Shown: positions 1-64,000 of the stretch, in pieces
Layout: each line of letters starts with the position of its first letter
Numbering within the stretch: position 1 is the first letter of the stretch
DNA from: a virus
Direction: 5' to 3' (one strand)
IMG/VR virus record: IMGVR_UViG_3300035691_000004
Coordinates: 1-64,000 of that record
Length of the DNA stretch: 64,000 bases
Position numbers and translations under genes: made by a program
Notes under the pieces: model-generated
Database searches by the model: none
What the model saw: the letters and a program-made list of their open reading frames with translations, nothing else
What the model was told of the DNA's origin: nothing

Positions 1-169
1 TGCCGTTCATCGTCTGCTGCATCTTGCGCGTTCCGTATCCGCGCCAATTAGTGCCCAGAGAAAGCACTTCGCCGTTGCGAGTTATCGCGTAATCAGGGAA
101 TCCGGGTATCGGCGTCGCTTCCTTCGCCAGCCGTTCGAGCGCGTCGAGGAGCTTCGAGGGGTCAGACAT
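1..169 (-). CDS. NUMOD4-type homing endonuclease, N-terminal fragment (cut by window edge)
   Basis: The ATG at 169 opens a frame that runs without a stop to base 1, giving 56 residues of a longer protein. Residues about 20-38 read PGFPDYAITRNGEVLS, the pattern of a NUMOD4 DNA-binding module, which precedes HNH nuclease domains in phage homing endonucleases. The HNH part would lie left of the window and cannot be seen. The start overlaps the end of the upstream gene by 8 nt, so it is read as the last visible gene of the leftward early operon. Confidence 0.7.
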   Translation of the reverse strand, partial: MSDPSKLLDALERLAKEATPIPGFPDYAITRNGEVLSLGTNWRGYGTRKMQQTMNG

Positions 170-461
170 CGGTGGCCTTCTTCTTCGGCATCACGCGCTC
201 GCAATACTGCTGGTCGGTCTCGCCAGGGAGCTTCTTCTCCCACGTTGGGGCGCGGCACTCCGGACACCAACCGAGCCCGCGAGTATGTCCGCGCGGGCCT
301 TCCCAGCCGCATGAGCCGCACTGCATGAGCACTTGCTCTTTGCTCGCGGGCCCGGTGTAGTCGACCTCGCTGGGAATCTCGCACTCGATCGCGCGAGCCA
401 ACATGTCCAGGTCTGGGTTGGCAGCGAGGTGCTTGTTATTGGGGAAGTAGCGGTCAGACAT
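162..461 (-). CDS. Zinc-ribbon hypothetical protein
   Basis: This 99-residue protein has a CGSCGW...CPEC arrangement in its middle, consistent with one four-cysteine zinc site; the rest is hydrophilic with a Lys-rich end (MPKKKATDV). A longer frame exists upstream, but the ATG at 461 makes an 8 nt overlap with the preceding gene, the same junction style as the next pair. Function is unknown. It is one of several small Cys-pair proteins in the early operon. Confidence 0.7.
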   Translation of the reverse strand: MSDRYFPNNKHLAANPDLDMLARAIECEIPSEVDYTGPASKEQVLMQCGSCGWEGPRGHTRGLGWCPECRAPTWEKKLPGETDQQYCERVMPKKKATDV

Positions 462-702
462 TGGTGGCCTCTCTGTGAGGGTTCGGCGGAGCACTCTCGC
501 CCAGCTCGTATCGGTAGCGCGTCTGCCCTGCTTTCCACCCCGCGTCCCACGCCTCCGCCAGCTCCCTTGCGTGCTCTGCTTCTCGAGCTGCGAGACCAGC
601 ACGGTAGCCGGCGGCGAAGGTTCCCTTGTCCGTATCGTTCATTAAGCACTCGTCGGAATCGACGTAGCCATCCCACGCCTTTTCGATCGGGTCGTCAGCC
701 AC
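454..702 (-). CDS. Small hypothetical protein
   Basis: 82 residues, starting at GTG 702. It is acidic to neutral and mostly helical, with an Ala/Glu-rich middle (AAREAEHARELAEAWDAGW). No recognised family. It overlaps both neighbours by 8 nt, and its last codons (ATNV) fall in the same AATGTCTGA junction seen at the end of the next gene (ATDV). Assigned as real from the overlap chain and the absence of a better frame. Confidence 0.6.
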   Translation of the reverse strand: MADDPIEKAWDGYVDSDECLMNDTDKGTFAAGYRAGLAAREAEHARELAEAWDAGWKAGQTRYRYELGESAPPNPHREATNV

Positions 703-1300
703 GGTGGTCTCCTCGGTCGAAAAGTTCAGCCAGCTCAGCCGCGTAGGGTCCGATGTTGCGGTTCCTCCGGTAGTATTCGGCCTGGTCGCGGAGATACTTC
801 ACGACCGCTGCGCGCTCCTCGGAGACTGCGGAGCGTTCGGCGTCGGCGATGAGTTGAGCGAGTGCACCGCACTGCTTGCCAACGTGTTTCGTTTCGCCTT
901 CGTCGATGAAGCGCTGCCGGTCAGCGCGCTCGCTTTTCCTATCGAGGTGATGCATCGGATAGAGAAAATCTATCGCTGTCTCGCGGTGTCGGGGGAGCAC
1001 GGGCGCGTGTTCGGGTTGGGGTGTTGCGTCGGTCACGGCTTGGGCTTCCTCGGGGTGGAGCGCGGGACGTAGACGCTGGAATTCAGAGGTTTGCGATTGT
1101 CCGCTAGCTGCGAGCAGCTGCGCCGAAAGACCGAGCCGGATCATGGCCTCGGTGGCACCGGACCGTAGCTTCTCGTTGGCTGCTTTGAGGCGGGCGATGG
1201 TGCGCAGACGACAGTTATCTCCACCGCTCACGATGCAGTGGGGCTCGCCCGGTTTTGCCGAGTCGGGTAACCCGCACTCGGGGCAGGTTTGCTCGCTCAC
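695..1300 (-). CDS. Hypothetical protein with N-terminal zinc knuckle
   Basis: 201 residues from GTG 1300, which overlaps the TGA of the upstream gene (GTGA). The N terminus has CPECGLPDS followed by two more cysteines (HCIVSGGDNC), a likely zinc knuckle. The C-terminal half is charged and helical. No enzyme motif seen. It sits in the leftward early operon. Confidence 0.65.
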   Translation of the reverse strand: MSEQTCPECGLPDSAKPGEPHCIVSGGDNCRLRTIARLKAANEKLRSGATEAMIRLGLSAQLLAASGQSQTSEFQRLRPALHPEEAQAVTDATPQPEHAPVLPRHRETAIDFLYPMHHLDRKSERADRQRFIDEGETKHVGKQCGALAQLIADAERSAVSEERAAVVKYLRDQAEYYRRNRNIGPYAAELAELFDRGDHRG

Positions 1301-1440
1301 GACAGCCTCACGCTTATGTGCTGGACGAGCCAGATCACAATTTCAACGAGCTTCCAGAGTCCGAGCGGGACGGAGACGCAGCACGTCACCACCAGCACCT
1401 CGAGCGCTCTGCCTATCGCTGCTCCGCAGTAGTCGTTCAC
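1297..1440 (-). CDS. Small membrane protein
   Basis: 47 residues from GTG 1440, preceded at short distance by AGGAGGGGAC, a near-perfect Shine-Dalgarno sequence; this is why the short form is chosen over a longer upstream frame. The protein is nearly all hydrophobic, with one or two membrane segments (ALEVLVVTCCVSVPLGLW and LVEIVIWLVQ). Function unknown. Confidence 0.65.
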   Translation of the reverse strand: MNDYCGAAIGRALEVLVVTCCVSVPLGLWKLVEIVIWLVQHISVRLS

Positions 1441-1661
1441 GTCCCCTCCTTGGGTTGATCGACGCGCTCTCGGGCAACCAGTGCCCGCTCCGGGTTTGGG
1501 TGTCCGCAAAATGGGCACGACACGCACACGACGGCATGAGATGGGCCCGTCACATAGACGATTCGATCCGGGTTTTCGCGAAGCCTGAATCCGTGCCAGT
1601 CGCGCACGCCGAGTCCGAGGACATGGCGCATCTCCAGGCAACACTCGCCGAGCTTGCTCAC
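1437..1661 (-). CDS. Small Cys-rich hypothetical protein
   Basis: 74 residues from GTG 1661, which overlaps the preceding stop as GTGA. It has early cysteines (GECC) and a CVSCPFCGHP motif near the C-terminal third, suggesting a zinc-binding fold. No catalytic motif. Start choice rests on the overlap. Confidence 0.6.
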   Translation of the reverse strand: MSKLGECCLEMRHVLGLGVRDWHGFRLRENPDRIVYVTGPSHAVVCVSCPFCGHPNPERALVARERVDQPKEGT

Positions 1662-1906
1662 GGCTGCTCCTTCCCTCGCTCGGCCGCAACCGAGCACACG
1701 ACTGAATGCTCCGCCGCGTTGAACTCCGGCGACACCATCAGCGGGCAGCCTGGGCATCGAACCTTTCCCGCGTTCGCCTCGCGCTCGATTTGCAGACCAA
1801 GAATCTTGACCACCAGACACTCCGCTTCAAGTTGCGCCTTGCGCCTCGCCTGCTCGTCCTGGTCGCGACGCAACGTGCAAGCTGCGCATGAACACTCACC
1901 CCTCAC
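1658..1906 (-). CDS. Small zinc-knuckle protein
   Basis: 82 residues from GTG 1906 in a GTGA overlap. Two cysteine clusters are visible, CSCAAC at the N terminus and CPGCP in the middle, separated by a charged helix. Likely a small metal-binding protein; role not known. Confidence 0.6.
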   Translation of the reverse strand: MRGECSCAACTLRRDQDEQARRKAQLEAECLVVKILGLQIEREANAGKVRCPGCPLMVSPEFNAAEHSVVCSVAAERGKEQP

Positions 1907-4218
1907 GGCTTCCCTCGCTCGGGAGCGGGTGGGGGCTCTCCGCCAAGCGCTCGCACAATCCCCAACGCTACATCGTGCACGTAGTACTTTCCGAACGCGC
2001 GAGATGGACCTCTCGAGCTGCGCAGCATGCCCTGAGCGAGAGTCAGCGCCCGCTCCACATCCGGAGCTCCTCCTACTGGAGGGGTGGCCCCAAGCGAGCG
2101 TAGTTCCTCTTCCGTCATGCGTCCGTGGTCTCCTTCGTGGCCCTCATTACGCTCGCAGCGCTCGTCGCACCCTATGAGCCCCATGCATTGGCGCGGCTGC
2201 TCGGGAGCGGCGGCTTCCGGTGCCACCTTCTCCGGCCACCAAGTAACGTTCATGCCGGTTCCGGCTCCGAACTCTTTCCACCAGTCGGGGTGACAGGTCT
2301 TGCACGGTAGGACCCATTTGCTGCCGTAGACGCTGCCTCTGTCGTAGGCCTTGTAGCCGCCGTCACATACCTCGGAGCAGCAGCCGTCCTGGCACGGAAG
2401 TCGGCGCGTATTGGGCCTACGCTCTGCCGGGGTCTGCGTTGTAATGGGCGTTGGCGTGATGGGAGAGGGAGCGGCGGCTTGCTCCCCTGCTGGCTCGTCT
2501 CGTCCGACCATGAAGTTTTCCCAATCTGTCATCGCGTGCCGAAGGGATCGCAGCGGCTCTCTGATTTCGAGCTCCCGTTGCTTCGTCGGATTTAGGTGGC
2601 CGCCGATTGCGTTGTCGAGCTTGTCGGCGGCATCGCGTAACGCTTGTCCGAGCAGAATCGCCTTGGTTCCGATGCGGCGCTCCCATGCTGGAGCTGGGGC
2701 GGACTTGGCTGGGAACGCTTCGTTTTCGCCATCGCCAATGGCGGCGGTCAGCGCATCGTCAGCTCGCTCGATAATGTCGAACCAACCACCAGGTGGTGTG
2801 TCTCCGTTGATGCCGCCGAGAATCTCTCTGGCCAGACGCGCTGCCGCCTCCCACGCCGCCAGCCTCCCCCGTACCTCCACGAGCTCCGCTTCTAGGTTTG
2901 GTAGGCTGGCTAGGAAGGCTTCGGTGCGGGCTACTTTGGATTGGAGGGAGGTGAGCTCGGAGCGGAGGGCCTCTTCGTCGCGCTCAGCCTCTGCAATGGT
3001 CGACTTGGCGTCCGCAATCCACTCGATGATGCACGCGGCGTCACCGACCGGCCCGTGCGATGCGCGTTTGCCGATTTCGGCGTGAACCTGGGCCAACTGC
3101 TTCCGCGCCTCGTCCCGCTCCCCTGCAAATTGGACGGCTTCGGCTTCGCGTTCGGTGAGGGTTTTGCGGAGGGAATCCAATTCCACAGACATCGCTGCAC
3201 CGATTCGGTGGGTTTCGCGGATGAACTCCGCAATACCGCGCTCCGGCTCGCCGCCAACCTCCCGGATCGCGTCGTCGAGCGCCTGCAGTTCTTCGTCCAG
3301 CATTTCGACTTTGCCGTTCAGCTCCGCCACTCGCTCTGATTGATCGGGTGGGAGTGAGCGGAGCAGTGCAATGGCCTTGCGCGTCTGTTGCATCGGGAAA
3401 CCGACGTTTCCTTCCGTCATGTCGCAGAGCGCTTCATCCAGCAACTCCAGCGCTCTCTCTAGCCCTCCTGCTGGTGAGGGCGCATCCAGCTTGCGCAGTA
3501 CCGCCTGAACTTCCGGTCGCTTTAGTTCCTCGGCGGCAGCCGCTAGGTCTGCGTCGTCGGGCAGGTTCTCGCTCCACTTGCGGAACGCCGCTAGCTGGGC
3601 CTCTAGCTCGGCGACGCGCCTGGCCTGCTCGCGGATTTTCTGAGAGCTGCGCGCTGCGTGAGAGCTGAAGTTGTCGGGCAACGCCTCTCGGCCCAGACGG
3701 AGCACTTCGGCATCCAGATCGGCGATGCGCGCCCATTCCTTGCACAAGCGAGGCACGAAGTTTTCGAGCTTCTCTCCGGGCTCCGCGCCGCATTGGTTGG
3801 CGATGTCTTGGAGCATGCTCCAGTACTTGCCCATTTCGTCGCGGGTGCGCTTTTCCTCCGCTTCGAGCTCGGAGATGCGCTTGCACTTGACTCCCTCGAC
3901 GCAAAGCTCCTCACCTGGCAGTAGGTCAGATTCATTCTTCGGCTTCTTGCAGTGGGCGCAGACGTAGCGCGGGCGCTGCCCTCCCCGGGGCTCGGCTGGC
4001 TCGGAGGTGGGGGCGGGGCGGCCAGCTTGGTGCTGCTCGTCGAGGTATCTCAGGATCGATTCGATGAAAACGTCGGCGCTGATATGCAGGTGCGGCCTGT
4101 AGCGCTCGTTAAACGCCGGATCGCCTCCGCATCCCGGCCCGACCTTTAGCCAAATTTCCCTGCGAATCTCCAGGATGCGTTCGCTCGGCAGGCTCTCCGG
4201 TGCTTCGGGCTCGGTCAT
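1903..4218 (-). CDS. Large coiled-coil protein with terminal zinc motifs
   Basis: 771 residues, the largest gene of the early operon. Residues about 85-115 contain CAHCKKP...C...C. Roughly residues 110-580 are a long run of Glu/Lys/Arg/Leu heptad-like sequence predicted to be coiled coil. The C-terminal 200 residues carry several Cys pairs (CQDGCC, CKTC, CMGLIGCDERC). The architecture suggests a scaffold or DNA-associated filament, but no family is recognised and no ATPase or nuclease motif is seen. It overlaps both neighbours by 4 nt. Confidence 0.75.
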   Translation of the reverse strand: MTEPEAPESLPSERILEIRREIWLKVGPGCGGDPAFNERYRPHLHISADVFIESILRYLDEQHQAGRPAPTSEPAEPRGGQRPRYVCAHCKKPKNESDLLPGEELCVEGVKCKRISELEAEEKRTRDEMGKYWSMLQDIANQCGAEPGEKLENFVPRLCKEWARIADLDAEVLRLGREALPDNFSSHAARSSQKIREQARRVAELEAQLAAFRKWSENLPDDADLAAAAEELKRPEVQAVLRKLDAPSPAGGLERALELLDEALCDMTEGNVGFPMQQTRKAIALLRSLPPDQSERVAELNGKVEMLDEELQALDDAIREVGGEPERGIAEFIRETHRIGAAMSVELDSLRKTLTEREAEAVQFAGERDEARKQLAQVHAEIGKRASHGPVGDAACIIEWIADAKSTIAEAERDEEALRSELTSLQSKVARTEAFLASLPNLEAELVEVRGRLAAWEAAARLAREILGGINGDTPPGGWFDIIERADDALTAAIGDGENEAFPAKSAPAPAWERRIGTKAILLGQALRDAADKLDNAIGGHLNPTKQRELEIREPLRSLRHAMTDWENFMVGRDEPAGEQAAAPSPITPTPITTQTPAERRPNTRRLPCQDGCCSEVCDGGYKAYDRGSVYGSKWVLPCKTCHPDWWKEFGAGTGMNVTWWPEKVAPEAAAPEQPRQCMGLIGCDERCERNEGHEGDHGRMTEEELRSLGATPPVGGAPDVERALTLAQGMLRSSRGPSRAFGKYYVHDVALGIVRALGGEPPPAPERGKP

Positions 4219-4466
4219 GTCTGCTCCTTTGAAAGCGCGGCGTAGTACACAGGCTCGGACTCGGCGCTCACGAGGTAGCGCTGCAGCTTGCCGGATTCGT
4301 CACGCACGAGCAGGGCCACGTCTCTGTTGAAGTAGATTCCGTCAACGTTGCCGTCCGTGTCTTGGTCGGCGTATTCGATCGCGGCCATCTCGGCGTCGTA
4401 AGCCGTGACATCCGCGGCTGACTCTTCGTCGCTGTTAAGTTCATCCCAGACCTTGAAAGCTGGCAT
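4215..4466 (-). CDS. Small acidic hypothetical protein
   Basis: 83 residues from ATG 4466, which shares its A with the upstream stop (TGATG). The in-frame TTG one codon earlier is a less likely start. The protein is strongly acidic with many Asp/Glu in the first half. Function unknown. Confidence 0.65.
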   Translation of the reverse strand: MPAFKVWDELNSDEESAADVTAYDAEMAAIEYADQDTDGNVDGIYFNRDVALLVRDESGKLQRYLVSAESEPVYYAALSKEQT

Positions 4467-5047
4467 CAATCCCCCACCAGCGAATCATCGCAATCCCACG
4501 GGTGCGACCTGGCGAGCTCCCGCGACTCCGCCGTCACCCTCGGCCGATTCCTCCGCTCAAACGCCGCGACCCTCTCCCGTGCCGCTACCTGCCCGGGCAG
4601 TGCAGCCGTCCTCTCCGCCACCGCCGAGTCGACGTACTTCGGTGAGCTCCGGAGCGAGCAGTACACGCAGAGCGTCCCGGTGCATGGGGCGCGGCAGTCT
4701 GAGCAGGTAGCCTCCGCTACGGGCTGAGCGGGTTTATCGTGTCCAGCACCCGAAGATGCTTGGGCTGCCTGGTTACCTTCGGCAGTTCCCGCAGAACCCG
4801 TAACGGAGTCTTTGAGGGGCTGCTGAGCTACGGCGTCTTGCTCAACGAGCATCCCAGTAGCAATTCCATAGATTCCGCACTCTTGCTGCGTGCCGCACGG
4901 CAGCAGTTTGATTCCGTTTGGCTCAGTCCACCACAGACCGTTGCGATACTTTGCGGGCGAGGTCAGCTCGTACACCGAACCATCCGGGAATAGCCGCACG
5001 CGCGTTCCGACCGGAAGCGCGGCGTACATGCAATTGCTGTCGTTCAC
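4466..5047 (-). CDS. Hypothetical protein with C-terminal Cys cluster
   Basis: 193 residues from GTG 5047 (GTGA overlap with the upstream gene). The N-terminal 60 residues look like a small beta-rich module (LPVGTRVRLFPDGSVYELTS), then a Gly/Ala/Ser linker, then CSDCRAPCTGTLCVYC, a zinc-like cluster, and a basic tail. No known family. Confidence 0.65.
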   Translation of the reverse strand: MNDSNCMYAALPVGTRVRLFPDGSVYELTSPAKYRNGLWWTEPNGIKLLPCGTQQECGIYGIATGMLVEQDAVAQQPLKDSVTGSAGTAEGNQAAQASSGAGHDKPAQPVAEATCSDCRAPCTGTLCVYCSLRSSPKYVDSAVAERTAALPGQVAARERVAAFERRNRPRVTAESRELARSHPWDCDDSLVGD

Positions 5048-5256
5048 TTGCTCACCGCCCGGCGCATCGCATCCACGAACTTCAGCACTTCCGGACTCGC
5101 CCCTTCGAGCAGCCCTTTCCTTTTCGCCGCGCGTTCCTGCATGGCGTCCTTTGCTTTCGCGTCTGCCGTGTCCAGTGCCGCGAGCTCGACACAGAGGCTT
5201 GCTGCTGCATGCTCGGGGCTACGGGTGCGGGGTTTGGGGGTGGGTTTGGCGGTCAT
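5044..5256 (-). CDS. Small helical hypothetical protein
   Basis: 70 residues from ATG 5256, which overlaps the preceding TGA as ATGA. The chain is Ala/Lys/Glu-rich and probably a helical hairpin. The longer reading upstream would overlap the preceding gene heavily and is not used. Confidence 0.6.
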   Translation of the reverse strand: MTAKPTPKPRTRSPEHAAASLCVELAALDTADAKAKDAMQERAAKRKGLLEGASPEVLKFVDAMRRAVSK

Positions 5257-5855
5257 GCTGCCCTCATCGGAACGTTCAGTCGGACCACCGTGCGTTGCGC
5301 ATCTCGAGCCAGCGGCAGAGACTCGTGCAGCAATGACCCCGTCTCGCCGACCCACGCCACCCCAGGTAGCATCGGGACGACTCGCAGCCGGTCGCGCTTC
5401 ACGTGCCGGCAGTCACCGTGACCGTCCGTCTCGCCGCTCCACTGACCAGTGAGCGCTTGGCAACCTAGCGCATCGGACGCGATGACAACCAGCTCGCGAG
5501 CTCGGCTCGCGCGCTGACCACCGTGTCCGGGGCCCGGCGCTGGTTGCGGATTGTGTCCGGGACCGGACGGGCCAGGCGGTCCACCATGGTCCACCGTGCC
5601 CGGGTTCCAGTAGTTGTCGACATGCAGCCCGGGCCGACGGTGAAAGTCGCCACGCCGAACATCGGCCTGGTCGATCATCAGGAAGCATTTTCCGGCCGGC
5701 TCGATGCCGCGGAGCATCGCATCCACCGTGCGCTGCCACCTCGCCAAGTGAGCCGGCAACCCTTCGGACTTCAGGAACGGGGCCATGTAGACGCGCTCGC
5801 CGGTAAACTCTGCAAACGAAACCCGTGCGCCTTTGCAAACTATACTGGTTTTCAT
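5253..5855 (-). CDS. Putative Fe(II)/2-oxoglutarate-type dioxygenase-like protein
   Basis: 200 residues from ATG 5855, preceded by GAGGAG at good spacing; a TTG just before it is the alternative start. The core reads RRPGLHVDNYW (His78-x-Asp80), then a Gly/Pro/His-rich loop, then LLHES and RTVVRLNVP near the end. An H-x-D pair, a distal His and a following Arg are the metal- and cosubstrate-ligand layout of double-stranded beta-helix dioxygenases. I recall similar unannotated phage proteins with the same RPGLHVD and RTVVRLN blocks, but the enzymatic role is inference. It could also be a non-catalytic cupin. Confidence 0.45.
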   Translation of the reverse strand: MKTSIVCKGARVSFAEFTGERVYMAPFLKSEGLPAHLARWQRTVDAMLRGIEPAGKCFLMIDQADVRRGDFHRRPGLHVDNYWNPGTVDHGGPPGPSGPGHNPQPAPGPGHGGQRASRARELVVIASDALGCQALTGQWSGETDGHGDCRHVKRDRLRVVPMLPGVAWVGETGSLLHESLPLARDAQRTVVRLNVPMRAA

Positions 5856-5940
5856 CAATCACTCCTCAGGTAGAAATTAGGTGCCCCGTGTTGCTCCGGA
5901 CGGGGCGGCCGGCGCTGCTTAGGGGAAGCAGGCGAGACTG

Positions 5941-6195
5941 TCAGGAGGCCGCCGCCTTCCTCTGTTCTGCGTGCTGCTCGCCGAGTGCCACGAGCTCGGA
6001 CGGCTTCATGCCCAAAGCCTTAGCTATGCAGCGGATGGTCTCGAGCGTCGGGGATTTCTGGCCGAGCTCGATGCTGGAGATGTGGCCTTGACCGAAACCG
6101 GAGCGAAGGGCGAGCTCGAGTTGGGTGATGCCGGCATTGTTGCGCAGAGCAGCGACGGCGCGGCCGAAGTCGTATTCGGGGCGTTGGCGCGCCAT
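5941..6195 (-). CDS. XRE-family helix-turn-helix regulator
   Basis: 84 residues. Residues about 10-65 form a canonical HTH_3 domain (AGITQLELALRSGFGQGHI, followed by SSIEL and SPTLETIRCIAKALG). The C-terminal tail is short. It is the downstream member of the exonuclease cluster, sharing one base with the upstream stop (TGATG). It may feed back on the leftward operon. It lacks a dimerisation or peptidase domain and so is not a full CI-type repressor. Confidence 0.85.
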   Translation of the reverse strand: MARQRPEYDFGRAVAALRNNAGITQLELALRSGFGQGHISSIELGQKSPTLETIRCIAKALGMKPSELVALGEQHAEQRKAAAS

Positions 6196-6770
6196 CAGAA
6201 CATCCGCTCTTCTTGCTCCGGCGACAGCTCGCCCGAGTCGTCGAAGGCATCGTGCTCCGGTTCGGCTGGAGTCGCTGCGGCCGGCGGTTGAGCTGGCGCG
6301 GGCTCCGGTTGCTTGGCCTGCCCATTGCCGTTCGCGCCTTTGCCAGTGGGGACGAGTCGGCGAATCTTCGGCTTCTTGCGTGGCATCCGGATCTCCACCT
6401 CGATCGCTTCCTTGATGTCGGGGCTACCCTGCACCCGGATCGCGTCCACGGTCTCGCGCCCGAACTTGTCTTTCTCTGGAACGAACGTCACGCTCTTGCC
6501 GACCCAGTCCGCTGGCTTCCTGCCGAACATCTCGCGGATGCACTGGCCGTTCGTGCTGTTGAGCACGAGCTGCATCTTGGTCTGCCGGAAGCACAGGATA
6601 CCGCGTGTTCGCTCGCCGCCCTTGTCCTGCGGCAAGTCCTCGAGCATCACGTCGGCGATCGTGAGCGTCGCGGGCTTGCCCTTGAATAGCCCGGCCTTGA
6701 GGAACCTTCCGGGGAACATCTCGTCGTAGTCCACCGGCTTGCGCATGGATTCGTTCTGCTGCTGCGACAT
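6195..6770 (-). CDS. Conserved phage recombination-partner protein
   Basis: 191 residues from ATG 6770 (TGATG overlap with the exonuclease gene). The first 140 residues (FPGRFLKAGLFKGKPATLTI, then GKSVTFVPEKDKFG) match a conserved phage protein I have seen beside RecE-like exonucleases. The C terminus is a Pro/Ala linker with an acidic tip (DDSGELSPEQEERMF), like the tails of single-strand DNA-binding proteins. A role in strand annealing or ssDNA binding is inferred from position and tail only. Confidence 0.6.
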   Translation of the reverse strand: MSQQQNESMRKPVDYDEMFPGRFLKAGLFKGKPATLTIADVMLEDLPQDKGGERTRGILCFRQTKMQLVLNSTNGQCIREMFGRKPADWVGKSVTFVPEKDKFGRETVDAIRVQGSPDIKEAIEVEIRMPRKKPKIRRLVPTGKGANGNGQAKQPEPAPAQPPAAATPAEPEHDAFDDSGELSPEQEERMF

Positions 6771-7702
6771 CACTTGCTCCAATCGAGGTTGAGTCCCGAG
6801 GCATCTTCGTCTTCCTCGGGAATTGCCCAGTGCGGTAGATAGAGTGTTCGTTCGATGCCGCCGCCCTTGCCGGGCCACTCGTCGCGTTCCGTGCAGTCGC
6901 GCAGCTTCACGAGTAGCTCGCGGTAAGCGTCGCGTCCGATGTCCAGTACTTCCTCTGGAACGTCGTACACGACCACGTCATATGGCTCGAACGATTCAAC
7001 GGCGATGATCTTGGCGAGCGGCTCCTTGCCGGTGATCGCCTCGAGCCCATCGAAATAGTACGCGAGTTGTAGATGGTAGTCGAGCTTCGCGGAGTCTCGC
7101 GTGAACCAAAAAGGGTCGGCATCGCGCGCGGACTTCAGATCGGGAATGCACGCTGTTCCGGCGATCGTAGTCAGCCAATCGAGGCGACCGCAGCATTGAA
7201 TACCGGTCTCCTTGTCGAGCCACGTCATGGCTACTTCTGGGCGACCGACGGCGAGGTACTTCATCGCGCATGGGTCCGAGCGAATCGCCTGGCTGATCGC
7301 GATTGCCTCCTCGTACTCCTCGTCCCGGATGATCGTTTTCCCCGGGTGCGCCGACATGAACGACTCCCAGGCGTTGCCGCGGCGCTGGCGGGTCTTCCCT
7401 TCGTCGCTCCTCGCCTGCCAGATCACGTATTCGCGCAGGAACCGGTCCGGCTCAAGCGTGGCGATATGCGCATAGATGCCGAGCGACATGGCGTTCGTTG
7501 GCTTCTTCGGCTTGCGCGTGCGGTGCCGGTAATGCTTCGGCGACTTGCGCATCTCCTTGAGAGCGGTGATGTGCACACCGGGCAGTTGGTCGTACTCGTA
7601 TTCGCCGCGGAAGTAGAGGCGGGCGAAGTCGTTCGCGGGTGGCGGCGCACCGGGGGCGGTCGCGATCAGGGAGGCGCGGAGTTGCTGTTCGAGGTCAGCC
7701 AT
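6770..7702 (-). CDS. RecE/exonuclease VIII-like PD-(D/E)XK nuclease
   Basis: 310 residues. ATG 7702 is chosen because GAGGTGGAG lies just upstream and it overlaps the preceding gene by 8 nt. The N terminus (HITALKEMRKSPKHYRHR) and the block GRLDWL...IPDLKSA...QLAYY match the DUF3799/RecB-like exonuclease core: Asp in GRLDW, Asp-x-Lys in PDLKS, Gln-Tyr in the final helix. It should degrade one strand of double-stranded ends for recombination or genome circularisation together with the 6195-6770 product. Confidence 0.8.
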   Translation of the reverse strand: MADLEQQLRASLIATAPGAPPPANDFARLYFRGEYEYDQLPGVHITALKEMRKSPKHYRHRTRKPKKPTNAMSLGIYAHIATLEPDRFLREYVIWQARSDEGKTRQRRGNAWESFMSAHPGKTIIRDEEYEEAIAISQAIRSDPCAMKYLAVGRPEVAMTWLDKETGIQCCGRLDWLTTIAGTACIPDLKSARDADPFWFTRDSAKLDYHLQLAYYFDGLEAITGKEPLAKIIAVESFEPYDVVVYDVPEEVLDIGRDAYRELLVKLRDCTERDEWPGKGGGIERTLYLPHWAIPEEDEDASGLNLDWSK

Positions 7703-8015
7703 GCTCCACCTCATCGGCTCGCCTCTCGAGCTGCGAGCAGTGAGCGGCAGCGCAAAGCGCCTCCCGCAGGTTCGCTCCCCTGCACTCGAACTTACGGCAA
7801 CAGTCCGCATCCTGAACGGCGACAATCACATCTCCCTTATCGCGCAGTGTGAACAGGCTGAACTCGCTCTCGAGCAGGTCGATCGAGCGCGAGCCGCTGG
7901 CCACGAGCTCTAGAGCGATCAAAACGATCTGTTGCTCTGCGTCGGTCCGCGACGCCTGCGACTGAATGAGTGCCGAGCGGACGACGGCAACGGCTTGTTC
8001 TAGGTCGGTAGTCAT
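7695..8015 (-). CDS. Small hypothetical protein
   Basis: 106 residues from ATG 8015 (ATGA overlap). Mostly helical, with CCRKFEC and further Cys/His residues in the second half. It precedes the exonuclease gene and is probably co-translated with it. No family recognised. Confidence 0.6.
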   Translation of the reverse strand: MTTDLEQAVAVVRSALIQSQASRTDAEQQIVLIALELVASGSRSIDLLESEFSLFTLRDKGDVIVAVQDADCCRKFECRGANLREALCAAAHCSQLERRADEVEHG

Positions 8016-8374
8016 GGCGGCGAGACCTTCCCAAGCGCGCTCACAACGTCATCGATCAAGAGCACGACCCCGCCCTGCATCTGGCCATAGGAGGCCTCGA
8101 GTTCGCGGAGGCCTAGCTCGTCATCCGGGTCCACGCTGCTGAGCGCGGCGGTGATTTGCTCGTGAGCGCGGCGCAGTTCTGCGAGCGAGGCGGTGCGCTG
8201 CTCGCGGGTGCGAACTAACTCCGCTGGCGGGCAAGGATAGTTGTAGTCGCAGGACATCTTCCCTCCGCTCGGAAGCTCCAGCACGCCGTTGCAGTGGTAG
8301 AACTTCGAGCGGTCGTCGTTGGTTCCGGTGCCCCAACGGTCGCGCGTGCCGCACTTTGGACAGGTGAAGCTCAC
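8012..8374 (-). CDS. Zinc-ribbon hypothetical protein
   Basis: 120 residues from GTG 8374, overlapping the preceding stop as GTGA. The N terminus is a zinc ribbon (FTCPKCGTRDRW ... HC ... CDYNYPC), followed by a helical C-terminal half (Glu/Leu/Ala). Function unknown; the fold suggests nucleic-acid or protein binding. Confidence 0.65.
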   Translation of the reverse strand: MSFTCPKCGTRDRWGTGTNDDRSKFYHCNGVLELPSGGKMSCDYNYPCPPAELVRTREQRTASLAELRRAHEQITAALSSVDPDDELGLRELEASYGQMQGGVVLLIDDVVSALGKVSPP

Positions 8375-8691
8375 GACGCTACCCCCATCCTGACGAACCC
8401 GTTCCGCTCGTGGCACTCGGTCGCGGCGTCGATCGCCGCTTGCTCGCACTGACGCTCGGCGAGCCGAGCGGCGTAGGCCTCGAACGCAGGCCAATCGCGC
8501 TCGCTCACCATCGCGCGGAGCAGCGGCATCGGGATCGCGACGCATTCCCAGCGGACGCGCGGGACGTACATGCGGGCCTCGACGATTTTCCCGTCTTCCA
8601 CGTCGAGCTCGACGTCGCGAGCGGTGCCCGGACCGTCGGCGCCTTCGGCCTCGAGCCCGATCCAGATTTGAACAGCGACGGTGTGTTTCAT
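8371..8691 (-). CDS. Small hypothetical protein
   Basis: 106 residues from ATG 8691. The first half is beta-like (HTVAVQIWIGLEAEG), the second helical with an AERQCEQAAIDAATECHERNG segment. An upstream in-frame start is possible but would run into the preceding gene. No known family. Confidence 0.6.
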   Translation of the reverse strand: MKHTVAVQIWIGLEAEGADGPGTARDVELDVEDGKIVEARMYVPRVRWECVAIPMPLLRAMVSERDWPAFEAYAARLAERQCEQAAIDAATECHERNGFVRMGVAS

Positions 8692-8695
8692 CGCC

Positions 8696-8911
8696 CTATT
8701 CCTCTCCGCAGCTCGACCCACACAGGTCGGCCATTGCGATGTTTCCCGCGGTAGGCCGGCTCGGCTCCGCGCTGTTCGTCGGCGACGTCGTGACCGTTCC
8801 GCCGTGCTCTCGACACCAGGTCAGTGCGCCGTCGAGCGTTTCGAACTCAGCTCGCCAGGGGCCGCGGAAGACGAACCACTTGGGCTCGGGCGCGCAGGCG
8901 GGGGCGGTCAC
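8696..8911 (-). CDS. Small hypothetical protein
   Basis: 71 residues from GTG 8911 (GTGA overlap). It contains KWFVFRGPWRAEFETLDGAL and a WCREHGG segment and ends with CGSSCGEE. No known family. Second gene of the leftward operon. Confidence 0.55.
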   Translation of the reverse strand: MTAPACAPEPKWFVFRGPWRAEFETLDGALTWCREHGGTVTTSPTNSAEPSRPTAGNIAMADLCGSSCGEE

Positions 8912-9111
8912 GCCGCACCTCGGTCTTCATCCGCGGCCCAACCGGCCACCGTGATGCAGCGCTCACGACGCTCGGCCTCATCAGCCAGAGCGCGGAGAGC
9001 GGCGGGGACAACGGACCGGCGGAAGCGGACGCCGGTCGGGATGACGGCCTGGACTGGGCCGGGCAGCGGCGCGGGCGCTGTGAAGATGCTGGCGGGTCGG
9101 GTTGTTTGCAT
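8908..9111 (-). CDS. First gene of the leftward early operon, small hypothetical
   Basis: 67 residues from ATG 9111, about 15 nt below the predicted start of the leftward promoter. Proline-rich N terminus, helical C terminus (LADEAERRERCITVAGWA). AAGGGAA upstream is a modest ribosome site. As first gene after the promoter it should be made at once after repression is lifted. Confidence 0.6.
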   Translation of the reverse strand: MQTTRPASIFTAPAPLPGPVQAVIPTGVRFRRSVVPAALRALADEAERRERCITVAGWAADEDRGAA

Positions 9112-9125
9112 CGGCGTTCCCTTCT

Positions 9126-9161
9126 GAGTACCTATATACTCATGAGTACGCTGGTGCGCAA
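9126..9161 (-). promoter_or_regulatory. Leftward early promoter with operator
   Basis: On the minus strand TTGCGC (9156-9161), a 17 bp spacer and TATATA (9133-9138) form a promoter aimed at gene 8908-9111. The spacer holds the 12 bp palindrome TACTCATGAGTA (9137-9148), and a further GAGTA half-site lies at 9126-9130. An A/T run at 9172-9180 lies where an UP element would be. The layout matches the rightward promoter at 9925-9953 base for base in 21 of 31 positions. Confidence 0.7.
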
Positions 9162-9417
9162 CCTACTTTCTTAAAAAAAAGACAGTCCCCTAGAAAAAAG
9201 TCTCCGAGTGAGACGCTCTTGGAGGACAAGGAACAACAATGTCCTATCCGGGACTCGTATTGCGGAGCCCGAGCGTTATAGTGCCCCGTTCAAACAACGA
9301 GGGTCGATGAGGGTTCGAATGCTGACCGTGGGCAGCGTGGCTCTGACGATTGCTTCCGGTGCTGGTTACGAGCGCATGACGAGCGCTCCTGTGCAACTGA
9401 CCGAGGACGCGCTTGCG
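9162..9417. other. Intergenic region between leftward promoter and repressor gene
   Basis: No convincing gene is seen in these 256 bases. They hold an A-run (9172-9180), two weak inverted repeats (GTCTC/GAGAC near 9200 and AGGACA/TGTCCT near 9223-9246) and a 23-codon frame at 9239 that follows GGAGG at poor spacing. The inverted repeats could end transcripts of the repressor, but none has a clean T-tail. Confidence 0.4.
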
Positions 9418-9870
9418 CTATTGCCCGAGCTTCAGCGGCGATGCAGGAGCGGCAGCGGCGAGCTCCGCCTGCTTGAGTTGCAGCAGTCGAAGCCAATACT
9501 CCCAGCCCGGATCAACATCCAGATCATCGCGGGCCAAAACGGCCTCGATTGCGGTCCGCGGAAAACCCATAAGAAACGCGGCGAGGGCGACGCGGGAGCG
9601 AGTGGGATACTTCCCGTCATCGAAAGTCATCGCATCGGCGACGGGATTCCCCGTCCCAAGGGCTAGCCAATCCAATGAGACCTTGGCTGCGCGAGCGAGT
9701 TTTGCGAACGTGTCGATGTCGCCCGCGAGCCGCGTTGGGTCGCTCGCCATGCGAGTGATGATTTTGTTGACGTTGCTCTCTTCCTTGAGTCCAGCACGTC
9801 GCGCCCACTCCCGCTCGGACCAGCCGCGCAGGTTCATCACGATTTTCATTCTGTCGATCACCGTCTCCAC
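9418..9870 (-). CDS. XRE-family phage repressor (CI-like)
   Basis: 150 residues from GTG 9870. Residues about 1-70 form an HTH domain (RMKIVMNLRGWSEREWARRA then SLDWLALGTGNP, a common ending of phage repressor HTH modules). The C-terminal half is helical and lacks the Ser/Lys dyad of LexA-type self-cleavage. ATG 9849 is an alternative start, but it would cut off helix 1. Its minus-strand position between two matching promoters argues that it is the lysogeny repressor. The gene may be read from a leaderless transcript (see 9878-9883). Confidence 0.8.
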   Translation of the reverse strand: METVIDRMKIVMNLRGWSEREWARRAGLKEESNVNKIITRMASDPTRLAGDIDTFAKLARAAKVSLDWLALGTGNPVADAMTFDDGKYPTRSRVALAAFLMGFPRTAIEAVLARDDLDVDPGWEYWLRLLQLKQAELAAAAPASPLKLGQ

Positions 9871-9877
9871 GGCCCAG

Positions 9878-9883
9878 ATTCTA
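9878..9883 (-). promoter_or_regulatory. Candidate repressor-maintenance promoter -10
   Basis: TAGAAT on the minus strand matches the -10 consensus at 5 of 6 positions and ends 7 nt before the repressor GTG, so the transcript would start at or within 1-2 nt of the start codon. No good -35 is visible 16-18 bp upstream, as expected for a promoter that needs activation. Phage lambda cI from PRM is a known leaderless case; the parallel is inference. Confidence 0.4.
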
Positions 9884-9924
9884 GCCCGTGAGCACATAGG
9901 TGCGCGGCGCCGTTCGATTTCTGT

Positions 9925-9961
9925 TTGCGCATGCTGGTACTCGTGTGTATGCTGGTGCTCA
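9925..9961 (+). promoter_or_regulatory. Rightward early promoter with operator
   Basis: TTGCGC (9925-9930), 17 bp, TATGCT (9948-9953). The spacer carries GTACTCGTGTGTA (9937-9949), aligned in register with GTACTCATGAGTA of the leftward promoter. A direct repeat ATGCTGGT(A/G)CTC occurs at 9931-9942 and 9949-9960. It should drive the Cro-like gene at 9966; the expected start point leaves a leader of about 5 nt. Confidence 0.7.
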
Positions 9962-9965
9962 GCAG

Positions 9966-10286
9966 ATGGCCGCAAAGCTGAAAACCCTCGCCGACAGGCT
10001 GAAATGGGCAAGGAACCAGGCTCGTATCAGCCAAAGGGCCCTAGCTCGAGCGGCGCAACTCAAGTCTGAGCGGCACGTCGGCCAGTTCGAAAGCGGGGAG
10101 CGAGATAACCCGGAGCTGAAGACGCTCCAGGCGCTATCCGACGCGCTGGGTCTGCCAATCGGGTGGCTTGCCAATGGCGACGGTGAGACGCCGGAGGCTC
10201 GGGATATCCAGGCTGCTGCAATCTCGGCCCTCAAGGAAGTGGGCGAGGAGTGGAGTCCCACTGACGAGCATAAGGGCGCAGCGTGA
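9966..10286 (+). CDS. Cro-like XRE regulator
   Basis: 106 residues. Residues 5-70 form an HTH_3 domain (RLKWARNQARISQRALARAA ... LKTLQALSDALGLPIGWL). It is divergent from the repressor and first behind the rightward promoter, the classic Cro position. ATG 9966 is preferred; a longer frame starting at 9900 would include the promoter itself. Confidence 0.8.
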   Translation: MAAKLKTLADRLKWARNQARISQRALARAAQLKSERHVGQFESGERDNPELKTLQALSDALGLPIGWLANGDGETPEARDIQAAAISALKEVGEEWSPTDEHKGAA

Positions 10287-10519
10287 CCGCCATGCTCACT
10301 CTGCCCGCCCGCTCCAGCCTGGCCGAATTGGCCCAACTCGCCCGTCGTTGGCGTTGTTACGATACTCGTGCGCGCCACGACCAGCCGCGTTTTCGTGACG
10401 TGATCGAGGTCAATGCGGCCCGCGCCAGGAGAGAAGCGTCGCTCTCGCTGGGCTGTTCCGAGCTGCACATCCGCGTCGAACCGGTTGCGACCGCGCTGAA
10501 CGGTTTGGGGGTTGCGTGA
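10283..10519 (+). CDS. Small hypothetical protein
   Basis: 78 residues from GTG 10283, overlapping the Cro-like gene's stop as GTGA. Arg/Ala-rich, probably helical (LAQLARRWRCYDTRARHDQP). Function unknown; co-translated with the regulator. Confidence 0.55.
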   Translation: MTAMLTLPARSSLAELAQLARRWRCYDTRARHDQPRFRDVIEVNAARARREASLSLGCSELHIRVEPVATALNGLGVA

Positions 10520-10599
10520 TCTCACCCGTCGACTCCCTATCCCTCTACATCGGCCTCGCGCTCGTCGCCGTGCTGTTCGGGAGGCTCGTCAGGCAATGA
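10516..10599 (+). CDS. 27-residue membrane microprotein
   Basis: GTG 10516 overlaps the previous TGA, and its own TGA overlaps the next ATG at 10596. The product has one membrane segment (LSLYIGLALVAVLFG) with a basic tail (RLVRQ). The double GTGA/ATGA linkage supports it as a real, translationally coupled gene despite its size. Confidence 0.5.
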   Translation: MISPVDSLSLYIGLALVAVLFGRLVRQ

Positions 10600-10922
10600 G
10601 CTTGGTCTCTCAGCTTGAGCTCGCGCTTGCCGAAGCACGTCGGGCAGAAGGTCCCGGAGTAGCGAAGGCGCGCGCGGAGGATGCGGAGACGATTCGTTGG
10701 CGTGGTCAGGCACATGCGAAACTAGTGCACAGCGTGAGCCAACTGAAACGTTGGGGCCTGTCGCAAGCGGAGATTGCGCGCCGGATGCATATCTCTGACA
10801 CGCACCTCTGCAAGCTGCTTTCGGATGGCATGTCGCATACTTGCAAAGTGCAGGGCGAGCACATTGAAGCGCTGAGCGAGATCATCGCTCGGGCCGCAGC
10901 AGAGGCGCTGAACTGTGGCTGA
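10596..10922 (+). CDS. Helix-turn-helix DNA-binding protein
   Basis: 108 residues from ATG 10596. The helical N terminus is followed by WGLSQAEIARRMHISDTHLC, an HTH of the XRE/sigma-like type at about residues 53-75, and a helical tail. A candidate early regulator, possibly CII-like by position, but no CII signature is seen. Confidence 0.65.
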   Translation: MSLVSQLELALAEARRAEGPGVAKARAEDAETIRWRGQAHAKLVHSVSQLKRWGLSQAEIARRMHISDTHLCKLLSDGMSHTCKVQGEHIEALSEIIARAAAEALNCG

Positions 10923-11028
10923 TTTCAACGTAGCGCAAGCATTGGGAAACTTGGGGAGCCGCTACTCGGTGCACGTGATCGCGTTGTCAGGCGGCGCGCG
11001 TGTGCATTGCTCAACAAATCTCACGTGA
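10915..11028 (+). CDS. 37-residue hypothetical protein
   Basis: GTG 10915 lies 8 nt inside the preceding gene. The sequence ADFNVAQALGNLGSRYSVHV is followed by a short polar end. Assigned because it bridges two genes in the overlap chain; unknown function. Confidence 0.35.
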   Translation: MADFNVAQALGNLGSRYSVHVIALSGGARVHCSTNLT

Positions 11029-11050
11029 ACAATTGACGAGGGCCACGACC

Positions 11051-11953
11051 ATGACCGAACAGACCAGCAACCCAGAATACGAGCGACTCCGCACTGTCCT
11101 TTCGCGCTTCCCAAAGGCGCGCATCCCGACGCTCGAGCAGTTCGAGTCGCTGCATCTGCGAGGCGGAGCGGGCACCGGACGAGAGGGTGACCATTGCTCG
11201 CTCCAGGTGGTGCGCCTCTGGGAAGGCCACGACGACACGGCGAGCTACACGGTCCCGGACACCGACTCTCAGGTGTGCGGGCGCCTCCTGATTCGGTTCC
11301 AGGACGCCGTCAAAGACGACGCCATTCGGGACCGGCTGTGCAAGCCGCTCGCGGTCAAGCTCATCGGCTCGGCTGGCTCGCGCGCTCTCGAGGAGCGCCG
11401 CGCGTGGATGTCGGTCGACTGGGCGCTCCGCGTCGCGGCGCCGCTCTGGCTCGACCTGGCCGGCCTGACCGAACATGCCGAGGCACTCCGCGCGCTGCCA
11501 GAGGTGGTCGACCGCGCGACGGCGGAAGCCTGCCGGAAGGTCCGTAACGACGCCCGCGACGCAGCGTGGAAGCTCCGCCGCGAGAAGCTCGAAGAGCTTC
11601 GAGCAAAATATGGATCAGACGCAGTCGCAGTCGCAGCCGCAGACGCAGCCGCAGACGCAGTCGCAGACGCAGTCGCAGTCGCAGTCGCAGTCGCAGTCGC
11701 AGACGCAGCCGCAGACGCAGTCGCAGTCGCAGTCGCAGTCGCAGCCGCAGCCGCAGCCGCAGCCGCAGCCGCAGCCGCAGCCGCAGCCCGCTACACCGCG
11801 GAGTGGCAACGGATCTACGACGATAGCTATAGAAAAGTCCGCGCAATTCTCGACGGACCCGTCAAGGAAAAACTGCGCGCGACCTCCGAAAAAGTATGGG
11901 AGTCGGGCGCCGATTGCCTGTCCCAAATGCTCGAGGCGACCGAAGCGATCTGA
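11051..11953 (+). CDS. Hypothetical protein with a 56-residue Ala-Val/Asp/Ala dipeptide repeat
   Basis: 300 residues from ATG 11051, with GAGGGC upstream. The N-terminal 185 residues look globular (SVDWALRVAAPLWLDLAGL), then a run of 28 dipeptides AV, AD or AA, then a 55-residue helical end (YTAEWQRIYDDSYRKVRAIL). Both flanks are in the same frame, so the repeat is an in-frame spacer and gain or loss of units would never shift frame. No known family. Confidence 0.65.
   Translation: MTEQTSNPEYERLRTVLSRFPKARIPTLEQFESLHLRGGAGTGREGDHCSLQVVRLWEGHDDTASYTVPDTDSQVCGRLLIRFQDAVKDDAIRDRLCKPLAVKLIGSAGSRALEERRAWMSVDWALRVAAPLWLDLAGLTEHAEALRALPEVVDRATAEACRKVRNDARDAAWKLRREKLEELRAKYGSDAVAVAAADAAADAVADAVAVAVAVAVADAAADAVAVAVAVAAAAAAAAAAAAAAAARYTAEWQRIYDDSYRKVRAILDGPVKEKLRATSEKVWESGADCLSQMLEATEAI
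11621..11788 (+). repeat. 28-unit hexanucleotide repeat GCAG(T/C/A)C
   Basis: 168 bases of uninterrupted hexamers in which only the fifth base varies: GCAGTC, GCAGAC, GCAGCC. The last seven or more units are pure GCAGCC. In the coding frame this is Ala-Val, Ala-Asp or Ala-Ala. The pattern suggests growth by replication slippage. Confidence 0.9.
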
Positions 11954-11956
11954 CCC

Positions 11957-12397
11957 ATGAAGCGCGTCGCCCTTACCCGTCGCACCCCGCTCAAGCGCTC
12001 ATCAGCGCTCGGCCGCAGTGCGTTCGGCGCGAGCCCGATGCCGCTGCTGCGCGCGACGCCCCTGCGCAGGACCAAGCTTCGCCGCAAGCCGACCCGGGGG
12101 AAGGCGGGGGACGAGCCTGAGCGCTTGGCCTGGCTGCGAAGCTTGGACTGCTGCGCCTGCGGCAGGCGCGGATTGAGCCACGCCCATCATCGAACGCTGA
12201 GCGGTCGCGGCAAAGGGCAGAAGAGTCCGGACTCGGAGGCCATGCCGCTCTGCGCGAGGTGTCACTCGGACCTGCATTCGCTCGCGGGCATGTTCCGCGG
12301 GCTGAGCAAGCTCGCACTGCGTGAGTGGCAGATTCGGCAGGTCGAAGTGCTGCAAGGCTGGTATGCGCGGCTGTTCGCGCCACGGGAGGCAGTGTGA
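11957..12397 (+). CDS. HNH-type nuclease (Ref/DUF968-like)
   Basis: 146 residues with a very basic N terminus (about 45 residues, Arg/Lys/Pro), then CCACGRRG...SHAHHRTLSGRG...PLCARCHSDLH. The paired cysteines and the HH...CH..LH pattern match the His-Me finger of phage Ref/DUF968-like recombination nucleases. The basic arm would bind DNA. It follows the repeat protein by 3 nt. Confidence 0.7.
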   Translation: MKRVALTRRTPLKRSSALGRSAFGASPMPLLRATPLRRTKLRRKPTRGKAGDEPERLAWLRSLDCCACGRRGLSHAHHRTLSGRGKGQKSPDSEAMPLCARCHSDLHSLAGMFRGLSKLALREWQIRQVEVLQGWYARLFAPREAV

Positions 12398-12501
12398 ACT
12401 TCTTTCGCGAGAACCCGGGCTGGACGTGCCTGATGCTCTTTATCGTCTGTCTGACCATCGACGGCGTCGTGAAAGCAATCTGCAAGCGGAGGAAGTCGTG
12501 A
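12394..12501 (+). CDS. Tiny membrane protein (holin candidate 1)
   Basis: 35 residues from GTG 12394. One membrane segment (TCLMLFIVCLTIDGVV) and a basic end (KAICKRRKS). It overlaps both neighbours. Its place two genes before a lysozyme-like gene suggests a holin or pinholin role, which is inference. Confidence 0.45.
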   Translation: MNFFRENPGWTCLMLFIVCLTIDGVVKAICKRRKS

Positions 12502-12587
12502 GCCTCGCAGCCTTCGGCTGGACCATCATCGGCTGGTGCATCTTCGTGGCGCTCACGCTGCCGCTGCTGGGGGGGGGCAACCCATGA
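12498..12587 (+). CDS. Tiny membrane protein (holin candidate 2)
   Basis: 29 residues from GTG 12498. One membrane segment (FGWTIIGWCIFVALTLPLL) with almost no soluble part. It overlaps the previous stop (GTGA) and the next start (ATGA). Directly precedes the lysozyme-like gene. Confidence 0.45.
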   Translation: MSLAAFGWTIIGWCIFVALTLPLLGGGNP

Positions 12588-13081
12588 GCCCGTTCGCCCA
12601 AGCCGTGCTCGCGGTTCTCCTGTCGCGACCCGTCTACCGCGAAGACGTGGAGCTACCCGACGAAAAGCGCGCCCAGCTCGAGCTCGTTGCTCCGGCCATC
12701 GCCGAAGCCTCGCGCGGTGACAAGTTCGTCGCGGCGCTATTGATTGCGATTGGGGATGCGGAGACGCACTGGAGCCTCCGCGTGTGGCGAGGGAACTGCT
12801 TCAGGTACGAATGCGACGCGGGCCGAGCACGCGGGCTCTGGCAGACACACCAGAACGCGCACGTTACGCCGGCCCAATGGGAAACGCTCGACGACCCAAC
12901 TCCGGAAGGAACGCTCGCGGGAGCTCGGGCTGCGCGGAGCATCCTGCTCTATGGCGTCCACGTTTGCGGGCGTGACCCGGCGTGCGTACTGCGCGTTTTC
13001 GCGGGCAAGGGAGCACTGAGCAACTGGTCTGGGCTCGGACCGAGGTTGCAAACTTTTGAAGCGGCGCGGAGGCGGCTGTGA
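12584..13081 (+). CDS. Lysozyme/transglycosylase-like protein
   Basis: 165 residues. IAIGDAETHW (Glu about residue 59) and ARGLWQTHQN resemble the catalytic Glu helix and the G-x-x-Q motif of soluble lytic transglycosylases; two Cys pairs flank the core. There is no signal peptide. It may act in lysis with the two membrane proteins before it, or as a virion murein hydrolase. Confidence 0.6.
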   Translation: MSPFAQAVLAVLLSRPVYREDVELPDEKRAQLELVAPAIAEASRGDKFVAALLIAIGDAETHWSLRVWRGNCFRYECDAGRARGLWQTHQNAHVTPAQWETLDDPTPEGTLAGARAARSILLYGVHVCGRDPACVLRVFAGKGALSNWSGLGPRLQTFEAARRRL

Positions 13082-13485
13082 GCAATCTCCTAGTTGCCGA
13101 CGTAATGGATCGTCTACGCATCGGGCGCACGCTCGCCACCGAGATCGTGAGCCGCTACGGGTATCGCGTGGGCAGACTGCTACGGATCACCGAAGAGCAG
13201 CTAGAGATGTACCTGAAAGCGCAAAGGGCGGAGCAAGAGGCGGAATGGCAAAAGCAGACGGACTCTACCGACCAAGCTATCGAGACCGGGAAACAGGCAA
13301 GCTCAAGCGCTCTCGATTTTGGTGGGCTCGTGACCCGCGGGACAACGGCAAGCGCAAGTCAACCGGCTGCGAAGACCGAGAAGCGGCGGGCAAAGTCCTT
13401 GAGCACTGGCGACTGCTCGCTGAGCACCCGACCCATCGCGCCGCGCACCAAACCACGGTTGGCCACTGGGCAGAGGTCGTCTTGA
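13078..13485 (+). CDS. Excisionase-like winged/MerR-type HTH protein
   Basis: GTG 13078 overlaps the previous stop. Residues 1-45 (LVADVMDRLRIGRTLATEIV ... LLRITEEQLEMYL) form a small HTH like the excisionase/HTH_17 family, directing excision or regulating int. The frame stays open for 135 residues, the last 80 overlapping int in another frame. Only the first 55-60 residues look like protein under selection. Confidence 0.55.
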   Translation: MSNLLVADVMDRLRIGRTLATEIVSRYGYRVGRLLRITEEQLEMYLKAQRAEQEAEWQKQTDSTDQAIETGKQASSSALDFGGLVTRGTTASASQPAAKTEKRRAKSLSTGDCSLSTRPIAPRTKPRLATGQRSS

Positions 13486-14723
13486 CGCACAAGCGCGAGA
13501 AGAAAGCCGAGGGCACGGCTCACATGTACGACGTGAAGCTGCGGCACATCGTAAGACTGTTCGGCAAGGATAGTCCGGTCGTCACCGTTACGCCGGACGC
13601 GGTCGATCGCTACATCAAGACGCGCGAGATTGAGGGCGCGAAGGCGACGACGATTTCGAAGGAACTGACCGCGCTCGTGCAAATCTGCAAGTACGCACGC
13701 CGCGGCGGAGCGTTCCCGGCCCAGGTTGAGGCGCTCAGGCCGGTTGGGTATTCGACCGGGTACGAGCCTCGCGAGCGCAAAGCGAGCTGGCCAGAGCTCG
13801 ACCGGCTGCGGGTGGCCCTGCCCGCGGACCGGTTCGCCATGGTCGCCTTCATCGTGGCCACCTCAGCCAGACTCTCTGAGGCGCTTCGGGCCGAGCCGGA
13901 CGACTACGACCGAACGGCTGGGACTATCGCGATCCATGGGTCCAAGACGGCCGAGGCATCCGCCACGATCCCGGTAGTTTCTGTGTTCCGGGCCCTCCTC
14001 GACGAGGCGATGCCGCACGCGCCGTTCGGCTGGACCAACATCTCCGCGGAGCTTCCTAGGGCCTGCGAGAAGATCGGGGTTGAGCGCCTGACGCCGAACG
14101 ACCTACGACGCACGACCGCGAGCATGCTGCGCGCCGCTGGCGTCGAGACCGGCATGATCGCCCGCATCCTGCGTCACAAGGATAGCCGCATGATCGAGCG
14201 GGTCTACGGTCGCGTCACCCCTGCAGAAATAGGCGAACAAATCGAACGGCAGCTCGAGAGGGGGCGCGCTCGCGGCTTTGACGAAATCACGCCGATTGAA
14301 ACAGAATCAGGCGAACAATCCGCAGCGTTGGCGAACGAAAACGCCAATGAATACGTCGCGCAAACTAAGATGACCGAGAGCTCTACGGGCTTTAAAATCC
14401 CTCGCCCGGAAGGGCATGAGAGTTCGAGTCTCTCAGGGGCCACAGAGCCAAAAACAAGTAAATCGTCTGGGGTAACGGCCAACGATTTTGCGGCGTGCGC
14501 GCAAGCAGACTTTGACGCTTTCACGCCAAGTCCAACTAGCGCGAGGGATTTCTACGTTGCCGTGGTCGAGGCTGCCGAACGCGCACAAGCCGTAGCCGTC
14601 TCGCGCTTCCCACACCCGATCCCAGCGGTCGTCAAGGTGGCGCTGTTCGCCCGCGCCCGCGCCACCACTCTCGCGGGCCTCGCTCTCGCAGTCGGCGCCC
14701 TCCCACCTGAGGGGGCGCTGTGA
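13245..14723 (+). CDS. int: Tyrosine integrase with attP inside its coding sequence
   Basis: 492 residues from ATG 13245 with AGAGG upstream. A SAM-like core-binding domain precedes the catalytic domain: Arg209 (ARLSEAL), Lys in HGSKT, Asn285-x-x-Arg288 where His is usual (NDLRRT), His311 (LRHKD) and nucleophile Tyr321 (ERVYGRV). Residues 383-492 lie beyond the attP core (14391-14442) and would be exchanged for host-encoded sequence after integration, leaving the catalytic domain intact. This layout is known for IntP of myxophage Mx8. The stop overlaps the next start (GTGA). Confidence 0.9.
   Translation: MAKADGLYRPSYRDRETGKLKRSRFWWARDPRDNGKRKSTGCEDREAAGKVLEHWRLLAEHPTHRAAHQTTVGHWAEVVLTHKREKKAEGTAHMYDVKLRHIVRLFGKDSPVVTVTPDAVDRYIKTREIEGAKATTISKELTALVQICKYARRGGAFPAQVEALRPVGYSTGYEPRERKASWPELDRLRVALPADRFAMVAFIVATSARLSEALRAEPDDYDRTAGTIAIHGSKTAEASATIPVVSVFRALLDEAMPHAPFGWTNISAELPRACEKIGVERLTPNDLRRTTASMLRAAGVETGMIARILRHKDSRMIERVYGRVTPAEIGEQIERQLERGRARGFDEITPIETESGEQSAALANENANEYVAQTKMTESSTGFKIPRPEGHESSSLSGATEPKTSKSSGVTANDFAACAQADFDAFTPSPTSARDFYVAVVEAAERAQAVAVSRFPHPIPAVVKVALFARARATTLAGLALAVGALPPEGAL
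14231..14339 (+). promoter_or_regulatory. Candidate arm-type integrase binding sites
   Basis: AGGCGAACAA occurs at 14231-14240 and 14309-14318, with a related GGCGAACGAA at 14330-14339, all in the same orientation about 50-160 bp left of the attP core. Repeats of this kind beside attP are typical of integrase arm sites. They lie in coding sequence, so codon effects are an alternative. Confidence 0.4.
14391..14442 (+). other. attP core: 3' part of a tRNA-Leu(UAA) gene
   Basis: Bases 14391-14397 (TTTAAAA) fit an anticodon loop with anticodon TAA at 14393-14395. They are followed by a long variable arm with GCCC-GGAA-GGGC, a T-arm GAGAG-TTCGAGT-CTCTC (14418-14434), an acceptor strand AGGGGCC (14435-14441) and discriminator A (14442). 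The 5' half of a tRNA is absent, so this is the piece a phage carries to restore its target tRNA. The long variable arm with TAA means tRNA-Leu. The sequence lies in frame inside int. Confidence 0.8.
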
Positions 14724-15142
14724 GCCGCTGCGGTTACAGCGACGACCTGGACAACCTCGCGCTGGGTAGGTGGCGGGGCCAAGTAGAGAGCGCGCTGCGT
14801 GGCAAACGCGGCCAGCTTTTCCTGCGCGAGCTGATAGCCGACCTCGACGCCATGCCACAGAAGCGGCTCATCAAGAACGAGCTGGAGGAAGGCGGCGAGG
14901 TCTGTGCGCTCGGAGCGCTTGGTAGGGCGCGCGGCGTCGCACTGGCTGAGATCGACACGTACGACTACGAGCAGCTCGGCTCGACTTTCGACATCGCTCA
15001 TCAGCTCGCCCAGGAGACGATGTACGTGAATGACGAGTACGGCTCCACGCCCGAGCAGCGGTGGCAGACGGTCCGTGATTGGGCAGAGGAGAATCTAGCG
15101 GCCCCCTCCACAGCTGAGGCGATGCGGGGAGGGCGGAGGTGA
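14720..15142 (+). CDS. Conserved phage hypothetical protein
   Basis: 140 residues from GTG 14720 (GTGA overlap with int). RGKRGQLFLRELIADLDAMP, EVCALGALGRARG and a TPEQRWQTVRDW block belong to a hypothetical family I recognise from many phages; no function is known. Its 3' end carries two 15-16 nt sequences that recur at the ends of nearby genes. Confidence 0.7.
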   Translation: MSRCGYSDDLDNLALGRWRGQVESALRGKRGQLFLRELIADLDAMPQKRLIKNELEEGGEVCALGALGRARGVALAEIDTYDYEQLGSTFDIAHQLAQETMYVNDEYGSTPEQRWQTVRDWAEENLAAPSTAEAMRGGRR

Positions 15143-15619
15143 CTACTCCCGGTCAAACAGCGCGATCATCTCCTCCGGCTCGAGCTTCAGCTCGTCGGCT
15201 ACGGCCAGGGCGAGTTTTCCGCGGGCCCATTCCGACCAGCTCTCAATCGCCCGATCCGCTGCGCGATCCATCAGCTCCCACGCCTCGGGTGGACACGCGA
15301 GTTTGCGTCGTGGATTCACGTGGTGGCCGCGCGGGCCGCCCGTCGCGCGCTTCGCTGGCCCGAGCCACACATGGGTCACGTCGTCTAGCGGCTCTCCGTC
15401 CTGGTCGAGCCAGCGCTTGTCCTCCGGGTCCCACTCCGCAATCGCCTCGGCTCCGTCGCTCAGGCGCACGAGCACCCGAGCCGCATTCATGCGCGCGTCG
15501 ACGCTCGCTCGGTAGCTCGGCGTCCAGCCGTCTCGCTCCTCGGCGTACGTGTCGAGCGAGAGCCACGTCCCACGGTCAGGCCCCGCTCCGATTGAGCGGG
15601 GGGTGCGAGGGGTGGACAT
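15143..15619 (-). CDS. Hypothetical protein, possible toxin/antitoxin-like or regulatory
   Basis: 158 residues. The N-terminal half is rich in Trp/Asp (EWDPEDKRWLDQDGEPLDDV), the C-terminal third is a basic helix with PRRKLACPPEAWELMDRAAD. Converges tail to tail with 14720-15142 (stops adjacent). Second gene of a two-gene minus-strand unit. No family recognised. Confidence 0.6.
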   Translation of the reverse strand: MSTPRTPRSIGAGPDRGTWLSLDTYAEERDGWTPSYRASVDARMNAARVLVRLSDGAEAIAEWDPEDKRWLDQDGEPLDDVTHVWLGPAKRATGGPRGHHVNPRRKLACPPEAWELMDRAADRAIESWSEWARGKLALAVADELKLEPEEMIALFDRE

Positions 15620-16095
15620 CAGCCGCGACCCTCGGCGAAATCCGTCGCCACGGGCGCCGTGGCCGCCTCGATTGCGTCGAGCACCGTGGTGTAGTCGTCG
15701 CTCGCGAGATCACGGATCCGGGTGATCGTACGACCGTCAACCCAGTGATTGGGCTCACCCCACGCGCCGTAGCCGCGCGAGCCGTCCTCATGCGGGAGGA
15801 GAGTAACCTCGCCCTCGTACTCCTCGCCGTTGATTGTGAGCGTGAAATCCACATCGATACCGCGCTCTACGCCTGTGCTGGTCTCGCGGGCGTTGTCGCC
15901 TTCGCAGGTGACCTCCTCGATCTCCGGCTCGAATTCGATCAGCTCGCCGCCCTCACCAGCCTCCCATGCAGCCCAGGTGCGCAGCTGCTCGTTAGCCGTG
16001 CGTTGAGCCGCTTTGCACGCCTGCTCTTTGCTGAGGCCCTCACCCGCCGCAGCGCCATCGCTCAAACCGTAGGACCAATTCGTGGTATTAGACAT
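15619..16095 (-). CDS. Hypothetical acidic protein
   Basis: 158 residues from ATG 16095, with AAGGAG upstream at good spacing. Very acidic (ELIEFEPEIEEVTCEGDN), Thr-rich, and soluble. It shares one base with the next gene (TGATG). First gene behind the promoter at 16168-16196. An acidic decoy-like role is possible but unsupported. Confidence 0.65.
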   Translation of the reverse strand: MSNTTNWSYGLSDGAAAGEGLSKEQACKAAQRTANEQLRTWAAWEAGEGGELIEFEPEIEEVTCEGDNARETSTGVERGIDVDFTLTINGEEYEGEVTLLPHEDGSRGYGAWGEPNHWVDGRTITRIRDLASDDYTTVLDAIEAATAPVATDFAEGRG

Positions 16096-16167
16096 TGTCG
16101 GAATCTCCTTGGGGTTTCGACCGGGCCCGGGTCGTTTGCGCGACGCCGGGCCGCTCTGACAAGAGAG

Positions 16168-16196
16168 AGTATGCATCTGCGCGGGGCCCCGCGCAA
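16168..16196 (-). promoter_or_regulatory. Minus-strand promoter with 16 bp palindrome
   Basis: TTGCGC (16191-16196), 17 bp, CATACT (16168-16173) on the minus strand, aimed at 15619-16095. The palindrome GCGCGGGGCCCCGCGC (16179-16194) covers the spacer and part of the -35, where a repressor would block polymerase. It shares the -35 hexamer and spacing of the two switch promoters. Confidence 0.6.
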
Positions 16197-16209
16197 TGAC
16201 TTTTTTCAA

Positions 16210-16234
16210 AAATCGACATGGGCTAGGTCGATTT
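16210..16234. promoter_or_regulatory. Inverted repeat AAATCGAC/GTCGATTT
   Basis: Two perfect 8 bp arms with a 9 nt spacer (16218-16226), just after a T-run at 16201-16206. It lies in the divergent gap between the minus-strand pair and the methyltransferase gene. It could be an operator or an RNA hairpin; there is no T-tail after the right arm. Confidence 0.5.
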
Positions 16235-16328
16235 CTTGGGGCAGCTGGAATCGTGCTGGATTCGTGGCCAGGTGCTCGGCTGCGGCGTGGTCGCTCGCGG
16301 CGGTGGCGAGCATGCGGGGGGTACGGTC

Positions 16329-17090
16329 GTGAGCGCGGCGCAGCTTGTTGCGCTTGGCTGCGGCTTGGCTGGGCTCGAGTCGCTCGATGCTGAATCGGTT
16401 CAGCTCATTTTCGCCGACCTGCCATCCGGCGAGACTCAGGCGGCATTCGACAAGCGCGTGGACTTGCCACGTTTCTGGGCTGCAGCCTGGGGTGCGCTCC
16501 GGCAGGGCGGGACCGTGCTGCTCATGGCCAGCTCGCTTCGGTTCGCCGGGGAGCTAGTGGCCTCACAGCCGACCGAGTTCCGCTACGACCTGATCTGGGA
16601 AAAGTCGCTCGCGGTCGGATTCTTGAACGCGCGGATCCGGCCATTGCGCGCCCACGAATTCATTCTCATTTTCCAGCGCGCGTCGGCAGTCTTCAATCCG
16701 CAGTTCCTCGAGACTGGCGTGCCAATCAGCTCGATCGTGCGCGGCACAGAAAGCAAATCAGAGAATTGGGGCCTCGGCTACCGCAGTCAGTCCCGAGCCG
16801 GCAAAACCGACCGATTCCCGCGCTCAGTGCTGCGGTTCGGCTCACTCCCGACGCGGAGCAAGGAGCGCGTTCACCCACAGCAAAAGCCGCTCGACCTGCT
16901 GCAGAACCTCGTTCGACAATACTCGAATCCGGGCGATCTCGTGGTCGATCCCTGCGCTGGCAGCGGCTCCATGGGTCGCGCTGCCCTTGCCGAGGGGCGA
17001 CGATTCTTCGGTTGGGATTCGGACCCGCGCTTCGGATGTGAGCCGGACCAGTCCCTAGCCTTTGCGGCGATGCGGGGAGGGATGAGGTAA
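16329..17090 (+). CDS. DNA methyltransferase (N6-adenine/N4-cytosine, beta-type order)
   Basis: 253 residues from GTG 16329; the frame is open further upstream but runs into the regulatory gap. The catalytic motif comes first (FADLPSGE, a variant of DPPY) and the AdoMet motif last (VDPCAGSGSMGRAALAEGR, with FFGWDSD). Modifies DNA, most likely to protect the phage genome. The DLPS catalytic motif is unusual, so activity is uncertain. Confidence 0.75.
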   Translation: MSAAQLVALGCGLAGLESLDAESVQLIFADLPSGETQAAFDKRVDLPRFWAAAWGALRQGGTVLLMASSLRFAGELVASQPTEFRYDLIWEKSLAVGFLNARIRPLRAHEFILIFQRASAVFNPQFLETGVPISSIVRGTESKSENWGLGYRSQSRAGKTDRFPRSVLRFGSLPTRSKERVHPQQKPLDLLQNLVRQYSNPGDLVVDPCAGSGSMGRAALAEGRRFFGWDSDPRFGCEPDQSLAFAAMRGGMR

Positions 17091-17437
17091 TGGCCACCGC
17101 ATCCGTGATTGGCTCGTGCCCGCGGGATGGCCGGCACTGGGAGTGCCAGTGCGCTCGCTGCGGCTCGTCCCTTGGCTTCGAGGATTGCTCGCAGTGTGAC
17201 GGAGACGGGTTCATCGGCCACGACTGCGGCGAGGATTCGTGCTTCTGCCGGCTGCCACAGGACAACATCCCTTGCAACTGGTGCGCGGGGACCGGCGGCT
17301 ACGGCGTTTGCATCTCGGGAGAGGACTGGTGCCAGGCGCACCCGATGTCTGGACGTGAGGAGACGAAGCGCGGGACCGTCGAGTGGTTCACGTTCGATAC
17401 TGAGCCAACCCGCTCCGCGATTGAGGGGGTGCCCTGA
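17090..17437 (+). CDS. Cys-rich zinc protein
   Basis: 115 residues; TAATG overlap with the methyltransferase gene. At least twelve cysteines in CARCGS, CSQCDGDGF, CFC and CNWCAGTGG, the last two resembling DnaJ-type CxxCxGxG repeats. Probably a zinc-binding adaptor; function unknown. Confidence 0.65.
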   Translation: MATASVIGSCPRDGRHWECQCARCGSSLGFEDCSQCDGDGFIGHDCGEDSCFCRLPQDNIPCNWCAGTGGYGVCISGEDWCQAHPMSGREETKRGTVEWFTFDTEPTRSAIEGVP

Positions 17438-17694
17438 TGGCCCGAGCCACTGCTACGCCCAAGCTCCACGCGGCGACGCTCCTGTGGGTGGCACGCGACC
17501 TGAGCAAGCGCGCTGAGGAGTTGCGCCTCGTTGCCGCCTCGCCTGGGCAGGACTTCGAATATGCAAGGACGCTCTTCGCTAGAGCGCTCGAGCTATCCAT
17601 CGCTGCTCGGCGGATGCGGGCCAAGGCGGGCGCGCGCGGCGCTGCCAAGAGGCGGTCAGCCCCCTCCACAGCTCAATTAGGAGAGGGCCGGTGA
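17437..17694 (+). CDS. Small basic helical protein
   Basis: 85 residues, ATG sharing one base with the previous stop (TGATG). Ala/Arg/Leu-rich helices (ARDLSKRAEELRLVAA) and a basic tail. Its 3' end has the 15 nt repeat also present at 15101. Directly precedes an HNH gene. Confidence 0.55.
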   Translation: MARATATPKLHAATLLWVARDLSKRAEELRLVAASPGQDFEYARTLFARALELSIAARRMRAKAGARGAAKRRSAPSTAQLGEGR

Positions 17695-18185
17695 GCGGGC
17701 TCAGGACGGTGGCGGACCGATTTTGGGCGAAGGTCGACCGGGAAGGTCCTTTGCTGCGCCCCGAGCTTGGCAAGTGCTGGGTGTGGACCGCGTCAACAAA
17801 TCAATGGGGCTACGGGCAGTTCAATGCACGCGAACATCAGTGCACGCTGGCACATCGGTTCGCCTGGCGGTTGTCGTTCGGCGATGCCAAGGAAATGTGC
17901 GTTCTGCATAAGTGCGACAATCCGCGCTGCGTAAATCCGGATCATCTATTCCTCGGAACGCGAACAGAGAACGCGGCTGACAAGGTGCGCAAGCATCGCC
18001 AGAGCCGCATTAGCTTGCCAGGCTCGCGCAATCCGATTGCGAAGCTCTCAGAGGAACAGGTGACACAGATGCGGGCGCTGGCACGCTCTGGTGTGTCCGG
18101 CGCAGAGCTTGGCCGCCGTTTTTCGGTCAGCAAATCAACGGCATGTCGCGCAATCCGCGGAGCCCTCTGGAGGCACGTCGCATGA
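17691..18185 (+). CDS. HNH homing endonuclease with C-terminal HTH
   Basis: 164 residues from GTG 17691. The HNH_3 domain spans RFWAKVD ... LAHRFAWRL ... CVLHKCDNPRCVNPDHL ... NAADKV, and the C terminus is an HTH (SGAELGRRFSVSKSTACRAI). The first residues, SGLRTVAD, are an extension outside the domain and resemble the start of the next gene (MRTVA). Its 3' end shares TGGAGGCACGT with its paralogue at 20618. A free-standing, intronless homing gene. Confidence 0.85.
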   Translation: MSGLRTVADRFWAKVDREGPLLRPELGKCWVWTASTNQWGYGQFNAREHQCTLAHRFAWRLSFGDAKEMCVLHKCDNPRCVNPDHLFLGTRTENAADKVRKHRQSRISLPGSRNPIAKLSEEQVTQMRALARSGVSGAELGRRFSVSKSTACRAIRGALWRHVA

Positions 18186-18772
18186 GGACCGTGGCCATTC
18201 TTTATTGTGACCCGCGTGGACCGTATCCGAAAATGGAGGCGGTCGACTGCTGGGACGAGGAGCGGGACGCGAAGCTCTACGACGGGCCGCACCCGGTTGT
18301 AGCGCATCCGCCGTGTGGGCCGTGGGGAAGCCTGCGCCGCCAGTACCTCGGCAGCGAACACGCTTGCGCGCCTAGAGCGGTCGAACAGGTTCGCAAGTTC
18401 GGAGGAGTCCTAGAGCACCCGGCGCGCTCCGAGCTCTGGACGCACTGCTACCTGCCGAATCCAGGCGCGCGCGATGAGCACGGCTTCACGGTCCAGATAG
18501 ACCAATGCGACTGGGGCCACGTCGCGCGCAAGCCGACCTGGCTCTACGTGATTGGCGTGCTCATGCGCGGCGTACTCGACGCGATCGACGAGCGCGAAGG
18601 GTCCGGAGTTCCGACGCATTGGTGTAGCGGCGGAAGGAACAACAAGACAGGCGGCAGCGTGCCGCCCGGAATAAAGGTCTGCTCCGCCCAGCAACGCCGC
18701 CGCACCCCACCCCTGTTCGCCCAGTTCTTAGTCGACCTGGCACGGGCCAGCCAAATCACGAGGCCCGCATGA
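18182..18772 (+). CDS. Conserved phage protein with PPC-x-x-W motif
   Basis: 196 residues from ATG 18182 (ATGA overlap with the HNH gene). VVAHPPCGPWGSLR, GGVLEHPARSELW and WGHVARKPTWLY identify a phage family often left unannotated. The Pro-Pro-Cys is reminiscent of motif IV of cytosine-5 methyltransferases, but no AdoMet motif is visible, so a nucleotide- or DNA-modifying role is only a guess. Confidence 0.65.
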   Translation: MRTVAILYCDPRGPYPKMEAVDCWDEERDAKLYDGPHPVVAHPPCGPWGSLRRQYLGSEHACAPRAVEQVRKFGGVLEHPARSELWTHCYLPNPGARDEHGFTVQIDQCDWGHVARKPTWLYVIGVLMRGVLDAIDEREGSGVPTHWCSGGRNNKTGGSVPPGIKVCSAQQRRRTPPLFAQFLVDLARASQITRPA

Positions 18773-18804
18773 CCCAACCAAACCGCCCAGGGGTGACCCA
18801 ATGA
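18769..18804 (+). CDS. 11-codon linking mini-ORF
   Basis: ATG 18769 overlaps the previous TGA and its own TGA (18802-18804) overlaps the next ATG (18801). It encodes MTQPNRPGVTQ. It fills exactly the only gap in an otherwise continuous overlap chain, so its likely use is to carry ribosomes to the next start rather than to make a functional peptide. Confidence 0.35.
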   Translation: MTQPNRPGVTQ

Positions 18805-19055
18805 CAGGCATGCTCGACTCTGGACGCTATCGTGTCTTCCTGGAGGAGCATTGGCGTGAGCAGGAGCGCGAAATGCGCGCACAGGGTCTTTTTGACCTCG
18901 CGAACGCATTCCAACAATTCGCAGACGGCCTAGCGCGCGAGCTCGGCGTCCCATCTGATGTGACGTGGGTCGACCGTGGCGTGCTGCGTGACTTTTACCG
19001 TCAGATGCGTGGCGAGTGGCACAGTCCAGGGGTGACCTGGGGAGAGGGGTGCTGA
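18801..19055 (+). CDS. Small hypothetical protein
   Basis: 84 residues; helical (YRVFLEEHWREQEREMRAQG), polar, with Trp residues near the end. No known family. Coupled to the mini-ORF before it and to the next gene by a TGATG junction. Confidence 0.6.
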   Translation: MTGMLDSGRYRVFLEEHWREQEREMRAQGLFDLANAFQQFADGLARELGVPSDVTWVDRGVLRDFYRQMRGEWHSPGVTWGEGC

Positions 19056-19318
19056 TGGCATTGCCGAGATACTTCGATGCGCGACCGATGGTGACGCTCT
19101 CGAGTGAAGGGCTGCGCCAGGTGGACGAGATGCGCAAGCTCGGGTGGAAGCAGAACGCTTACGCCGTTCGCGAGGGCTGCAACTCATGCCCGAGGTGCGA
19201 AGCGCTTGCCTGCTACCCGCGGACCGATTGCGCCTACTGCGAATGGAAACCTGACGCGAGCGCCGCTAAGGAATTCACGAAGCGGGCAGACGAACACCGC
19301 GCGGGGAAGGCTGGGTAG
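19055..19318 (+). CDS. Small Cys-rich protein
   Basis: 87 residues from ATG 19055. CNSCPRCEALACYP...CAYCEW forms a compact zinc-ribbon-like cluster in the second half. No known family. Confidence 0.6.
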   Translation: MALPRYFDARPMVTLSSEGLRQVDEMRKLGWKQNAYAVREGCNSCPRCEALACYPRTDCAYCEWKPDASAAKEFTKRADEHRAGKAG

Positions 19319-19322
19319 GCGG

Positions 19323-19541
19323 ATGGGTAAGGTGCTCAGCCTCAGAGAAGCAAAGAACGCCGCGGAAGGCTTTATCGTGGCCAATGGTGCTCGGGTAAAG
19401 CCGCTGCACGGCGAGGTCATGATCGAGATTGACGAGCCGGCCTCGCTGCAAATCAAGCTCACCGTCGAGCACGCGCGAATCTGGGCCCACGCGCTGCTCA
19501 AAGTGGCGAACGCCGTCGAACGCAAGGTCGGGAGGAAGTAG
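19323..19541 (+). CDS. Small hypothetical protein
   Basis: 72 residues from ATG 19323, 4 nt after the previous stop. Begins with GKVLSLREAKNAAEGFIV, then a beta-like stretch and a basic helix. Function unknown. Confidence 0.55.
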   Translation: MGKVLSLREAKNAAEGFIVANGARVKPLHGEVMIEIDEPASLQIKLTVEHARIWAHALLKVANAVERKVGRK

Positions 19542-19544
19542 CTC

Positions 19545-19991
19545 ATGCCAAAGCAGCTACAGCGCAGACGTGTATCCGGAACCACTAGACATCCGGGCGC
19601 CGGAAAACTGCCGCGCAGCAAGAAGCAGCAGGCGGCGCCAGTTCACAAGATGCGGCTCGTCACGCCGGAGATGCGGGCCGCCAGAACGCGAAAGCTCGCG
19701 CGCACTCCGGGTGCTCACTGGCGTTTCCAAACCGGCGGCTCGCTCGAGGTCAAGGCACGCGGCGGAACGCGTTTCGAGGATCGGTTTGACGAGGTGGTGG
19801 TCGACGACTGGCTGCACGCCGAGATGATGGGCGCTCGCAGCGTGTTCGTTAACGTCGGCGGCCTGGCGCTGTGGCTGCGCCTCACAAAGGACGGCGCGCG
19901 CGTGTCCGGTGCCGAGATTCGCGCTGAGGGCGATGAGCGGAAAGAGCTGGTCAAGGCGCTGAGTGAAGAGCTTAGACGAGGTGGAACGTGA
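19545..19991 (+). CDS. Hypothetical protein with basic N terminus
   Basis: 148 residues. The first 60 are Arg/Lys-rich (possible nucleic-acid binding), the rest is a mixed alpha/beta domain (SVFVNVGGLALWLRLTKDGA). Overlaps the next gene by 4 nt. Confidence 0.6.
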   Translation: MPKQLQRRRVSGTTRHPGAGKLPRSKKQQAAPVHKMRLVTPEMRAARTRKLARTPGAHWRFQTGGSLEVKARGGTRFEDRFDEVVVDDWLHAEMMGARSVFVNVGGLALWLRLTKDGARVSGAEIRAEGDERKELVKALSEELRRGGT

Positions 19992-20428
19992 CGGAACACA
20001 TCCACGAGTTCCATTGGTACCCGGCAGCCGCGAACGAGCAGGGATGGAAGTGCTGCTTCTGCGACGAGCGACCGGGGGAGCCGCCGGGATTCTCGCCGCG
20101 ACTCGACCGCGAGAGGCTCGACGCCAAGGTGTTCGCGCTGATCGATGAGATGCACAACTCGAAGCTGATTCATGTCTCGAACGGCAGTGAGGGCGACTAC
20201 CTGATCGGACAACTACGCAAGCGGTGCGCCGCCGAGGACCGGTTCGACCAGCAGTCGATCTTGCTGTTCCTGCTCGAGCTCGATACGCAGAGCCACGCCG
20301 CCTATTGGCAGAAGATCAGCAACGCGATCCTAGCCGGCAAGGACGAACGCAAGCGCTGCGAGTGCGGGAAGCTCGCCAACGTGTTCAGCGGCGACAAGGC
20401 ATTTTGCTCGGAGCACTGGAAGCTATGA
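19988..20428 (+). CDS. Zinc-binding hypothetical protein
   Basis: 146 residues from GTG 19988. N-terminal HEFHWYPAAANEQGWKCCFC and C-terminal CECGKLANVFSGDKAFCSEH are two Cys/His clusters around a helical middle. No known family. Confidence 0.6.
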   Translation: MTEHIHEFHWYPAAANEQGWKCCFCDERPGEPPGFSPRLDRERLDAKVFALIDEMHNSKLIHVSNGSEGDYLIGQLRKRCAAEDRFDQQSILLFLLELDTQSHAAYWQKISNAILAGKDERKRCECGKLANVFSGDKAFCSEHWKL

Positions 20429-20625
20429 GCAAAGTCCTCCACCCGCCCTTCCCGTCGCGACCCAAGTCCGGAGACCCCAGTGCCGCCAGTGCCCGCGATG
20501 GGCGCGTTCGCTTCGAGTGGCCCGAGCCGATCACGGAGTGGAACCTGTCACCCGAAGACGCTCGAAAGTGGGGCGACCGGCTACTCACGTTTGCGGAGAC
20601 GGCGGAGGAGCAGGCGGATGGCTAG
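20425..20625 (+). CDS. Small hypothetical protein
   Basis: 66 residues from ATG 20425 (ATGA overlap). Pro/Ser N terminus, then RFEWPEPITEWNLSPEDARK and a short helix. It overlaps the start of the HNH gene by 8 nt. Confidence 0.55.
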   Translation: MSKVLHPPFPSRPKSGDPSAASARDGRVRFEWPEPITEWNLSPEDARKWGDRLLTFAETAEEQADG

Positions 20626-21247
20626 CGTGATCTACCGCGACGAGATCTCCGAAGTCGTCCACGGCAATTGCCTGGTGGCGCCTCGCATCTCGCTGCAACG
20701 AGTGAGCGCCTGCGATCTTCCGCTGCCGACTACCGACAGTGAATGGTTGGAGCGGGCGCGCATGCAGTCGGCGCGCTTTTGGTCGAAGATGGATCGCTCG
20801 GACAACGGCGCATGTTGGGCGTGGCTTGCTGGCAAGGATTCGGGCGGCTATGGGAAGTTTCAGATCACTGGACGAGGCCCGCGTTTCCTGGGTGATCACC
20901 CGATACAGAAGCACGTCCGCGCGCACCGGCTCGCCTATGAATTGACTCACGGCCTAGTCAACCAAGAGCTTGTCATGCGTCACAGGTGCGACAATCCGCC
21001 CTGCTGCAACCCTGCTCATCTGGAGCCCGGAACCCAGAAACAGAATCGACAGGATGCCGTGCAGCGCGGCCGCGAGCCGCGTGGTGTTCAGAAAACGATC
21101 GCCAAGATCGATGAGTCCACGGTCGCGGAGATAAGACGTTTGCGCGAATCTGGCCTGGGCCCGATCAAGATCGCTCAAGAGCTTGGCCTAACATCAGGCA
21201 TCGTGTGCGGAGTCTACTACGGTCGCACATGGAGGCACGTGTCGTGA
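20618..21247 (+). CDS. HNH homing endonuclease fused to a methyltransferase N-terminal fragment
   Basis: 209 residues. Residues 1-19 (ASVIYRDEISEVVHGNCL) match the N terminus of the methyltransferase that follows (PSVIYSDESSEVWHADSL) at 11 of 18 positions. Residues about 50-150 are an HNH_3 domain (RFWSKMD ... RAHRLAYEL ... RHRCDNPPCCNPAHL), followed by an HTH (GPIKIAQELGLTSGIVCGVY). It looks like a homing gene lodged about 20 codons into a methyltransferase gene, keeping that gene's start as its own. Confidence 0.8.
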   Translation: MASVIYRDEISEVVHGNCLVAPRISLQRVSACDLPLPTTDSEWLERARMQSARFWSKMDRSDNGACWAWLAGKDSGGYGKFQITGRGPRFLGDHPIQKHVRAHRLAYELTHGLVNQELVMRHRCDNPPCCNPAHLEPGTQKQNRQDAVQRGREPRGVQKTIAKIDESTVAEIRRLRESGLGPIKIAQELGLTSGIVCGVYYGRTWRHVS

Positions 21248-22104
21248 GGCCGTCAGTAATATATTCTGACGAGTCGTCAGAAGTGTGGCACGCGGACAGC
21301 CTAGACCCGCAAACGCCCGAGCTGGTTCTCAAGGGGCGTCCGGCGGATGCACTGATCTTCGACGCGCCTTTTTCGGCCAAGACGCACGACGGCCACAAGA
21401 ACGGGAAGCTGACGGCGGACAGGGCGGCGGCGTTTGCTGCCGACCCTGAAAATGACGCGCAGGGTGGCGCGCTCAAGCGGTACGCCGCGCGCAAGTCCGA
21501 AGCCGGCGAGAGCGGACGCCGCGACATCAACTACGACGCGTTCGACGCCGAACAAATCTCCGCATTCTGCGATATCTGGCTGCCCAACACACGCGGCTGG
21601 GTCGTGAGCATCACCGATGATCAGCTCGCCCCGCTCTGGGGCGCCGCATTCGAGGCTGCAGAGCTATACGTGTTCGCCCCGCTCCCTCTCGTCGAGACCG
21701 GCTCGCGTGTCCGGATGACCGGTGATGGGCCGAGCAACTGGACGTGCTGGATCGTGGTTGCTCGCCCGAAGACTCGCGAGTTTGCGTCTTGGGGAACGCT
21801 CCCTGGCGCCTACGTGCAGGCTGCCGAGCGCGACATCAACAGTCACGGCGGGAGCGATCGGATCGTGGGCGGGAAGCCCGAGCGGGCAATGTGTGGAATC
21901 GTCCGCGACTACTCGCGGCGCGGCGATCTCGTTGTCGATCCGTGCGCTGGCGGTGGCACTACCTTGATCGCGGCGAAGCAGCTCGGCCGGCGATCGCTCG
22001 GCATGGAGCTGGACGCGGAACGGGCGAAGCTCTGCGCGAAGCGGCTCGGGATTCGGCGCGAGCAGTTCGACTTGTTCCAAAGCGAGGCCGCCAATGGGTG
22101 GTAG
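21244..22104 (+). CDS. DNA methyltransferase (N6-adenine/N4-cytosine type)
   Basis: 286 residues from GTG 21244, overlapping the HNH stop. VIYSDESSEVWHADSL is the substrate-side entry, DAPFSAKTHDGH the variant catalytic motif, and VVDPCAGGGTTLIAAKQLGR plus GMELD the AdoMet site near the C terminus. Probably an orphan methyltransferase; no cognate endonuclease is adjacent. Its start was apparently rebuilt after HNH insertion. Confidence 0.8.
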   Translation: MRPSVIYSDESSEVWHADSLDPQTPELVLKGRPADALIFDAPFSAKTHDGHKNGKLTADRAAAFAADPENDAQGGALKRYAARKSEAGESGRRDINYDAFDAEQISAFCDIWLPNTRGWVVSITDDQLAPLWGAAFEAAELYVFAPLPLVETGSRVRMTGDGPSNWTCWIVVARPKTREFASWGTLPGAYVQAAERDINSHGGSDRIVGGKPERAMCGIVRDYSRRGDLVVDPCAGGGTTLIAAKQLGRRSLGMELDAERAKLCAKRLGIRREQFDLFQSEAANGW

Positions 22105-22579
22105 GCGCACTCCCCCCACTCCCTTCCGAGTCGACGAGGCGCTGGCTCTCGCCGACGACGTCCTCTCCCGCCCGCCGGCGCGTCCGCACATCGAGAGGCC
22201 GGTAAGGCGGGGAGAGCTTGTGGCGAGGTTCGCGCTGCCGCTTGAGCTGTGCCTCACCACCAACTTCACACGCCACGGCCAGGCTTGGCGCCTCGCCAAG
22301 CTGAAGAACGACACACTGCTGCTCATGTTGAGCCAGTGTGGCCGCGCGCGCGAGCCGCTCGCAGGGCGCCCCCAGGTGCTCTGCCTGCGCCTCTCAAGCG
22401 CCGAGCCCGACAAGTACAGCGACTGGGCCAAGGTCGCCGTCGACCGGCTCACCAACAAGAACAGCGGACTCGGTTTCTTGCGCGACGACAAGCCGTCTGC
22501 CGCGGAGATTCATCAGTACTGGGAGCCGTGCCCGCCGAAGAAGGGGTGTGTCGTGATTGAGGTTAGGAGCGAGCGATGA
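22094..22579 (+). CDS. RusA-like Holliday junction resolvase (putative)
   Basis: 161 residues. LTTNFTRHGQAWRLAKLKND, YSDWAKVAVDRLTN and GLGFLRDDK follow the order of the RusA fold, in which clustered Asp residues bind metal. Located between the methyltransferase and replication genes, where phages often keep RusA. Identity to bona fide RusA is not proven. Confidence 0.5.
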   Translation: MGGRRTPPTPFRVDEALALADDVLSRPPARPHIERPVRRGELVARFALPLELCLTTNFTRHGQAWRLAKLKNDTLLLMLSQCGRAREPLAGRPQVLCLRLSSAEPDKYSDWAKVAVDRLTNKNSGLGFLRDDKPSAAEIHQYWEPCPPKKGCVVIEVRSER

Positions 22580-23229
22580 AAGACCGCGGCGTACGAGGTG
22601 ACTATGTGGATCGCGCATTCAAGGTTCCGCTGGCGGAGGTCGACACGCGGCCCAGCGTCGGCGCGCTGGTCGATCAGAAGCGCGCGGTCGCGGACCTGAA
22701 GCGGCTCCACGCGCAAAGGCCCATGAAGCCGCCGGTGCGCCACGGAATCCCGACGCTATACCGCGGAACGCTTTTCCGCAGCCGGCTCGAGGCGACGTGG
22801 GCCGCCATGTTCACGGAGCTGAAGATCCCATGGGAGTACGAGCCGCTCGACCTTGCTGGCTACATCCCGGATTTCCTGCTGAAGTACGAAAAGCACCCGC
22901 TGCTGATCGAGATCAAGCCCGCGTGCGAGGACGTCGAGGCGGCGAAGCTCAAGATCGAGTGCTCGGGTTGGGAGCATGACGTCGCGATCCTGATCGACGG
23001 CGGCTCGAACATCGTCGGGCACATGCGGGACGACGACGTGTGGGATCGGTGCGTCCTTGCCGGCTGCTCGTGCGGCATGGCGCAGTTCCTGAGTGAGAGC
23101 GGGCGCCATGAGTGTCGTAACTGCGGCGGCGATCGGCGCGAGCTCTGGTTCGCGTTCAACCCCGCGGCAGCGTGGGCGGACGCCAAGAACAAGACGCAGT
23201 GGAACCCGGTGGAGGCGACGATCGAATGA
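22576..23229 (+). CDS. PD-(D/E)XK nuclease-like protein with C-terminal zinc ribbon
   Basis: 217 residues. FRSRLEATWAAMFTELKIPW, then YIPDFLLKYEKHPLLIEIKP, shows the Glu...Pro-Asp...Glu-x-Lys core of the PD-(D/E)XK fold as in TnsA- and restriction-like phage nucleases. The C-terminal third has CSCG...CRNCGG. Possible roles are recombination, host DNA attack or repair. Confidence 0.7.
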   Translation: MKDRGVRGDYVDRAFKVPLAEVDTRPSVGALVDQKRAVADLKRLHAQRPMKPPVRHGIPTLYRGTLFRSRLEATWAAMFTELKIPWEYEPLDLAGYIPDFLLKYEKHPLLIEIKPACEDVEAAKLKIECSGWEHDVAILIDGGSNIVGHMRDDDVWDRCVLAGCSCGMAQFLSESGRHECRNCGGDRRELWFAFNPAAAWADAKNKTQWNPVEATIE

Positions 23230-24410
23230 GCGGACGGACTCCCGACGAAGGACGCTACTCGAAGGTCTCCCGCCGCATGTGGGACGATCAGAGGTTCCGC
23301 GCGCTTTCAAAGCCGCCCCCGAACGCTCAGACGCTGTGGCAGCGATTGCTGACGGGGCCTGAGCTGGGATGCATTCCAGGCCTGTTCTCGGCCCGCGAGG
23401 GTGGCTTGGCCGATGCCCTTGGCTGGCCGGTAGAAGCGTTCCGCGAGTGCTGGAAAGAGATCGCTGGTCAGGACATGGCGGAAGCAGACTGGAGAGTCGG
23501 GATCGTGTGGCTCCCGAATGCCCTTCAGCACAACGGCCCCACGAGCCCAAACCAAGTGGCGGCATGGCGCAAGGCAGCAAACGAGCTGCCCGAGTGCCCG
23601 CTGCGGCGCAAGGCGATGGCGCACATCGCGCGCATGCTTACCGACAAAGGGCCGGCGTGGATCGCTCCTTGGCGACTCGCTGCTGACGCAGATTGGGCCC
23701 CAGAAAAGATCCGGAAAGGCACCAGAGACATGGTGCGCGAGCGAGACGGATCGTTCTGCCGCTACTGTGCGCTTCCGGTGAACTGGAGCGATCGCAAAGG
23801 TCCATCCGGGGCTACCTACGATCACGTGGACCCGACTAAGAGTGCGACACCAGACAACATTGTTGTGTCGTGCCGTGCCTGCAATTCCCAGAAGGGATTC
23901 AGGACACCTGCAGAAGCTGGGATGGTTTTGATCCAGATCGGATCTAGATCAGAACTGCTTAATAATCTGGGCACGAGTCGCAATCAGACTCAGACTCATA
24001 AACAAGAATCAGGATCAAGATCGGATCCAGCGGCGGGTCCAACGCTCGCGGACCGTGCGCGCGGCGTGCTCGAGAATCCGCACGACGGCCAGTGGCAGAA
24101 CCCTTCGCGCTGGCCGGAGGTCGTCGCGATTGCCAAGGCTTGGAGCGAACCTTTCGGCATCAAAGACCCGAAGCTAAGGGATTTTCCCGATGGCGATCGC
24201 GACCTCAAGGCGATTTTGCTGGCGCTTGCCGACGGATACGCGGCCGAAGAATTGGTCTCACTCGGCGCAAAAGCTGCGGCGGATCCGTGGTTCAAAGGCC
24301 TGAACAAGCCCGGGCCGAGCACCTTCAGCGCGGTTGTGATCCGGCGACTTCTCGCCGATCGTCCACAGCCCGCGAAAGCAGAAGCCGACGACGCTTCGGG
24401 GTGGGCATGA
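23226..24410 (+). CDS. Replication initiator/helicase-loader-like protein with internal HNH domain
   Basis: 394 residues. The N-terminal 130 residues (YSKVSRRMWDDQRFRAL, ARMLTDK) resemble the winged-helix start of phage replisome organisers, and the C-terminal 110 residues (DGDRDLKAILLALADGYAAE) resemble their helicase-loading part. Between them, residues about 168-230 form a full HNH module: RDGSFCRYCALPV ... YDHVDPTKSATPDNIVVSCR ... CNSQKG. Followed directly by primase and helicase genes. Confidence 0.7.
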   Translation: MSGRTPDEGRYSKVSRRMWDDQRFRALSKPPPNAQTLWQRLLTGPELGCIPGLFSAREGGLADALGWPVEAFRECWKEIAGQDMAEADWRVGIVWLPNALQHNGPTSPNQVAAWRKAANELPECPLRRKAMAHIARMLTDKGPAWIAPWRLAADADWAPEKIRKGTRDMVRERDGSFCRYCALPVNWSDRKGPSGATYDHVDPTKSATPDNIVVSCRACNSQKGFRTPAEAGMVLIQIGSRSELLNNLGTSRNQTQTHKQESGSRSDPAAGPTLADRARGVLENPHDGQWQNPSRWPEVVAIAKAWSEPFGIKDPKLRDFPDGDRDLKAILLALADGYAAEELVSLGAKAAADPWFKGLNKPGPSTFSAVVIRRLLADRPQPAKAEADDASGWA

Positions 24411-25444
24411 CGCGTTCGGACATCGCCCACGAGCTCCGCGCAGCATTCCAAGACCCGCGGCAGCTCTGCGATGCGCTCGGCATCGGCGAGAAGTCCAAGC
24501 GCCAGGCTGGCGGCGGGCTCACGATCCTGTGCCCGGCACATGGCGAGCGTACCCCGAGCTGCAGCGTGACCCGCGGCCCGGACGGGTCGGTACGCGTGCG
24601 CTGCTTCGGGTGCGACTTCACGGGAGACGCGCTGACGCTGATCGCCGTCGCGCGCGGGCTGGAGGTACGTGGGCAGTTTCGGGAGGTGCTCGAGGTCGCG
24701 GCCGAGCTCTCTGGGCGGCATGACCTACTCGACGAGCTGCGCGGTACCCAGGGCGCCGCGCCTCGCCAGCCGCCTGCGCCGCGCGTGATGGCGCCGCCGC
24801 CGCCCGAGCGGAGCTACCCGGAGCGGAACGAGCTGGTGCGCCTCTGGAGCGCCTGCACGCCCGTGGCCGAGGACGACGACGCCCGGGCCGAGCTCGCTCG
24901 CCGTGGGCTCGACCCGTCGCATGTCGGCCGGCTCGAGCTCGCGCGCGTGCTGCCCCCCGACTACTCGCTGCCCACGTGGGCGCGCTACCAGGGCAGGACC
25001 TGGAACGGCACCGGGCACCGGATGATCGTCCGCGCGTGGGACTCGCATGGGCTGTTCCGGTCGGTGCGGGCTTGGCGGATCGTTCCGGGCGAGAGCCCGA
25101 AGCGCCTGCCGCCCGCGGGACGGAAAGCTGCCGAGCTCGTGCTGGCGAACCGCGCCGGCGTCGATATGCTGCGCGGCAACCCAGTCGGCTCCCGGGTAGT
25201 GATCACCGAGGGGGAGCCCGACTGGTGCGTGTGGTCGGCCAAGAACGCCAACGAGCCGGTGATCGGCATCGGGTCAGGAAGCTGGACACAAGCCTTCGCC
25301 GATCGGGTGCCGTATGGGGCCGAGGTCACGATCCGCACGCACCTCGACGTGGCTGGTGAGAAGTACGCGCAGGCGATCGTCAAGACGCTGAGCGCTCGGG
25401 CTGGCGAGATACGGCGCTTGGCGCTCGAAACGGAGGCGGCATGA
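24407..25444 (+). CDS. DNA primase (CHC2 zinc finger plus Toprim-like domain)
   Basis: 345 residues from ATG 24407. The zinc finger is CPAHGERTPSC...VRCFGC (residues about 42-70). A Pro-rich linker follows, then a Toprim-like domain with ITEGEPDW, IGIGSGSW and THLDVAGEKYAQ. It makes RNA primers on the phage fork; the neighbouring helicase is its partner. Toprim without an archaeo-eukaryotic primase core suggests a compact DnaG-type enzyme. Confidence 0.8.
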   Translation: MTRSDIAHELRAAFQDPRQLCDALGIGEKSKRQAGGGLTILCPAHGERTPSCSVTRGPDGSVRVRCFGCDFTGDALTLIAVARGLEVRGQFREVLEVAAELSGRHDLLDELRGTQGAAPRQPPAPRVMAPPPPERSYPERNELVRLWSACTPVAEDDDARAELARRGLDPSHVGRLELARVLPPDYSLPTWARYQGRTWNGTGHRMIVRAWDSHGLFRSVRAWRIVPGESPKRLPPAGRKAAELVLANRAGVDMLRGNPVGSRVVITEGEPDWCVWSAKNANEPVIGIGSGSWTQAFADRVPYGAEVTIRTHLDVAGEKYAQAIVKTLSARAGEIRRLALETEAA

Positions 25445-26478
25445 CGGCGGCGAAGGACGATGCGGACCGGAACGCAGCGGGCAGCCTCGACGCGAACGCG
25501 CGAGCCAATACGAAGGTTGTGGCGCTGCCCGTGCCGCGCGTGCTCACTGTCAAGGACCTGCTCACATCCTCGCGCGAGCGAGCGTTCAACAGCGACCGCC
25601 CCGACGTCTGCACGACAGGTCATTACAAGCTCGACCGGATCACGGGTGGGATCCGCAAGGGTTTCTCTTGGCTGTTCGGCGCCGACACAAGCTTCGGGAA
25701 ATCGTCCTGGCTGATCTCGGTCACGGACGAGAACATCAAGGCCAAGAAGCGCGTGCTCATCGTGTCGAGCGAGGACGACGAGAGCATGTACGGCGACCGG
25801 CTGATGGTGCGCCGCTCCGGCGTGAATGCGCTCAGATTCCGCGACGGCAAGATGCAGCGCGAGGAATACCAGGCCGTGCTCGAAGCCGAGAAGCGCGCCG
25901 AACCGCTGCCCGTGTTCGTGGACGCCCGCCGGTGGCCCGTCGAGGACCTGGCGGGGCACCTCAAGATCATCATCGCCGAGCAGAAGATCGACGTCGTGGC
26001 GTTCGACTACATCCAGGAGTTTCGCTCCAAGAAGCGTTGGCAGGACGAGCGTGTGAAGTTCAAGGAGATCGCGTCCGTCCTACGGCACGTCGCCAAGGAT
26101 GCGAAGGTCGCGTCACTCCTGTTCTCGCAGCTCACGTTGTCGGAGAACACGAAGATCCCGACGCGAGCGAACATCCGCGAGTGCCGCGACATCGCGAACG
26201 CCTCCGAAGTGATCCTGATCGGGTTCGAGGCGAGCAAGGCAGAAGAGAAAGACGGTCGCGTCATCGTCGAGGCAGGTCAGAAGTGCCTGCTTATCGACAA
26301 GTGTAAGAACGGCCCGCGTGGGTGGAAGGTCGGCATGGATTGGGACGAACACACCGCGAGCTTTCGAGCAGTGTTCGATCCGGAATCCGAGCGCATCCGG
26401 CGAATTGCTGGAGACGCAATGGACTGGAACCCAGACGAGTACGTCGACAACCGCCTCCCACCCGGAGACCGCGAATGA
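25441..26478 (+). CDS. DnaB-like replicative helicase
   Basis: 345 residues. RecA-type core: Walker A GADTSFGKSS (about residues 80-89), VLIVSSEDD, Walker B VVAFDYIQ, and LLFSQL. No DnaB N-terminal domain is present, so it is the helicase core only, as in many phages. It unwinds DNA ahead of the fork with the primase encoded just before it. Confidence 0.85.
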   Translation: MTAAKDDADRNAAGSLDANARANTKVVALPVPRVLTVKDLLTSSRERAFNSDRPDVCTTGHYKLDRITGGIRKGFSWLFGADTSFGKSSWLISVTDENIKAKKRVLIVSSEDDESMYGDRLMVRRSGVNALRFRDGKMQREEYQAVLEAEKRAEPLPVFVDARRWPVEDLAGHLKIIIAEQKIDVVAFDYIQEFRSKKRWQDERVKFKEIASVLRHVAKDAKVASLLFSQLTLSENTKIPTRANIRECRDIANASEVILIGFEASKAEEKDGRVIVEAGQKCLLIDKCKNGPRGWKVGMDWDEHTASFRAVFDPESERIRRIAGDAMDWNPDEYVDNRLPPGDRE

Positions 26479-26810
26479 ACAAGCTAGGCGCTCCCCGCCA
26501 CCAGAGCTACCGCTGCACCGCCTGCGGTCACCACAAGGCCCGGGACGAGTTCAAGACCATGCCGAGTGGCGACCGAGCGCGCCGCTGCATCCCGTGCGAC
26601 GCGGTGAACGCGAAGCGGGTCAAGCTCCGCCGCGCAATTGGAGCGAGCGACTTCGCGCCGAGCGAGAAAATCTGTACGTCCTGCGCGAGCCTGCCCCATC
26701 GCGTGGTCGGTCCGAAGTGCCGGACGTGCGGGCTCTTGTATGCGGACGAGCCGAGGGTGGAAGTCGATTGCAATGCGCGTGGGTTGAGCGCGCTGGCGAG
26801 GGCGATGTGA
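26475..26810 (+). CDS. Zinc-ribbon protein related to HNH element N-termini
   Basis: 111 residues. YRCTACGHHKARDEF...CIPC and CTSCASLP...KCRTCGLLY are two zinc ribbons. The pattern CTxC...K...F...C..C also opens the HNH proteins at 37764 and 42611, but no HNH motif follows here. It may be a DNA-binding relic of such an element. Confidence 0.55.
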   Translation: MNKLGAPRHQSYRCTACGHHKARDEFKTMPSGDRARRCIPCDAVNAKRVKLRRAIGASDFAPSEKICTSCASLPHRVVGPKCRTCGLLYADEPRVEVDCNARGLSALARAM

Positions 26811-27010
26811 GCAATACATCGGACATCGGACTTGGCCTATACCAATTCTTAGCGCGCGAGCTACGAGGGAAAGGCATGCGGGTTAGGAGCTCGCACGGAA
26901 CGATTGTCGTTACCGCGCCGCGCAACTCGACGCCGCTCTACCGAATCACTCGCCGCAAGCCGCGAGTCCCACCCGAAGCCCGCCCACTCAGCTGGGGGAG
27001 GTTGAAGTGA
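26807..27010 (+). CDS. Small basic hypothetical protein
   Basis: 67 residues from GTG 26807 (GTGA overlap). LGLYQFLARELRGKGMRVRS and a basic C terminus. No known family. Confidence 0.55.
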   Translation: MSNTSDIGLGLYQFLARELRGKGMRVRSSHGTIVVTAPRNSTPLYRITRRKPRVPPEARPLSWGRLK

Positions 27011-27240
27011 TCGACCCGAACCGGCTCCTGATCGAATATATGGCCGAGCTTCGCGCGGCCGCTCCAGATGCGGATTCTGTCACGATCTTCCCGTCGAAGT
27101 TCGTCGCGTGGTGCAAAGAGCGCAAGGGCGTCGAAGCGCGCGCCGAGCTGGACCCGCAGCACAAGGGTCGAATCAACGTGAGCGTTTCCTGTGAGCTTGC
27201 GCGACCCGTGGCGTTTTCGATTCGGGAGACCGCAAAATGA
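27007..27240 (+). CDS. Small hypothetical protein
   Basis: 77 residues from GTG 27007. Two short helices and a beta-like end (GRINVSVSCELARPVAFSIR). Co-translated with its neighbours through 4 nt overlaps. Confidence 0.55.
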   Translation: MIDPNRLLIEYMAELRAAAPDADSVTIFPSKFVAWCKERKGVEARAELDPQHKGRINVSVSCELARPVAFSIRETAK

Positions 27241-27701
27241 GCGAATTCGCAACCCACGAAGAATGGCGCGCGCACTGCGAGAAATTGGCGATGCCGGTTC
27301 TAAGTGAGCTGTTCGGGCTCTACCAAAAGATATGTGACGACCCGAAGCCGGGTCAGGTCCTCCCTTCAGATGTGCTCTCACTGAAGATGGTGATTCACGC
27401 GCTGGAGATGCGGACTGGAATCGGCGGGTGGCGCTGCTATCGGGATGGGCCACGCTTGGTTGTCGGTGAGCCGCCGCGACCTATTCCGCTGGTAAAGCGC
27501 TCCGCTACCGATCGTTTCAATGCCGAAGTTTGGATCGCTGGGCGTCGCATTCAAGGCATGCCTGTCGGACACGAGACATTCGACAGCGACCTCTGCAGCG
27601 AGAAGCTCGCATGCGGCGGAAACTGCCGACTGAACAAGAACCACAGCGGCCCGCACGAGTGCCCCGGAGATACCGACGGGCCAGGGAGCTGCCCAGCATG
27701 A
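27237..27701 (+). CDS. Hypothetical protein with C-terminal Cys/His cluster
   Basis: 154 residues. Helical N-terminal half; the C terminus reads CSEKLACGGNCRLNKNHSGP then HECPGD, similar in pattern to the cluster near the end of the 771-residue early protein (CMGLIGCDERCERNEGHEGD). Last gene before a stem-loop. Confidence 0.6.
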   Translation: MSEFATHEEWRAHCEKLAMPVLSELFGLYQKICDDPKPGQVLPSDVLSLKMVIHALEMRTGIGGWRCYRDGPRLVVGEPPRPIPLVKRSATDRFNAEVWIAGRRIQGMPVGHETFDSDLCSEKLACGGNCRLNKNHSGPHECPGDTDGPGSCPA

Positions 27702-27714
27702 GCTGAAAAGAAAA

Positions 27715-27747
27715 ACCCCGCCCGCCCCGGCAAGGGCTGAGCGGGGT
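27715..27747 (-). terminator. Stem-loop ACCCCGC...GCGGGGT
   Basis: Seven perfect base pairs around a 19 nt loop. Read on the minus strand it ends in TTTTTC, a Rho-independent terminator; read on the plus strand it lacks a T-run. It may shield the replication block from antisense transcription, or act weakly in both directions. Confidence 0.5.
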
Positions 27748-27794
27748 CTCGGCTCCGATGAACCGCACGCCAGTGCAACCCAAGGAGCCACAAA

Positions 27795-28523
27795 ATGGAG
27801 CAGAAAGCAAGCAGCCCCGAGCTGGTCTCGGAGATGCGCGTGCGCGGCGGCAAGTTCGATGCGACGGATCGCGAGCTTTGGAGCCACGAGCTGGACTGGT
27901 GGTTGAACTGTCGCGACGCCGCGTGTGGGTACCGCTCAAGCTTTGCCGCTCAGGTAGCGGCGATCGAGCGGGGCAACGCCACCAGCTCAAGCGCGATCGG
28001 CGATGACGGCCTCTATGTGCAGCCGTATCACGATGGGCAGGTCGGGATCGGACCGGTACGCGAGGCGGCTTTCGCGATCGACCGGAAGATGGTCCGCCGC
28101 TGGCGCTGGCTTGCCCAGCAAACGCGCGACGTGCTGTTCGCCCACTACACGGGCGCTTGCCCGGTCGAGGTGAAAGGTCGTCTCGGAAGGAGCCGCTGGG
28201 CGCTAGGCATCGAGGCTCGGCTCGGCAGGCTCGCGGGCGTGGCCGTTCTGCTATCGCGCGGCGAGAAGCTGGCCAAGGTGCTCGCTGCCTGCGAGCGCGG
28301 CGACGACGAGGCGCTGAAGGGCCTGCGCGCACGCGCCGACACCGCGATCCGGACAGCCCACGCGGCATACTACGAAATCCAGGCGACCGAAGCAGAGCGA
28401 TACGCCGAAGGGCTCGAGCCGCTCCCTGCGCCGCCGCTGCCGCGGAACCCGAACGCGCCGATCATGGACGTCCGAAACCTGCAACACCAGCACCGCGAGC
28501 TGAACTTTGGGGCCGCTGAATGA
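27795..28523 (+). CDS. Hypothetical protein, possible late-gene regulator
   Basis: 242 residues from ATG 27795 with AAGGAG at good spacing. WLNCRDAACGYRSSF near the N terminus, then MVRRWRWLAQQTRDVLFAHY and a long helical C-terminal half. The position between replication and packaging blocks suits a regulator, but no HTH family is firmly recognised. Confidence 0.6.
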   Translation: MEQKASSPELVSEMRVRGGKFDATDRELWSHELDWWLNCRDAACGYRSSFAAQVAAIERGNATSSSAIGDDGLYVQPYHDGQVGIGPVREAAFAIDRKMVRRWRWLAQQTRDVLFAHYTGACPVEVKGRLGRSRWALGIEARLGRLAGVAVLLSRGEKLAKVLAACERGDDEALKGLRARADTAIRTAHAAYYEIQATEAERYAEGLEPLPAPPLPRNPNAPIMDVRNLQHQHRELNFGAAE

Positions 28524-28888
28524 GCCAACAGATCGACCTAAAGCCCGACCAGTGGATGCGTCTCGCGGACGGCGCGCGGCGTGTAGGTGAACCTGTATGG
28601 AAGTTCCGCCGGCGCATGCTCGCGCTCGACGAACACCATGAGGGCAAGCTGCTCCGCTGGGTCGGTCGCGGAAAAAAACGCAAGCACCGCGAAGTGAGCG
28701 CGCAGGCCCTGCTTTTCTATCAGCGCGTGGACATCGAGGCCAAGGACGCCGAGATGGCACAAGTGCGCGCCGAGCTTGAAGAATTGCGCGTCAGGCAGGA
28801 GGCGCAACGCAACTCATTCCTGGCCTTCCGCCGCAAGTCACTCCAGTGGTTCGAGTCGCTCGGAGTCAGGACGCGCAAGGACGCCTAG
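28520..28888 (+). CDS. Hypothetical protein with C-terminal coiled coil
   Basis: 122 residues. The first 60 (RLADGARRVGEPVWKFRRRM, followed by RGKKRKHREVS) are basic and could bind DNA, followed by a coiled coil (AEMAQVRAELEELRVRQEA) and a short basic tail. ATGA overlap with the preceding gene. Confidence 0.6.
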   Translation: MSQQIDLKPDQWMRLADGARRVGEPVWKFRRRMLALDEHHEGKLLRWVGRGKKRKHREVSAQALLFYQRVDIEAKDAEMAQVRAELEELRVRQEAQRNSFLAFRRKSLQWFESLGVRTRKDA

Positions 28889-28986
28889 GGACTGCCCTCG
28901 CGTGATCCAAGTATCGGCCCCCGCGGGTCATGCCCAGAGCCCAGAGGGCGCCCCACCCAAGCGGGCGAACCCGGGCTCGCACCGGA

Positions 28987-29145
28987 ATGACTTCACCGAA
29001 CGCGACGCCGCTCCCACCAGAGCCACGGCGCAAACCGAAACGACCTCGCCTCCCCCGCAACTACTCCCTGGTCCTGCTCAAGCGCTCCCGCGACATCCGG
29101 GACGACTTCGCGGAGTGCCAGAGGATGGCGGCGTGGGGGCGGTAG
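28987..29145 (+). CDS. Possible small basic protein
   Basis: 52 residues, Pro/Arg-rich N terminus then NYSLVLLKRSRDIRDDFAEC. There is no clear ribosome site, and the last 68 bases overlap the minus-strand gene 29078-29320. Doubtful; listed because it is the only plus-strand frame in the gap 28889-29408. Confidence 0.25.
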   Translation: MTSPNATPLPPEPRRKPKRPRLPRNYSLVLLKRSRDIRDDFAECQRMAAWGR

Positions 29146-29320
29146 CAGCAAGCAGCTCGTCCGCTCGGATCTTGAACGCCGCATGGCTCGCTGGGGATGG
29201 CAGCTGCTCGACGATTATGCGCTCGCAAGCTTTGCAGATGCGCTTGCCGGCGTGCTCTCCGTACCAGACGGTGATCATGTTTGCGTAGTGCGGATTCGTG
29301 CATAGCGAGCAGCGGTTCAT
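29078..29320 (-). CDS. Small zinc-ribbon protein on the minus strand
   Basis: 80 residues from ATG 29320. RCSLCTNPHYANMITVW and RICKACERIIVEQ make a four-Cys zinc ribbon; the C terminus is Pro/Ser-rich. TAGATT about 10 nt upstream could serve as a -10 for its own transcript. An isolated minus-strand gene between replication and packaging. Confidence 0.5.
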   Translation of the reverse strand: MNRCSLCTNPHYANMITVWYGEHAGKRICKACERIIVEQLPSPASHAAFKIRADELLAATAPTPPSSGTPRSRPGCRGSA

Positions 29321-29343
29321 CCGGCGAATCTAGCACGACAACA

Positions 29344-29357
29344 AGCGCGAAAGCGCT
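29344..29357 (+). promoter_or_regulatory. GAAA-capped hairpin before the terminase genes
   Basis: AGCGC-GAAA-GCGCT, five perfect pairs closed by a GNRA tetraloop, about 50 nt upstream of the terminase small subunit start. It could stabilise the late mRNA or mark the packaging start region. A similar hairpin follows the tail-tube gene. Confidence 0.4.
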
Positions 29358-29408
29358 CCCAACGCCGGACGCGGCGGTAAAAACACGGTCAACGGGAGCA
29401 CGAAAGCG

Positions 29409-29876
29409 ATGACGATGGGCGTCCCTACGCCTGATGAAACGGTGGCCGAGTTCCGAGCTCGGTACCTGTACTCAGGCAACGCAGCGGCCGTGGGCCGAGA
29501 GCTGGAGATTCCCGAGCGGACAGCACGAAAGATTGCTGAGCGGCTCGAGGATGATCCGACTTTTGCCGAAGAGGGCCGAAAACTACGCGAACGCGCGCTG
29601 AGTCGACACGTGGCCATGCGGCTGCGAGTTGCGGAGGTCGCCGCCGAGCGGTTCGAGGACGCGAACGGCGGCATCGAGGTCAAGCGATTCGGCGGTGAAG
29701 ATGCGCCGGTCACGATCATCGACAAGCGCGCCGACTACGGCAAGCTCGTGCTCGAGGCCGAGAAGAACGCGCACAATCTGGCGCGGTTCGACGCGGAGAA
29801 GAGCGGCCAGGTTCAGCCGGAGCGCCACGTAACGATCGAGTTCGTGCCGGCGAAAAAGCCTGATGAGGGCAGCTGA
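29409..29876 (+). CDS. Terminase small subunit
   Basis: 155 residues. The N-terminal 60 residues contain an HTH typical of small terminases (YLYSGNAAAVGRELEIPERT, then ARKIAERL), followed by a helical oligomerisation region and a short basic end. It recognises the packaging site and loads the large subunit, whose gene overlaps by 14 nt. Confidence 0.75.
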   Translation: MTMGVPTPDETVAEFRARYLYSGNAAAVGRELEIPERTARKIAERLEDDPTFAEEGRKLRERALSRHVAMRLRVAEVAAERFEDANGGIEVKRFGGEDAPVTIIDKRADYGKLVLEAEKNAHNLARFDAEKSGQVQPERHVTIEFVPAKKPDEGS

Positions 29877-31251
29877 GAAGCTCAAGCTCAGCATCCCGCT
29901 CAATGGCCCGCAGCAGACGGCGATTCGCTCGCTCGCTGACGGTCACACGCTTTTCCTCGGTTGGGGCCGCGGCGTCGGCAAGTCGAAGTTCATTCGGCTG
30001 CTGCTCTGGACGCTGGTCGCCAAGCATGAGTGGCAGCTCCGCAAGAATGCGCTGAAGCCGTTCCGCGGCGTCCGCATCACGGTGCTGATGCCGACCTTGA
30101 AGCAATTCAAGGACGTGCACTGGGGCGGCATCGCCGACGAGCTCGCCAACGAATGGGCCTGGCTCGGCGCGAAGCTCGACAACCAGACCGGGCAAATCAG
30201 TTTCCAGGGCGGCTCTTGGATCAAGCCGTTCCCTGCGAGTGAGTACAACTCGCGAACAGCGCTCGGTCTCCGCACCGACGTGCTCGTAATCGACGAGTGC
30301 GACAGCGTCCCGGCAGGTGTTTACGACGCGGTCGCCGTGCCCTGGCTCTCGGAGCCGTGGTCGCTCGGCATTCAGATCCTCGCGGGTACGCCCAACATGG
30401 GCCGCCACGGGCTCTGGTGGCGCACGTACCAGCAGGGGCTACTCGGCGAACGGCTTCGCGGTGGAGCGCCGACGCCTGACGAGCTCGATGCCGATCAGGT
30501 CGAGGCGCTCAAAACAGTTTTTGCGTTTCGGGCCACCTACAAGGACGCGCCCGAGACCGTAGGCAGAAAAGCAGTCGCCAAGGCCAAGGCAACGACGCCG
30601 GCCGCGACGTTCAAGCGCGAGTGGGAGGCGGATCCGGATGCCGGTGAGGGGCTGGTCTATCCGTTCGATGATGCATTCCACGTTCGGCCAGCGCCGCTCG
30701 ACAATACCTTCCGAGAGTTCCTCGTTGGTTCCGACTGGGGTTGGGTCGACGCGGGCGTCATGCTCAAGCTCGGCATCCAGGGGCACGGGGAAGACGCGAT
30801 CGTTTGGGTGCTGAAAGAGTTCTACGAATCTGGATGCCCAAATCACGTTTGGGATGAGCGGGCGCGCGATTGGAACGCTTGGAAGTTCTGGCCAGACCCT
30901 TCGCGCCCAGACCGCATCAACGATCTGCAGCGCGTCGGTGTTCGCTGTGGCGAGCTCGATGCTGACCAGAAAAAGATCAGCGGCGGGATCGCTCGAGTGG
31001 CTGACCTGTTGTTCATTCGCACGAGCGAGAGCGGCGAGCGCTGGGCGAGGCTGTTCATCACTCCGGAGTGCGTGAACACCATCCGCGAGTTTGGCCTTTA
31101 CCGTCGCAAGAAACTGCCGGACGGAACTTTCGACGAAGAACCCGAAGACAAGAACAACCACACCATGGACGCGCTCCGTTACGCAGTCGTCGGGCGCTTC
31201 GGTGTTCCGCCGCGCACTCGTACCGAGTGGGCAGGCCAGGGCTTCGGATGA
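29863..31251 (+). CDS. terL: Terminase large subunit
   Basis: 462 residues. ATPase domain: Walker A GWGRGVGKSK (about residues 33-42), Walker B VLVIDECD, coupling motif LAGTP. Nuclease domain: VGSDWGW and NNHTMDALRYA with the metal-binding Asp residues. Drives DNA into the prohead and cuts it. Normal length for a myovirus large terminase. Confidence 0.9.
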   Translation: MRAAEKLKLSIPLNGPQQTAIRSLADGHTLFLGWGRGVGKSKFIRLLLWTLVAKHEWQLRKNALKPFRGVRITVLMPTLKQFKDVHWGGIADELANEWAWLGAKLDNQTGQISFQGGSWIKPFPASEYNSRTALGLRTDVLVIDECDSVPAGVYDAVAVPWLSEPWSLGIQILAGTPNMGRHGLWWRTYQQGLLGERLRGGAPTPDELDADQVEALKTVFAFRATYKDAPETVGRKAVAKAKATTPAATFKREWEADPDAGEGLVYPFDDAFHVRPAPLDNTFREFLVGSDWGWVDAGVMLKLGIQGHGEDAIVWVLKEFYESGCPNHVWDERARDWNAWKFWPDPSRPDRINDLQRVGVRCGELDADQKKISGGIARVADLLFIRTSESGERWARLFITPECVNTIREFGLYRRKKLPDGTFDEEPEDKNNHTMDALRYAVVGRFGVPPRTRTEWAGQGFG

Positions 31252-33047
31252 AAACGATCGAGCTCTACGGCGCCGAGAAGGCGGCCAAGACACTTCAGAA
31301 CAACCTGACTCCGCGCTACATCGAGCTAGACCAGCTTCAGGCATACGTCGAGGGCCGCCAGTACGCAGGTAAGCCACACTGGCTCACGGAAAACGACACG
31401 CCGCTGCTCGAGCGCGCGCCGTGCATCGTTGAGCCGGTGGCAGAGAGCGCGATCGAGAGCTACGTCGACCTCGTCTTTGGGGAAGGCCGCTTTCCGGAGA
31501 TCACCAGTCACGTCGATGAAGACGGCACGCCTTTCGACGCGCGATTCGGACTGAGCGAAGACGATAGCGCCAAGCTCGACAAGCTGATCCAGCAGATCAA
31601 GCGGCAGGCCGAGGTCGAGGAAGTTTCGAGGGAGGCGCTCGGGCGGGCGATGGGCGAGCGTTCGACGCTCGGAATCGTCTGTGTCCGCGACGGCAAGCTC
31701 GCCGTAGACCTCGAGCGCGCCAAGTGTGCCGCTCCGACGTTCGACGCGAGCCGGCCAAGCGTTGTGCTCAGCGTTGAAATTCGCTACCCGTATCTCGAGA
31801 CTTATTTCGACGGGGAGAACAAGCGGTGGGCGCTCCGCTGCATGCTATTTCGGCGCGTCATCGATCAGAAGACCGATACGGTATTCAAGCCCATCATTGC
31901 CGACGAAAACGGTGAGGACCCCGGGGTCGGCGCCTGGAAGCCGCAGACTGTCGTTGAGCACCGTTTCGGGTTCTGTCCTGTGGTCTGGTACGCCTACCGC
32001 AAGATCGAATCGTCTGAGCGGGGGTTCGATGGCATCGCGATTCACGAGCGGCTGCTCGATGAGATCGACGCGCTGAATCGGTCCCTATCCCAGAAGCACC
32101 GAGCGGGGCTCGTCTGTGGGGACCCGCAGATCGTAGAGATCGGCGTCGACCCTGACCACAATCCAGCTCCGAGTGGCAGGCCAGCCGAGCCAATGCGCTC
32201 GTTTCCGAACGAGTCGCCGCAAACGAAGGCGCTGAATTCACAATGGCGCACAGCCGGCACAGGCGCCGCCGGCATGGGACGCCGCAAGGGAGCTGGCGTT
32301 GTCTGGCGCTACACGAGCAAGGACTCCAAGGTCGAGTATCTGACGCTGGAGGGTGACGCGCTCGAGGTTCTAGACAACGAGTCCAAGTCGCTCCGGAACA
32401 CGATCGCTGAGGCCATGTCGTGGGTGCGCTCAGATCCGATGAGCATCAACGGTGATGGCAAACGCGGCGTTAGCCTGAGCGGGATCAGCGGCAAGGCGCT
32501 CGCTTGGATGTACAAGCGACAGACCACGCAGTGCGATACGGTTCGCCCCGACGTCTTCAACGGGTGGATTCTGCCGCTGGTTGATACGCTGCTGCGGGTG
32601 GCCCTGGCATACGCTCGGGAGCCAAGTCGCGGCGCTCTCTATCTTCCCGGTATGCAGGAACTGGCGTCGCTGCTCGATCGCTTCGAGCAGGACGTGGCTA
32701 CTTCCGATGGCGTCACCGCAAAGCAGTGGTTTCGCCCGGCGCTATCTCCTCAGTGGCCCCCGTATTTCCAGCCAACCGAGGAAGACCAGGCGCGCGTAAG
32801 CACCCAGGTCATTGGTGACAAGGAAGCCGGGCTCATCACGTTGCACACTGCGGTCTCCCGCATCAAAGACTTCTATCCCGACATCGATAACGTCGAGGAC
32901 TACATTAAGAGCCTGCAGGACGAGGCGCAGAAACGCGCCGACGACGCACACAAGAAGGCGCTCGAGCTCAAGGCGGCAACGCCCGCGCAATTCGGCCAGC
33001 CTGGTGGCGCGGAGCAGGGCGCAAACGAAAACGAGGGAGCCACATGA
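31248..33047 (+). CDS. Portal protein
   Basis: 599 residues from ATG 31248 (ATGA overlap with the terminase gene). It sits directly after the terminase; SPLL-like core and KQWFRPALSPQWPPYF followed by a C-terminal helical tail rich in Ala/Lys/Gln fit a DUF4055-type portal. Forms the dodecameric DNA entry ring. Confidence 0.8.
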   Translation: MKTIELYGAEKAAKTLQNNLTPRYIELDQLQAYVEGRQYAGKPHWLTENDTPLLERAPCIVEPVAESAIESYVDLVFGEGRFPEITSHVDEDGTPFDARFGLSEDDSAKLDKLIQQIKRQAEVEEVSREALGRAMGERSTLGIVCVRDGKLAVDLERAKCAAPTFDASRPSVVLSVEIRYPYLETYFDGENKRWALRCMLFRRVIDQKTDTVFKPIIADENGEDPGVGAWKPQTVVEHRFGFCPVVWYAYRKIESSERGFDGIAIHERLLDEIDALNRSLSQKHRAGLVCGDPQIVEIGVDPDHNPAPSGRPAEPMRSFPNESPQTKALNSQWRTAGTGAAGMGRRKGAGVVWRYTSKDSKVEYLTLEGDALEVLDNESKSLRNTIAEAMSWVRSDPMSINGDGKRGVSLSGISGKALAWMYKRQTTQCDTVRPDVFNGWILPLVDTLLRVALAYAREPSRGALYLPGMQELASLLDRFEQDVATSDGVTAKQWFRPALSPQWPPYFQPTEEDQARVSTQVIGDKEAGLITLHTAVSRIKDFYPDIDNVEDYIKSLQDEAQKRADDAHKKALELKAATPAQFGQPGGAEQGANENEGAT

Positions 33048-33424
33048 TCTGTGCAGCTTGTCAGGAAAACGTGCACCCGGTGCAGGAACTGCAGGTCAAC
33101 GGGCGTGGGTTCAGCAACCGTTGCCCGCGAGTCGAGTGCGGTGCGCCGATGCCGGTTGTCGAGCCGCGTGACGTTCAGGCTGATGGCTCGGTGAATGCCG
33201 CTGTTCGCGAGCCAGGACCCAGCCCGCGCGCGTTGGCGGTCGCTGCTGCTCCCGTGAGCGTGATCGTGGAGCAGCCGGCCGTGGCTTCTCTGGATATCCT
33301 GGGTTCCGCTCGTGCGCGCCTATCCACGATCGAGCAACAGTTGGCGAGCGTCGACAAGCTGCAAGCGGAAGCGCGCCGCCTTCGCGCGATGATCGCCGCC
33401 GCCGAAGCTGCTGAGTCAAACTGA
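33044..33424 (+). CDS. Zinc-ribbon and coiled-coil head-associated protein
   Basis: 126 residues. N-terminal CAACQEN...RCPRVECGAPM (zinc ribbon), an Ala/Pro/Val linker, and a C-terminal coiled coil (LSTIEQQLASVDKLQAEARR). Between portal and decoration genes; role in head assembly is likely but unspecified. Confidence 0.6.
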   Translation: MICAACQENVHPVQELQVNGRGFSNRCPRVECGAPMPVVEPRDVQADGSVNAAVREPGPSPRALAVAAAPVSVIVEQPAVASLDILGSARARLSTIEQQLASVDKLQAEARRLRAMIAAAEAAESN

Positions 33425-33993
33425 TGGCCGAAACTGGTCAGGTTCTTAGCCGGGTCACGAACCCGAATTTGCAGAGCGCCGAATCGGGAGTAACGCGGTG
33501 GCGCTTGGTCAGCCTCACGGCGACCAACTACCTCGCACAGATCGCGGCTGGCTCTGCGATCAACTCAACCGGTCCGTTCACGGCGTTCTCACCCACGCGC
33601 CTGCCGCAGATCGTTCTCGGCGGCGGCGGCGCTAACCCAGTCGTATATACGATCACCGGCACGTCGATCGACACTGGCGCCGTAATCACCGACACGGTCA
33701 CCGCGACCGGTCCTGGCACGTACGCCGCAAGCAAGCCGTTCGCTACGATCACACGCCTGCAGAGCGACGTGAACCCAGCGGGGACAACTGACCTTCAGGC
33801 CGGAGACACCTGGGTCAATCCGTCCGCGCGCTGCCTGCATGTTGGGACAACCGCCGGGGCAGTCGCGATGCAGTGCGAAGAGGACGCCGCAGTGCAGACC
33901 ATTCCAGGCGTGCAGCTTGGCGATAGCCCTTACCGGGTGAAGCGCATCAACATCACGAACACCGCAGCCGCGGGCTTGGTCCTCGGCTGGTAA
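33424..33993 (+). CDS. Virion decoration-like protein
   Basis: 189 residues, Thr/Ala/Gly-rich and beta-strand dominated (VVYTITGTSIDTGAVITDTV). Composition and position before the capsid gene fit a head decoration or vertex protein. No family assigned. Confidence 0.55.
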   Translation: MAETGQVLSRVTNPNLQSAESGVTRWRLVSLTATNYLAQIAAGSAINSTGPFTAFSPTRLPQIVLGGGGANPVVYTITGTSIDTGAVITDTVTATGPGTYAASKPFATITRLQSDVNPAGTTDLQAGDTWVNPSARCLHVGTTAGAVAMQCEEDAAVQTIPGVQLGDSPYRVKRINITNTAAAGLVLGW

Positions 33994-34008
33994 TCGGAGA
34001 ATCACATC

Positions 34009-34419
34009 ATGGCCGTAGTCGTTGGCTCTGTTCAGGAAGCTTTTGGTTTCACCGAGGCCGTTGGCCCCTCGCTGCAGGTCGTCAGTTCTGCAAAAAAGGT
34101 TCAGCACTGCTTCGTCACCGTGATTTGGCCAACCGGCACCTATGCCCAGGCCGATGACGCGAACTTCGCGCCCGCCACCGTCATTCAAAACGAGCGGCGC
34201 AACAACAAGACCATCACAATCCTGCAGGCGGCGTTCGTGTCGCCCGGGGACGAGAACGGGGCAACGGTGGGCGCCGGGGCCTGCTCGAACAGCGCCGGCA
34301 CGATTACGTGCCCGTTGATTCAGGCCGACATGTCGACCGAGCGAGCGAACGGCGCGGTCAGCGCCACGTGGAACCGCCCGATCACGTTCTGCGTGTCGTA
34401 CTACGAATCGATCGCCTGA
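34009..34419 (+). CDS. Structural protein, beta-rich
   Basis: 136 residues (VQHCFVTVIWPTGTYAQADD), many small polar residues. It lies between decoration-like and GroES-like genes. Probably a head or decoration component; no motif. Confidence 0.5.
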   Translation: MAVVVGSVQEAFGFTEAVGPSLQVVSSAKKVQHCFVTVIWPTGTYAQADDANFAPATVIQNERRNNKTITILQAAFVSPGDENGATVGAGACSNSAGTITCPLIQADMSTERANGAVSATWNRPITFCVSYYESIA

Positions 34420-34431
34420 GGGTAGCCGCCG

Positions 34432-34710
34432 ATGGCCCTCGACATTGCGCCCGTCGAGGGCTTCGTCGCGCTCCAGATCGTTGATGACGAGACGGAGGAA
34501 GAGCGCGAGCTACGCAAGAATCGAGACTATCCGTCCGATTCTTACAACGAGGCAATCTACGCAATTGTCGTCGGTGTCGGGCCCAAAGCCCCAGCCGGCG
34601 TGAAGAAGGGCGCAACCGTGCTCGTGCGCAAGTACGCGCGGGATGGATTGAGGATCGATGACGATACGGTGCTGGTCGAGACCTATTGCATCGCTGCCGT
34701 TGTGAAATAG
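34432..34710 (+). CDS. GroES-like co-chaperonin
   Basis: 92 residues with the GroES order: GFVALQIVDDE (first strand), YAIVVGVGP (as in EVLAVGNG), then VKKGATVLVRKYARDG (as in VKVGDIVIF) and DTVLVETYCIAAVV (as in EEVLIMSESDILAIV). A divergent mobile loop lies around residues 22-38. Probably works with host GroEL to fold the capsid protein encoded just downstream, as gp31 does for phage T4. Confidence 0.75.
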   Translation: MALDIAPVEGFVALQIVDDETEEERELRKNRDYPSDSYNEAIYAIVVGVGPKAPAGVKKGATVLVRKYARDGLRIDDDTVLVETYCIAAVVK

Positions 34711-34771
34711 CGGGCAATACCCGCACTCCAATACGCGACGCCGGCGGTTAATCGGGCGAACTGGAGAGCAC

Positions 34772-35476
34772 ATGTTTAGACCTCGAATGCACTTCGCTGC
34801 AGAAGCCGAAGGTGCGCTTGGCGGCGCAGCGGTCGCCCCCGCGCCGGCCCCTGTTGTTGTGCCGGCCGCCCCCGTCACCGCTGCTCCGGCAGCGCCGGTG
34901 GTCGCCGAACCGAACGCTGATCCGAATTGGCTGCGTCCTAGGCTCGAGCGCGAGCGCTCATCGGCGCAAACCGCGCTGCTCAAGGAGCTTGGCGTAACCG
35001 ACGCTGCGCAGGCCAAGCAGATCATCGCTGAGGCCAACAAGCGCGCCGAGGCCGAGCGATCGGCGAGCGAAAGGCTGACTGCGGCGGAGGCAGCTCGCGT
35101 CCAAGCAGAGCAGCAGGCCAACGAATACCGCGCGAGCCTCGCTGTCTATGCCGGCCAACAAATGGCGGCGCTCACGCCAGAGCGGCGAGCCGTGATCGAG
35201 AAGCGCGCGGGAGCCGATCCCGCTGCGCAGATCTCACTCATCGCCGACTTTGGGCCGACGTGGGGAATCCCCGTCGCACCGGTCGTGCCAGCGCCAATAC
35301 CGGCACCTGGCTCGAGCGCGCCAGTTGGCGGCGCACCTCCTCCGCCGAACCCGAACCCGCAACCCAATCACCTCGCCACGTACGAGGGACTGCTGAAGAC
35401 CAACCCGGTCGCGGCGGCCAACTACCAACTCTCCCACTGGGCGGAAATCCAGCAGGCCAGAACTCCGCGCGCGTGA
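34772..35476 (+). CDS. Scaffold-like protein
   Basis: 234 residues with GGAGAG upstream. Ala/Pro/Val linker (residues 15-50), central coiled coil (AEANKRAEAERSASERLTAA), second Pro-rich linker and a short helical end. Composition and place just before the capsid gene fit a capsid scaffold. Confidence 0.65.
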   Translation: MFRPRMHFAAEAEGALGGAAVAPAPAPVVVPAAPVTAAPAAPVVAEPNADPNWLRPRLERERSSAQTALLKELGVTDAAQAKQIIAEANKRAEAERSASERLTAAEAARVQAEQQANEYRASLAVYAGQQMAALTPERRAVIEKRAGADPAAQISLIADFGPTWGIPVAPVVPAPIPAPGSSAPVGGAPPPPNPNPQPNHLATYEGLLKTNPVAAANYQLSHWAEIQQARTPRA

Positions 35477-35517
35477 TCGCTCTGCGAGCTAGCGCGCCCG
35501 ACAAATAGGAAGAAACC

Positions 35518-36621
35518 ATGACTCAAGTACAGCGCGCGACGCTCCCTCAGGAGTTTTTCGACATCACTTCTGCGGCTCTGCTCGTGCAGCCCGAGCCGAT
35601 GTATCTGCACTCTCGGCTGATCAAGATGGCGCTTTCCGCGTCGTTCGACGTCGGCAACATGCTCGGACTGCCCATGCCGGAGCGCCAGTTTGGTGGGCTC
35701 GGCGCGAACTACCAGACGAACCCGGAAGATGGCCGCCTGATGCTGAGTGATGGGCTCTACGACCAATCCGTGGTGGTGGTACCTGAGCTCGGCAAGAGCC
35801 CCGGCCACACGGTGCGAATCAACCGCCCGAGCTTCGCGAATACCACCTACACGCAGGCCTCACGCGAAGTGCCGAGCGGCACCACGATTTCGACGGTGCC
35901 GATCGCGGTCGGAAGCGAGCAGACCTCATGCACGCTCCGCCGCTTCGCTGGTCCGTACGACCAGACCAACTCGCGCGTTGCGCCGTTTGGCATTGATCGC
36001 TTCGACGGCAGCGTCATGCTGCACCGCCCCGCTCAGATCACTGGCCTGAACCTCAAGCGCGATTTCGATCGCACGCTCGACACGTTCGGCGTCAAGCTGT
36101 TCGACAACGCGAACTTGATCGTTCGCCCGAACGGCATGTCGAGCGACAATACGCCGGCAACCGCGGGGGACTATCCGTTCTCGTGGAGCTTGATGCAGAG
36201 CGCGGAGCGACAGCTCGACGACGCCAGCATTCCGTATTTCCCGAACGGGAAGCGCTTGATGGTGCTGCATCCAACACAGGCCGAGCAGCTGTCAAACGAC
36301 CCGGTGTTCCAGCGCATGGCTCGCTACGACAACAGCATGAACCCGCTGTTTCGCGGCACGTACTACAACAGCATCGGCACCTGGGACATCTTCAAGAGTT
36401 CGACGCTCACCACGACCACGTCGTCCAGCGGGTCTCAGCCCACCGTGTACTACGGCCAGGCATTCGGCCCGGGCGCGGTCGGCGCCGGCGCCGGCGACAT
36501 GCCGCGCACGGCCTACAACACGCAGGACAACTACGGCGAAACCGCTCTCGTGATCTGGCTCTGGTACGCGGGTTTCGAGGTCCTCGACAACCGCTTCATT
36601 GCCCGTCTCACCACGTCCTGA
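35518..36621 (+). CDS. Major capsid protein
   Basis: 367 residues, preceded by AGGAAG. Mixed alpha/beta with FPNGKRLMVLHPTQAEQL and a C-terminal WLWYAGFEVLDNRF, consistent with an HK97-fold shell protein. Position after the scaffold, large size and strong ribosome site support the call. Confidence 0.8.
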   Translation: MTQVQRATLPQEFFDITSAALLVQPEPMYLHSRLIKMALSASFDVGNMLGLPMPERQFGGLGANYQTNPEDGRLMLSDGLYDQSVVVVPELGKSPGHTVRINRPSFANTTYTQASREVPSGTTISTVPIAVGSEQTSCTLRRFAGPYDQTNSRVAPFGIDRFDGSVMLHRPAQITGLNLKRDFDRTLDTFGVKLFDNANLIVRPNGMSSDNTPATAGDYPFSWSLMQSAERQLDDASIPYFPNGKRLMVLHPTQAEQLSNDPVFQRMARYDNSMNPLFRGTYYNSIGTWDIFKSSTLTTTTSSSGSQPTVYYGQAFGPGAVGAGAGDMPRTAYNTQDNYGETALVIWLWYAGFEVLDNRFIARLTTS

Positions 36622-36630
36622 GGAGGACCC

Positions 36631-37053
36631 ATGGCCAGCAACGCCAGACTCAGAAACGCACAGCAGGCGACCGACCTGACGCTGAACGGCGTAACCGCCA
36701 CCAGCGTCGCAGCGGGACCCACCCTGCTGATGTCGAACGTCGAAAAGGGCACACTCAGCGCCAAGACGGTTACTACCGCCGAGACCAATACGATCACGCT
36801 CACCGTGATCTGGGAGGTTTCGGACGACGCCACGACCTGGGTGCGTGTGAAGAACTTCACCAACACCGCGCCGACCGTGGTCGGTACCGGCACCGCAGGT
36901 GCCGACTCTGCGGTCACCCAACAGAACGACGCGCCCTCGGCCGTATACGGCAAGCGCTATGCACGGTGCTCGATCCTCGTCGGTGTTACCACCGGCGCAT
37001 CGAGCGATCTCGCAAACGTCTCATACGACTACGTGCAAGATCAGGGCTTCTAA
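36631..37053 (+). CDS. Capsid-associated decoration protein
   Basis: 140 residues, Thr/Val/Ala-rich (NTITLTVIWEVSDDATTWVR), all-beta. Directly after the capsid gene, the usual place for a decoration or cement protein. Confidence 0.55.
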   Translation: MASNARLRNAQQATDLTLNGVTATSVAAGPTLLMSNVEKGTLSAKTVTTAETNTITLTVIWEVSDDATTWVRVKNFTNTAPTVVGTGTAGADSAVTQQNDAPSAVYGKRYARCSILVGVTTGASSDLANVSYDYVQDQGF

Positions 37054-37059
37054 ACGCGC

Positions 37060-37665
37060 ATGGCGCTTCTCGATTCGGAGCTCCAGCGGATCCGCTTCGA
37101 GACCGGCTACAATGTTCTGAGCGCTGGCGCTGAGCCGTACGTAAGCTACGTCGCGATCTTCGACGTAGTTGTGCGCACGTATCTCAACGCTGGCGCAAAG
37201 ACTACGAGCTCGACCGCCATCTCAGCGTCGACAACGCCAGCGCTGGTATCTCTAACTCTGGCTAGCGCGGCGGGCTTCTCGGCTGGTGATCGTGTCTACC
37301 TCGATGTCGACGCTCGCCAGGAGTCAGCCATCGTAGAGACGGTTTCGGGCTCCGCGATCACACTGGCGCTCTCGCTTGCCCACTCCGGGACATATCCGGT
37401 TACCGTCGAGGGCGGTGAGGCAATCGTGCGCGAGTGCCTCCGAGACATCCTCGACGCCAAGCAGCGGGCGCGATCCTGGGGCGGAACAGGCGCGCTCAAG
37501 AAGGTAGACGAGGTCGAATTTTATCCTGGCACCGACGGGAAAACCGCCTTTGCCATGGCCGAGTCTGACCTGATGCTATTGCGCGACCGACTCTGTAGCG
37601 CGCTCGGGGTCACAAATCTGTGGCGTGTCCGGGCTGGCGCGGGGCTGTCCATTTCCTCTTACTAG
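37060..37665 (+). CDS. Head-tail connector/adaptor-like protein
   Basis: 201 residues. A helical N terminus, an inserted beta module (LASAAGFSAGDRVYLDVD), and helical CLRDILDAKQRARSWGGTG. Order (capsid, decoration, this gene, neck genes) suggests a head-completion adaptor. Confidence 0.55.
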   Translation: MALLDSELQRIRFETGYNVLSAGAEPYVSYVAIFDVVVRTYLNAGAKTTSSTAISASTTPALVSLTLASAAGFSAGDRVYLDVDARQESAIVETVSGSAITLALSLAHSGTYPVTVEGGEAIVRECLRDILDAKQRARSWGGTGALKKVDEVEFYPGTDGKTAFAMAESDLMLLRDRLCSALGVTNLWRVRAGAGLSISSY

Positions 37666-37667
37666 CC

Positions 37668-37745
37668 ATGCCCACCCTAGCCGAATCCCTCCGCCCGCTC
37701 GTCTCGAGCATCAGGGCGATCCCGGGGCAGATGGGGACTAGTTGA
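37668..37745 (+). pseudogene. Remnant 5' end of the neck gene split by an HNH element
   Basis: 25 codons: MPTLAESLRPLVSSIRAIPG then QMGTS and a TGA. It aligns residue by residue with the start of the intact gene at 38485 (MPSFAESLRPMISSVRSLPG). Its ATG sits 2 nt after the previous stop, where the original gene must have begun. It is now cut off by the HNH gene at 37764. Confidence 0.8.
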
Positions 37746-37763
37746 AGGTATGCTTATCGCGTT

Positions 37764-38558
37764 ATGGCGATAGCAAAGGACAGAGATAGACCGTGCACTA
37801 GCTGCGGCATGAGCAGCCCGGACGCCTCTTTCTCCAGCAAGCCGGACGGGCATAGGTGCTCGAGATGCAGGGCGTGCAAAGCCAGAGACGCGAGCGCTAG
37901 GCGCGCTGCAAATCCGGAGAAATCCCGAGCAGCTAAGAAGCGCTGGCGAGAACGCCACCCGGATCGGGTACGCGCGGAGGAACGGAATCGCAAGAGGCGC
38001 ACTCGACAAGTTTTACCAGGATTTCGAAGGGGCTCATCAGTCGATACCCCAGGAATTCTGCTTTGCGCCGGATGCAAGCGAGCCCTCCAGAGCAACGACT
38101 TTGCGCGCAACTCGAAGAAGAAGAGGGGGCGGCAAAGTCGTTGCAGATCCTGCCAAGCGGCAGACCGCGCACTACGATTGGACCGCGAGCGAGAGACCAA
38201 AAGGGCTTGGCGCGCCAAGAATAAAGCGCTCACCAACGCGGCTGCTGCACGTAGGCGTGCAGCCTTGCGCGTTGGGCCCTGCGTGGCGATTGACGCAAAA
38301 GCCATAAGAGAGCGCTTCTTAGTTTTTGGCAATCTCTGCGCATATTGCGGTTCCGCAGAGAAGCTCAGCATCGATCATGTAAAGCCGCTCGCGCGTGGCG
38401 GACTCCATATCCTCGCAAACATTCGACCAGCGTGTCGCTCCTGCAACTGCAGGAAGCGCGACATGGCACCAAAGGAATGGTTAGATGCCATCGTTCGCGG
38501 AAAGCCTGCGGCCAATGATCAGCTCCGTGAGGTCATTGCCGGGAATTCTCGGACTTAG
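37764..38558 (+). CDS. HNH endonuclease with N-terminal zinc ribbons (free-standing element)
   Basis: 264 residues. Two ribbons open the protein (CTSCG...RCRACKA; LCAGC...RCRSC), a very basic helical stretch follows, and the C terminus is the nuclease: LCAYCGSAEKLSIDHVKPLA ... CRSCNCRKRDMAP. The last 25 codons overlap the start of the neck gene 38485 in a second frame. No intron ends are seen. Same family as 42611-43291. Confidence 0.85.
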   Translation: MAIAKDRDRPCTSCGMSSPDASFSSKPDGHRCSRCRACKARDASARRAANPEKSRAAKKRWRERHPDRVRAEERNRKRRTRQVLPGFRRGSSVDTPGILLCAGCKRALQSNDFARNSKKKRGRQSRCRSCQAADRALRLDRERETKRAWRAKNKALTNAAAARRRAALRVGPCVAIDAKAIRERFLVFGNLCAYCGSAEKLSIDHVKPLARGGLHILANIRPACRSCNCRKRDMAPKEWLDAIVRGKPAANDQLREVIAGNSRT

Positions 38559-38922
38559 GCCTTACAGCGCCTCGATCATCACCGGTGCATGGTCGGGCTC
38601 AGCCACCGGCAGCGGCGCCGAGACCACGACGACGATCGCGCTCACCGAAGGCAACGGCCAGCCCTGCAAGGTTCGCTGGCTCAACTCCGAAGAGCTGGCG
38701 GTCGGAGACCTCCAGAAGGGCACGATCGAGATCGGCCCCATCACGCCAGGCCCAGGCGGCAACAACCTGCTCTCGCAGATTCACCCGGCGCTCAGCGCTG
38801 GCCAGACGATTCACGTGCTCGTGAACGGTCCCGACCTCGGGACCGCGAAGTTCGAGATCACTTCGTTCAACGCGGACCACGCGCTGCACTACACGATTCA
38901 GGCGAAGCCAGTAGGAACGTGA
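38485..38922 (+). CDS. Neck/tail-connector protein with rebuilt N terminus
   Basis: 145 residues from ATG 38485, preceded by AAAGGA. The first 74 bases are shared with the 3' end of the HNH gene in another frame yet give MPSFAESLRPMISSVRSLPG, a diverged copy of the dead start at 37668. The rest is a beta-rich structural domain (TIEIGPITPGPGGNNLLSQI). Probably a head-tail joining protein. Confidence 0.7.
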   Translation: MPSFAESLRPMISSVRSLPGILGLRPYSASIITGAWSGSATGSGAETTTTIALTEGNGQPCKVRWLNSEELAVGDLQKGTIEIGPITPGPGGNNLLSQIHPALSAGQTIHVLVNGPDLGTAKFEITSFNADHALHYTIQAKPVGT

Positions 38923-39716
38923 CCGACTCCGCTAACACGATCAACCAGCGCGTTGGCGTGTTCGAGTTCCCGTACTCAGATACGGACGTCGACAACACCG
39001 ACAAGACCGTCACGGATCTTGCCCAGTCAACGCTACTCTCGCTGTTCCAGGCGGCCATCAACGACGAGCTGACCGGTGTTTTCGCGAAGGTGGCCGCCGG
39101 CACCGCACTCGATCACGATTCGCTCCCGCTGATTCCAGTGCGCGACGTCTGGCCCGGCCGCTGGTCGCCGCAAGTCGCCAAGCAGCGCAAAACAACTTTT
39201 CCCGTCCTCGCTCTCTATCGCACAGGCGCTCGCGAGTGGAACGAGCTGACGCTGGGCGTCGACCAGGCCACGCAAAAGTGGGGCATCGACCTCATTCTCG
39301 GCCCGGTAGACGTCGGGGACCAGCAGCGCATCGAGCGCATCCTTCCTCGCATCGGCGTGCTCGTTCAGCGCGTGCTCCGTAACCGCGGGCACAAGTCCTT
39401 TCAGTCTGGTGCCTGCCTATGGGGTGTCCAAGAGACCGGCTCGCTCTCCTCAGTCTGGATGGACAAGGACGAGTTTGGCCCTGCGCAGTTCGTCGGCGAC
39501 GACGGTGGCGTGACATATCTCGGCTGGTCGGCGCAGCTCACTACTACCGAGGTGGATTCGAACGTCGGCGATGGTGACGCTGTCGACCTGCTCGGAACGA
39601 CTTTCACGTTCGGTGTTGGTGGCAGCGATGGCGTCATCCCAGGCGCAATCACCGCGATCAGCATCGGCGAATTCAGCTCTGAGTTCAGCAGCGAATTTCG
39701 GGTGTTAGGTACATGA
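38919..39716 (+). CDS. Tail-completion/terminator-like protein
   Basis: 265 residues from GTG 38919 (GTGA overlap). Helical start, then TTFPVLALYRTGAREWNELT and WGIDLILGPVDVGDQQRIER, the order of a tail-terminator-like protein. Located between neck and sheath genes. Confidence 0.5.
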   Translation: MTDSANTINQRVGVFEFPYSDTDVDNTDKTVTDLAQSTLLSLFQAAINDELTGVFAKVAAGTALDHDSLPLIPVRDVWPGRWSPQVAKQRKTTFPVLALYRTGAREWNELTLGVDQATQKWGIDLILGPVDVGDQQRIERILPRIGVLVQRVLRNRGHKSFQSGACLWGVQETGSLSSVWMDKDEFGPAQFVGDDGGVTYLGWSAQLTTTEVDSNVGDGDAVDLLGTTFTFGVGGSDGVIPGAITAISIGEFSSEFSSEFRVLGT

Positions 39717-40219
39717 GCGACACCCAAAAAGACCTGACCGCACTGCTTGCGACGCTGGTCGTGAACAATGCGAGCGGCGCGATCACGGCGCAAATGATCC
39801 GGGACGCGCTTGTGAGCGTACTCGGCGGATACGGCTCGATCTTCATCGACTCTGGCTCAGGATCTCAGGCTGCTAGCTCCGGCGGCGCGGCCGTCACGCA
39901 GCTCACGTCGAGCGGACCGGTCAGCGGGGTCACATTCAACACCGCAGCGGGCACGCTGACCGTAGGCGTTGCCGGAGACTATCTGGTCGACGCGCGTTGC
40001 GAATTCGTCGGCGTTGCGAGCCAGAGCTACACGTTAACCGCTGGCACTGGCCTGGTTGGCGTCGCGCAGGTAAACGCCGCCGCCGATCGCGCGGTCGCCG
40101 CGTTCCAAAACATCGTCACGCTCACCGCCAACCAAACGCTGACGCTGAATGTGTCAAACCCGAGCAACAACGCTTTCGCGCTGAAGTCCGGACACTGGAT
40201 GTGCAAGCGAGTTAGCTGA
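39713..40219 (+). CDS. Structural beta-rich protein (C1q/TNF-like fold possible)
   Basis: 168 residues. Helical N-terminal 40 residues (oligomerisation), then an all-beta domain (NTAAGTLTVGVAGDYLVDAR, TANQTLTLNVSN) similar in rhythm to C1q-like heads of phage fibres. May be a head or neck fibre. Confidence 0.5.
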   Translation: MSDTQKDLTALLATLVVNNASGAITAQMIRDALVSVLGGYGSIFIDSGSGSQAASSGGAAVTQLTSSGPVSGVTFNTAAGTLTVGVAGDYLVDARCEFVGVASQSYTLTAGTGLVGVAQVNAAADRAVAAFQNIVTLTANQTLTLNVSNPSNNAFALKSGHWMCKRVS

Positions 40220-40220
40220 T

Positions 40221-40694
40221 GTGTTCGACCTCGCGAAGATCAAGCAGAAACACCAGCATTTCATGGCTGGCTTCACGCTCGACGTTGACCGCGCACTTGG
40301 CCCCGAGCGGCTGACCGAATTCGAGCAGCGATACGTCGCGCTAAACAGCAAGTTTCATTCGCGGTCCGGCAATCTCGTCAAGCAGACGAAGGTGAAGGTG
40401 GTGCGCACCGGACGTGGCGCGCGCCGTATCCGCAGCACGAACGCAGCGAAGTACGCGGCCGCTCAGGACAGCGGCTCCGGTCTCTATGGTCCGAAGCGCG
40501 CTCAATACCTGATCAGGCCACGCAAGAAGAAGGCCCTCAGGTTCAGCGCCGGCGGCAAGATGGTTTTTGCGAACTACGTCGTGCACCCCGGCGTGCGCCC
40601 GACTCGCTTTCTCTACAACGCGAACGATGCGGCTTTCCGCGCGGTGCGCGGATGGTTGCTCGAGGCGATGAAACGCGCAGCGGCTCGATTCTGA
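40221..40694 (+). CDS. HK97 gp10-like minor tail/completion protein
   Basis: 157 residues from GTG 40221. NAAKYAAAQDSGSGLYGPKR and VVHPGVRPTRFLYNA are characteristic of gp10-type neck/tail completion proteins. Basic and compact. Confidence 0.6.
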   Translation: MFDLAKIKQKHQHFMAGFTLDVDRALGPERLTEFEQRYVALNSKFHSRSGNLVKQTKVKVVRTGRGARRIRSTNAAKYAAAQDSGSGLYGPKRAQYLIRPRKKKALRFSAGGKMVFANYVVHPGVRPTRFLYNANDAAFRAVRGWLLEAMKRAAARF

Positions 40695-40706
40695 GAGGGA
40701 AAACAC

Positions 40707-41060
40707 ATGATTTTGAAGTTCTACGCCAAGGCCGACGCCTTGCAGCGAGTGCCGAGCTTTCACCCGGCGGTCGGTCAGCACGATCGCTACGTCGGCCGCG
40801 AGCACGATCCGAAGCGCCCCGGCGCATTCCCGGCGACGCGCGAACCGTTCACCTGTGACTCGGAGTCCGAGGACGGGCGACGGCTGAAGCATCTGCTCTT
40901 CCGCGATCACGACCTCTGGGCCGCCGATCAAGCGACCGCCGATTATTGCCAGGTGCCGTTCGTACCCGTCGAGTTCGACGACGGCGAATGGGTGCCGTCC
41001 AAGCCCGCGGCGCGCGCTGAGCCCGCGGCCACCAAGCCCAACAAACCCAAGGACGACTGA
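40707..41060 (+). CDS. Small structural protein before the sheath
   Basis: 117 residues; compact N-terminal domain and a Pro/Ala/Lys tail (PAARAEPAATKPNKPKDD). It ends on the first base of the sheath gene. Similar short genes precede the sheath in other myoviruses; function unknown. Confidence 0.55.
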   Translation: MILKFYAKADALQRVPSFHPAVGQHDRYVGREHDPKRPGAFPATREPFTCDSESEDGRRLKHLLFRDHDLWAADQATADYCQVPFVPVEFDDGEWVPSKPAARAEPAATKPNKPKDD

Positions 41061-42607
41061 TGAGTCTCATCCCCGTTACCGGCATTCCGAGCTCGTACCG
41101 CACACCTGGCGCCTATGCCGAGATCCTGTTCGCGCAGGGCCCGGGCACGAGCTCCGCGGGTGTCCGCAGCGTCATCCTCGTCATGCCGATGAGCTCGGCC
41201 GGCACCTGGACGGCGAACACCGTCTACGAGGTGAAGAACGAGGGCACGGCGAACGTGGGTGCCGGTGTCGGCTCGCCGCTTCATCGCGCGTGTCGCGCAT
41301 TCCTGAAGCGGAACAAGCGCGCGAAGCTCTTTGCTCTGCCCTATTCCGCGAGCTCTGGCGGCTCGCCAGTGGCGGCCACGGGCACCATCACCTACGCGAC
41401 GACTGCAACCGCAATCCTGACCACTGAGGTCGACATCTGCGGCGAGACCACGTCGACCAAGATCGCGAGCGGTGACACGGTCACTACGATCGCGACCAAT
41501 ATGGCCGCAGCCATCAATGCCAAGGATTGGTTGCCTGTCACGGCGGCTAACGTGGCCGGCGTGCTCACGCTAACTGCCAAGATTGCCGGAGCTTCGCAGG
41601 GAACCGCAACGATTGGCGTTATTCGCTACCGCGCACGCATCATCGGCTCGGGCGGCACGACCGTCACGACCTCCGGCGCATTCCTCGGCACTGGCGTGGC
41701 AGGCGCGGATGGCACGACCACCGAAGCCGCGAACCTAGCAACCGCGCTCGCTGTGATCGCTGGCGCTCGTTACTACTACATCGGCACGTCGCTCTCGGAC
41801 GCAACGTCGCTCGGCAACCTCAAGACGCACATCGCCGCCAAGTCGAACCCGAGCCCTGGGCTTCGTTCGGTGGGCTGCTCTGCCTGGACGGGCACGAGCG
41901 CGACCGGCATCACGATCGCGCAGGGGCTCAACTACGAGCGCCACCAGATCGTATGGCAGAAGAACAGCGAACATGATTATGCCGAGCTCGTCGGCGCGAT
42001 GCTGGCGACACGGCAGGCCAAAGAAGAGCTCGACGCGACCTTCAACTTCGACAATTACCGTGGCGTCGAGTGGCAGATCCTGCCGGCCTATGCGCAGGCG
42101 GATTGGCCGACGGACGACGACGCGAACGACGCCATCAACGGTGGCCTGACGCCGATCCAATCGGATGCGGCGGGCTCGGCGATCACGATGACGATCACCA
42201 CGCGTTCTAAGAACGCTGCGGGCACCGTCGCCGACTTCCGTGCGGCCGAGACGCATCGCATCTCTGGCGCTGACTTGTACGTGGACGACACGCTAACCAA
42301 GTACGCGCTGGACTATGGCGCCAAGAAGCTCGCGAGTGACCAATTGCTGGCAAACGGCAAGGTCAACACCAACCAAAAGCAGCGGCCAGGCGTCGTTACT
42401 CCGTTCAACTTCCGGCCCTTCATGGTGAAGCAGATTCACGATTTCGTCGAACGGGAGCAACTCCAGGACGAAGACGCGATGGTCGCTTCGCTACAGATCC
42501 AGCGCGACCCCAACAACACGGGGCGGCTCGAGGTCGGCCAAGAGATCCGCGTGATCGACCAGCTGCACCAGGCGACGTTCCGATTCGCCGAGACCTCGCC
42601 CGGCTGA
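41060..42607 (+). CDS. Tail sheath protein
   Basis: 515 residues. N terminus IPSSYRTPGAYAEILFAQGP and C terminus RPFMVKQIHDFVEREQLQDE and EVGQEIRVIDQLHQATFRF match the Mu-type contractile sheath. This fixes the phage as a myovirus. The inserted domain (residues about 85-220) is Thr/Ala/Gly-rich. Confidence 0.9.
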   Translation: MSLIPVTGIPSSYRTPGAYAEILFAQGPGTSSAGVRSVILVMPMSSAGTWTANTVYEVKNEGTANVGAGVGSPLHRACRAFLKRNKRAKLFALPYSASSGGSPVAATGTITYATTATAILTTEVDICGETTSTKIASGDTVTTIATNMAAAINAKDWLPVTAANVAGVLTLTAKIAGASQGTATIGVIRYRARIIGSGGTTVTTSGAFLGTGVAGADGTTTEAANLATALAVIAGARYYYIGTSLSDATSLGNLKTHIAAKSNPSPGLRSVGCSAWTGTSATGITIAQGLNYERHQIVWQKNSEHDYAELVGAMLATRQAKEELDATFNFDNYRGVEWQILPAYAQADWPTDDDANDAINGGLTPIQSDAAGSAITMTITTRSKNAAGTVADFRAAETHRISGADLYVDDTLTKYALDYGAKKLASDQLLANGKVNTNQKQRPGVVTPFNFRPFMVKQIHDFVEREQLQDEDAMVASLQIQRDPNNTGRLEVGQEIRVIDQLHQATFRFAETSPG

Positions 42608-42610
42608 TCC

Positions 42611-43291
42611 GTGCAGGTCTGTACCAAGTGCCGCGAGAGCAAGGCGCTTGACGATTTCTACCTTCTGGCAACCGGTTGCAGGCGGCGCGAATGCAAGGCC
42701 TGTTGTTCCGCTTACGCCAAGGGTCGCCCGGCGTACCAGTACGAACCGAATGCGGACAAGCGGTGCTCGCGCTGCTTAGCAGTGAAGAAGAACACCGAGT
42801 TTGCGCGGAACAAGAACAGCAAACTCGGCACACGCTCTTGGTGCAAAGCCTGCTTCAGCGAGTACTCGAAGGCCGACAACAAGGCTCGATATGCGGCGGA
42901 CCCGGACGCAGCACTAAGGCGCTCAGGTGAATGGGCGGCGCGCAATGGAGCGCTCATCCTTGCAAATCACAGGGCCAATCGCGCGCGAGATCCGAAGCTA
43001 TATAACTCGAGCCGCTCTGCTCGATACCAGCGCGAACGCTCAGCTGTCGGCCCCGGGATATCCGCCGAGCAATGGGCGGAGATACTCGAGATTCACGATC
43101 ACCGCTGCGCGTACTGCCTGCGAAAGATCGCGCCGCTCCAACTCGACCACGTGATCGCGCTCGCCCGTGGCGGCGAGCATCACGCTGACAACGCAGTTCC
43201 AGCCTGTGTCTCCTGCAACAGCAGCAAGCGCGACAAGGCGATGTTCGAAATCCTAAACCCGCGGCTGCTTGTCGCACAACGATCGGTTTAA
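42611..43291 (+). CDS. HNH endonuclease inserted between sheath and tube genes
   Basis: 226 residues from GTG 42611. Zinc ribbons CTKCRESKALDDF and RCSRCLAVKKNTEF open it; the nuclease is HRCAYCLRKIAPLQLDHVIA ... CVSCNSSKRDKA. The three codons at the insertion edge, TCC GTG CAG (Ser-Val-Gln), recur after the gene as TCG GTC CAA at the start of the tube frame. Paralogue of 37764-38558. Confidence 0.85.
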   Translation: MQVCTKCRESKALDDFYLLATGCRRRECKACCSAYAKGRPAYQYEPNADKRCSRCLAVKKNTEFARNKNSKLGTRSWCKACFSEYSKADNKARYAADPDAALRRSGEWAARNGALILANHRANRARDPKLYNSSRSARYQRERSAVGPGISAEQWAEILEIHDHRCAYCLRKIAPLQLDHVIALARGGEHHADNAVPACVSCNSSKRDKAMFEILNPRLLVAQRSV

Positions 43292-43294
43292 CCC

Positions 43295-43669
43295 ATTTCG
43301 GTCCAACAAGACTATGCGCGCCTCCCAGTTTTCTACAATGGGAGCTACCTCAACCAGCTGACCAGCGTCTCACACGAGACGGACCCCGGCCAGATGCCAG
43401 TCAACCTTCTAAACGAGGGGCTCGGTGGCTTCACACCCGGGACCGGCAGCTGCAAGATCACCCTCGGCTTCGCCATTCCGATCGGCGGCACCGAGCAGCC
43501 ATACCAGCAGGACGCGGCGAACGGCGCCTATATCAGGATGCAGCTTGGCGTCGGCGACGTCTCATATATCGGGACCGGCAAGATTCACAACGTGAAGATC
43601 AGCCAGTCCGTGAACGCCGCCGCCGAAGGCACCCTGGACTGGGAAGGCGAGCTCAAGCCGATGAGCTGA
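43295..43669 (+). CDS. Tail tube protein, start codon apparently displaced
   Basis: 124 residues if read from ATT 43295, or 91 from ATG 43394. The upstream part (SVQQDYARLPVFYNGSYLNQ) is in frame, lacks any ATG, GTG or TTG, and looks like a true tube N terminus. The remainder (GFTPGTGSCKITLGFAIPIG) is a Mu-type tube. It directly follows the HNH stop at 43289-43291. Expression must start at ATT, or internally, or the gene is damaged. Confidence 0.7.
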   Translation: MSVQQDYARLPVFYNGSYLNQLTSVSHETDPGQMPVNLLNEGLGGFTPGTGSCKITLGFAIPIGGTEQPYQQDAANGAYIRMQLGVGDVSYIGTGKIHNVKISQSVNAAAEGTLDWEGELKPMS

Positions 43670-43683
43670 CGCGCGAAAGCGCG
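43670..43683 (+). promoter_or_regulatory. GAAA-capped hairpin after the tail tube gene
   Basis: CGCGC-GAAA-GCGCG begins on the base after the tube stop. Five G/C pairs with a GNRA loop make a very stable 3' end, likely to protect the abundant sheath/tube mRNA from exonucleases. Confidence 0.5.
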
Positions 43684-43736
43684 CCCCGCCGGAGAAGTCG
43701 AACGAGGGAGCGACGGATCGGAACCTGAGACGACCG

Positions 43737-43776
43737 ACGCCCCCGTGCCACGTGCACGCGGGGCGTTTTCCTTTTT
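43737..43776 (+). terminator. Rho-independent terminator
   Basis: ACGCCCC (43737-43743) pairs with GGGGCGT (43760-43766), with an inner CGTGC/GCACG stem, followed by TTTTCCTTTTT. It limits transcription from the sheath/tube genes into the chaperone and tape-measure genes, which are needed in smaller amounts. Confidence 0.8.
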
Positions 43777-43797
43777 GTGCCACGAGAGAGGGATGCA

Positions 43798-44574
43798 GTG
43801 CGACCACCGACAGACATCGAACCGAGCGAGCTTTTCCAGAAGCTACTGAATGCCACCCCGCCGAGCGAGGTCATCGACTTCCCGCGCCGAGACCCGGTAA
43901 CGGGCAAGGCCGTCGACCAGATCCGTATTCAGGTGATCGGTCAGGAGGAGATGGATCGTGCGCGCATCGACGCAACGGAGAAGCTCCGCGCGCGCGGCAT
44001 CACCGACGCGCAGATGACGAGTCCTGCGATCAAGGAGGTGCTCGCGGACGCGGTCGGCAAAGAGCTGATCGCGATGTGCTGCCTGACCGTGAAGGGCGGC
44101 GGCGACCCCGAGAGGCCGCTCTACGCGCGCATCTTCCGCGACGCGAACGACGTCAGCAAGTTGCGGCCGAACGAGATCCTGGTGCTGTTCAATGCGCACC
44201 TACTCGTCCAAGAAAAGTACGGTCCGTTCGAAAGCAACCTCAGCAAAGAAGACGTCGATGCCTGGGTGACGCGCCTCGGAGCGGGCGCCTCGGAGTTCCC
44301 TTTACTGGAGCTTGCCTTGCCTCAATTGGTGCTGTTAGCGCACTCGTTGGCGGAAAGGCTATTCACTTTATCCCACATCCTGGGATCCCAGCGCGAGAGC
44401 TTGCCGAATACATTGGCATCAGCCCTCGAAAACTACGTTACGGACACTACCTCTGCTGGATTGCCTGCCGACGCATCCACAGCCATTACTTCGGAGCCCA
44501 AGGGTAGCCGCGCCGAGCCGATGACGCTCGAGCAGGCGACCGAGCTGGCTGGAAAGCTGCGCGAACGTGGGTGA
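43798..44574 (+). CDS. Tail assembly chaperone-like protein
   Basis: 258 residues from GTG 43798, preceded by GAGAGGG; a GTG 21 nt earlier overlaps the terminator tail and is less likely. Its place between tube and tape measure defines the role. RPNEILVLFNAHLLVQEKYG is a helical core. I see no separate overlapping -1 frame product of the usual gpE/E' kind. Confidence 0.6.
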   Translation: MRPPTDIEPSELFQKLLNATPPSEVIDFPRRDPVTGKAVDQIRIQVIGQEEMDRARIDATEKLRARGITDAQMTSPAIKEVLADAVGKELIAMCCLTVKGGGDPERPLYARIFRDANDVSKLRPNEILVLFNAHLLVQEKYGPFESNLSKEDVDAWVTRLGAGASEFPLLELALPQLVLLAHSLAERLFTLSHILGSQRESLPNTLASALENYVTDTTSAGLPADASTAITSEPKGSRAEPMTLEQATELAGKLRERG

Positions 44575-46753
44575 GCTACTCGAATATAACTTTGCCGTCG
44601 TAGGCATGGCGAACATCGATCGCGCGCTCGCGTCGATGGAGCGCCGCTTCGCTCAGCACAACACGCGTATGCAGGCGATGTTCGGCGGCGCGACGCGCAG
44701 CGGGCGCGCCGGCGCCGGCGCAAGCGTTGGCGCGGTCGCAAAGCAGGTCGTTGGCGCGCAGGAAAAAGAGCAACTGGCATCGCAGCGCAGGCTGGCGAGC
44801 GCGGCGGCGCGCCTCGATGCGCAACGCTCGCGAGCACTATATTCGCAGTACCAGCAGAGTGAGCGCGCGCAGGCTAAGCAGCACCGGCAGGCGCTATCTG
44901 ACTTGAAGCGAGAGAACGCGGAGCGCGCGCGGTTCGTACAGGGAACCGTGGGGCGTGGCGCCGGCCGCGTGCTCGGGGCTGCTCGGGCGACCGCGGGGCT
45001 CGGCCTAGCGATGACGGGTATCGGCGGCGCAGCACTCGCCGCTTCCGCTGTCTCGCAAGCGATGGATGTGGATGAGCGCGCGCGGCGCCTGTCCGTGGCG
45101 GCCACTGGAGCCGGAGAGAAGCCGCTCTACACGCCGGAGGAACTCAAGCGCCGGTTCGCAACGGTCTCCACCGAGACAGGTATCAGCCAAGAGGGGCTAG
45201 CGGGCGCCGCTCAGACGTTCGTCGCCAAAACGGGCGACATCAAGACGCCGATCGAGAATCTGAAGACGTTCGCTACCGTCGCTCAGGCCACCGGCGCCAG
45301 CATTGAGGACGTGGCCAGCACGGCCGCCGACCTGATGCAGAAGTTCGACATCAAGAAGACCGAGGACATGGCGGACGCGCTCGCGGTCCTTACCATGCAG
45401 GGCAAAAAGGGAGCCTTCGAGCTCCGCGATATGGCCAACACGTTCCCCGAGATGTCTGCGGCTGCCCAGCGCGCTGGGCTTCATGGCGTGAAGGGCATGC
45501 GCACACTTGGCGGGCTGGCACAGCTCTCGCGACAGTCAACCGGATCCGGCGAAGAAGCCTCAACCGCGCTCCAGATGATGCTCACTCAGCTCATCGCAAA
45601 GAGCGGCGAGCTCAAGAGCGGCAAAGCGCTCGGCGGCAAGTCGGTAAACGTCTTCGAAGGCGGAGATCCGACCAAGGCCGCGCGCGATATCCCAACCGTG
45701 CTTGCGGAGGTGATCTCGAAGTCACACGGCAATCTCCAGGAACTTGGCCAGCTGTTCGACGTGCGCGGCGTGCGCGCCGCATCGCCAATGATCTCGGCCT
45801 ACCGAACCGCAGCCGAGAACACGAAGGGCACGGCTCAACAGAAAGAGGCAGCTGGAAAAAAAGCCGTGCTCGACCTCATCAACGACGCATCTAATGCCGC
45901 TGGCACCTTCGCCGACGTCCAAAAGGACGCCACGGACGTGATGAAGTCGTTCAACGTGCAATGGGAGCAGATCACGACGCAGCTCAAGATCGGCATGGCA
46001 GACGAGTTGTTCCCCGCGATCCAAAAGCTTCTTCCAGAAATGGTGAAACTCATCGGTCCCACGCGCACGGTTGCGACGGTGATGGTCAAGCTCGCCGAGG
46101 CGCTGCTCGACAACCCGCTGAAGAGCCTTGGCGCTGTGCTTGCGGCGTCTGTTGCTTATGAAGTCGTCAAGGCGAAGCTCGGCGACGTGCTGTCCAATGC
46201 GGTCAAGAACATGGTGGGTGCGGCCGGCGGAGCCGCGGGCGGAAATCCCGAAGGGGCAGCTTTCAATAGCAAGGCTGGCCTGCTAGGCGCGGTTGGCACT
46301 GGGGCTTCGATCGGCACGGCGATGGCACTGACCATCTACGCGACCGGCGTGACCAATATCGAGACCAGCGAAGCGAACATGAAGCAGAGCGGGCGAGACC
46401 TACAACAGGTCCGCAGCGCGGGGGTGGATGACCTCGAAATGGTCCGCCAGAAGGTGCGCGAGCATCGCGATCGATTATTCACGCTCAAGGATCCGAGCCT
46501 CACGCAACAGGCGAGCAACCTGATTTCCTTCGGTACCAAGACCGATCAGACGCAGATCAATACCGAAGAGAACATGCTCAAGGAAATGGAGCAGAAGATG
46601 GCGGCGCTCGACGTGATGAAGGACGCAGCGGATGAGCATCTGAAGGCAGCGAAGGCGCAGCAAGACGCCGCTGCGGCGCTGACGGCTGCCGCGGGAAAGC
46701 AGGGCGGGAACGGACCCAATCGGGGTAACGCTCCGAGCCCGGTCAAGGGCTAG
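44567..46753 (+). CDS. Tape measure protein
   Basis: 728 residues from GTG 44567. N-terminal coiled coil (residues 10-130), hydrophobic GLGLAMTGIGGAALAASA, then a PhageMin_Tail region (TETGISQEGLAGAAQTF ... GAFELRDMANTFPEMSAA), a second hydrophobic segment and a C-terminal coiled coil. Length implies a tail near 100 nm by the usual residue-to-length rule. Confidence 0.85.
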   Translation: MGELLEYNFAVVGMANIDRALASMERRFAQHNTRMQAMFGGATRSGRAGAGASVGAVAKQVVGAQEKEQLASQRRLASAAARLDAQRSRALYSQYQQSERAQAKQHRQALSDLKRENAERARFVQGTVGRGAGRVLGAARATAGLGLAMTGIGGAALAASAVSQAMDVDERARRLSVAATGAGEKPLYTPEELKRRFATVSTETGISQEGLAGAAQTFVAKTGDIKTPIENLKTFATVAQATGASIEDVASTAADLMQKFDIKKTEDMADALAVLTMQGKKGAFELRDMANTFPEMSAAAQRAGLHGVKGMRTLGGLAQLSRQSTGSGEEASTALQMMLTQLIAKSGELKSGKALGGKSVNVFEGGDPTKAARDIPTVLAEVISKSHGNLQELGQLFDVRGVRAASPMISAYRTAAENTKGTAQQKEAAGKKAVLDLINDASNAAGTFADVQKDATDVMKSFNVQWEQITTQLKIGMADELFPAIQKLLPEMVKLIGPTRTVATVMVKLAEALLDNPLKSLGAVLAASVAYEVVKAKLGDVLSNAVKNMVGAAGGAAGGNPEGAAFNSKAGLLGAVGTGASIGTAMALTIYATGVTNIETSEANMKQSGRDLQQVRSAGVDDLEMVRQKVREHRDRLFTLKDPSLTQQASNLISFGTKTDQTQINTEENMLKEMEQKMAALDVMKDAADEHLKAAKAQQDAAAALTAAAGKQGGNGPNRGNAPSPVKG

Positions 46754-46914
46754 TCGCGCTGCATCTTGTATCGCACGAATACGAGGATTGCGGTCGTAGC
46801 GACCCCGGCGAGCGGAGAAAAGATTCCGATCTCGAAGAAGCCGATCACGGCGACGAGCAGCCCAGCGATTGCTGGCCCGGTCACGTCGATCTCGGATAGT
46901 TTTTTCTTGGTCAT
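46750..46914 (-). CDS. Small membrane protein of the minus-strand cargo island
   Basis: 54 residues from ATG 46914 (ATGA overlap with the lipoprotein gene). Two membrane segments (TGPAIAGLLVAVIGFFEIGI and LAGVATTAILVFV) and a basic end. It ends on the last bases of the tape-measure gene from the other strand. Confidence 0.6.
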   Translation of the reverse strand: MTKKKLSEIDVTGPAIAGLLVAVIGFFEIGIFSPLAGVATTAILVFVRYKMQRD

Positions 46915-47744
46915 GGCATGACCGCGCCAGCCGAAACGCACGGACAGAACGTCATGCCATCGCTCTCCAGCATATTGCACGCAATCCCAGCGTCATAGCC
47001 GCAGGTTCCTGTCGGACAGCTCTTGACGCGCCCGTCCGAGCAGACCGAGTAGTCGTTACCGGTCCACAGCGCGCACAAATGAACGTTGTCGGGACAGATC
47101 GCGCTCTGTCCCGTATTTGAGCAGAGCGTCGCGTTGCCAGGGAAGCCGCACTGGGTTGGCTTCGGCGGAACGCACTTCATTGGCAACGGATGCGTGTTCG
47201 ACGGCGCGCAGTCAGGGTCTCCGCCAACCCCGCCGCTGCCGCTGAGCCCTGCGGACCCTCCGGTGCCAGCGCTTCCAGCTGAGCCGCCTGCGCCAGACTT
47301 TCCAGCCGAACCGGCCGTGCCGGAGCTACCACCCAAGCCAGCTGATCCACTAGCGCCAGAGCTACCAGCGGCACCCGCCTCGCCGCCGGCGCCACCGCTC
47401 GCGCATTCGCAAACCCCGGTCCATTGCAGGTCGATTCCGCACTGCTCGTCGCACGAGGTCGAGCCCATGCAGTGCCGGTAGTCGCCGAGCGCGCACGCCG
47501 GGGCCTGACCGCCAGAGCCGGCAGATCCTGAGCTACCGGAGGAACCGCCAGGCGCGCCGCCTGTGCCGCCTCCAGACGCGCCCGCGGCTCCAGCGCCACC
47601 AAGTCCAGCTGACGAACCGGAGGCCCCTGCTGAGCCCGCCTGGCCCGCCCTGCCTGCCTGCGCGTGGCTCACCGGATCCGAGCCGCCTCCGCCACTGCAG
47701 CCGACCGCGAACAATCCGAGCGCGAGCACAAGAAAAACCCTCAT
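46911..47744 (-). CDS. Secreted lipoprotein with Gly/Ser/Ala linkers (lysogenic cargo)
   Basis: 277 residues. Signal peptide with lipobox (ALGLFAVGCSGGGG), then two long Gly/Ser/Ala linkers around a Cys-rich knot (CMGSTSCDEQCGIDLQW), and a C-terminal domain with about ten Cys residues. This style is typical of myxobacterial surface lipoproteins and foreign to phage tails. Opposite strand and own promoter mark it as cargo expressed by the prophage, changing the host surface. Confidence 0.8.
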   Translation of the reverse strand: MRVFLVLALGLFAVGCSGGGGSDPVSHAQAGRAGQAGSAGASGSSAGLGGAGAAGASGGGTGGAPGGSSGSSGSAGSGGQAPACALGDYRHCMGSTSCDEQCGIDLQWTGVCECASGGAGGEAGAAGSSGASGSAGLGGSSGTAGSAGKSGAGGSAGSAGTGGSAGLSGSGGVGGDPDCAPSNTHPLPMKCVPPKPTQCGFPGNATLCSNTGQSAICPDNVHLCALWTGNDYSVCSDGRVKSCPTGTCGYDAGIACNMLESDGMTFCPCVSAGAVMP

Positions 47745-47751
47745 TCAGCCG

Positions 47752-47779
47752 ATGATGAATCTTGCAATCCCGGCGTCAA
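47752..47779 (-). promoter_or_regulatory. Promoter of the lipoprotein cargo gene
   Basis: TTGACG (47774-47779), 16 bp, CATCAT (47752-47757) on the minus strand. The transcript would begin about 1-3 nt before the ATG at 47744, where no Shine-Dalgarno sequence exists, so leaderless translation is likely. Confidence 0.5.
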
Positions 47780-47804
47780 GGGGCGCGCATGAGCAGCCGT
47801 GAAA

Positions 47805-48173
47805 CTACCCAGTCCCGAGAAATCGAGCGAGTGCTGGCGGTAATTGGACGTCGTTTTGAGGCTCACCGGTCCCAACTTGGGATTCACCGCGAAGGCGGTG
47901 CCGGATTGCGACTTGTAGAGCCCCCATCGGCTGGCACGGAAGCATCGTCAGCAGTAGTTCCACTGTCGCCTGCAAGATCAGCCTGGCTGTCTCGGGCTCT
48001 GTCTCGGCTAGCGCGAGCGCTTCATCCGCGATGAGCGCCGCCTCGAGTTGCGCGTGGTCGAAGCCGCAGAGCTCGAGCGCGTTCATCTGCCGCCCGTAGG
48101 CCTGCGCCCATAGCGCGCGGTCGAGACGCAGGATTTCAGCAAGCGACGTCAACGCCCAAAAGCGTAGCGCCAA
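47805..48173 (-). CDS. Helical hypothetical protein of the cargo island
   Basis: 122 residues if started at TTG 48173; ATG 48086 gives 93. The segment ALRFWALTSLAEILRLDRAL and AQLEAALIADEALALAETEP is strongly helical and protein-like. It covers the stretch between the lipoprotein promoter and the baseplate gene. No known family; start uncertain. Confidence 0.45.
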   Translation of the reverse strand: MALRFWALTSLAEILRLDRALWAQAYGRQMNALELCGFDHAQLEAALIADEALALAETEPETARLILQATVELLLTMLPCQPMGALQVAIRHRLRGESQVGTGEPQNDVQLPPALARFLGTG

Positions 48174-48188
48174 ACACCGCCCCAGCCA

Positions 48189-49088
48189 ATGACCGACGTT
48201 CTGAGTAAGCTCCCCCGGCTTTCTTGGCGGGGAGGGGAGTATCCGCTCGTCACGCGGTCGGTGAATTTCGCCCACGAGCAGGCCGAGCACCAATTCCAGT
48301 TCCACGACGGCCAGATCATCGAGCGCACGGGCGCGAAGAACTGGACCTTCAGCTACACGATCCCGTTCCGTCAGGACATCGCAAAAGGCCCATACAAGAA
48401 TCTGTTCAGCGAAGGATACCTGGCGTTCGTGCTGGCATGCCGTGACCGCACGCCGGATGAGCTGATCGATCCGGTGCTCGGCACCTTCCGCGCCGTCTGC
48501 ACCTCGTTCACCGAGGACATGGACGTCAACAAGCGCGATGGTACTGACGTTCGCGTAGAGTTCCTACATTCGCCGGAGATCGACGATCCGGCGATTGGTC
48601 AGCTGCAAGGCGGCCTGCTTGGCGTGAGCGGCATCGCTGGCGACGCGGCTGAGCTAGATCAGCAGCTCAAGGTGACGCCGTGGACCGCGCAAGTCCCATC
48701 GCCCGAGCCGACGACGGACCCACTTTCGGCGATCTCCGGTTTCGGTCAGCAGATCGTCAATCAGGGCAACAAAGCAAGCGCCGCGCTCGACAACATTGCC
48801 TATAAGGCCGAGCTCGTCGAGCAGTCCGCCGACCGTCTCGAAGACCCGAACAGCTTCCAGCTCAAGCGCTCTAGCCGCCGAGTGCAAGCATCCGCGCTGC
48901 GCTTGAAAGACCGAATCGAAAACCCCGAGCGCCGGATCCTGCGCGTGACACTTGCCTACGGCAAGAGCCTCTCTCAGGTCGCATCCGATGCCGGCATGAC
49001 CGTGGAGCAGCTGATCACGCTGAACCCGAGCATCGCGGGGCGGCCGATCATTCCCGGAGGCACGACTCTCGGCGTGTTCCAGAAGTGA
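48189..49088 (+). CDS. DNA circularisation/baseplate protein (Mu N-like) with LysM end
   Basis: 299 residues. LSWRGGEYPLVTRSVNFAHE and the following domain fit the DNA-circulation/tail-tip family; the C-terminal 50 residues (YGKSLSQVASDAGMTVEQLI, then TLNPS) form a LysM-like module, which may grip peptidoglycan or close the tail tip. Confidence 0.75.
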   Translation: MTDVLSKLPRLSWRGGEYPLVTRSVNFAHEQAEHQFQFHDGQIIERTGAKNWTFSYTIPFRQDIAKGPYKNLFSEGYLAFVLACRDRTPDELIDPVLGTFRAVCTSFTEDMDVNKRDGTDVRVEFLHSPEIDDPAIGQLQGGLLGVSGIAGDAAELDQQLKVTPWTAQVPSPEPTTDPLSAISGFGQQIVNQGNKASAALDNIAYKAELVEQSADRLEDPNSFQLKRSSRRVQASALRLKDRIENPERRILRVTLAYGKSLSQVASDAGMTVEQLITLNPSIAGRPIIPGGTTLGVFQK

Positions 49089-50299
49089 GCACTGCGCCCA
49101 CCGATCCAAGTCTCACGGTGCGCTTCCCGTTGCTCCCTGAGCGCAACACGAGCCGCGTCACGAGCTACACCCTCAAGGCCGCTTACACGACCAGCACGGA
49201 CGGATTCGAGTTCGAGCTCTACGATACTGACCATTCGAAGCTTTTCGGGCTCGAAATGCAGCCGGTGGAGCTGCTCATCAACGGCAAGTCGCAGCTGATT
49301 GGCCGTATCGACTCGACAGAGATCGGTGGGAACGGATCGGCCGTCACGTGCCGTGGTCGCGACTACCTGGCCGATCTCGTCGAGTGCAACGTAGACCCGA
49401 CCGCGATCGTCACGGCGAGCATGGATCTCGGGCAAGCGATCTTGCTAGTCGCTGCTCCGGTTGGCATTCAGACTGTTTTCGCCGATGACGGCCAGCTGAT
49501 CCGCAACGTGCGCTCTGGCGCCTTCCCCGCCCGCAGGAAGCCGAGCAAGAAGCGCCACAAGCAAAAAGTCACCGACTACGCACCGAAGCCAGGTGAAGGC
49601 ATCTTCGAATACCTGAATCGCTTGGTGGCGAGACAGGGCGCGACGCTGCAACCCGCCGGAGACCGCAAGAGCCTAGTTGTAGATGAGCCCTGTTTCGATC
49701 AGGATTCGCTCTATCAGCTGAGTCGCAGCGATGACCCCGGCACTTCCGTCGGCAACAACATCATTGAGGCCACGGCCTCACGCGACTGGTCGAGCTTCCC
49801 GACGTACACGCTCTTCAGCAACAAGGCTGGCGATGCGGGTACTGACAAGAGCGGCATCTCATCGACCAAGGATATTTTCCAGGTAGCGGCCGGCTCCCAG
49901 GAGCTGCTCGACATCATCGGGCGCTCGACGCTGAGCGGACGCTGGAAACCGACCGACAAGTCACCGATCACCGACGGCCAGCTCTATCGGCTGCTCTATC
50001 ACCGAGACGCCGATAGTCGCTCACAAGAGCAGATCGACAACGCCGTAGCTCGCGCGATCGCCGAGCGGTTCAAAGAAACGCTGCGCTACTCAGTCACGCT
50101 GCGCGGCCACGCCGACCCGAAGACGGGCGCCATCTGGGCGATCGATACGCTCGTCGACGTGGCGGACGCGATCTGCGGCGTGAATGAGACGCTCTGGATT
50201 CACTCGCGTGAGTTCTCGTACTCGCCTCAGCAAGGCGCGACCACCAAGCTCGAATGCTGGCGCCCGCACTCCTTCACTATCGGTTCCGATAATGGCTAA
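49085..50299 (+). CDS. Baseplate hub protein (Mu P/gpD-like)
   Basis: 404 residues from GTG 49085. VTSYTLKAAYTTSTDGFEFE, CRGRDYLADLVEC and the C-terminal GHADPKTGAIWAIDTLVDVA match the Mu-type hub fold. Overlaps both neighbours. Forms the ring through which the spike is attached. Confidence 0.8.
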   Translation: MSTAPTDPSLTVRFPLLPERNTSRVTSYTLKAAYTTSTDGFEFELYDTDHSKLFGLEMQPVELLINGKSQLIGRIDSTEIGGNGSAVTCRGRDYLADLVECNVDPTAIVTASMDLGQAILLVAAPVGIQTVFADDGQLIRNVRSGAFPARRKPSKKRHKQKVTDYAPKPGEGIFEYLNRLVARQGATLQPAGDRKSLVVDEPCFDQDSLYQLSRSDDPGTSVGNNIIEATASRDWSSFPTYTLFSNKAGDAGTDKSGISSTKDIFQVAAGSQELLDIIGRSTLSGRWKPTDKSPITDGQLYRLLYHRDADSRSQEQIDNAVARAIAERFKETLRYSVTLRGHADPKTGAIWAIDTLVDVADAICGVNETLWIHSREFSYSPQQGATTKLECWRPHSFTIGSDNG

Positions 50300-50951
50300 C
50301 CTAGAAGCGCTAACGTTGAGCGGGGCGAAGCTCGAGAACGGCGTTCCGACGGTCACGCCGGTAGACCCGATCACGAACTCAGCAGAGGACGTCGCCACAT
50401 TCGGCAAGGTCGAGATACAGTGCGCGCTCGGCGTCTCTGCGGTGCCAGCCGCCGCCGACGAAAAAGGCCAGGCGCAAGGCATTGCCGCCATGGGCGTGGG
50501 TGGCGCGAACGCGACCTGCATTAGTGGCATCGATCGGCGCAATGCCGACATCTACGGCAACCTGAAGCCGGGTGATACGGCACTGCATCCGACGGGGCCG
50601 AACGCCAGCGGCCTCGTGCTTTGCAAGGCCGACAAGAGGCAGATCGTGCTCGCCCAGAAGGGGAGCGACGACAAGCAGATCCTCGTCGCGCTCGACGGGA
50701 AGAACGACAAGCTGACACTCACTGCATTCGGCTACGTCGTCGAGATTTCGCGCGAGGACGGCATCAACCTCACTTCCAATAGCGGGAAGGCGGGGATTCA
50801 GCTCAAGGACGACATCGGTTGTCTCTATGGATCTTGGCAGTACGGGCGCGAGCCGAATCCGACGCTCGCGATCATGCTGGGGCCGCTCACTGGATCTCCA
50901 GGCGGACCGGCATCCGCTCCGCTCGTGCCGCTCAAGGGCTTTGGCGTGTGA
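50292..50951 (+). CDS. Baseplate spike protein (Mu gp45-like)
   Basis: 219 residues from ATG 50292. An OB-like N-terminal part, then a Lys/Asp beta-repeat region (DKQILVALDGKNDKLTLTAF). Located after the hub as in Mu. Pierces the outer membrane at infection. Confidence 0.65.
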   Translation: MANLEALTLSGAKLENGVPTVTPVDPITNSAEDVATFGKVEIQCALGVSAVPAAADEKGQAQGIAAMGVGGANATCISGIDRRNADIYGNLKPGDTALHPTGPNASGLVLCKADKRQIVLAQKGSDDKQILVALDGKNDKLTLTAFGYVVEISREDGINLTSNSGKAGIQLKDDIGCLYGSWQYGREPNPTLAIMLGPLTGSPGGPASAPLVPLKGFGV

Positions 50952-51256
50952 CGCTCTGCAACTTCGCGCTCCCTACGATCGCTATTCCGTTTCCCTCGCT
51001 CACGCTGCCAAGCCTGCCAAGGATCCCAGTATTCACGCTCGACATCGACCTTCCGGGCTTGCCCGCACTTCCCTCGATCGAAATTCCTTTTCCTTCGCTG
51101 ACCCTGCCGGCGATTCCGAGGCTGCCCGTGTTCACGCTCGACGTTGACCTACCCGGGCTACCTGGCTTGCCGTCGATCCAGATTCCGTTCCCCTCGCTCA
51201 CGCTCCCTTCACTGCCGAAAATACCGGCATTCTCTCTCGTCTGCCCTCTCGACTGA
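50948..51256 (+). CDS. Proline-periodic 33-residue repeat protein
   Basis: 102 residues from GTG 50948. Three repeats of 33 residues begin at residues 13, 46 and 79, each IPFPSLTLP(S/A)(L/I)P followed by (I/L)P(V/A)F(T/S)L. Nearly every third residue is Pro or Leu. There is one Cys near each end. It lies between spike and wedge genes; it may form a needle or a spike-tip extension. No family recognised with certainty. Confidence 0.65.
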   Translation: MTLCNFALPTIAIPFPSLTLPSLPRIPVFTLDIDLPGLPALPSIEIPFPSLTLPAIPRLPVFTLDVDLPGLPGLPSIQIPFPSLTLPSLPKIPAFSLVCPLD

Positions 51257-51263
51257 CACTACC

Positions 51264-51710
51264 ATGGCCGGCGCAGGACTAGCACCCGCAGGACTTTTCC
51301 CTGCAGGCTTTGGAACGGGCGACGACGCGCCTGTCCCGCCTTCTGGCGCCTGGGGCTCGCGGTATATCAACCCCAGCACCGGTGATTACGAGCAGGACGA
51401 TAGCACGCGCCAACTCAAGCAGATGCCGGCGGTGCGCCAGCGTTTCTTGCTGCGCCTGAAGACGCGCCGCGGATCGAGCTCGGTGCGCCCAAATGACGGC
51501 GTGATGCTGCCAGACAAGATTGATGCGAGCTTCCCCAAGCGCGTGGACGATGCCGTGCGTACCGCCATGCGTCAGGAGACTGACGTCGAAAAGGTGGCGC
51601 GCATCGACGCCGTCACGGTTGCGCGTGTAGCCGGCAACAGCGGGCGCGTGATCGTGACCGTCGAATTCACGGACCTCACTACCGGCCAGGCCGACAAGGT
51701 ATCGTTCTAG
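51264..51710 (+). CDS. Baseplate wedge protein (gp25/Mu gp46-like)
   Basis: 148 residues. N-terminal Pro/Gly linker, then a compact domain with RQRFLLRLKTRRGSSSVRPN, RVDDAVRTAMRQE and GNSGRVIVTVEFTD, following the order of a gp25-like wedge. Confidence 0.65.
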   Translation: MAGAGLAPAGLFPAGFGTGDDAPVPPSGAWGSRYINPSTGDYEQDDSTRQLKQMPAVRQRFLLRLKTRRGSSSVRPNDGVMLPDKIDASFPKRVDDAVRTAMRQETDVEKVARIDAVTVARVAGNSGRVIVTVEFTDLTTGQADKVSF

Positions 51711-53251
51711 TGGCTACACCCCAAGTCGGAAAAATGTGGCAGCCGAGCGGCGCCCAGGAGATCAAGAACGATTTCCTGGATGACCTGTTCCTCTGCGCGC
51801 GCGCGAACGGCGTCGCCGATCCGCCCGTGCAGCCCGGTACGGACTGGGACGCATTGGCGACCGCGGTGGCGAACTGTCAGCTGCTCCAATACGCGAACAG
51901 CCGAATCGCCGAGGACAATACCGACGTCAACACTGCGCAGGGCGAGAAGCTTGAGCAGAAGCGGAAGGAGTTCGGGGTTCCGCCTCAGAACCCGCTGCCG
52001 AGCTCGGGGAAGATTCAGGTGCGCGTCAATGGCTCGGGTACTATCCCGGCCGGACGGCAGCTAACGCTACCCAATGGGCTTCGGCTTCAAACGGTCAGCT
52101 TGGCGACGGTGCTCGATAAGGACGAGATCGACGTAATTGCGATCGATGTCGGCACCGGCACGAATGCAAAGGCCGGAACCAAGGTCCAATTCATCTCGGC
52201 GCCGCTGAATGTCCAGCAAGAGGCGACAGTCAGCACCAAGTTTCCGCTGACGGGTGGACTAGACGTCGAAAGCGACCCGGCCAAACGCAAGCGTATTCTC
52301 GACCGGCTCAAGTACCAGCCGGACGGCGCAAACTGGGGTGCGCTGCGCGAGAAGGCCAAAGGGGCACTCGGCTCAATCCGCGACGCGTTCGTGCACCCGG
52401 CTCTCGGCGGCCCAGCGTCGGTCAAGGTCGTGATCGTAAAGAAGACGGATCCGGCCGCGCTCGACTTTTCACAGGTGCCAACCGATGGACAGGTCAACAT
52501 CGTCCGCGCCGCGGTGCAGGCCAGCAACTCAAGCGCCGACCAAATTATCGTGCAAGCGGTGGCCGAGCAGGCGCTCGACATGGTGCTGATCATGTCGTTG
52601 CCTGACTCGTCGCTCGCTGGCGGCAACGGGCTCGGGTGGCTCGACCAGAATCCGTGGCCGCAACTCGAGAATCTTGATGAGAACCGCGTTACCGTGTCCG
52701 CGGTCGACGGCGCATCGAACGGTACAAAGATCACGGTGACGGCGCAGACCGCGGTATCGCCAGTGGTTGGCCAAACGCGAATCGCCTGGTGGAGTCCGCA
52801 AGATCTCCAGTTCAGAATCTTCACCGTTACCGCTGTCACGGGCTCCGCCGGGGCATGGGTGATCACGCTCGACAAGCCGCTCATCGATTCGACGGGCGCG
52901 CTCGTACAAGTCGGCAACTACATCTCGCCGCCGAGTGAGCGCCTCAAGGATTACGGCACGGAGTGGCTCGCGCAAATGTCCACGCTCGGGCCCGGCGAGA
53001 ACACGGCCGACGCCGCGCGTTTGCCCCGCTCGCTGCGCCACCCCTACGTGACCGTCGAGAGCGCGAGCTATCCAGCGTTTGCTCAACTCGATGGGATCAA
53101 AGCGAAGTTTCCAGAGATCGTGACGATCGGATACGGCCAGTTCCTGCTCGTGCCGACGGTAGCTTTCCTCGATCCGCCTGACGTTCCTGCCTCTGTCGAC
53201 ACCGCTCCTAGCATCTTCGCGATCCGAAACTTCGGTATCTACAAGTTCTGA
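51710..53251 (+). CDS. Baseplate J-like protein (Mu gp47-like)
   Basis: 513 residues from GTG 51710. SRIAEDNTDVNTAQGEKLEQ, ERILD-like KRKRILDRLKYQPDGANWGA and the beta-rich C terminus fit the Baseplate_J family. Core of the baseplate wedge. Confidence 0.8.
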   Translation: MATPQVGKMWQPSGAQEIKNDFLDDLFLCARANGVADPPVQPGTDWDALATAVANCQLLQYANSRIAEDNTDVNTAQGEKLEQKRKEFGVPPQNPLPSSGKIQVRVNGSGTIPAGRQLTLPNGLRLQTVSLATVLDKDEIDVIAIDVGTGTNAKAGTKVQFISAPLNVQQEATVSTKFPLTGGLDVESDPAKRKRILDRLKYQPDGANWGALREKAKGALGSIRDAFVHPALGGPASVKVVIVKKTDPAALDFSQVPTDGQVNIVRAAVQASNSSADQIIVQAVAEQALDMVLIMSLPDSSLAGGNGLGWLDQNPWPQLENLDENRVTVSAVDGASNGTKITVTAQTAVSPVVGQTRIAWWSPQDLQFRIFTVTAVTGSAGAWVITLDKPLIDSTGALVQVGNYISPPSERLKDYGTEWLAQMSTLGPGENTADAARLPRSLRHPYVTVESASYPAFAQLDGIKAKFPEIVTIGYGQFLLVPTVAFLDPPDVPASVDTAPSIFAIRNFGIYKF

Positions 53252-53254
53252 ACC

Positions 53255-53806
53255 ATGGCGATCACACCTACCGGCGTCCCGCCCTGGCTGCGGCAAAACA
53301 ACTTCTCGAGCTACGGCGGCAACGTCAACAAGCGTAACTTCGCTAGCCGCGGGCTTATAAACGCGAAGACTGACGTTGGGGCAGAGGCGTTTTCTCGCCT
53401 TGCCGCCGACATGGCCGCGTGTGCGCTTACCGCCGAATTCGGGCAGTTCACGATCCTCTGCAACGACTCAGCGCCTGCTGCGCCTACAGTCGAGTACGCC
53501 TCGATGATGACCGGGCTACGAGCCACGAGCTATGCGGGGGACGCGCCGCCTACCGGCTTCCCCTCCGTGGCGCGCAACGGCAACGGCGACTTCACGATCA
53601 CCTTCGTGTCGAGCTACGCGGATCCTTACGGGGTCACGGGTGCGTTTGCCATCAAGCACCCGAACGCGACCCTTCACGGCTCGACGGCGGGAGAGCCCAC
53701 GGTCGAGATCGTCACCGCGACCACATTGCGTGTCCGCGCATTCACGGCCGCCGGAGCGGCGATCTCCAACGCCCGCGTGACCGTATCCGTGGGGAGCGGG
53801 CAGTAA
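53255..53806 (+). CDS. Baseplate/tail structural protein
   Basis: 183 residues, beta-rich (NGDFTITFVSSYADPYGVTG). Inserted between gp47-like and gp48-like genes, where Mu has none. Function unknown, structural by context. Confidence 0.55.
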   Translation: MAITPTGVPPWLRQNNFSSYGGNVNKRNFASRGLINAKTDVGAEAFSRLAADMAACALTAEFGQFTILCNDSAPAAPTVEYASMMTGLRATSYAGDAPPTGFPSVARNGNGDFTITFVSSYADPYGVTGAFAIKHPNATLHGSTAGEPTVEIVTATTLRVRAFTAAGAAISNARVTVSVGSGQ

Positions 53807-53807
53807 G

Positions 53808-54944
53808 GTGGTCTGGGGCGCGTGGGGCCCGCTGCCGCTCAGGCTTGGACCAGACCCCGAGCAGGGATGGGACGCGGCCGAGCAGTCGCGCATGGCTGCC
53901 GACCTGGCCGCCATCAAGCGCACGATGCCGCTCGCGCGGGTGACGATCGTCGGTGGCGTGATCACGGCTTATGTCGGGCAGCATGGCACAGGCCTCGGCA
54001 GTGCCCCCACCATCGTCACTTCGGGTACGCCTACCTATCAGCTCAAGTGGGAAGATTCCTATGCGGATTGGTCCGAGACCGTCTACCCGTGGCGCATCCG
54101 GCACGCGCGTCTCACGACTCTCGGAGCGACGAAGCAGGACTTCTCGGTGACGCTCTACCCGTCCGCCGGCATCGACGTGGAGATCACGATCGTGGGCGGG
54201 AACGACGTCGAGCTCACGATCTACGGCGAGTGGCTGCCGGAGCGCCAGATTGGCGACTACGACGGCGCAACCGACAAGGAAAACAGCCAGACCGAGGGAA
54301 ACTCCAGCTACTTCTATGACTGGTTTCTCGAGATGCAGGCCATGCGCGGGTCGGCTTACTCGAAGGGTTTGGGATTCGTGGACGCCGAAAACTTCGCGAT
54401 CGCTCGCCAGCTAGGCGCAGTCTCTAGAAACTTCGAAAAGCTCGAAGCGAATGCGATGCCAGGAACGAGCGATGAAAAGCTCGAATCTTGGCTCGACATA
54501 CTCGGCATTCCGATTCGGAGAGCGAGCGAGCGCTGGCGCTCACGACAGGCCGCAGAGGCGAAGATGCGCGCGGCTGCGAGCCGAAACAACCCGGCTAACA
54601 TCGACGATGCCGTGCGCGACTTGCTGGGCGACGCATTCATTGCTGCGCACCGTAACTGGGACAACGCGCTGAGCTCGCCGCCCGCGATCACCTTCTGGCC
54701 AACGATCAACCCGGGTCCCGCAGCCTACAACATTGGCGGCGGATGCTGGACTAGCGAACGAGCTCACTATTGGGTGGAAGTCAAGCAGCCCACGCACATG
54801 AGTGATGCCGACTTCAAAAGACTCATCAACGTGGACTTGTTCGCGCTGCTCGATCTGCGTCTGCCGGCGACTTGTACGTTCGGCGTGGCGACATCTGACG
54901 GGTTCCTGCTCGACATCTCACAATTGGATTTCACCGGACTATGA
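53808..54944 (+). CDS. Baseplate protein (Mu gp48/YmfQ-like) with N-terminal extension
   Basis: 378 residues from GTG 53808. The C-terminal 240 residues (MPGTSDEKLESWLDILGIPI; WVEVKQPTHMSDADFKRLIN) follow the YmfQ/DUF2313 pattern of the last wedge protein. The first 130 are an extra beta-rich domain. Confidence 0.65.
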   Translation: MVWGAWGPLPLRLGPDPEQGWDAAEQSRMAADLAAIKRTMPLARVTIVGGVITAYVGQHGTGLGSAPTIVTSGTPTYQLKWEDSYADWSETVYPWRIRHARLTTLGATKQDFSVTLYPSAGIDVEITIVGGNDVELTIYGEWLPERQIGDYDGATDKENSQTEGNSSYFYDWFLEMQAMRGSAYSKGLGFVDAENFAIARQLGAVSRNFEKLEANAMPGTSDEKLESWLDILGIPIRRASERWRSRQAAEAKMRAAASRNNPANIDDAVRDLLGDAFIAAHRNWDNALSSPPAITFWPTINPGPAAYNIGGGCWTSERAHYWVEVKQPTHMSDADFKRLINVDLFALLDLRLPATCTFGVATSDGFLLDISQLDFTGL

Positions 54945-56041
54945 CCAGCTCCGTCAACCTCTTCACCGATCCGAAGCCAGGTAACTACCTGTCCGGCGAG
55001 CGTCTGCCAAAGGATGCCGCCAACGACATCCTGGCCGGACTCCGGCAGTTCAAGCGCGCCAGCCAAGGGCACGCTGCCTGCAACTGGCTGCCCACCGTCA
55101 CGATTGCCGCTGGCGGCGCCACAGTGACCGGCATGGCCTACGACGACAAGCTCGGCATGTGGGCGGCATGCTGGTCCGCGGCAGGAGTCCCGGCCGTAAA
55201 GACCAGCAACGGCGGACAACTCTGGACGAGTCGCACTCTATCGATCGGCTCGAACTTCACTAGCCCGATCCTGTGCAGCAACAACAACGGCCTGTTCGTG
55301 ATGGGATGTAGATCGCTCGGCGGCGCGACCGCGTCCAAATACATGACCAGCGCCGATGGCATCACCTGGACGACACGCACAAGTTCGGATAGCACGACCG
55401 ATGCCGCGCGCACCATCATCTGGGTTCCGTTCCTCTCGCTCTTCATTGCGACGCTTGGCACGAGCAAGATCGAAACGTCGCCCGATGGCGTCACGTGGAC
55501 GGCGCGCACGTGCCCAATCACCACCTTTCTAGGGACCGGAGGAGCCGATAACGGCTCGAATCTGGTGGTGCTCGCCGGCGGTTCGGACGGTGCAAACATC
55601 AAGTGCACGACCTCACCGGATGGCATCAACTGGACCGCGCGCACGTTCAATGCCGGCACGGGAAACCCGATGCGCGGCATCGTCTATAGCGCGAGCGACG
55701 GCTACTTCTATGCGGTGTCAGATGGTGTATCGGGTGGCATTCCCTGGAAGTCGCTCGACGCTTCTAGTACCTGGACTTCTCTCGGTGGTGCAGGCTCGCC
55801 GCCATTACTGTTCCCGTCATCCGTGAACCCGTCCTCTGATTCCCTGATCGAGGTGGGCGGCGCGCTGATCGCGACCTACACAACTGGCGCGGTTGCCTTC
55901 TACGCTGTGTCATATGACTCGGGCGTCACGTGGATCCGAGCGCTCAACGTGTCATGCGCGGGCGCGGGCTTCGTGTTCGGCAATGGGCGCCGCGCAATAG
56001 CGGCTTCTGTTGACGTTGTGTCGGTAGGCGCATCGCTCTGA
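54941..56041 (+). CDS. Tail fibre with Asp-box beta-propeller repeats
   Basis: 366 residues. At least five blades end in an Asp-box-like motif: SNGGQLWTSRT, TSADGITWTTRT, TSPDGVTWTART, TSPDGINWTART, YDSGVTWIRA. Such repeats build sialidase-type propellers. As the first gene after the baseplate it is a candidate receptor-binding protein; no sialidase active-site Arg triad is evident. Confidence 0.7.
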   Translation: MTSSVNLFTDPKPGNYLSGERLPKDAANDILAGLRQFKRASQGHAACNWLPTVTIAAGGATVTGMAYDDKLGMWAACWSAAGVPAVKTSNGGQLWTSRTLSIGSNFTSPILCSNNNGLFVMGCRSLGGATASKYMTSADGITWTTRTSSDSTTDAARTIIWVPFLSLFIATLGTSKIETSPDGVTWTARTCPITTFLGTGGADNGSNLVVLAGGSDGANIKCTTSPDGINWTARTFNAGTGNPMRGIVYSASDGYFYAVSDGVSGGIPWKSLDASSTWTSLGGAGSPPLLFPSSVNPSSDSLIEVGGALIATYTTGAVAFYAVSYDSGVTWIRALNVSCAGAGFVFGNGRRAIAASVDVVSVGASL

Positions 56042-56042
56042 C

Positions 56043-57149
56043 ATGTCCACCACGATCACCGCGACCCCCGCCTACCCGGTCGCCAATACCCCGGTCATCA
56101 TCGGCTTCTCGACGGCCAGCGGCAACTTCGTCAAGGCGTATTACACGGACGCGCCGATCGGCAGCAAGGTCAAGACCGAGCTTCTGAAGACGAAGGCGAG
56201 CCGAATCGCTGCGTTCACGAGCGACGCCGGCAAGACCGTGACGCTTACGCCCGAGCTACCGGGCGTCTACACGTTCACGATCGAGGAGTTCACCAAGGGC
56301 GCGAGCTCGCATGGCGGCGCCTACCAGGACGACCCTGCGGGCTTTCAGACCGAGACGCTGCTGTCCACGACGACGGGCATCACGCTCAGCGTCGGGCAGA
56401 AGGTCACGCAGCGGGTCGGGACGGGGCCGGACACGGCAACGCTCACGCTGTTCATCGTCGAGGCGACGGTTCGCCGCTCGACCGAGGAACTACACGGCTT
56501 CACGTCACCGCTCATCAGCGACGCGAAGACGGGCAAGGCCGAGACCGCCATGCTGAATACGGCGATCGTGGCGGCGGTGGACGCGCTGGCGGACGTGACG
56601 GTAGCCACGATGCTTGGTAGCCCATCAACCGTCCTCGACGATCTAATAACCAAGTTCGACGCGCATCTCACGCAGGCAACGGTCCACGACTCGAACGACA
56701 CCGACAACGCAGTGAGCAGCGCATTCTCGTCGCCCACGACGCCCGTCGGCATGCAGAACACGGCGACAGAGCTGCTACGGCGACTCCGCTGGCACATGCG
56801 CAACGACGACGGCGCGGGCGGCGGCGTGGGTAGCAAGGTCTACCACAAGACAGGCGGGGTGAATCATGCCGACTGGGTTAACGTGCTCCTCGTCAGCGCC
56901 GCAGGAGACATCCGGGACACGATCGTCGCCATCGCAGATCTCTGGCGCGCGTACGAGGCGCACCGCGTGAGCACGGCTGTGCATACGAACGCCGACAATA
57001 CGAACTCGCTTACAGCCCTTCCGGCGCTACTCAATATTCACCGGCTCTTCCTGGCCGAGCTCCAAAAGTACGGACCGACGGCGCCGGCATCCGTGAACGC
57101 AGGCGTTACCACGCTGATCCATGGCGCTGGATTCGAAGAGGCAAACTGA
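56043..57149 (+). CDS. Tail fibre/appendage protein
   Basis: 368 residues. An Ig-like N-terminal domain (PAYPVANTPVIIGFSTASGN), then a long helical part with several His residues (DAHLTQATVHDSND; NHADWVNVLL). Structural by context. Confidence 0.55.
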   Translation: MSTTITATPAYPVANTPVIIGFSTASGNFVKAYYTDAPIGSKVKTELLKTKASRIAAFTSDAGKTVTLTPELPGVYTFTIEEFTKGASSHGGAYQDDPAGFQTETLLSTTTGITLSVGQKVTQRVGTGPDTATLTLFIVEATVRRSTEELHGFTSPLISDAKTGKAETAMLNTAIVAAVDALADVTVATMLGSPSTVLDDLITKFDAHLTQATVHDSNDTDNAVSSAFSSPTTPVGMQNTATELLRRLRWHMRNDDGAGGGVGSKVYHKTGGVNHADWVNVLLVSAAGDIRDTIVAIADLWRAYEAHRVSTAVHTNADNTNSLTALPALLNIHRLFLAELQKYGPTAPASVNAGVTTLIHGAGFEEAN

Positions 57150-57913
57150 TGGCGATCGACGCAACCTTCACGGTCAATGGGAACGCGGTGAGCGGAGCGA
57201 TGGCCGTTGCCGCTGGCTCCGCCGTCACGCTGGCCGTCTCGAATACGAGTGGGATCAATCTCGTGTCCTGGTCGGTGGTCGGCACCGATCGTGCTTCGCA
57301 CGCTAGCCCGACGATCACCGCCTCCGGCTCGCCGCCGGGTGCGAGCGCTTCGTTTACGATGCCCGCGGACGCCGGCGATGGCCTCGGGCAGGGCTACATC
57401 ATTCAGGCGATAGCTACCGACGGCGGAAGCCCTGCTCAGACTTCGACGTTCAGCGCCGTGATCGGTGTGGCAAGCGCGAACGGGATCGTTCCTATCGCGG
57501 CCGACGAAGAAAGCGAGCGCGGCACCCATGGTTGGATTGAGGCCATAAATAGCCTGATGAGCGGCGCCGAGCCGCGCGTCAGCGGCATCGCAACAACGAC
57601 GGACGCTACTACCACTACCGTGCATAGCGTCTCGTTCACGTTGGGCAAGATCTATCGGATGAACATCCGCTGGGTCGGCCGTCGCACGGATGGTTTGCAA
57701 GTGGCGGCGCGCGAGTCCCAGGTATGGGTGGACAATCTCTCTGGCACGCCGGCTCAGCTCGGCGCGACCGTCGACCTGCTAGCTAGCGCAAAGACGGACG
57801 CGACCTGGGGAGCCATGGATTTCGTGATAGGTCCGACAATGGCGATTCGCATCGCCGGCAAAGCCTCGACGAACATCAACTGGTACGTGTCCTATAGCCT
57901 GCAGACGTATTGA
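57149..57913 (+). CDS. Tail fibre/appendage protein, Ig-like
   Basis: 254 residues. The N-terminal domain (DATFTVNGNAVSGAMAVAAG) is Ig-like, the C-terminal domain beta-rich (YRMNIRWVGRRTDGLQ). Start codon overlaps the previous stop. Confidence 0.55.
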   Translation: MAIDATFTVNGNAVSGAMAVAAGSAVTLAVSNTSGINLVSWSVVGTDRASHASPTITASGSPPGASASFTMPADAGDGLGQGYIIQAIATDGGSPAQTSTFSAVIGVASANGIVPIAADEESERGTHGWIEAINSLMSGAEPRVSGIATTTDATTTTVHSVSFTLGKIYRMNIRWVGRRTDGLQVAARESQVWVDNLSGTPAQLGATVDLLASAKTDATWGAMDFVIGPTMAIRIAGKASTNINWYVSYSLQTY

Positions 57914-58027
57914 GCGCGCCACGCGTGCTCAACCGCTCGTTCTTGGTGCCCGTCAAACGACTCTAGCCCCGCTCGGCCCACGCTCGGGCCATCTCCCCGC
58001 GCTCCCTGAGCGCCAAGGCACACCTCC
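57914..58027 (+). other. Short gap with no gene seen
   Basis: These 114 bases carry no convincing frame or terminator. They separate the fibre genes from the DUF551-like gene. Confidence 0.4.
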
Positions 58028-58228
58028 ATGCGCTGGATCCCCGTCACCGAGTCTCTGCCCGACACGCGCCGCGAGGTGTTCGTTCTCGACGACTCCAACG
58101 GTGAGATCGACGTCGCCCAATACCTCGGCCCCGACCTCGGCTGGACCCGCACAACCTCATGCTCGCACTGCGAGTCCGCTCTCTACCCGGTGACGCACTG
58201 GTGTGCTCCTCCCGAAAGACCTGAGTGA
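58028..58228 (+). CDS. DUF551-like small protein
   Basis: 66 residues. RWIPVTESLPDTRREVFVLD at the start and PVTHWCAPPERPE at the end are the signature of the phage-borne DUF551 family. Function unknown. Confidence 0.75.
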   Translation: MRWIPVTESLPDTRREVFVLDDSNGEIDVAQYLGPDLGWTRTTSCSHCESALYPVTHWCAPPERPE

Positions 58229-59355
58229 AGATGTATTCTCGTCGTGACGTCCTGCGTGCTCCGGTGGGGCTTGGCTTGGGGTTGGGGCTTGGCATCGGCT
58301 CGGGCGGTGGACCAAGCGGCCCGGCGGCATTCGTCTCCGGCTTTGGCGCGATCGGTGAATTCGCGATCGGACAATCCCCTATCGGCACCGCTGGTTCTCC
58401 AGTCGCCGCGCTCCGCCAGGCTGGAAACAACTGGTTCAACGACAACGTCACATTCTCGGCGCAGGGCACCAACCCCAACGACTTCGTAAGGCATGACGGC
58501 TTTTCCCGCGTCTCGTTCATAACCAGCGACACGAGCATCATCGTCGAGGCAGTTCCGAGTCACCCGAGCGACCAGGACAGCAACTCGATCGCGCTCTACG
58601 TCAACGGCGTCTTCAATCAGACGATCGCCTTCGACGGTACGGTGAACGTGCGCCAGCAGAAGACGATCACACTGCCTGCCGGCGCGAGCAAGACCATCGA
58701 GCTTTGGGAGGGGCCATCGGCGTTCGGAGCTTCGTTAACTGCGCTATCGTTCCTGGGGTCGGTCACGCCAAAGATCACGCCGACGCGGCGCCTCTCGATT
58801 TACGGCGACTCGATTTCGCAGGGCTACTACGGCATCCCCAGAAGCAACGGATGGGCGCCGCAGATGCGATTTGGCACACGCTTCGACGGTGTGCGCTGCG
58901 GCGGCGCGAGTGGGCAAAGCCTCAAGGCGGTGGGCACGACCGGTGGACAGCAAGATACTCTGGTCGCCGAGATCGTGTCGACGCTGGACGGCTCGGTCGA
59001 AAACGTCGTCGTCATCGCGCTAGGCACCAACGACTACCACTCGTCGCTCTGGTCGGCGGCATCGTTTGGCACGGCCTACGCCTCGACGCTAGACAAGCTG
59101 ATCGCGGCATGCTCCGCGCAGATATTCTGTCTCGGACAGTTCGTCTCGACCGAGACCGGCAACAACACATTCGGCGCGGGCAACGACCAGGCGGCGTACG
59201 ACTCGCAGATCTCCACGGCTGCGGGCGCACGATCGTCTCGCTGCACCTACATCAACGGCCAGCCAATGATGCTCGTCGGCGACCTGTTCGACAGCTTGCA
59301 CCCAGCGAACGCTGGGCACGCGAAAGCTAAGACGGCAATCGCGGCGATTGTTTGA
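58225..59355 (+). CDS. SGNH/GDSL hydrolase, tail-associated
   Basis: 376 residues from GTG 58225 (ATG 58231 is also possible). Catalytic blocks are in order: GDSISQGYYG, GGASGQS, GTNDYH and SLHPANAGH (Ser, Gly, Asn, Asp-His). A jelly-roll-like domain precedes it. It probably deacetylates or cleaves host surface sugars. The N terminus SRRDVLRAPVGLGLGLGLG resembles a twin-arginine signal, odd for a virion protein. Confidence 0.8.
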   Translation: MKMYSRRDVLRAPVGLGLGLGLGIGSGGGPSGPAAFVSGFGAIGEFAIGQSPIGTAGSPVAALRQAGNNWFNDNVTFSAQGTNPNDFVRHDGFSRVSFITSDTSIIVEAVPSHPSDQDSNSIALYVNGVFNQTIAFDGTVNVRQQKTITLPAGASKTIELWEGPSAFGASLTALSFLGSVTPKITPTRRLSIYGDSISQGYYGIPRSNGWAPQMRFGTRFDGVRCGGASGQSLKAVGTTGGQQDTLVAEIVSTLDGSVENVVVIALGTNDYHSSLWSAASFGTAYASTLDKLIAACSAQIFCLGQFVSTETGNNTFGAGNDQAAYDSQISTAAGARSSRCTYINGQPMMLVGDLFDSLHPANAGHAKAKTAIAAIV

Positions 59356-59362
59356 GGAAAAT

Positions 59363-60697
59363 ATGACGTTCAAATTCGCAGACCGCACCAAAGAGACCAC
59401 CACCACTACCGGCACCGGCGCGGTTTCGCTGCTTGGCGCGGCGTCGGGCTTTCAGACGTTCCAGGCGTCGCTCGCGGACCAGGACCGCTGCTACTACATG
59501 ATCCAGGGGCAGAGCAGCGCCGAGTGGGAGATGGGAGTTGGTCAGCTCAATACGGCTGGGCCCACACTGACTCGCGAGTTCGTCATTGCGTCGAGCAATG
59601 CGAATGCGCTGGTGAACTTCAGCGCGGGCACTAAGGACGTCGTGCTCACGCCCGATGCTCTCCACTACGGCACGCATTCCGCGTTCTTCGGTGACGGCTC
59701 AGATGGCAACCTGACCGCGTCTTCCGGCACCACCACGCTCACCGCGGATGCTTTCTACCGCAACGTGACGCTCACTGGCACGGCGTCGATCGACTGCAAC
59801 GGCTTCATGCTGTTCGTGTCGGAGTGTCTCGACCTATCGAACGCGCCGGCCGGAGCCATCATCTGCGGCACCGGCGGCGCGGGTGGCAATGGTGTCAACA
59901 ACGGCACCGCCGGGACTTCCGGTGCCAACAAGGTCGGGACCACGGTCGGTACGGCGGGCGTCGCGGGTGGCGCCGGCGGCACGAGTTCGACGACCGCCGG
60001 CGGGCAGGGCGGCGTTTCCGTGGCCGGCAATGTCGGGGGACTGGCGGGTAGCTCGGGGGCTGGTGGCTCCGGCGCCGGTGGAGCCGGAGGAGCGCTTCGC
60101 GCGACTGTAGCGCTGCAAGCGCGAAGCGTGCCAAAGGTATTCCTGATTCCGCTCGCGCAGGCGGCGACCATGATCTCGGGCGGCTGCTCGGGCGGCGGCG
60201 GCGGCGCGGGCGGCGGCACTGGCGCTGCAAACGGCGCGGGCGGCGGCGGCGGCGGCGCAGGCGGCAATGTCGGATTCATATCGGCCAGGTTCATTAAGCG
60301 CGGCGCGTCCACGGCCGCGAGCTGCATTCAGAATCGCGGCGGGGCTGGCGGCGGCGCGGCTACTACCGCGCAAAACAACTCGGGTGGTGGCGGCGGAGGA
60401 GCAGGCGGTGGTGGTGGCTGGATCTTCCTTGCTTACCAGGCGCTGCTCGGCACCACGGCCGCGAACGCGATCGATGCATCGGGCGGAGCAGGCGGCGCTG
60501 GTGGCAACGGCCAGGGCACGGGCATCGGCGGCAACGGTGGCGATGGCGGAGCTGGAGGGCGGATCTACAAGTGCGACCTCGGAAGGCCAGAAAATTCGAG
60601 CATGACGACGGGTTCAGCTGGCACGGCCGGCGGCGCGGCGTCTGGTGTCACCGGCGGCACGAGCGGCGCCGGGAATTCACTGCGCGTGAATCTCTAG
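59363..60697 (+). CDS. Glycine-rich tail adhesin
   Basis: 444 residues from ATG 59363. An N-terminal attachment domain (TFKFADRTKETTTTTGTGAV), a middle part, then about 250 residues in which clusters of GG, GGA and GGGGGAGG alternate with short beta strands. This recalls the polyglycine-II sandwich of gp38-type adhesins of T-even-like phages. Last structural gene, so a likely receptor-binding protein. Confidence 0.7.
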   Translation: MTFKFADRTKETTTTTGTGAVSLLGAASGFQTFQASLADQDRCYYMIQGQSSAEWEMGVGQLNTAGPTLTREFVIASSNANALVNFSAGTKDVVLTPDALHYGTHSAFFGDGSDGNLTASSGTTTLTADAFYRNVTLTGTASIDCNGFMLFVSECLDLSNAPAGAIICGTGGAGGNGVNNGTAGTSGANKVGTTVGTAGVAGGAGGTSSTTAGGQGGVSVAGNVGGLAGSSGAGGSGAGGAGGALRATVALQARSVPKVFLIPLAQAATMISGGCSGGGGGAGGGTGAANGAGGGGGGAGGNVGFISARFIKRGASTAASCIQNRGGAGGGAATTAQNNSGGGGGGAGGGGGWIFLAYQALLGTTAANAIDASGGAGGAGGNGQGTGIGGNGGDGGAGGRIYKCDLGRPENSSMTTGSAGTAGGAASGVTGGTSGAGNSLRVNL

Positions 60698-60834
60698 CAC
60701 TAGCCAGAACCCGCTCAGACCCTCGCAGCAGCGCATCACCAGCGCCAACGCCGTGCTCCCCTCCGCGGTTTGGGTCTTCGCTGGTGGTGCGCCGCTTTGA
60801 GCGCCTGAGCTTTTTCACTGAAGGAAAAACGACC
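60698..60834 (+). other. Gap before the lysis genes
   Basis: 137 bases without a convincing gene. The end of the gap has AAGGAAAAAC, the ribosome site of the first lysis gene. No clear terminator is seen after the adhesin gene. Confidence 0.4.
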
Positions 60835-61038
60835 ATGCAAAACCCCGTCATTCGCTTCCTCGAGACCGCTGCCGCCGCAGGGGCAGCGCTTGCGATTCAA
60901 GTTTTCGTTGCGCCAAAGCACCCGGTGGAAGCGGCTGGCCTTCTCACGGCCCTCGCTGGGCTGTGCACGCAATACGGCGTGAGCTTCATGCGCCCGGTGC
61001 AACCCGAGAAGCCAGCTGCAACCGAGGACGCCAAGTGA
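60835..61038 (+). CDS. Holin-like membrane protein
   Basis: 67 residues. One or two membrane segments (ETAAAAGAALAIQVFV; AAGLLTALAGLCTQYGVSF) and a charged tail (EKPAATEDAK). The first gene of a run of small membrane proteins ending in an endolysin. Confidence 0.6.
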   Translation: MQNPVIRFLETAAAAGAALAIQVFVAPKHPVEAAGLLTALAGLCTQYGVSFMRPVQPEKPAATEDAK

Positions 61039-61295
61039 CCGCCCGCGCGCTACTCGCCCTCGTGGCGCTGGCCATCTTCGTGGCGACGCTGAGCTGCTCC
61101 CCCGCTGCAAATCAAAAGCTCGTCTCCGAAGGCAAGGAGGTCGCCGAGTGCCTGACCTCGCCCGCGGTGCAATCCTGTCTCAAGGGCTTCGGCTGCTCCG
61201 GTCCCGAGAAGCAGTGCGCCGTTGCGAAAGCGGCCTACGAACTGAGCTGTCTCGAGTTGTGTAAGGCGCAACCGGTGGACGCGGGGACGGACTGA
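61035..61295 (+). CDS. Small lipoprotein, outer-membrane spanin candidate
   Basis: 86 residues from GTG 61035. Signal peptide ALLALVALAIFVATLSCS with a Cys after LS (lipobox), then a Cys-rich mature part (ten or so Cys). Its place inside the lysis run suggests an o-spanin, though real o-spanins are usually Pro-rich, not Cys-rich. Confidence 0.5.
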   Translation: MTARALLALVALAIFVATLSCSPAANQKLVSEGKEVAECLTSPAVQSCLKGFGCSGPEKQCAVAKAAYELSCLELCKAQPVDAGTD

Positions 61296-61297
61296 CG

Positions 61298-61429
61298 ATG
61301 CTCGCCCGCGCCCTTAGCCTCGCAGTTGGCGGGGTTGCTCTTGGGATTGCCGCTGCTGTCGTTGCTGGGGCTTACGTGTGCGGTGGAGCGGTGGCTCTGG
61401 TCGGGAGGGCGAGGGAGTGGACGGTGTGA
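61298..61429 (+). CDS. 43-residue membrane protein
   Basis: ATG 61298 to TGA 61429, which overlaps the next GTG. A single Gly/Ala/Val membrane segment (LAVGGVALGIAAAVVAGAYV) and a short basic end. Possible holin or antiholin. Confidence 0.5.
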   Translation: MLARALSLAVGGVALGIAAAVVAGAYVCGGAVALVGRAREWTV

Positions 61430-61671
61430 TCGGCCAGCTCGTCGCCACCTTCCTAGCCGGCGCCGCCAATGAGGGCGTTGCGGTGTTTTGGGTCCACTTT
61501 TCGGAGCGAGGGCGCCCTTTCGCTACGGGCTTTTGCGCGATGATTCAGGCTGCCGCTGTAGTCGTCGGCGTTGGCGAATCGGTGCATGACTGGCGGCTCG
61601 CTCCTGCGTTCGTGCTCGGATATGGCGTCGGCGCAGCGAGCGGTGTCCTGGCTAAGCGAGGCAGACGATGA
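61426..61671 (+). CDS. Membrane protein of the lysis run
   Basis: 81 residues from GTG 61426. Two or three membrane segments (LVATFLAGAANEGVAVFWVH; FCAMIQAAAVVVGVGES; PAFVLGYGVGAASGVL). Similar small multi-pass proteins recur in phage lysis blocks. Confidence 0.6.
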   Translation: MIGQLVATFLAGAANEGVAVFWVHFSERGRPFATGFCAMIQAAAVVVGVGESVHDWRLAPAFVLGYGVGAASGVLAKRGRR

Positions 61672-61907
61672 CCATGACATCCACCCTCCGTCGCCTCGTC
61701 CTCTGGCTCGACCGCTCTCCTCTCGCTGTACCAGCGGGGATAACGATCATGCTCGTTGGGGTGGTGGTGCCGGCGATTGTCGAGACGTTGCGGGGGAAAG
61801 AGGCCAGCGGCACCTCCGATGCTTCGGGTGAGGGTCGGCTCCCCACGCGAAGGGGCTGGGCGCCGCGGCCGAGCGTCTATCGGGATGTAGCGCCAAGGAG
61901 TTGCTAG
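61668..61907 (+). CDS. Single-pass membrane protein
   Basis: 79 residues (ATGA overlap). One membrane segment (PLAVPAGITIMLVGVVVPAI) near the N terminus and a polar, basic C terminus. Could be an inner-membrane spanin partner or holin; no coiled coil is seen. Confidence 0.5.
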   Translation: MTMTSTLRRLVLWLDRSPLAVPAGITIMLVGVVVPAIVETLRGKEASGTSDASGEGRLPTRRGWAPRPSVYRDVAPRSC

Positions 61908-61912
61908 GAAAA

Positions 61913-62692
61913 ATGCTCGCCACCTACACCTCCGACGCTCTGACCGTCCTCTCATTCGAGGAAGCGCGCGACGCTGTCCGCTGGGCGCTCAAGGCGCAGA
62001 CGGGCACGCTGCCCATGACCGACGTGCTCGCCTTGGCGTTGGCCAAGACAGCGCTCGAGACGGGCCGCTGGACGAAGATCCATCGCTACAACTTCGGCAA
62101 CGTGAAGGCCGGCGAGACCTACTCCGGGCAGTACACGTGTTTCGCCTGCGGTGAGAACCTCGCTGACGGCGAGCACTGGTTTGAGCCGGACGGCATGGAC
62201 CGCAATAAGCGGACCGGCGTTGTCACCGGCCAAGGAACGCTCGCGGTCCCACCCGGGCATCCGCAGACGCGCTTCCGCGCCTACGCGAACGAGTTCGACG
62301 GCGCCGGCGCCTACGTGTCTTTCGTCGCCGGCGGCCGCTACGCCCAGGCCTGGCTGCGCTTGCTCGCTGGTGATGCCGCGGGCTACGTCCACGCGCTCAA
62401 GCTCGCCGGCTACTTCACGGCACCCGAGGAGCCCTACCGCGCAGGCGTCGTTTCGCTGCAGCGTGAGTTCCTCGGCAAGCTCCGCGGCGAAACCCCGGAG
62501 CCGGCGGACGTCGACCACACTTCGGCCATGGCCTGCACGGCCGACGGATTGCGCCTATTCACGCTGGACCAGTGGCTCGCCACGCTCGAGCCCGATCTCG
62601 AATCCCCCGCCGAGAACCTGAACGAGCTCTCCCGAGAGGAAGCAGACACCGACCCGGCGCCACCGCCGAGTGAAGAGGAGCCCAACACGTGA
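61913..62692 (+). CDS. Glucosaminidase-type endolysin
   Basis: 259 residues from ATG 61913. LALAKTALETGRW (Glu about residue 48) and YNFGNVKAG are the active-site helix and beta motif of the FlgJ/glucosaminidase fold; VSFVAGGRYAQAWLRLLAGD and a Tyr-rich end complete it. A CFAC...insert and an acidic C terminus are extra. Cleaves peptidoglycan at lysis. Confidence 0.8.
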   Translation: MLATYTSDALTVLSFEEARDAVRWALKAQTGTLPMTDVLALALAKTALETGRWTKIHRYNFGNVKAGETYSGQYTCFACGENLADGEHWFEPDGMDRNKRTGVVTGQGTLAVPPGHPQTRFRAYANEFDGAGAYVSFVAGGRYAQAWLRLLAGDAAGYVHALKLAGYFTAPEEPYRAGVVSLQREFLGKLRGETPEPADVDHTSAMACTADGLRLFTLDQWLATLEPDLESPAENLNELSREEADTDPAPPPSEEEPNT

Positions 62693-63297
62693 CGGACTTT
62701 GCCGCTATCGAGCATGTAGCCCAAGCCACTGCAGACCGCGTGCGCACTGTTGCGCGCGAGGAATTCAAAGAGCTGCTCTCGGAAGTGGAGAGCCGGCTCG
62801 GTGGGAAAATCGACGAGCTCAAGTCGGCCGTCGGGGACCTTCGCAGCCAGGTCACGACCCTGCAGCTCCGGCACGGCCCGCGCGTGATCGCCGTCGGCCC
62901 GAACGACAAGCAAGCCCGAGTCCTGGTGGTCGACGACAACGTCCCGCTCCTGCACGCGTTCCGCGCGCAGCTCGAGAACTCAGGGCTCGAGGTCCTGAGC
63001 ACCGACACCGTCTCGGAAGCCGCCCGCTACCTTCAAGACGATCCGGCCGTCGAAGTTGCGATCGTGGACATCGCGATGCCCAAGAACGGCCACACGCTGC
63101 TCGAGCACGTGAGGCAAAACCACCCGGGCGTCGAAGTGATCATGACCAGTGGCATCGATCTCGACCCCGACCGCGCGCGCAGAGCCGGCGCCTTCGGGTT
63201 CCTACCGAAGCCGTTCGAGCTCACCCAGGCGGTCCTGATGATCGAGAAGGCAGCCGAGCACCGCCGCTTGAAGCTCGCCGCCGGCCTCCGAGGGTAG
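62689..63297 (+). CDS. Response-regulator receiver protein with N-terminal coiled coil
   Basis: 202 residues from GTG 62689 (GTGA overlap with the endolysin). Residues 1-65 form a coiled coil (FKELLSEVESRLGGKIDELK). Residues 77-195 form a complete receiver domain: acidic pair Asp82/Asp83 (VVDDN), phospho-acceptor Asp127 (IVDIAMP), Thr153 (MTSG) and Lys174 (LPKPF). There is no output domain. It should be phosphorylated by a host kinase and act by protein contact. Confidence 0.85.
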   Translation: MTDFAAIEHVAQATADRVRTVAREEFKELLSEVESRLGGKIDELKSAVGDLRSQVTTLQLRHGPRVIAVGPNDKQARVLVVDDNVPLLHAFRAQLENSGLEVLSTDTVSEAARYLQDDPAVEVAIVDIAMPKNGHTLLEHVRQNHPGVEVIMTSGIDLDPDRARRAGAFGFLPKPFELTQAVLMIEKAAEHRRLKLAAGLRG

Positions 63298-63299
63298 CC

Positions 63300-64000
63300 G
63301 TGGCCGAGGGGAAACCGCCCAGGCCGGACGGAGCCGGGCGCTTTGACCAGCCCTTCCGGAAACGCCCCGCCGCGCCCGTCAGGCTGCCCAGCGCTGAGGC
63401 TTTGCCGGAGCCGCCGCCAGTGCCGATGCGGGACCGGAAAGACACCGTAAAGGTCACGGTAGCGCCGCCCAGCGCTCTACCTGCGCCAACCTGGCGCGAA
63501 GAGGTGACGGGGCGCGGCATCCCCCACCCCCTGAGCGACCACCCACCCCGGAGCGTGAGCCCGCTGCCGTTCGAGCTCGACGAGAGCCCGAGCAAGGTCC
63601 ACTCGTCGCGTGAAGTCGCCAGGCTGAAAGCGGAAGTCCAAGACCAGAAGGACCGAGCCGACGCCGCCGAGCGGGCTCAGCTCGAGCTCCAGAAGCGCCG
63701 CGCACCCGTCGACAGCGAGCCGCCGCGCAAGCGTTCGCACGCGGTCCTCAAGGCGCTGGGGGTCATCTTGGGCGCCGTCCTGGTGACCGTCTCGGGTTAT
63801 TTTGGGATCGACCTGAAGACTCGGCTAGAGCCGAAGGTGGAGGCCACGAAGGCCGTTCAAGCAGCCGCGCAGGCAGACCTCGACAAAGCCGTGACGCGCG
63901 TCTCGCAGGTCGAGCAATACCTTCGGCTCAAGGCCGCGCGCGATGCCTGCCTCCGCCGCCAGGAGCGCGACGCCATCGCCCGCGGCACCGGATACGACCT
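63300..64000 (+). CDS. Membrane coiled-coil protein (3' end beyond window)
   Basis: GTG 63300 follows the receiver gene by 2 nt; the frame is open to base 64000 (233 codons). Order: Pro/Arg-rich soluble part (about 90 residues), coiled coil (REVARLKAEVQDQKDRADAA), basic stop (RKRSH), one membrane segment at about residues 148-170 (VLKALGVILGAVLVTVSGYF), then a second coiled coil. It could be a spanin-like or signalling partner of the receiver protein. Confidence 0.7.
   Translation, partial: MAEGKPPRPDGAGRFDQPFRKRPAAPVRLPSAEALPEPPPVPMRDRKDTVKVTVAPPSALPAPTWREEVTGRGIPHPLSDHPPRSVSPLPFELDESPSKVHSSREVARLKAEVQDQKDRADAAERAQLELQKRRAPVDSEPPRKRSHAVLKALGVILGAVLVTVSGYFGIDLKTRLEPKVEATKAVQAAAQADLDKAVTRVSQVEQYLRLKAARDACLRRQERDAIARGTGYD

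Follow-up and report, generated by a model that had tools for sequence, protein, structure and literature searches.

A free-standing HNH endonuclease gene that probably brought a spare start to the phage neck gene it interrupts

In a metagenomic phage genome, an HNH endonuclease gene separates two starts of one neck gene: the upstream start runs into a stop codon after 25 codons, and the downstream start, equipped with a separate ribosome-binding site, falls within the 3ʹ end of the HNH gene in a different frame. The neck gene is uninterrupted in relatives lacking the HNH gene, its two starts in this phage are diverged, and, with this one, three unrelated genes have the layout. We regard it as probable that a free-standing HNH gene was inserted in the neck gene, carrying with it a start from another phage lineage. 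The layout, present here and in two unrelated phage genes, suggests how such genes could enter coding sequence with neither an intron nor an intein.

Organization of the interrupted neck gene

The window, the whole stretch of 64,000 nucleotides that was analysed, is part of the 64,876-base virus record IMGVR_UViG_3300035691_000004, which is of metagenomic source. A gene of the neck/adaptor region encoding 201 amino acids (37060..37665; plus strand, as are all genes and signals of the locus) ends with the stop codon 37663–37665, and the ATG at 37668, 2 nt 3ʹ of this stop, opens a reading frame, MPTLAESLRPLVSSIRAIPGQMGTS, which is terminated by a TGA at 37743–37745. This frame (37668..37745), with about 23 homologous codons before the TGA, is the dead ancestral N terminus of a head-closure-like gene, and the ancestral junction is that between the upstream stop codon and the dead start. 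The HNH gene follows (37764..38558, 264 amino acids). Within its codons for ..PKEW, a Shine-Dalgarno-like AAAGGA (38471..38476), separated by 8 nt from the ATG at 38485, serves the restarted neck gene (38485..38922; 145 amino acids, protein P0001), whose product opens with MPSFAESLRPMISSVRSLPGILGLRPYS... The replacement N-terminal coding sequence (38485..38558) coincides with the final 74 nt of the HNH open reading frame (ORF) and is read in the +1 frame relative to it. The dead 25-codon start, the HNH gene and the restart in the HNH tail with its AAAGGA were all present as the sequence-only reading had described them.

Because homology to HNH-less relatives stops near 37740 and resumes near 38555, we place the putative inserted segment at 37740..38555, with approximate boundaries; it would comprise a leader of about 24 nt, the HNH gene and the replacement start. 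No HNH-bearing close relative of the window phage was found, and the donor and the limits of the insertion are thus putative.

The HNH gene and absence of splicing elements

The product of 37764–38558 contains an HNH catalytic domain with zinc-finger-like cysteines and keeps the catalytic DH, GG, N and CxxCN. It scored above the cut-off for Pfam HNH and HNH_5 and matched phrog_1035 ('endonuclease VII') at 8.7e-32. Homology to the HNH family stops at about residue 244, and the restart opens at about HNH codon 241, the overlap being the last 24 residues of the HNH protein. As the restart sets in just where the resemblance to the family gives out, these 24 residues are probably nothing but the neck start read in another frame. 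Among relatives of the HNH protein, none was close enough to be the donor. A second HNH gene of broadly the same family (42611–43291) lies directly 3ʹ of the tail sheath gene, and no duplicated gene terminus was found beside it.

A search against Rfam returned no intron match in 37400–39000 up to E=1, and none at the gathering score in either of two parallel loci described below (L061 and L184). A group I or group II intron was ruled out, as no catalytic intron RNA surrounds the HNH ORF by Rfam. An intein was ruled out by the reading frames: the relic stops at the TGA, the frame of the neck gene differs from that of the HNH gene, the HNH product matches HNH families only, and there is no in-frame continuity with splicing domains. 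The earlier claim that the insertion involves neither an intron nor an intein therefore holds.

The neck protein and its N terminus

No sequence family was found for P0001. Its AlphaFold2 model had a pLDDT of 80, and the top Foldseek matches were connector or neck proteins, namely the PhiTE connector protein (9cc7, E=3e-3) and the SPP1 gp6/gp15/gp16 connector (7z4w), with probabilities of 0.97–0.99 and a TM score of only about 0.4. Since the gene stands between the capsid and sheath genes, a role of the modelled protein in head closure is likely. In an alignment of 24 sequences, the N-terminal residues R16, P19, G23 and R25 were invariant or nearly so, from which we expect that the N terminus is needed and that losing the neck start should matter. 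The restarted protein spans positions 1–147 of the family profile and is complete; a split gene of the mobE/mobA type with two needed pieces was rejected on this basis, there being no complementary halves.

Comparison of the two neck-gene starts

The starts at 37668 and 38485 share 14 of 23 residues, and their nucleotides are 54% identical. Ten of the 14 identical residues are encoded by different synonymous codons, and the nucleotide differences at codon positions 1, 2 and 3 number 12, 4 and 16, respectively. When residues 1–23 of the protein starting at 38485 were scored at every six-frame position of the window, the ungapped BLOSUM62 score of the 37668 start was 84, and the next-best position reached 33. 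With a profile built from HNH-less relatives only, the 37668 frame was the second match in the window (E=4.8e-6, profile positions 1–24), followed by an ORF with E=0.95. The likeness of the two starts is, by these sequence comparisons, far above chance. No DNA repeat joining the two copies was found.

As the differences are mostly synonymous, each copy evolved as a working coding sequence in a lineage of its own until the two were joined. A duplication made at the time of insertion is disfavoured, because such copies start identical and the dead one then decays at all codon positions; the mostly synonymous divergence would instead fit an imported spare N terminus. The earlier statement that the starts are alike in protein and diverged in DNA, and hence represent no recent duplication, agrees with these figures. 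The G+C content of the restart overlap (57%) was close to that of the HNH gene (59%) and differed from those of the dead start (68%) and the body of the neck gene (65%), a weak indication, as the overlap has only 74 nt.

The original start in HNH-less relatives

A scan of viral contigs with the neck protein as a single query gave no matches. Relatives were gathered via the sheath and capsid genes, which yielded 57 distinct relatives having both neighbours. No HNH gene occurred within the fetched stretch of any of them, indicating a presence/absence polymorphism at one site, with the HNH gene missing from the junction in all 57. In 39 of these relatives the neck gene begins at most 40 nt past the upstream stop (median 1 nt), and no HNH-less relative had two neck-gene starts. 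The 37668 version outscored the 38485 version against 42 of the 57, and the reverse was true of 13. Since HNH-less relatives usually start the neck gene directly after the upstream gene, at the place of the dead start, 37668 is the original start of the neck gene, now severed, and the restart at 38485 came from elsewhere. The sequence-only reading had named as support, in phages lacking the HNH gene, an uninterrupted gene whose start resembles that at 37668, and this is what the relatives possess; the opposite pattern, in which they begin with the 38485 version and the 37668 frame has no counterpart, was not observed.

In 18 of the 57 relatives (among them L009 10128–11260, L011 3908–5178, L304, L336 and L338) the same junction holds more than 40 nt of extra DNA, which in several of them consists of unrelated ORFs. 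The junction therefore resembles a hotspot of insertion within this family of phages.

Recurrence of the layout among HNH loci

At 131 distinct viral HNH loci, we compared the reading frames on either side of the HNH gene by a start-anchored score, with shuffled pairs as controls; this score was used because unanchored local alignment across the loci produced arginine-rich noise. Three cases stood out, with scores of 84 (window), 91 and 136, compared to a maximum of 46 among shuffled pairs (n=1302), and the remaining viral loci lay within the shuffled range except the fourth-ranked one (59), from Streptomyces phage Bmoc. This was rejected, as it consists of tandem HNH fragments without a host gene: an HNH gene is followed in tandem by a partial HNH zinc-finger paralogue (L350, 1986–2698). 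Among 78 HNH loci on bacterial contigs, none had the pattern and no score exceeded 43. The downstream gene overlaps the HNH 3ʹ end in 35 of the 101 viral loci having a downstream gene, so such overlap is common and is no evidence by itself. Resupply of a terminus is a minority pattern (3 of 131 HNH genes) and may be of incidental origin.

In the viral contig L061, a dead family-2 glycosyltransferase start of 36 codons is followed by an HNH gene, whose 3ʹ end contains the restart, a GTG. The dead start passes the gathering cut-off of Pfam PF00535 (model positions 1–32 of 168), and the DNA of the two glycosyltransferase starts is 65% identical. The same contig has successive genes at 1754 and 2299 that both begin MAINSLSTGFRPGVCTSSTRP, and a third, truncated start at 2820, MAINSLSTG... 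(19 codons), adjoins the dead glycosyltransferase start on its 5ʹ side.

In the Synechococcus phages Ssp-JY40 and Yong-M3-232, a helicase start relic is continuous with the HNH reading frame, and the second helicase start coincides with the stop of the HNH gene. As annotated, the HNH proteins of these phages (L184, 2141–2959, and L356, 1686–2504) carry the helicase relic at their N termini, which is a warning for annotation; an internal ATG at 2312 of L184, with GGAGG upstream, may be the true HNH start. Rhizobium phage RHph_TM3_3_14B has the same HNH type directly 5ʹ of the helicase with no relic, and phage 16-3 has a sigma-factor/helicase junction without HNH; judged by sequence, these would represent the donor-like and the empty state of the helicase junction, respectively. 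No relic was found at the helicase-overlapping HNH genes of Roseobacter phages CRP-901 and CRP-902.

In all three cases the relic shares the frame of the HNH gene, the break falls within the first 23–36 codons, and the gene restarts at the 3ʹ end of the HNH gene or within it. The breakpoints adjoin what we take to be conserved motifs, namely G-x-R for the neck gene, the WEWV(I)-DD stretch for the glycosyltransferase and the Walker A region for the helicase.

Two further HNH genes, of Bacillus phage f2b1 and a viral contig (L021, 1880–2749, and L052, 2900–3765), end in the eight residues FDVKTLGS and EDVKVLGK, which resemble the C termini of the upstream helicases, FDVKILGS and FDVKVLGK. These ends are suggestive of a C-terminal mirror case, with a match of about eight codons only.

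Discussion

We propose that an HNH homing-type endonuclease gene was inserted after about codon 23 of the neck gene, beside the G-x-R motif. In the putative donor phage, the HNH gene would have stood immediately upstream of the neck gene and overlapped its start. The nuclease would cut an HNH-free neck gene close to the conserved motif, and repair would copy the HNH gene plus the donor start, the right side being joined by homologous exchange and the left by end joining, with the old start remaining. In this way, a start region from another phage lineage (ribosome-binding site, ATG and about 23 codons) would arrive fused to the HNH 3ʹ end, and the resident start would be turned into a short dead frame 5ʹ of the nuclease gene. 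The neck protein would then be translated from the imported start, the same codons serving as the last 24 of the nuclease. Cutting, homing, expression and harmlessness are what we infer for this insertion from its layout. That the element carries a spare N terminus supplying the gene it enters, as the sequence-only reading had suggested, gains support from the HNH-less relatives, the synonymous divergence and the two independent parallel cases. The spare start could be either an adaptation or a by-product of DNA carried along in break repair.

The most serious competitor to this proposal, although we think it unlikely, is an accident of mosaic recombination, in which a crossover brought in an HNH gene that was already intergenic in another phage and left the old start behind; the second start would then be ordinary flanking DNA, and the element would not be adapted to carry it. 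The existence of a relic-free arrangement with HNH before the helicase is in keeping with such an event, as are the acceptance of other genes at the neck junction (more than 40 nt in 18 of 57 relatives) and the lack of the pattern in most surveyed HNH genes. However, three unrelated genes have one layout (a break in the first 23–36 codons, a restart at or within the HNH 3ʹ end and a relic in the HNH frame), and because of this recurrence a single accident is insufficient. A chimeric assembly of two phage genomes might be suspected, since the window is a metagenomic contig and its HNH gene is missing from 57 relatives; we consider this scarcely credible, as matching anatomy occurs in Ssp-JY40 and Yong-M3-232, isolates whose genomes were deposited separately, and the joins coincide with meaningful coding positions.

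The adjoining of two homologous starts could also reflect a partial duplication of the neck start within the lineage of the window phage, with the HNH gene between the copies and later divergence. This is very improbable: a dead copy is expected to decay at random, yet the differences lie mainly at third and first codon positions, the family profile still recognizes the dead copy, and a relative with two starts was not seen. Somewhat less improbable, but still doubtful, is continued use of the dead start, either as a 25-codon leader coupling the upstream gene to HNH translation or through recoding into the neck protein. The shared frame of relic and HNH gene in all three cases would suit a leader, and so would the distances from relic stop to HNH start, 18 nt in the window and 9 nt in L061, with no intervening stop in Ssp-JY40; but a threefold agreement of frame could be chance (about 1 in 27), and recoding would be superfluous, as the restart supplies a full N terminus. 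A leader role is compatible with the insertion of an HNH gene together with an imported start.

If the HNH gene did bring its spare start, a selfish nuclease gene can occupy a conserved phage gene with no need of splicing. This would explain why certain HNH genes overlap the start of the next gene, and a route would be provided for N-terminal exchange between phages and for the origin of overlapping genes. More tentatively, and with rather less than even confidence in the whole, some HNH elements might be a third kind of homing endonuclease that is safe for the gene it enters, in addition to those borne by introns and inteins. Such elements would insert within a few dozen codons of the start of a conserved gene, express HNH from the start region of the host gene, provide that gene with a fresh start and ribosome-binding site from within the HNH 3ʹ end, and by their spread swap N termini between phage lineages and make overlapping genes.

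Group I introns and inteins likewise offer endonuclease genes a way to occupy conserved coding sequence, but no splicing element was found in the window, where the gene is repaired through a second start. Among phages, genes split by insertion of free-standing HNH-type homing endonucleases are described, with mobE in nrdA of Aeh1 and mobA with T4 gene 60 (PMC2988022). These resemble the window in having such a gene inside a phage coding gene; there, however, the split gene remains as two working polypeptides and the passages on them mention no replacement start (PMC2988022), whereas in the window the second piece is complete by itself and the first is dead. HNH genes of the ShiLan type are inserted out of frame in phage methylase genes and thus share with the window an HNH ORF within a phage gene, overlapping frames and the lack of intron or intein, but the methylase frame stays open and is read through, with no restart and no duplicated terminus (PMC11855218).

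Mitochondrial introns of Tremella duplicate fragments of host genes and are, like the window element, mobile elements with a foreign host-gene piece able to replace the resident one. In Tremella, a eukaryotic mitochondrial rather than a phage system, the carried piece is at the 5ʹ end of the element and copies the following exon, the elements are partly introns, and there is no new start signal (PMC7315562). The open-licence papers searched contained no N-terminal version in phages in which the restart overlaps the nuclease gene, although an earlier description is possible.

The nearest known parallel is found in mobile endonuclease ORFs of fungal mitochondria that bring replacement C termini, in Allomyces atp6, in Glomus atp6, atp9, cox2 and nad3, and in Phlebia atp6 and cox2; the native and replacement ends of Glomus atp6 are 63.5% identical in nucleotides and 91% in amino acids (PMC3630166, PMC4019555). 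In both systems a free-standing endonuclease ORF, inserted close to one end of a gene, supplies a diverged version of this end, and the native terminus persists as a relic, the copies being alike in protein and unlike in DNA. In the fungal ORFs, which are of the LAGLIDADG or GIY-YIG type, the C terminus (3ʹ end) is replaced and fused in phase upstream of the nuclease, whereas in the phage, with its HNH enzyme, the 5ʹ end is replaced; the new end needs a ribosome-binding site of its own and is contained, out of frame, in the 3ʹ part of the HNH gene. Because the replaced end and the phase differ, the phage case is a variant of the mitochondrial type and not a member of it.
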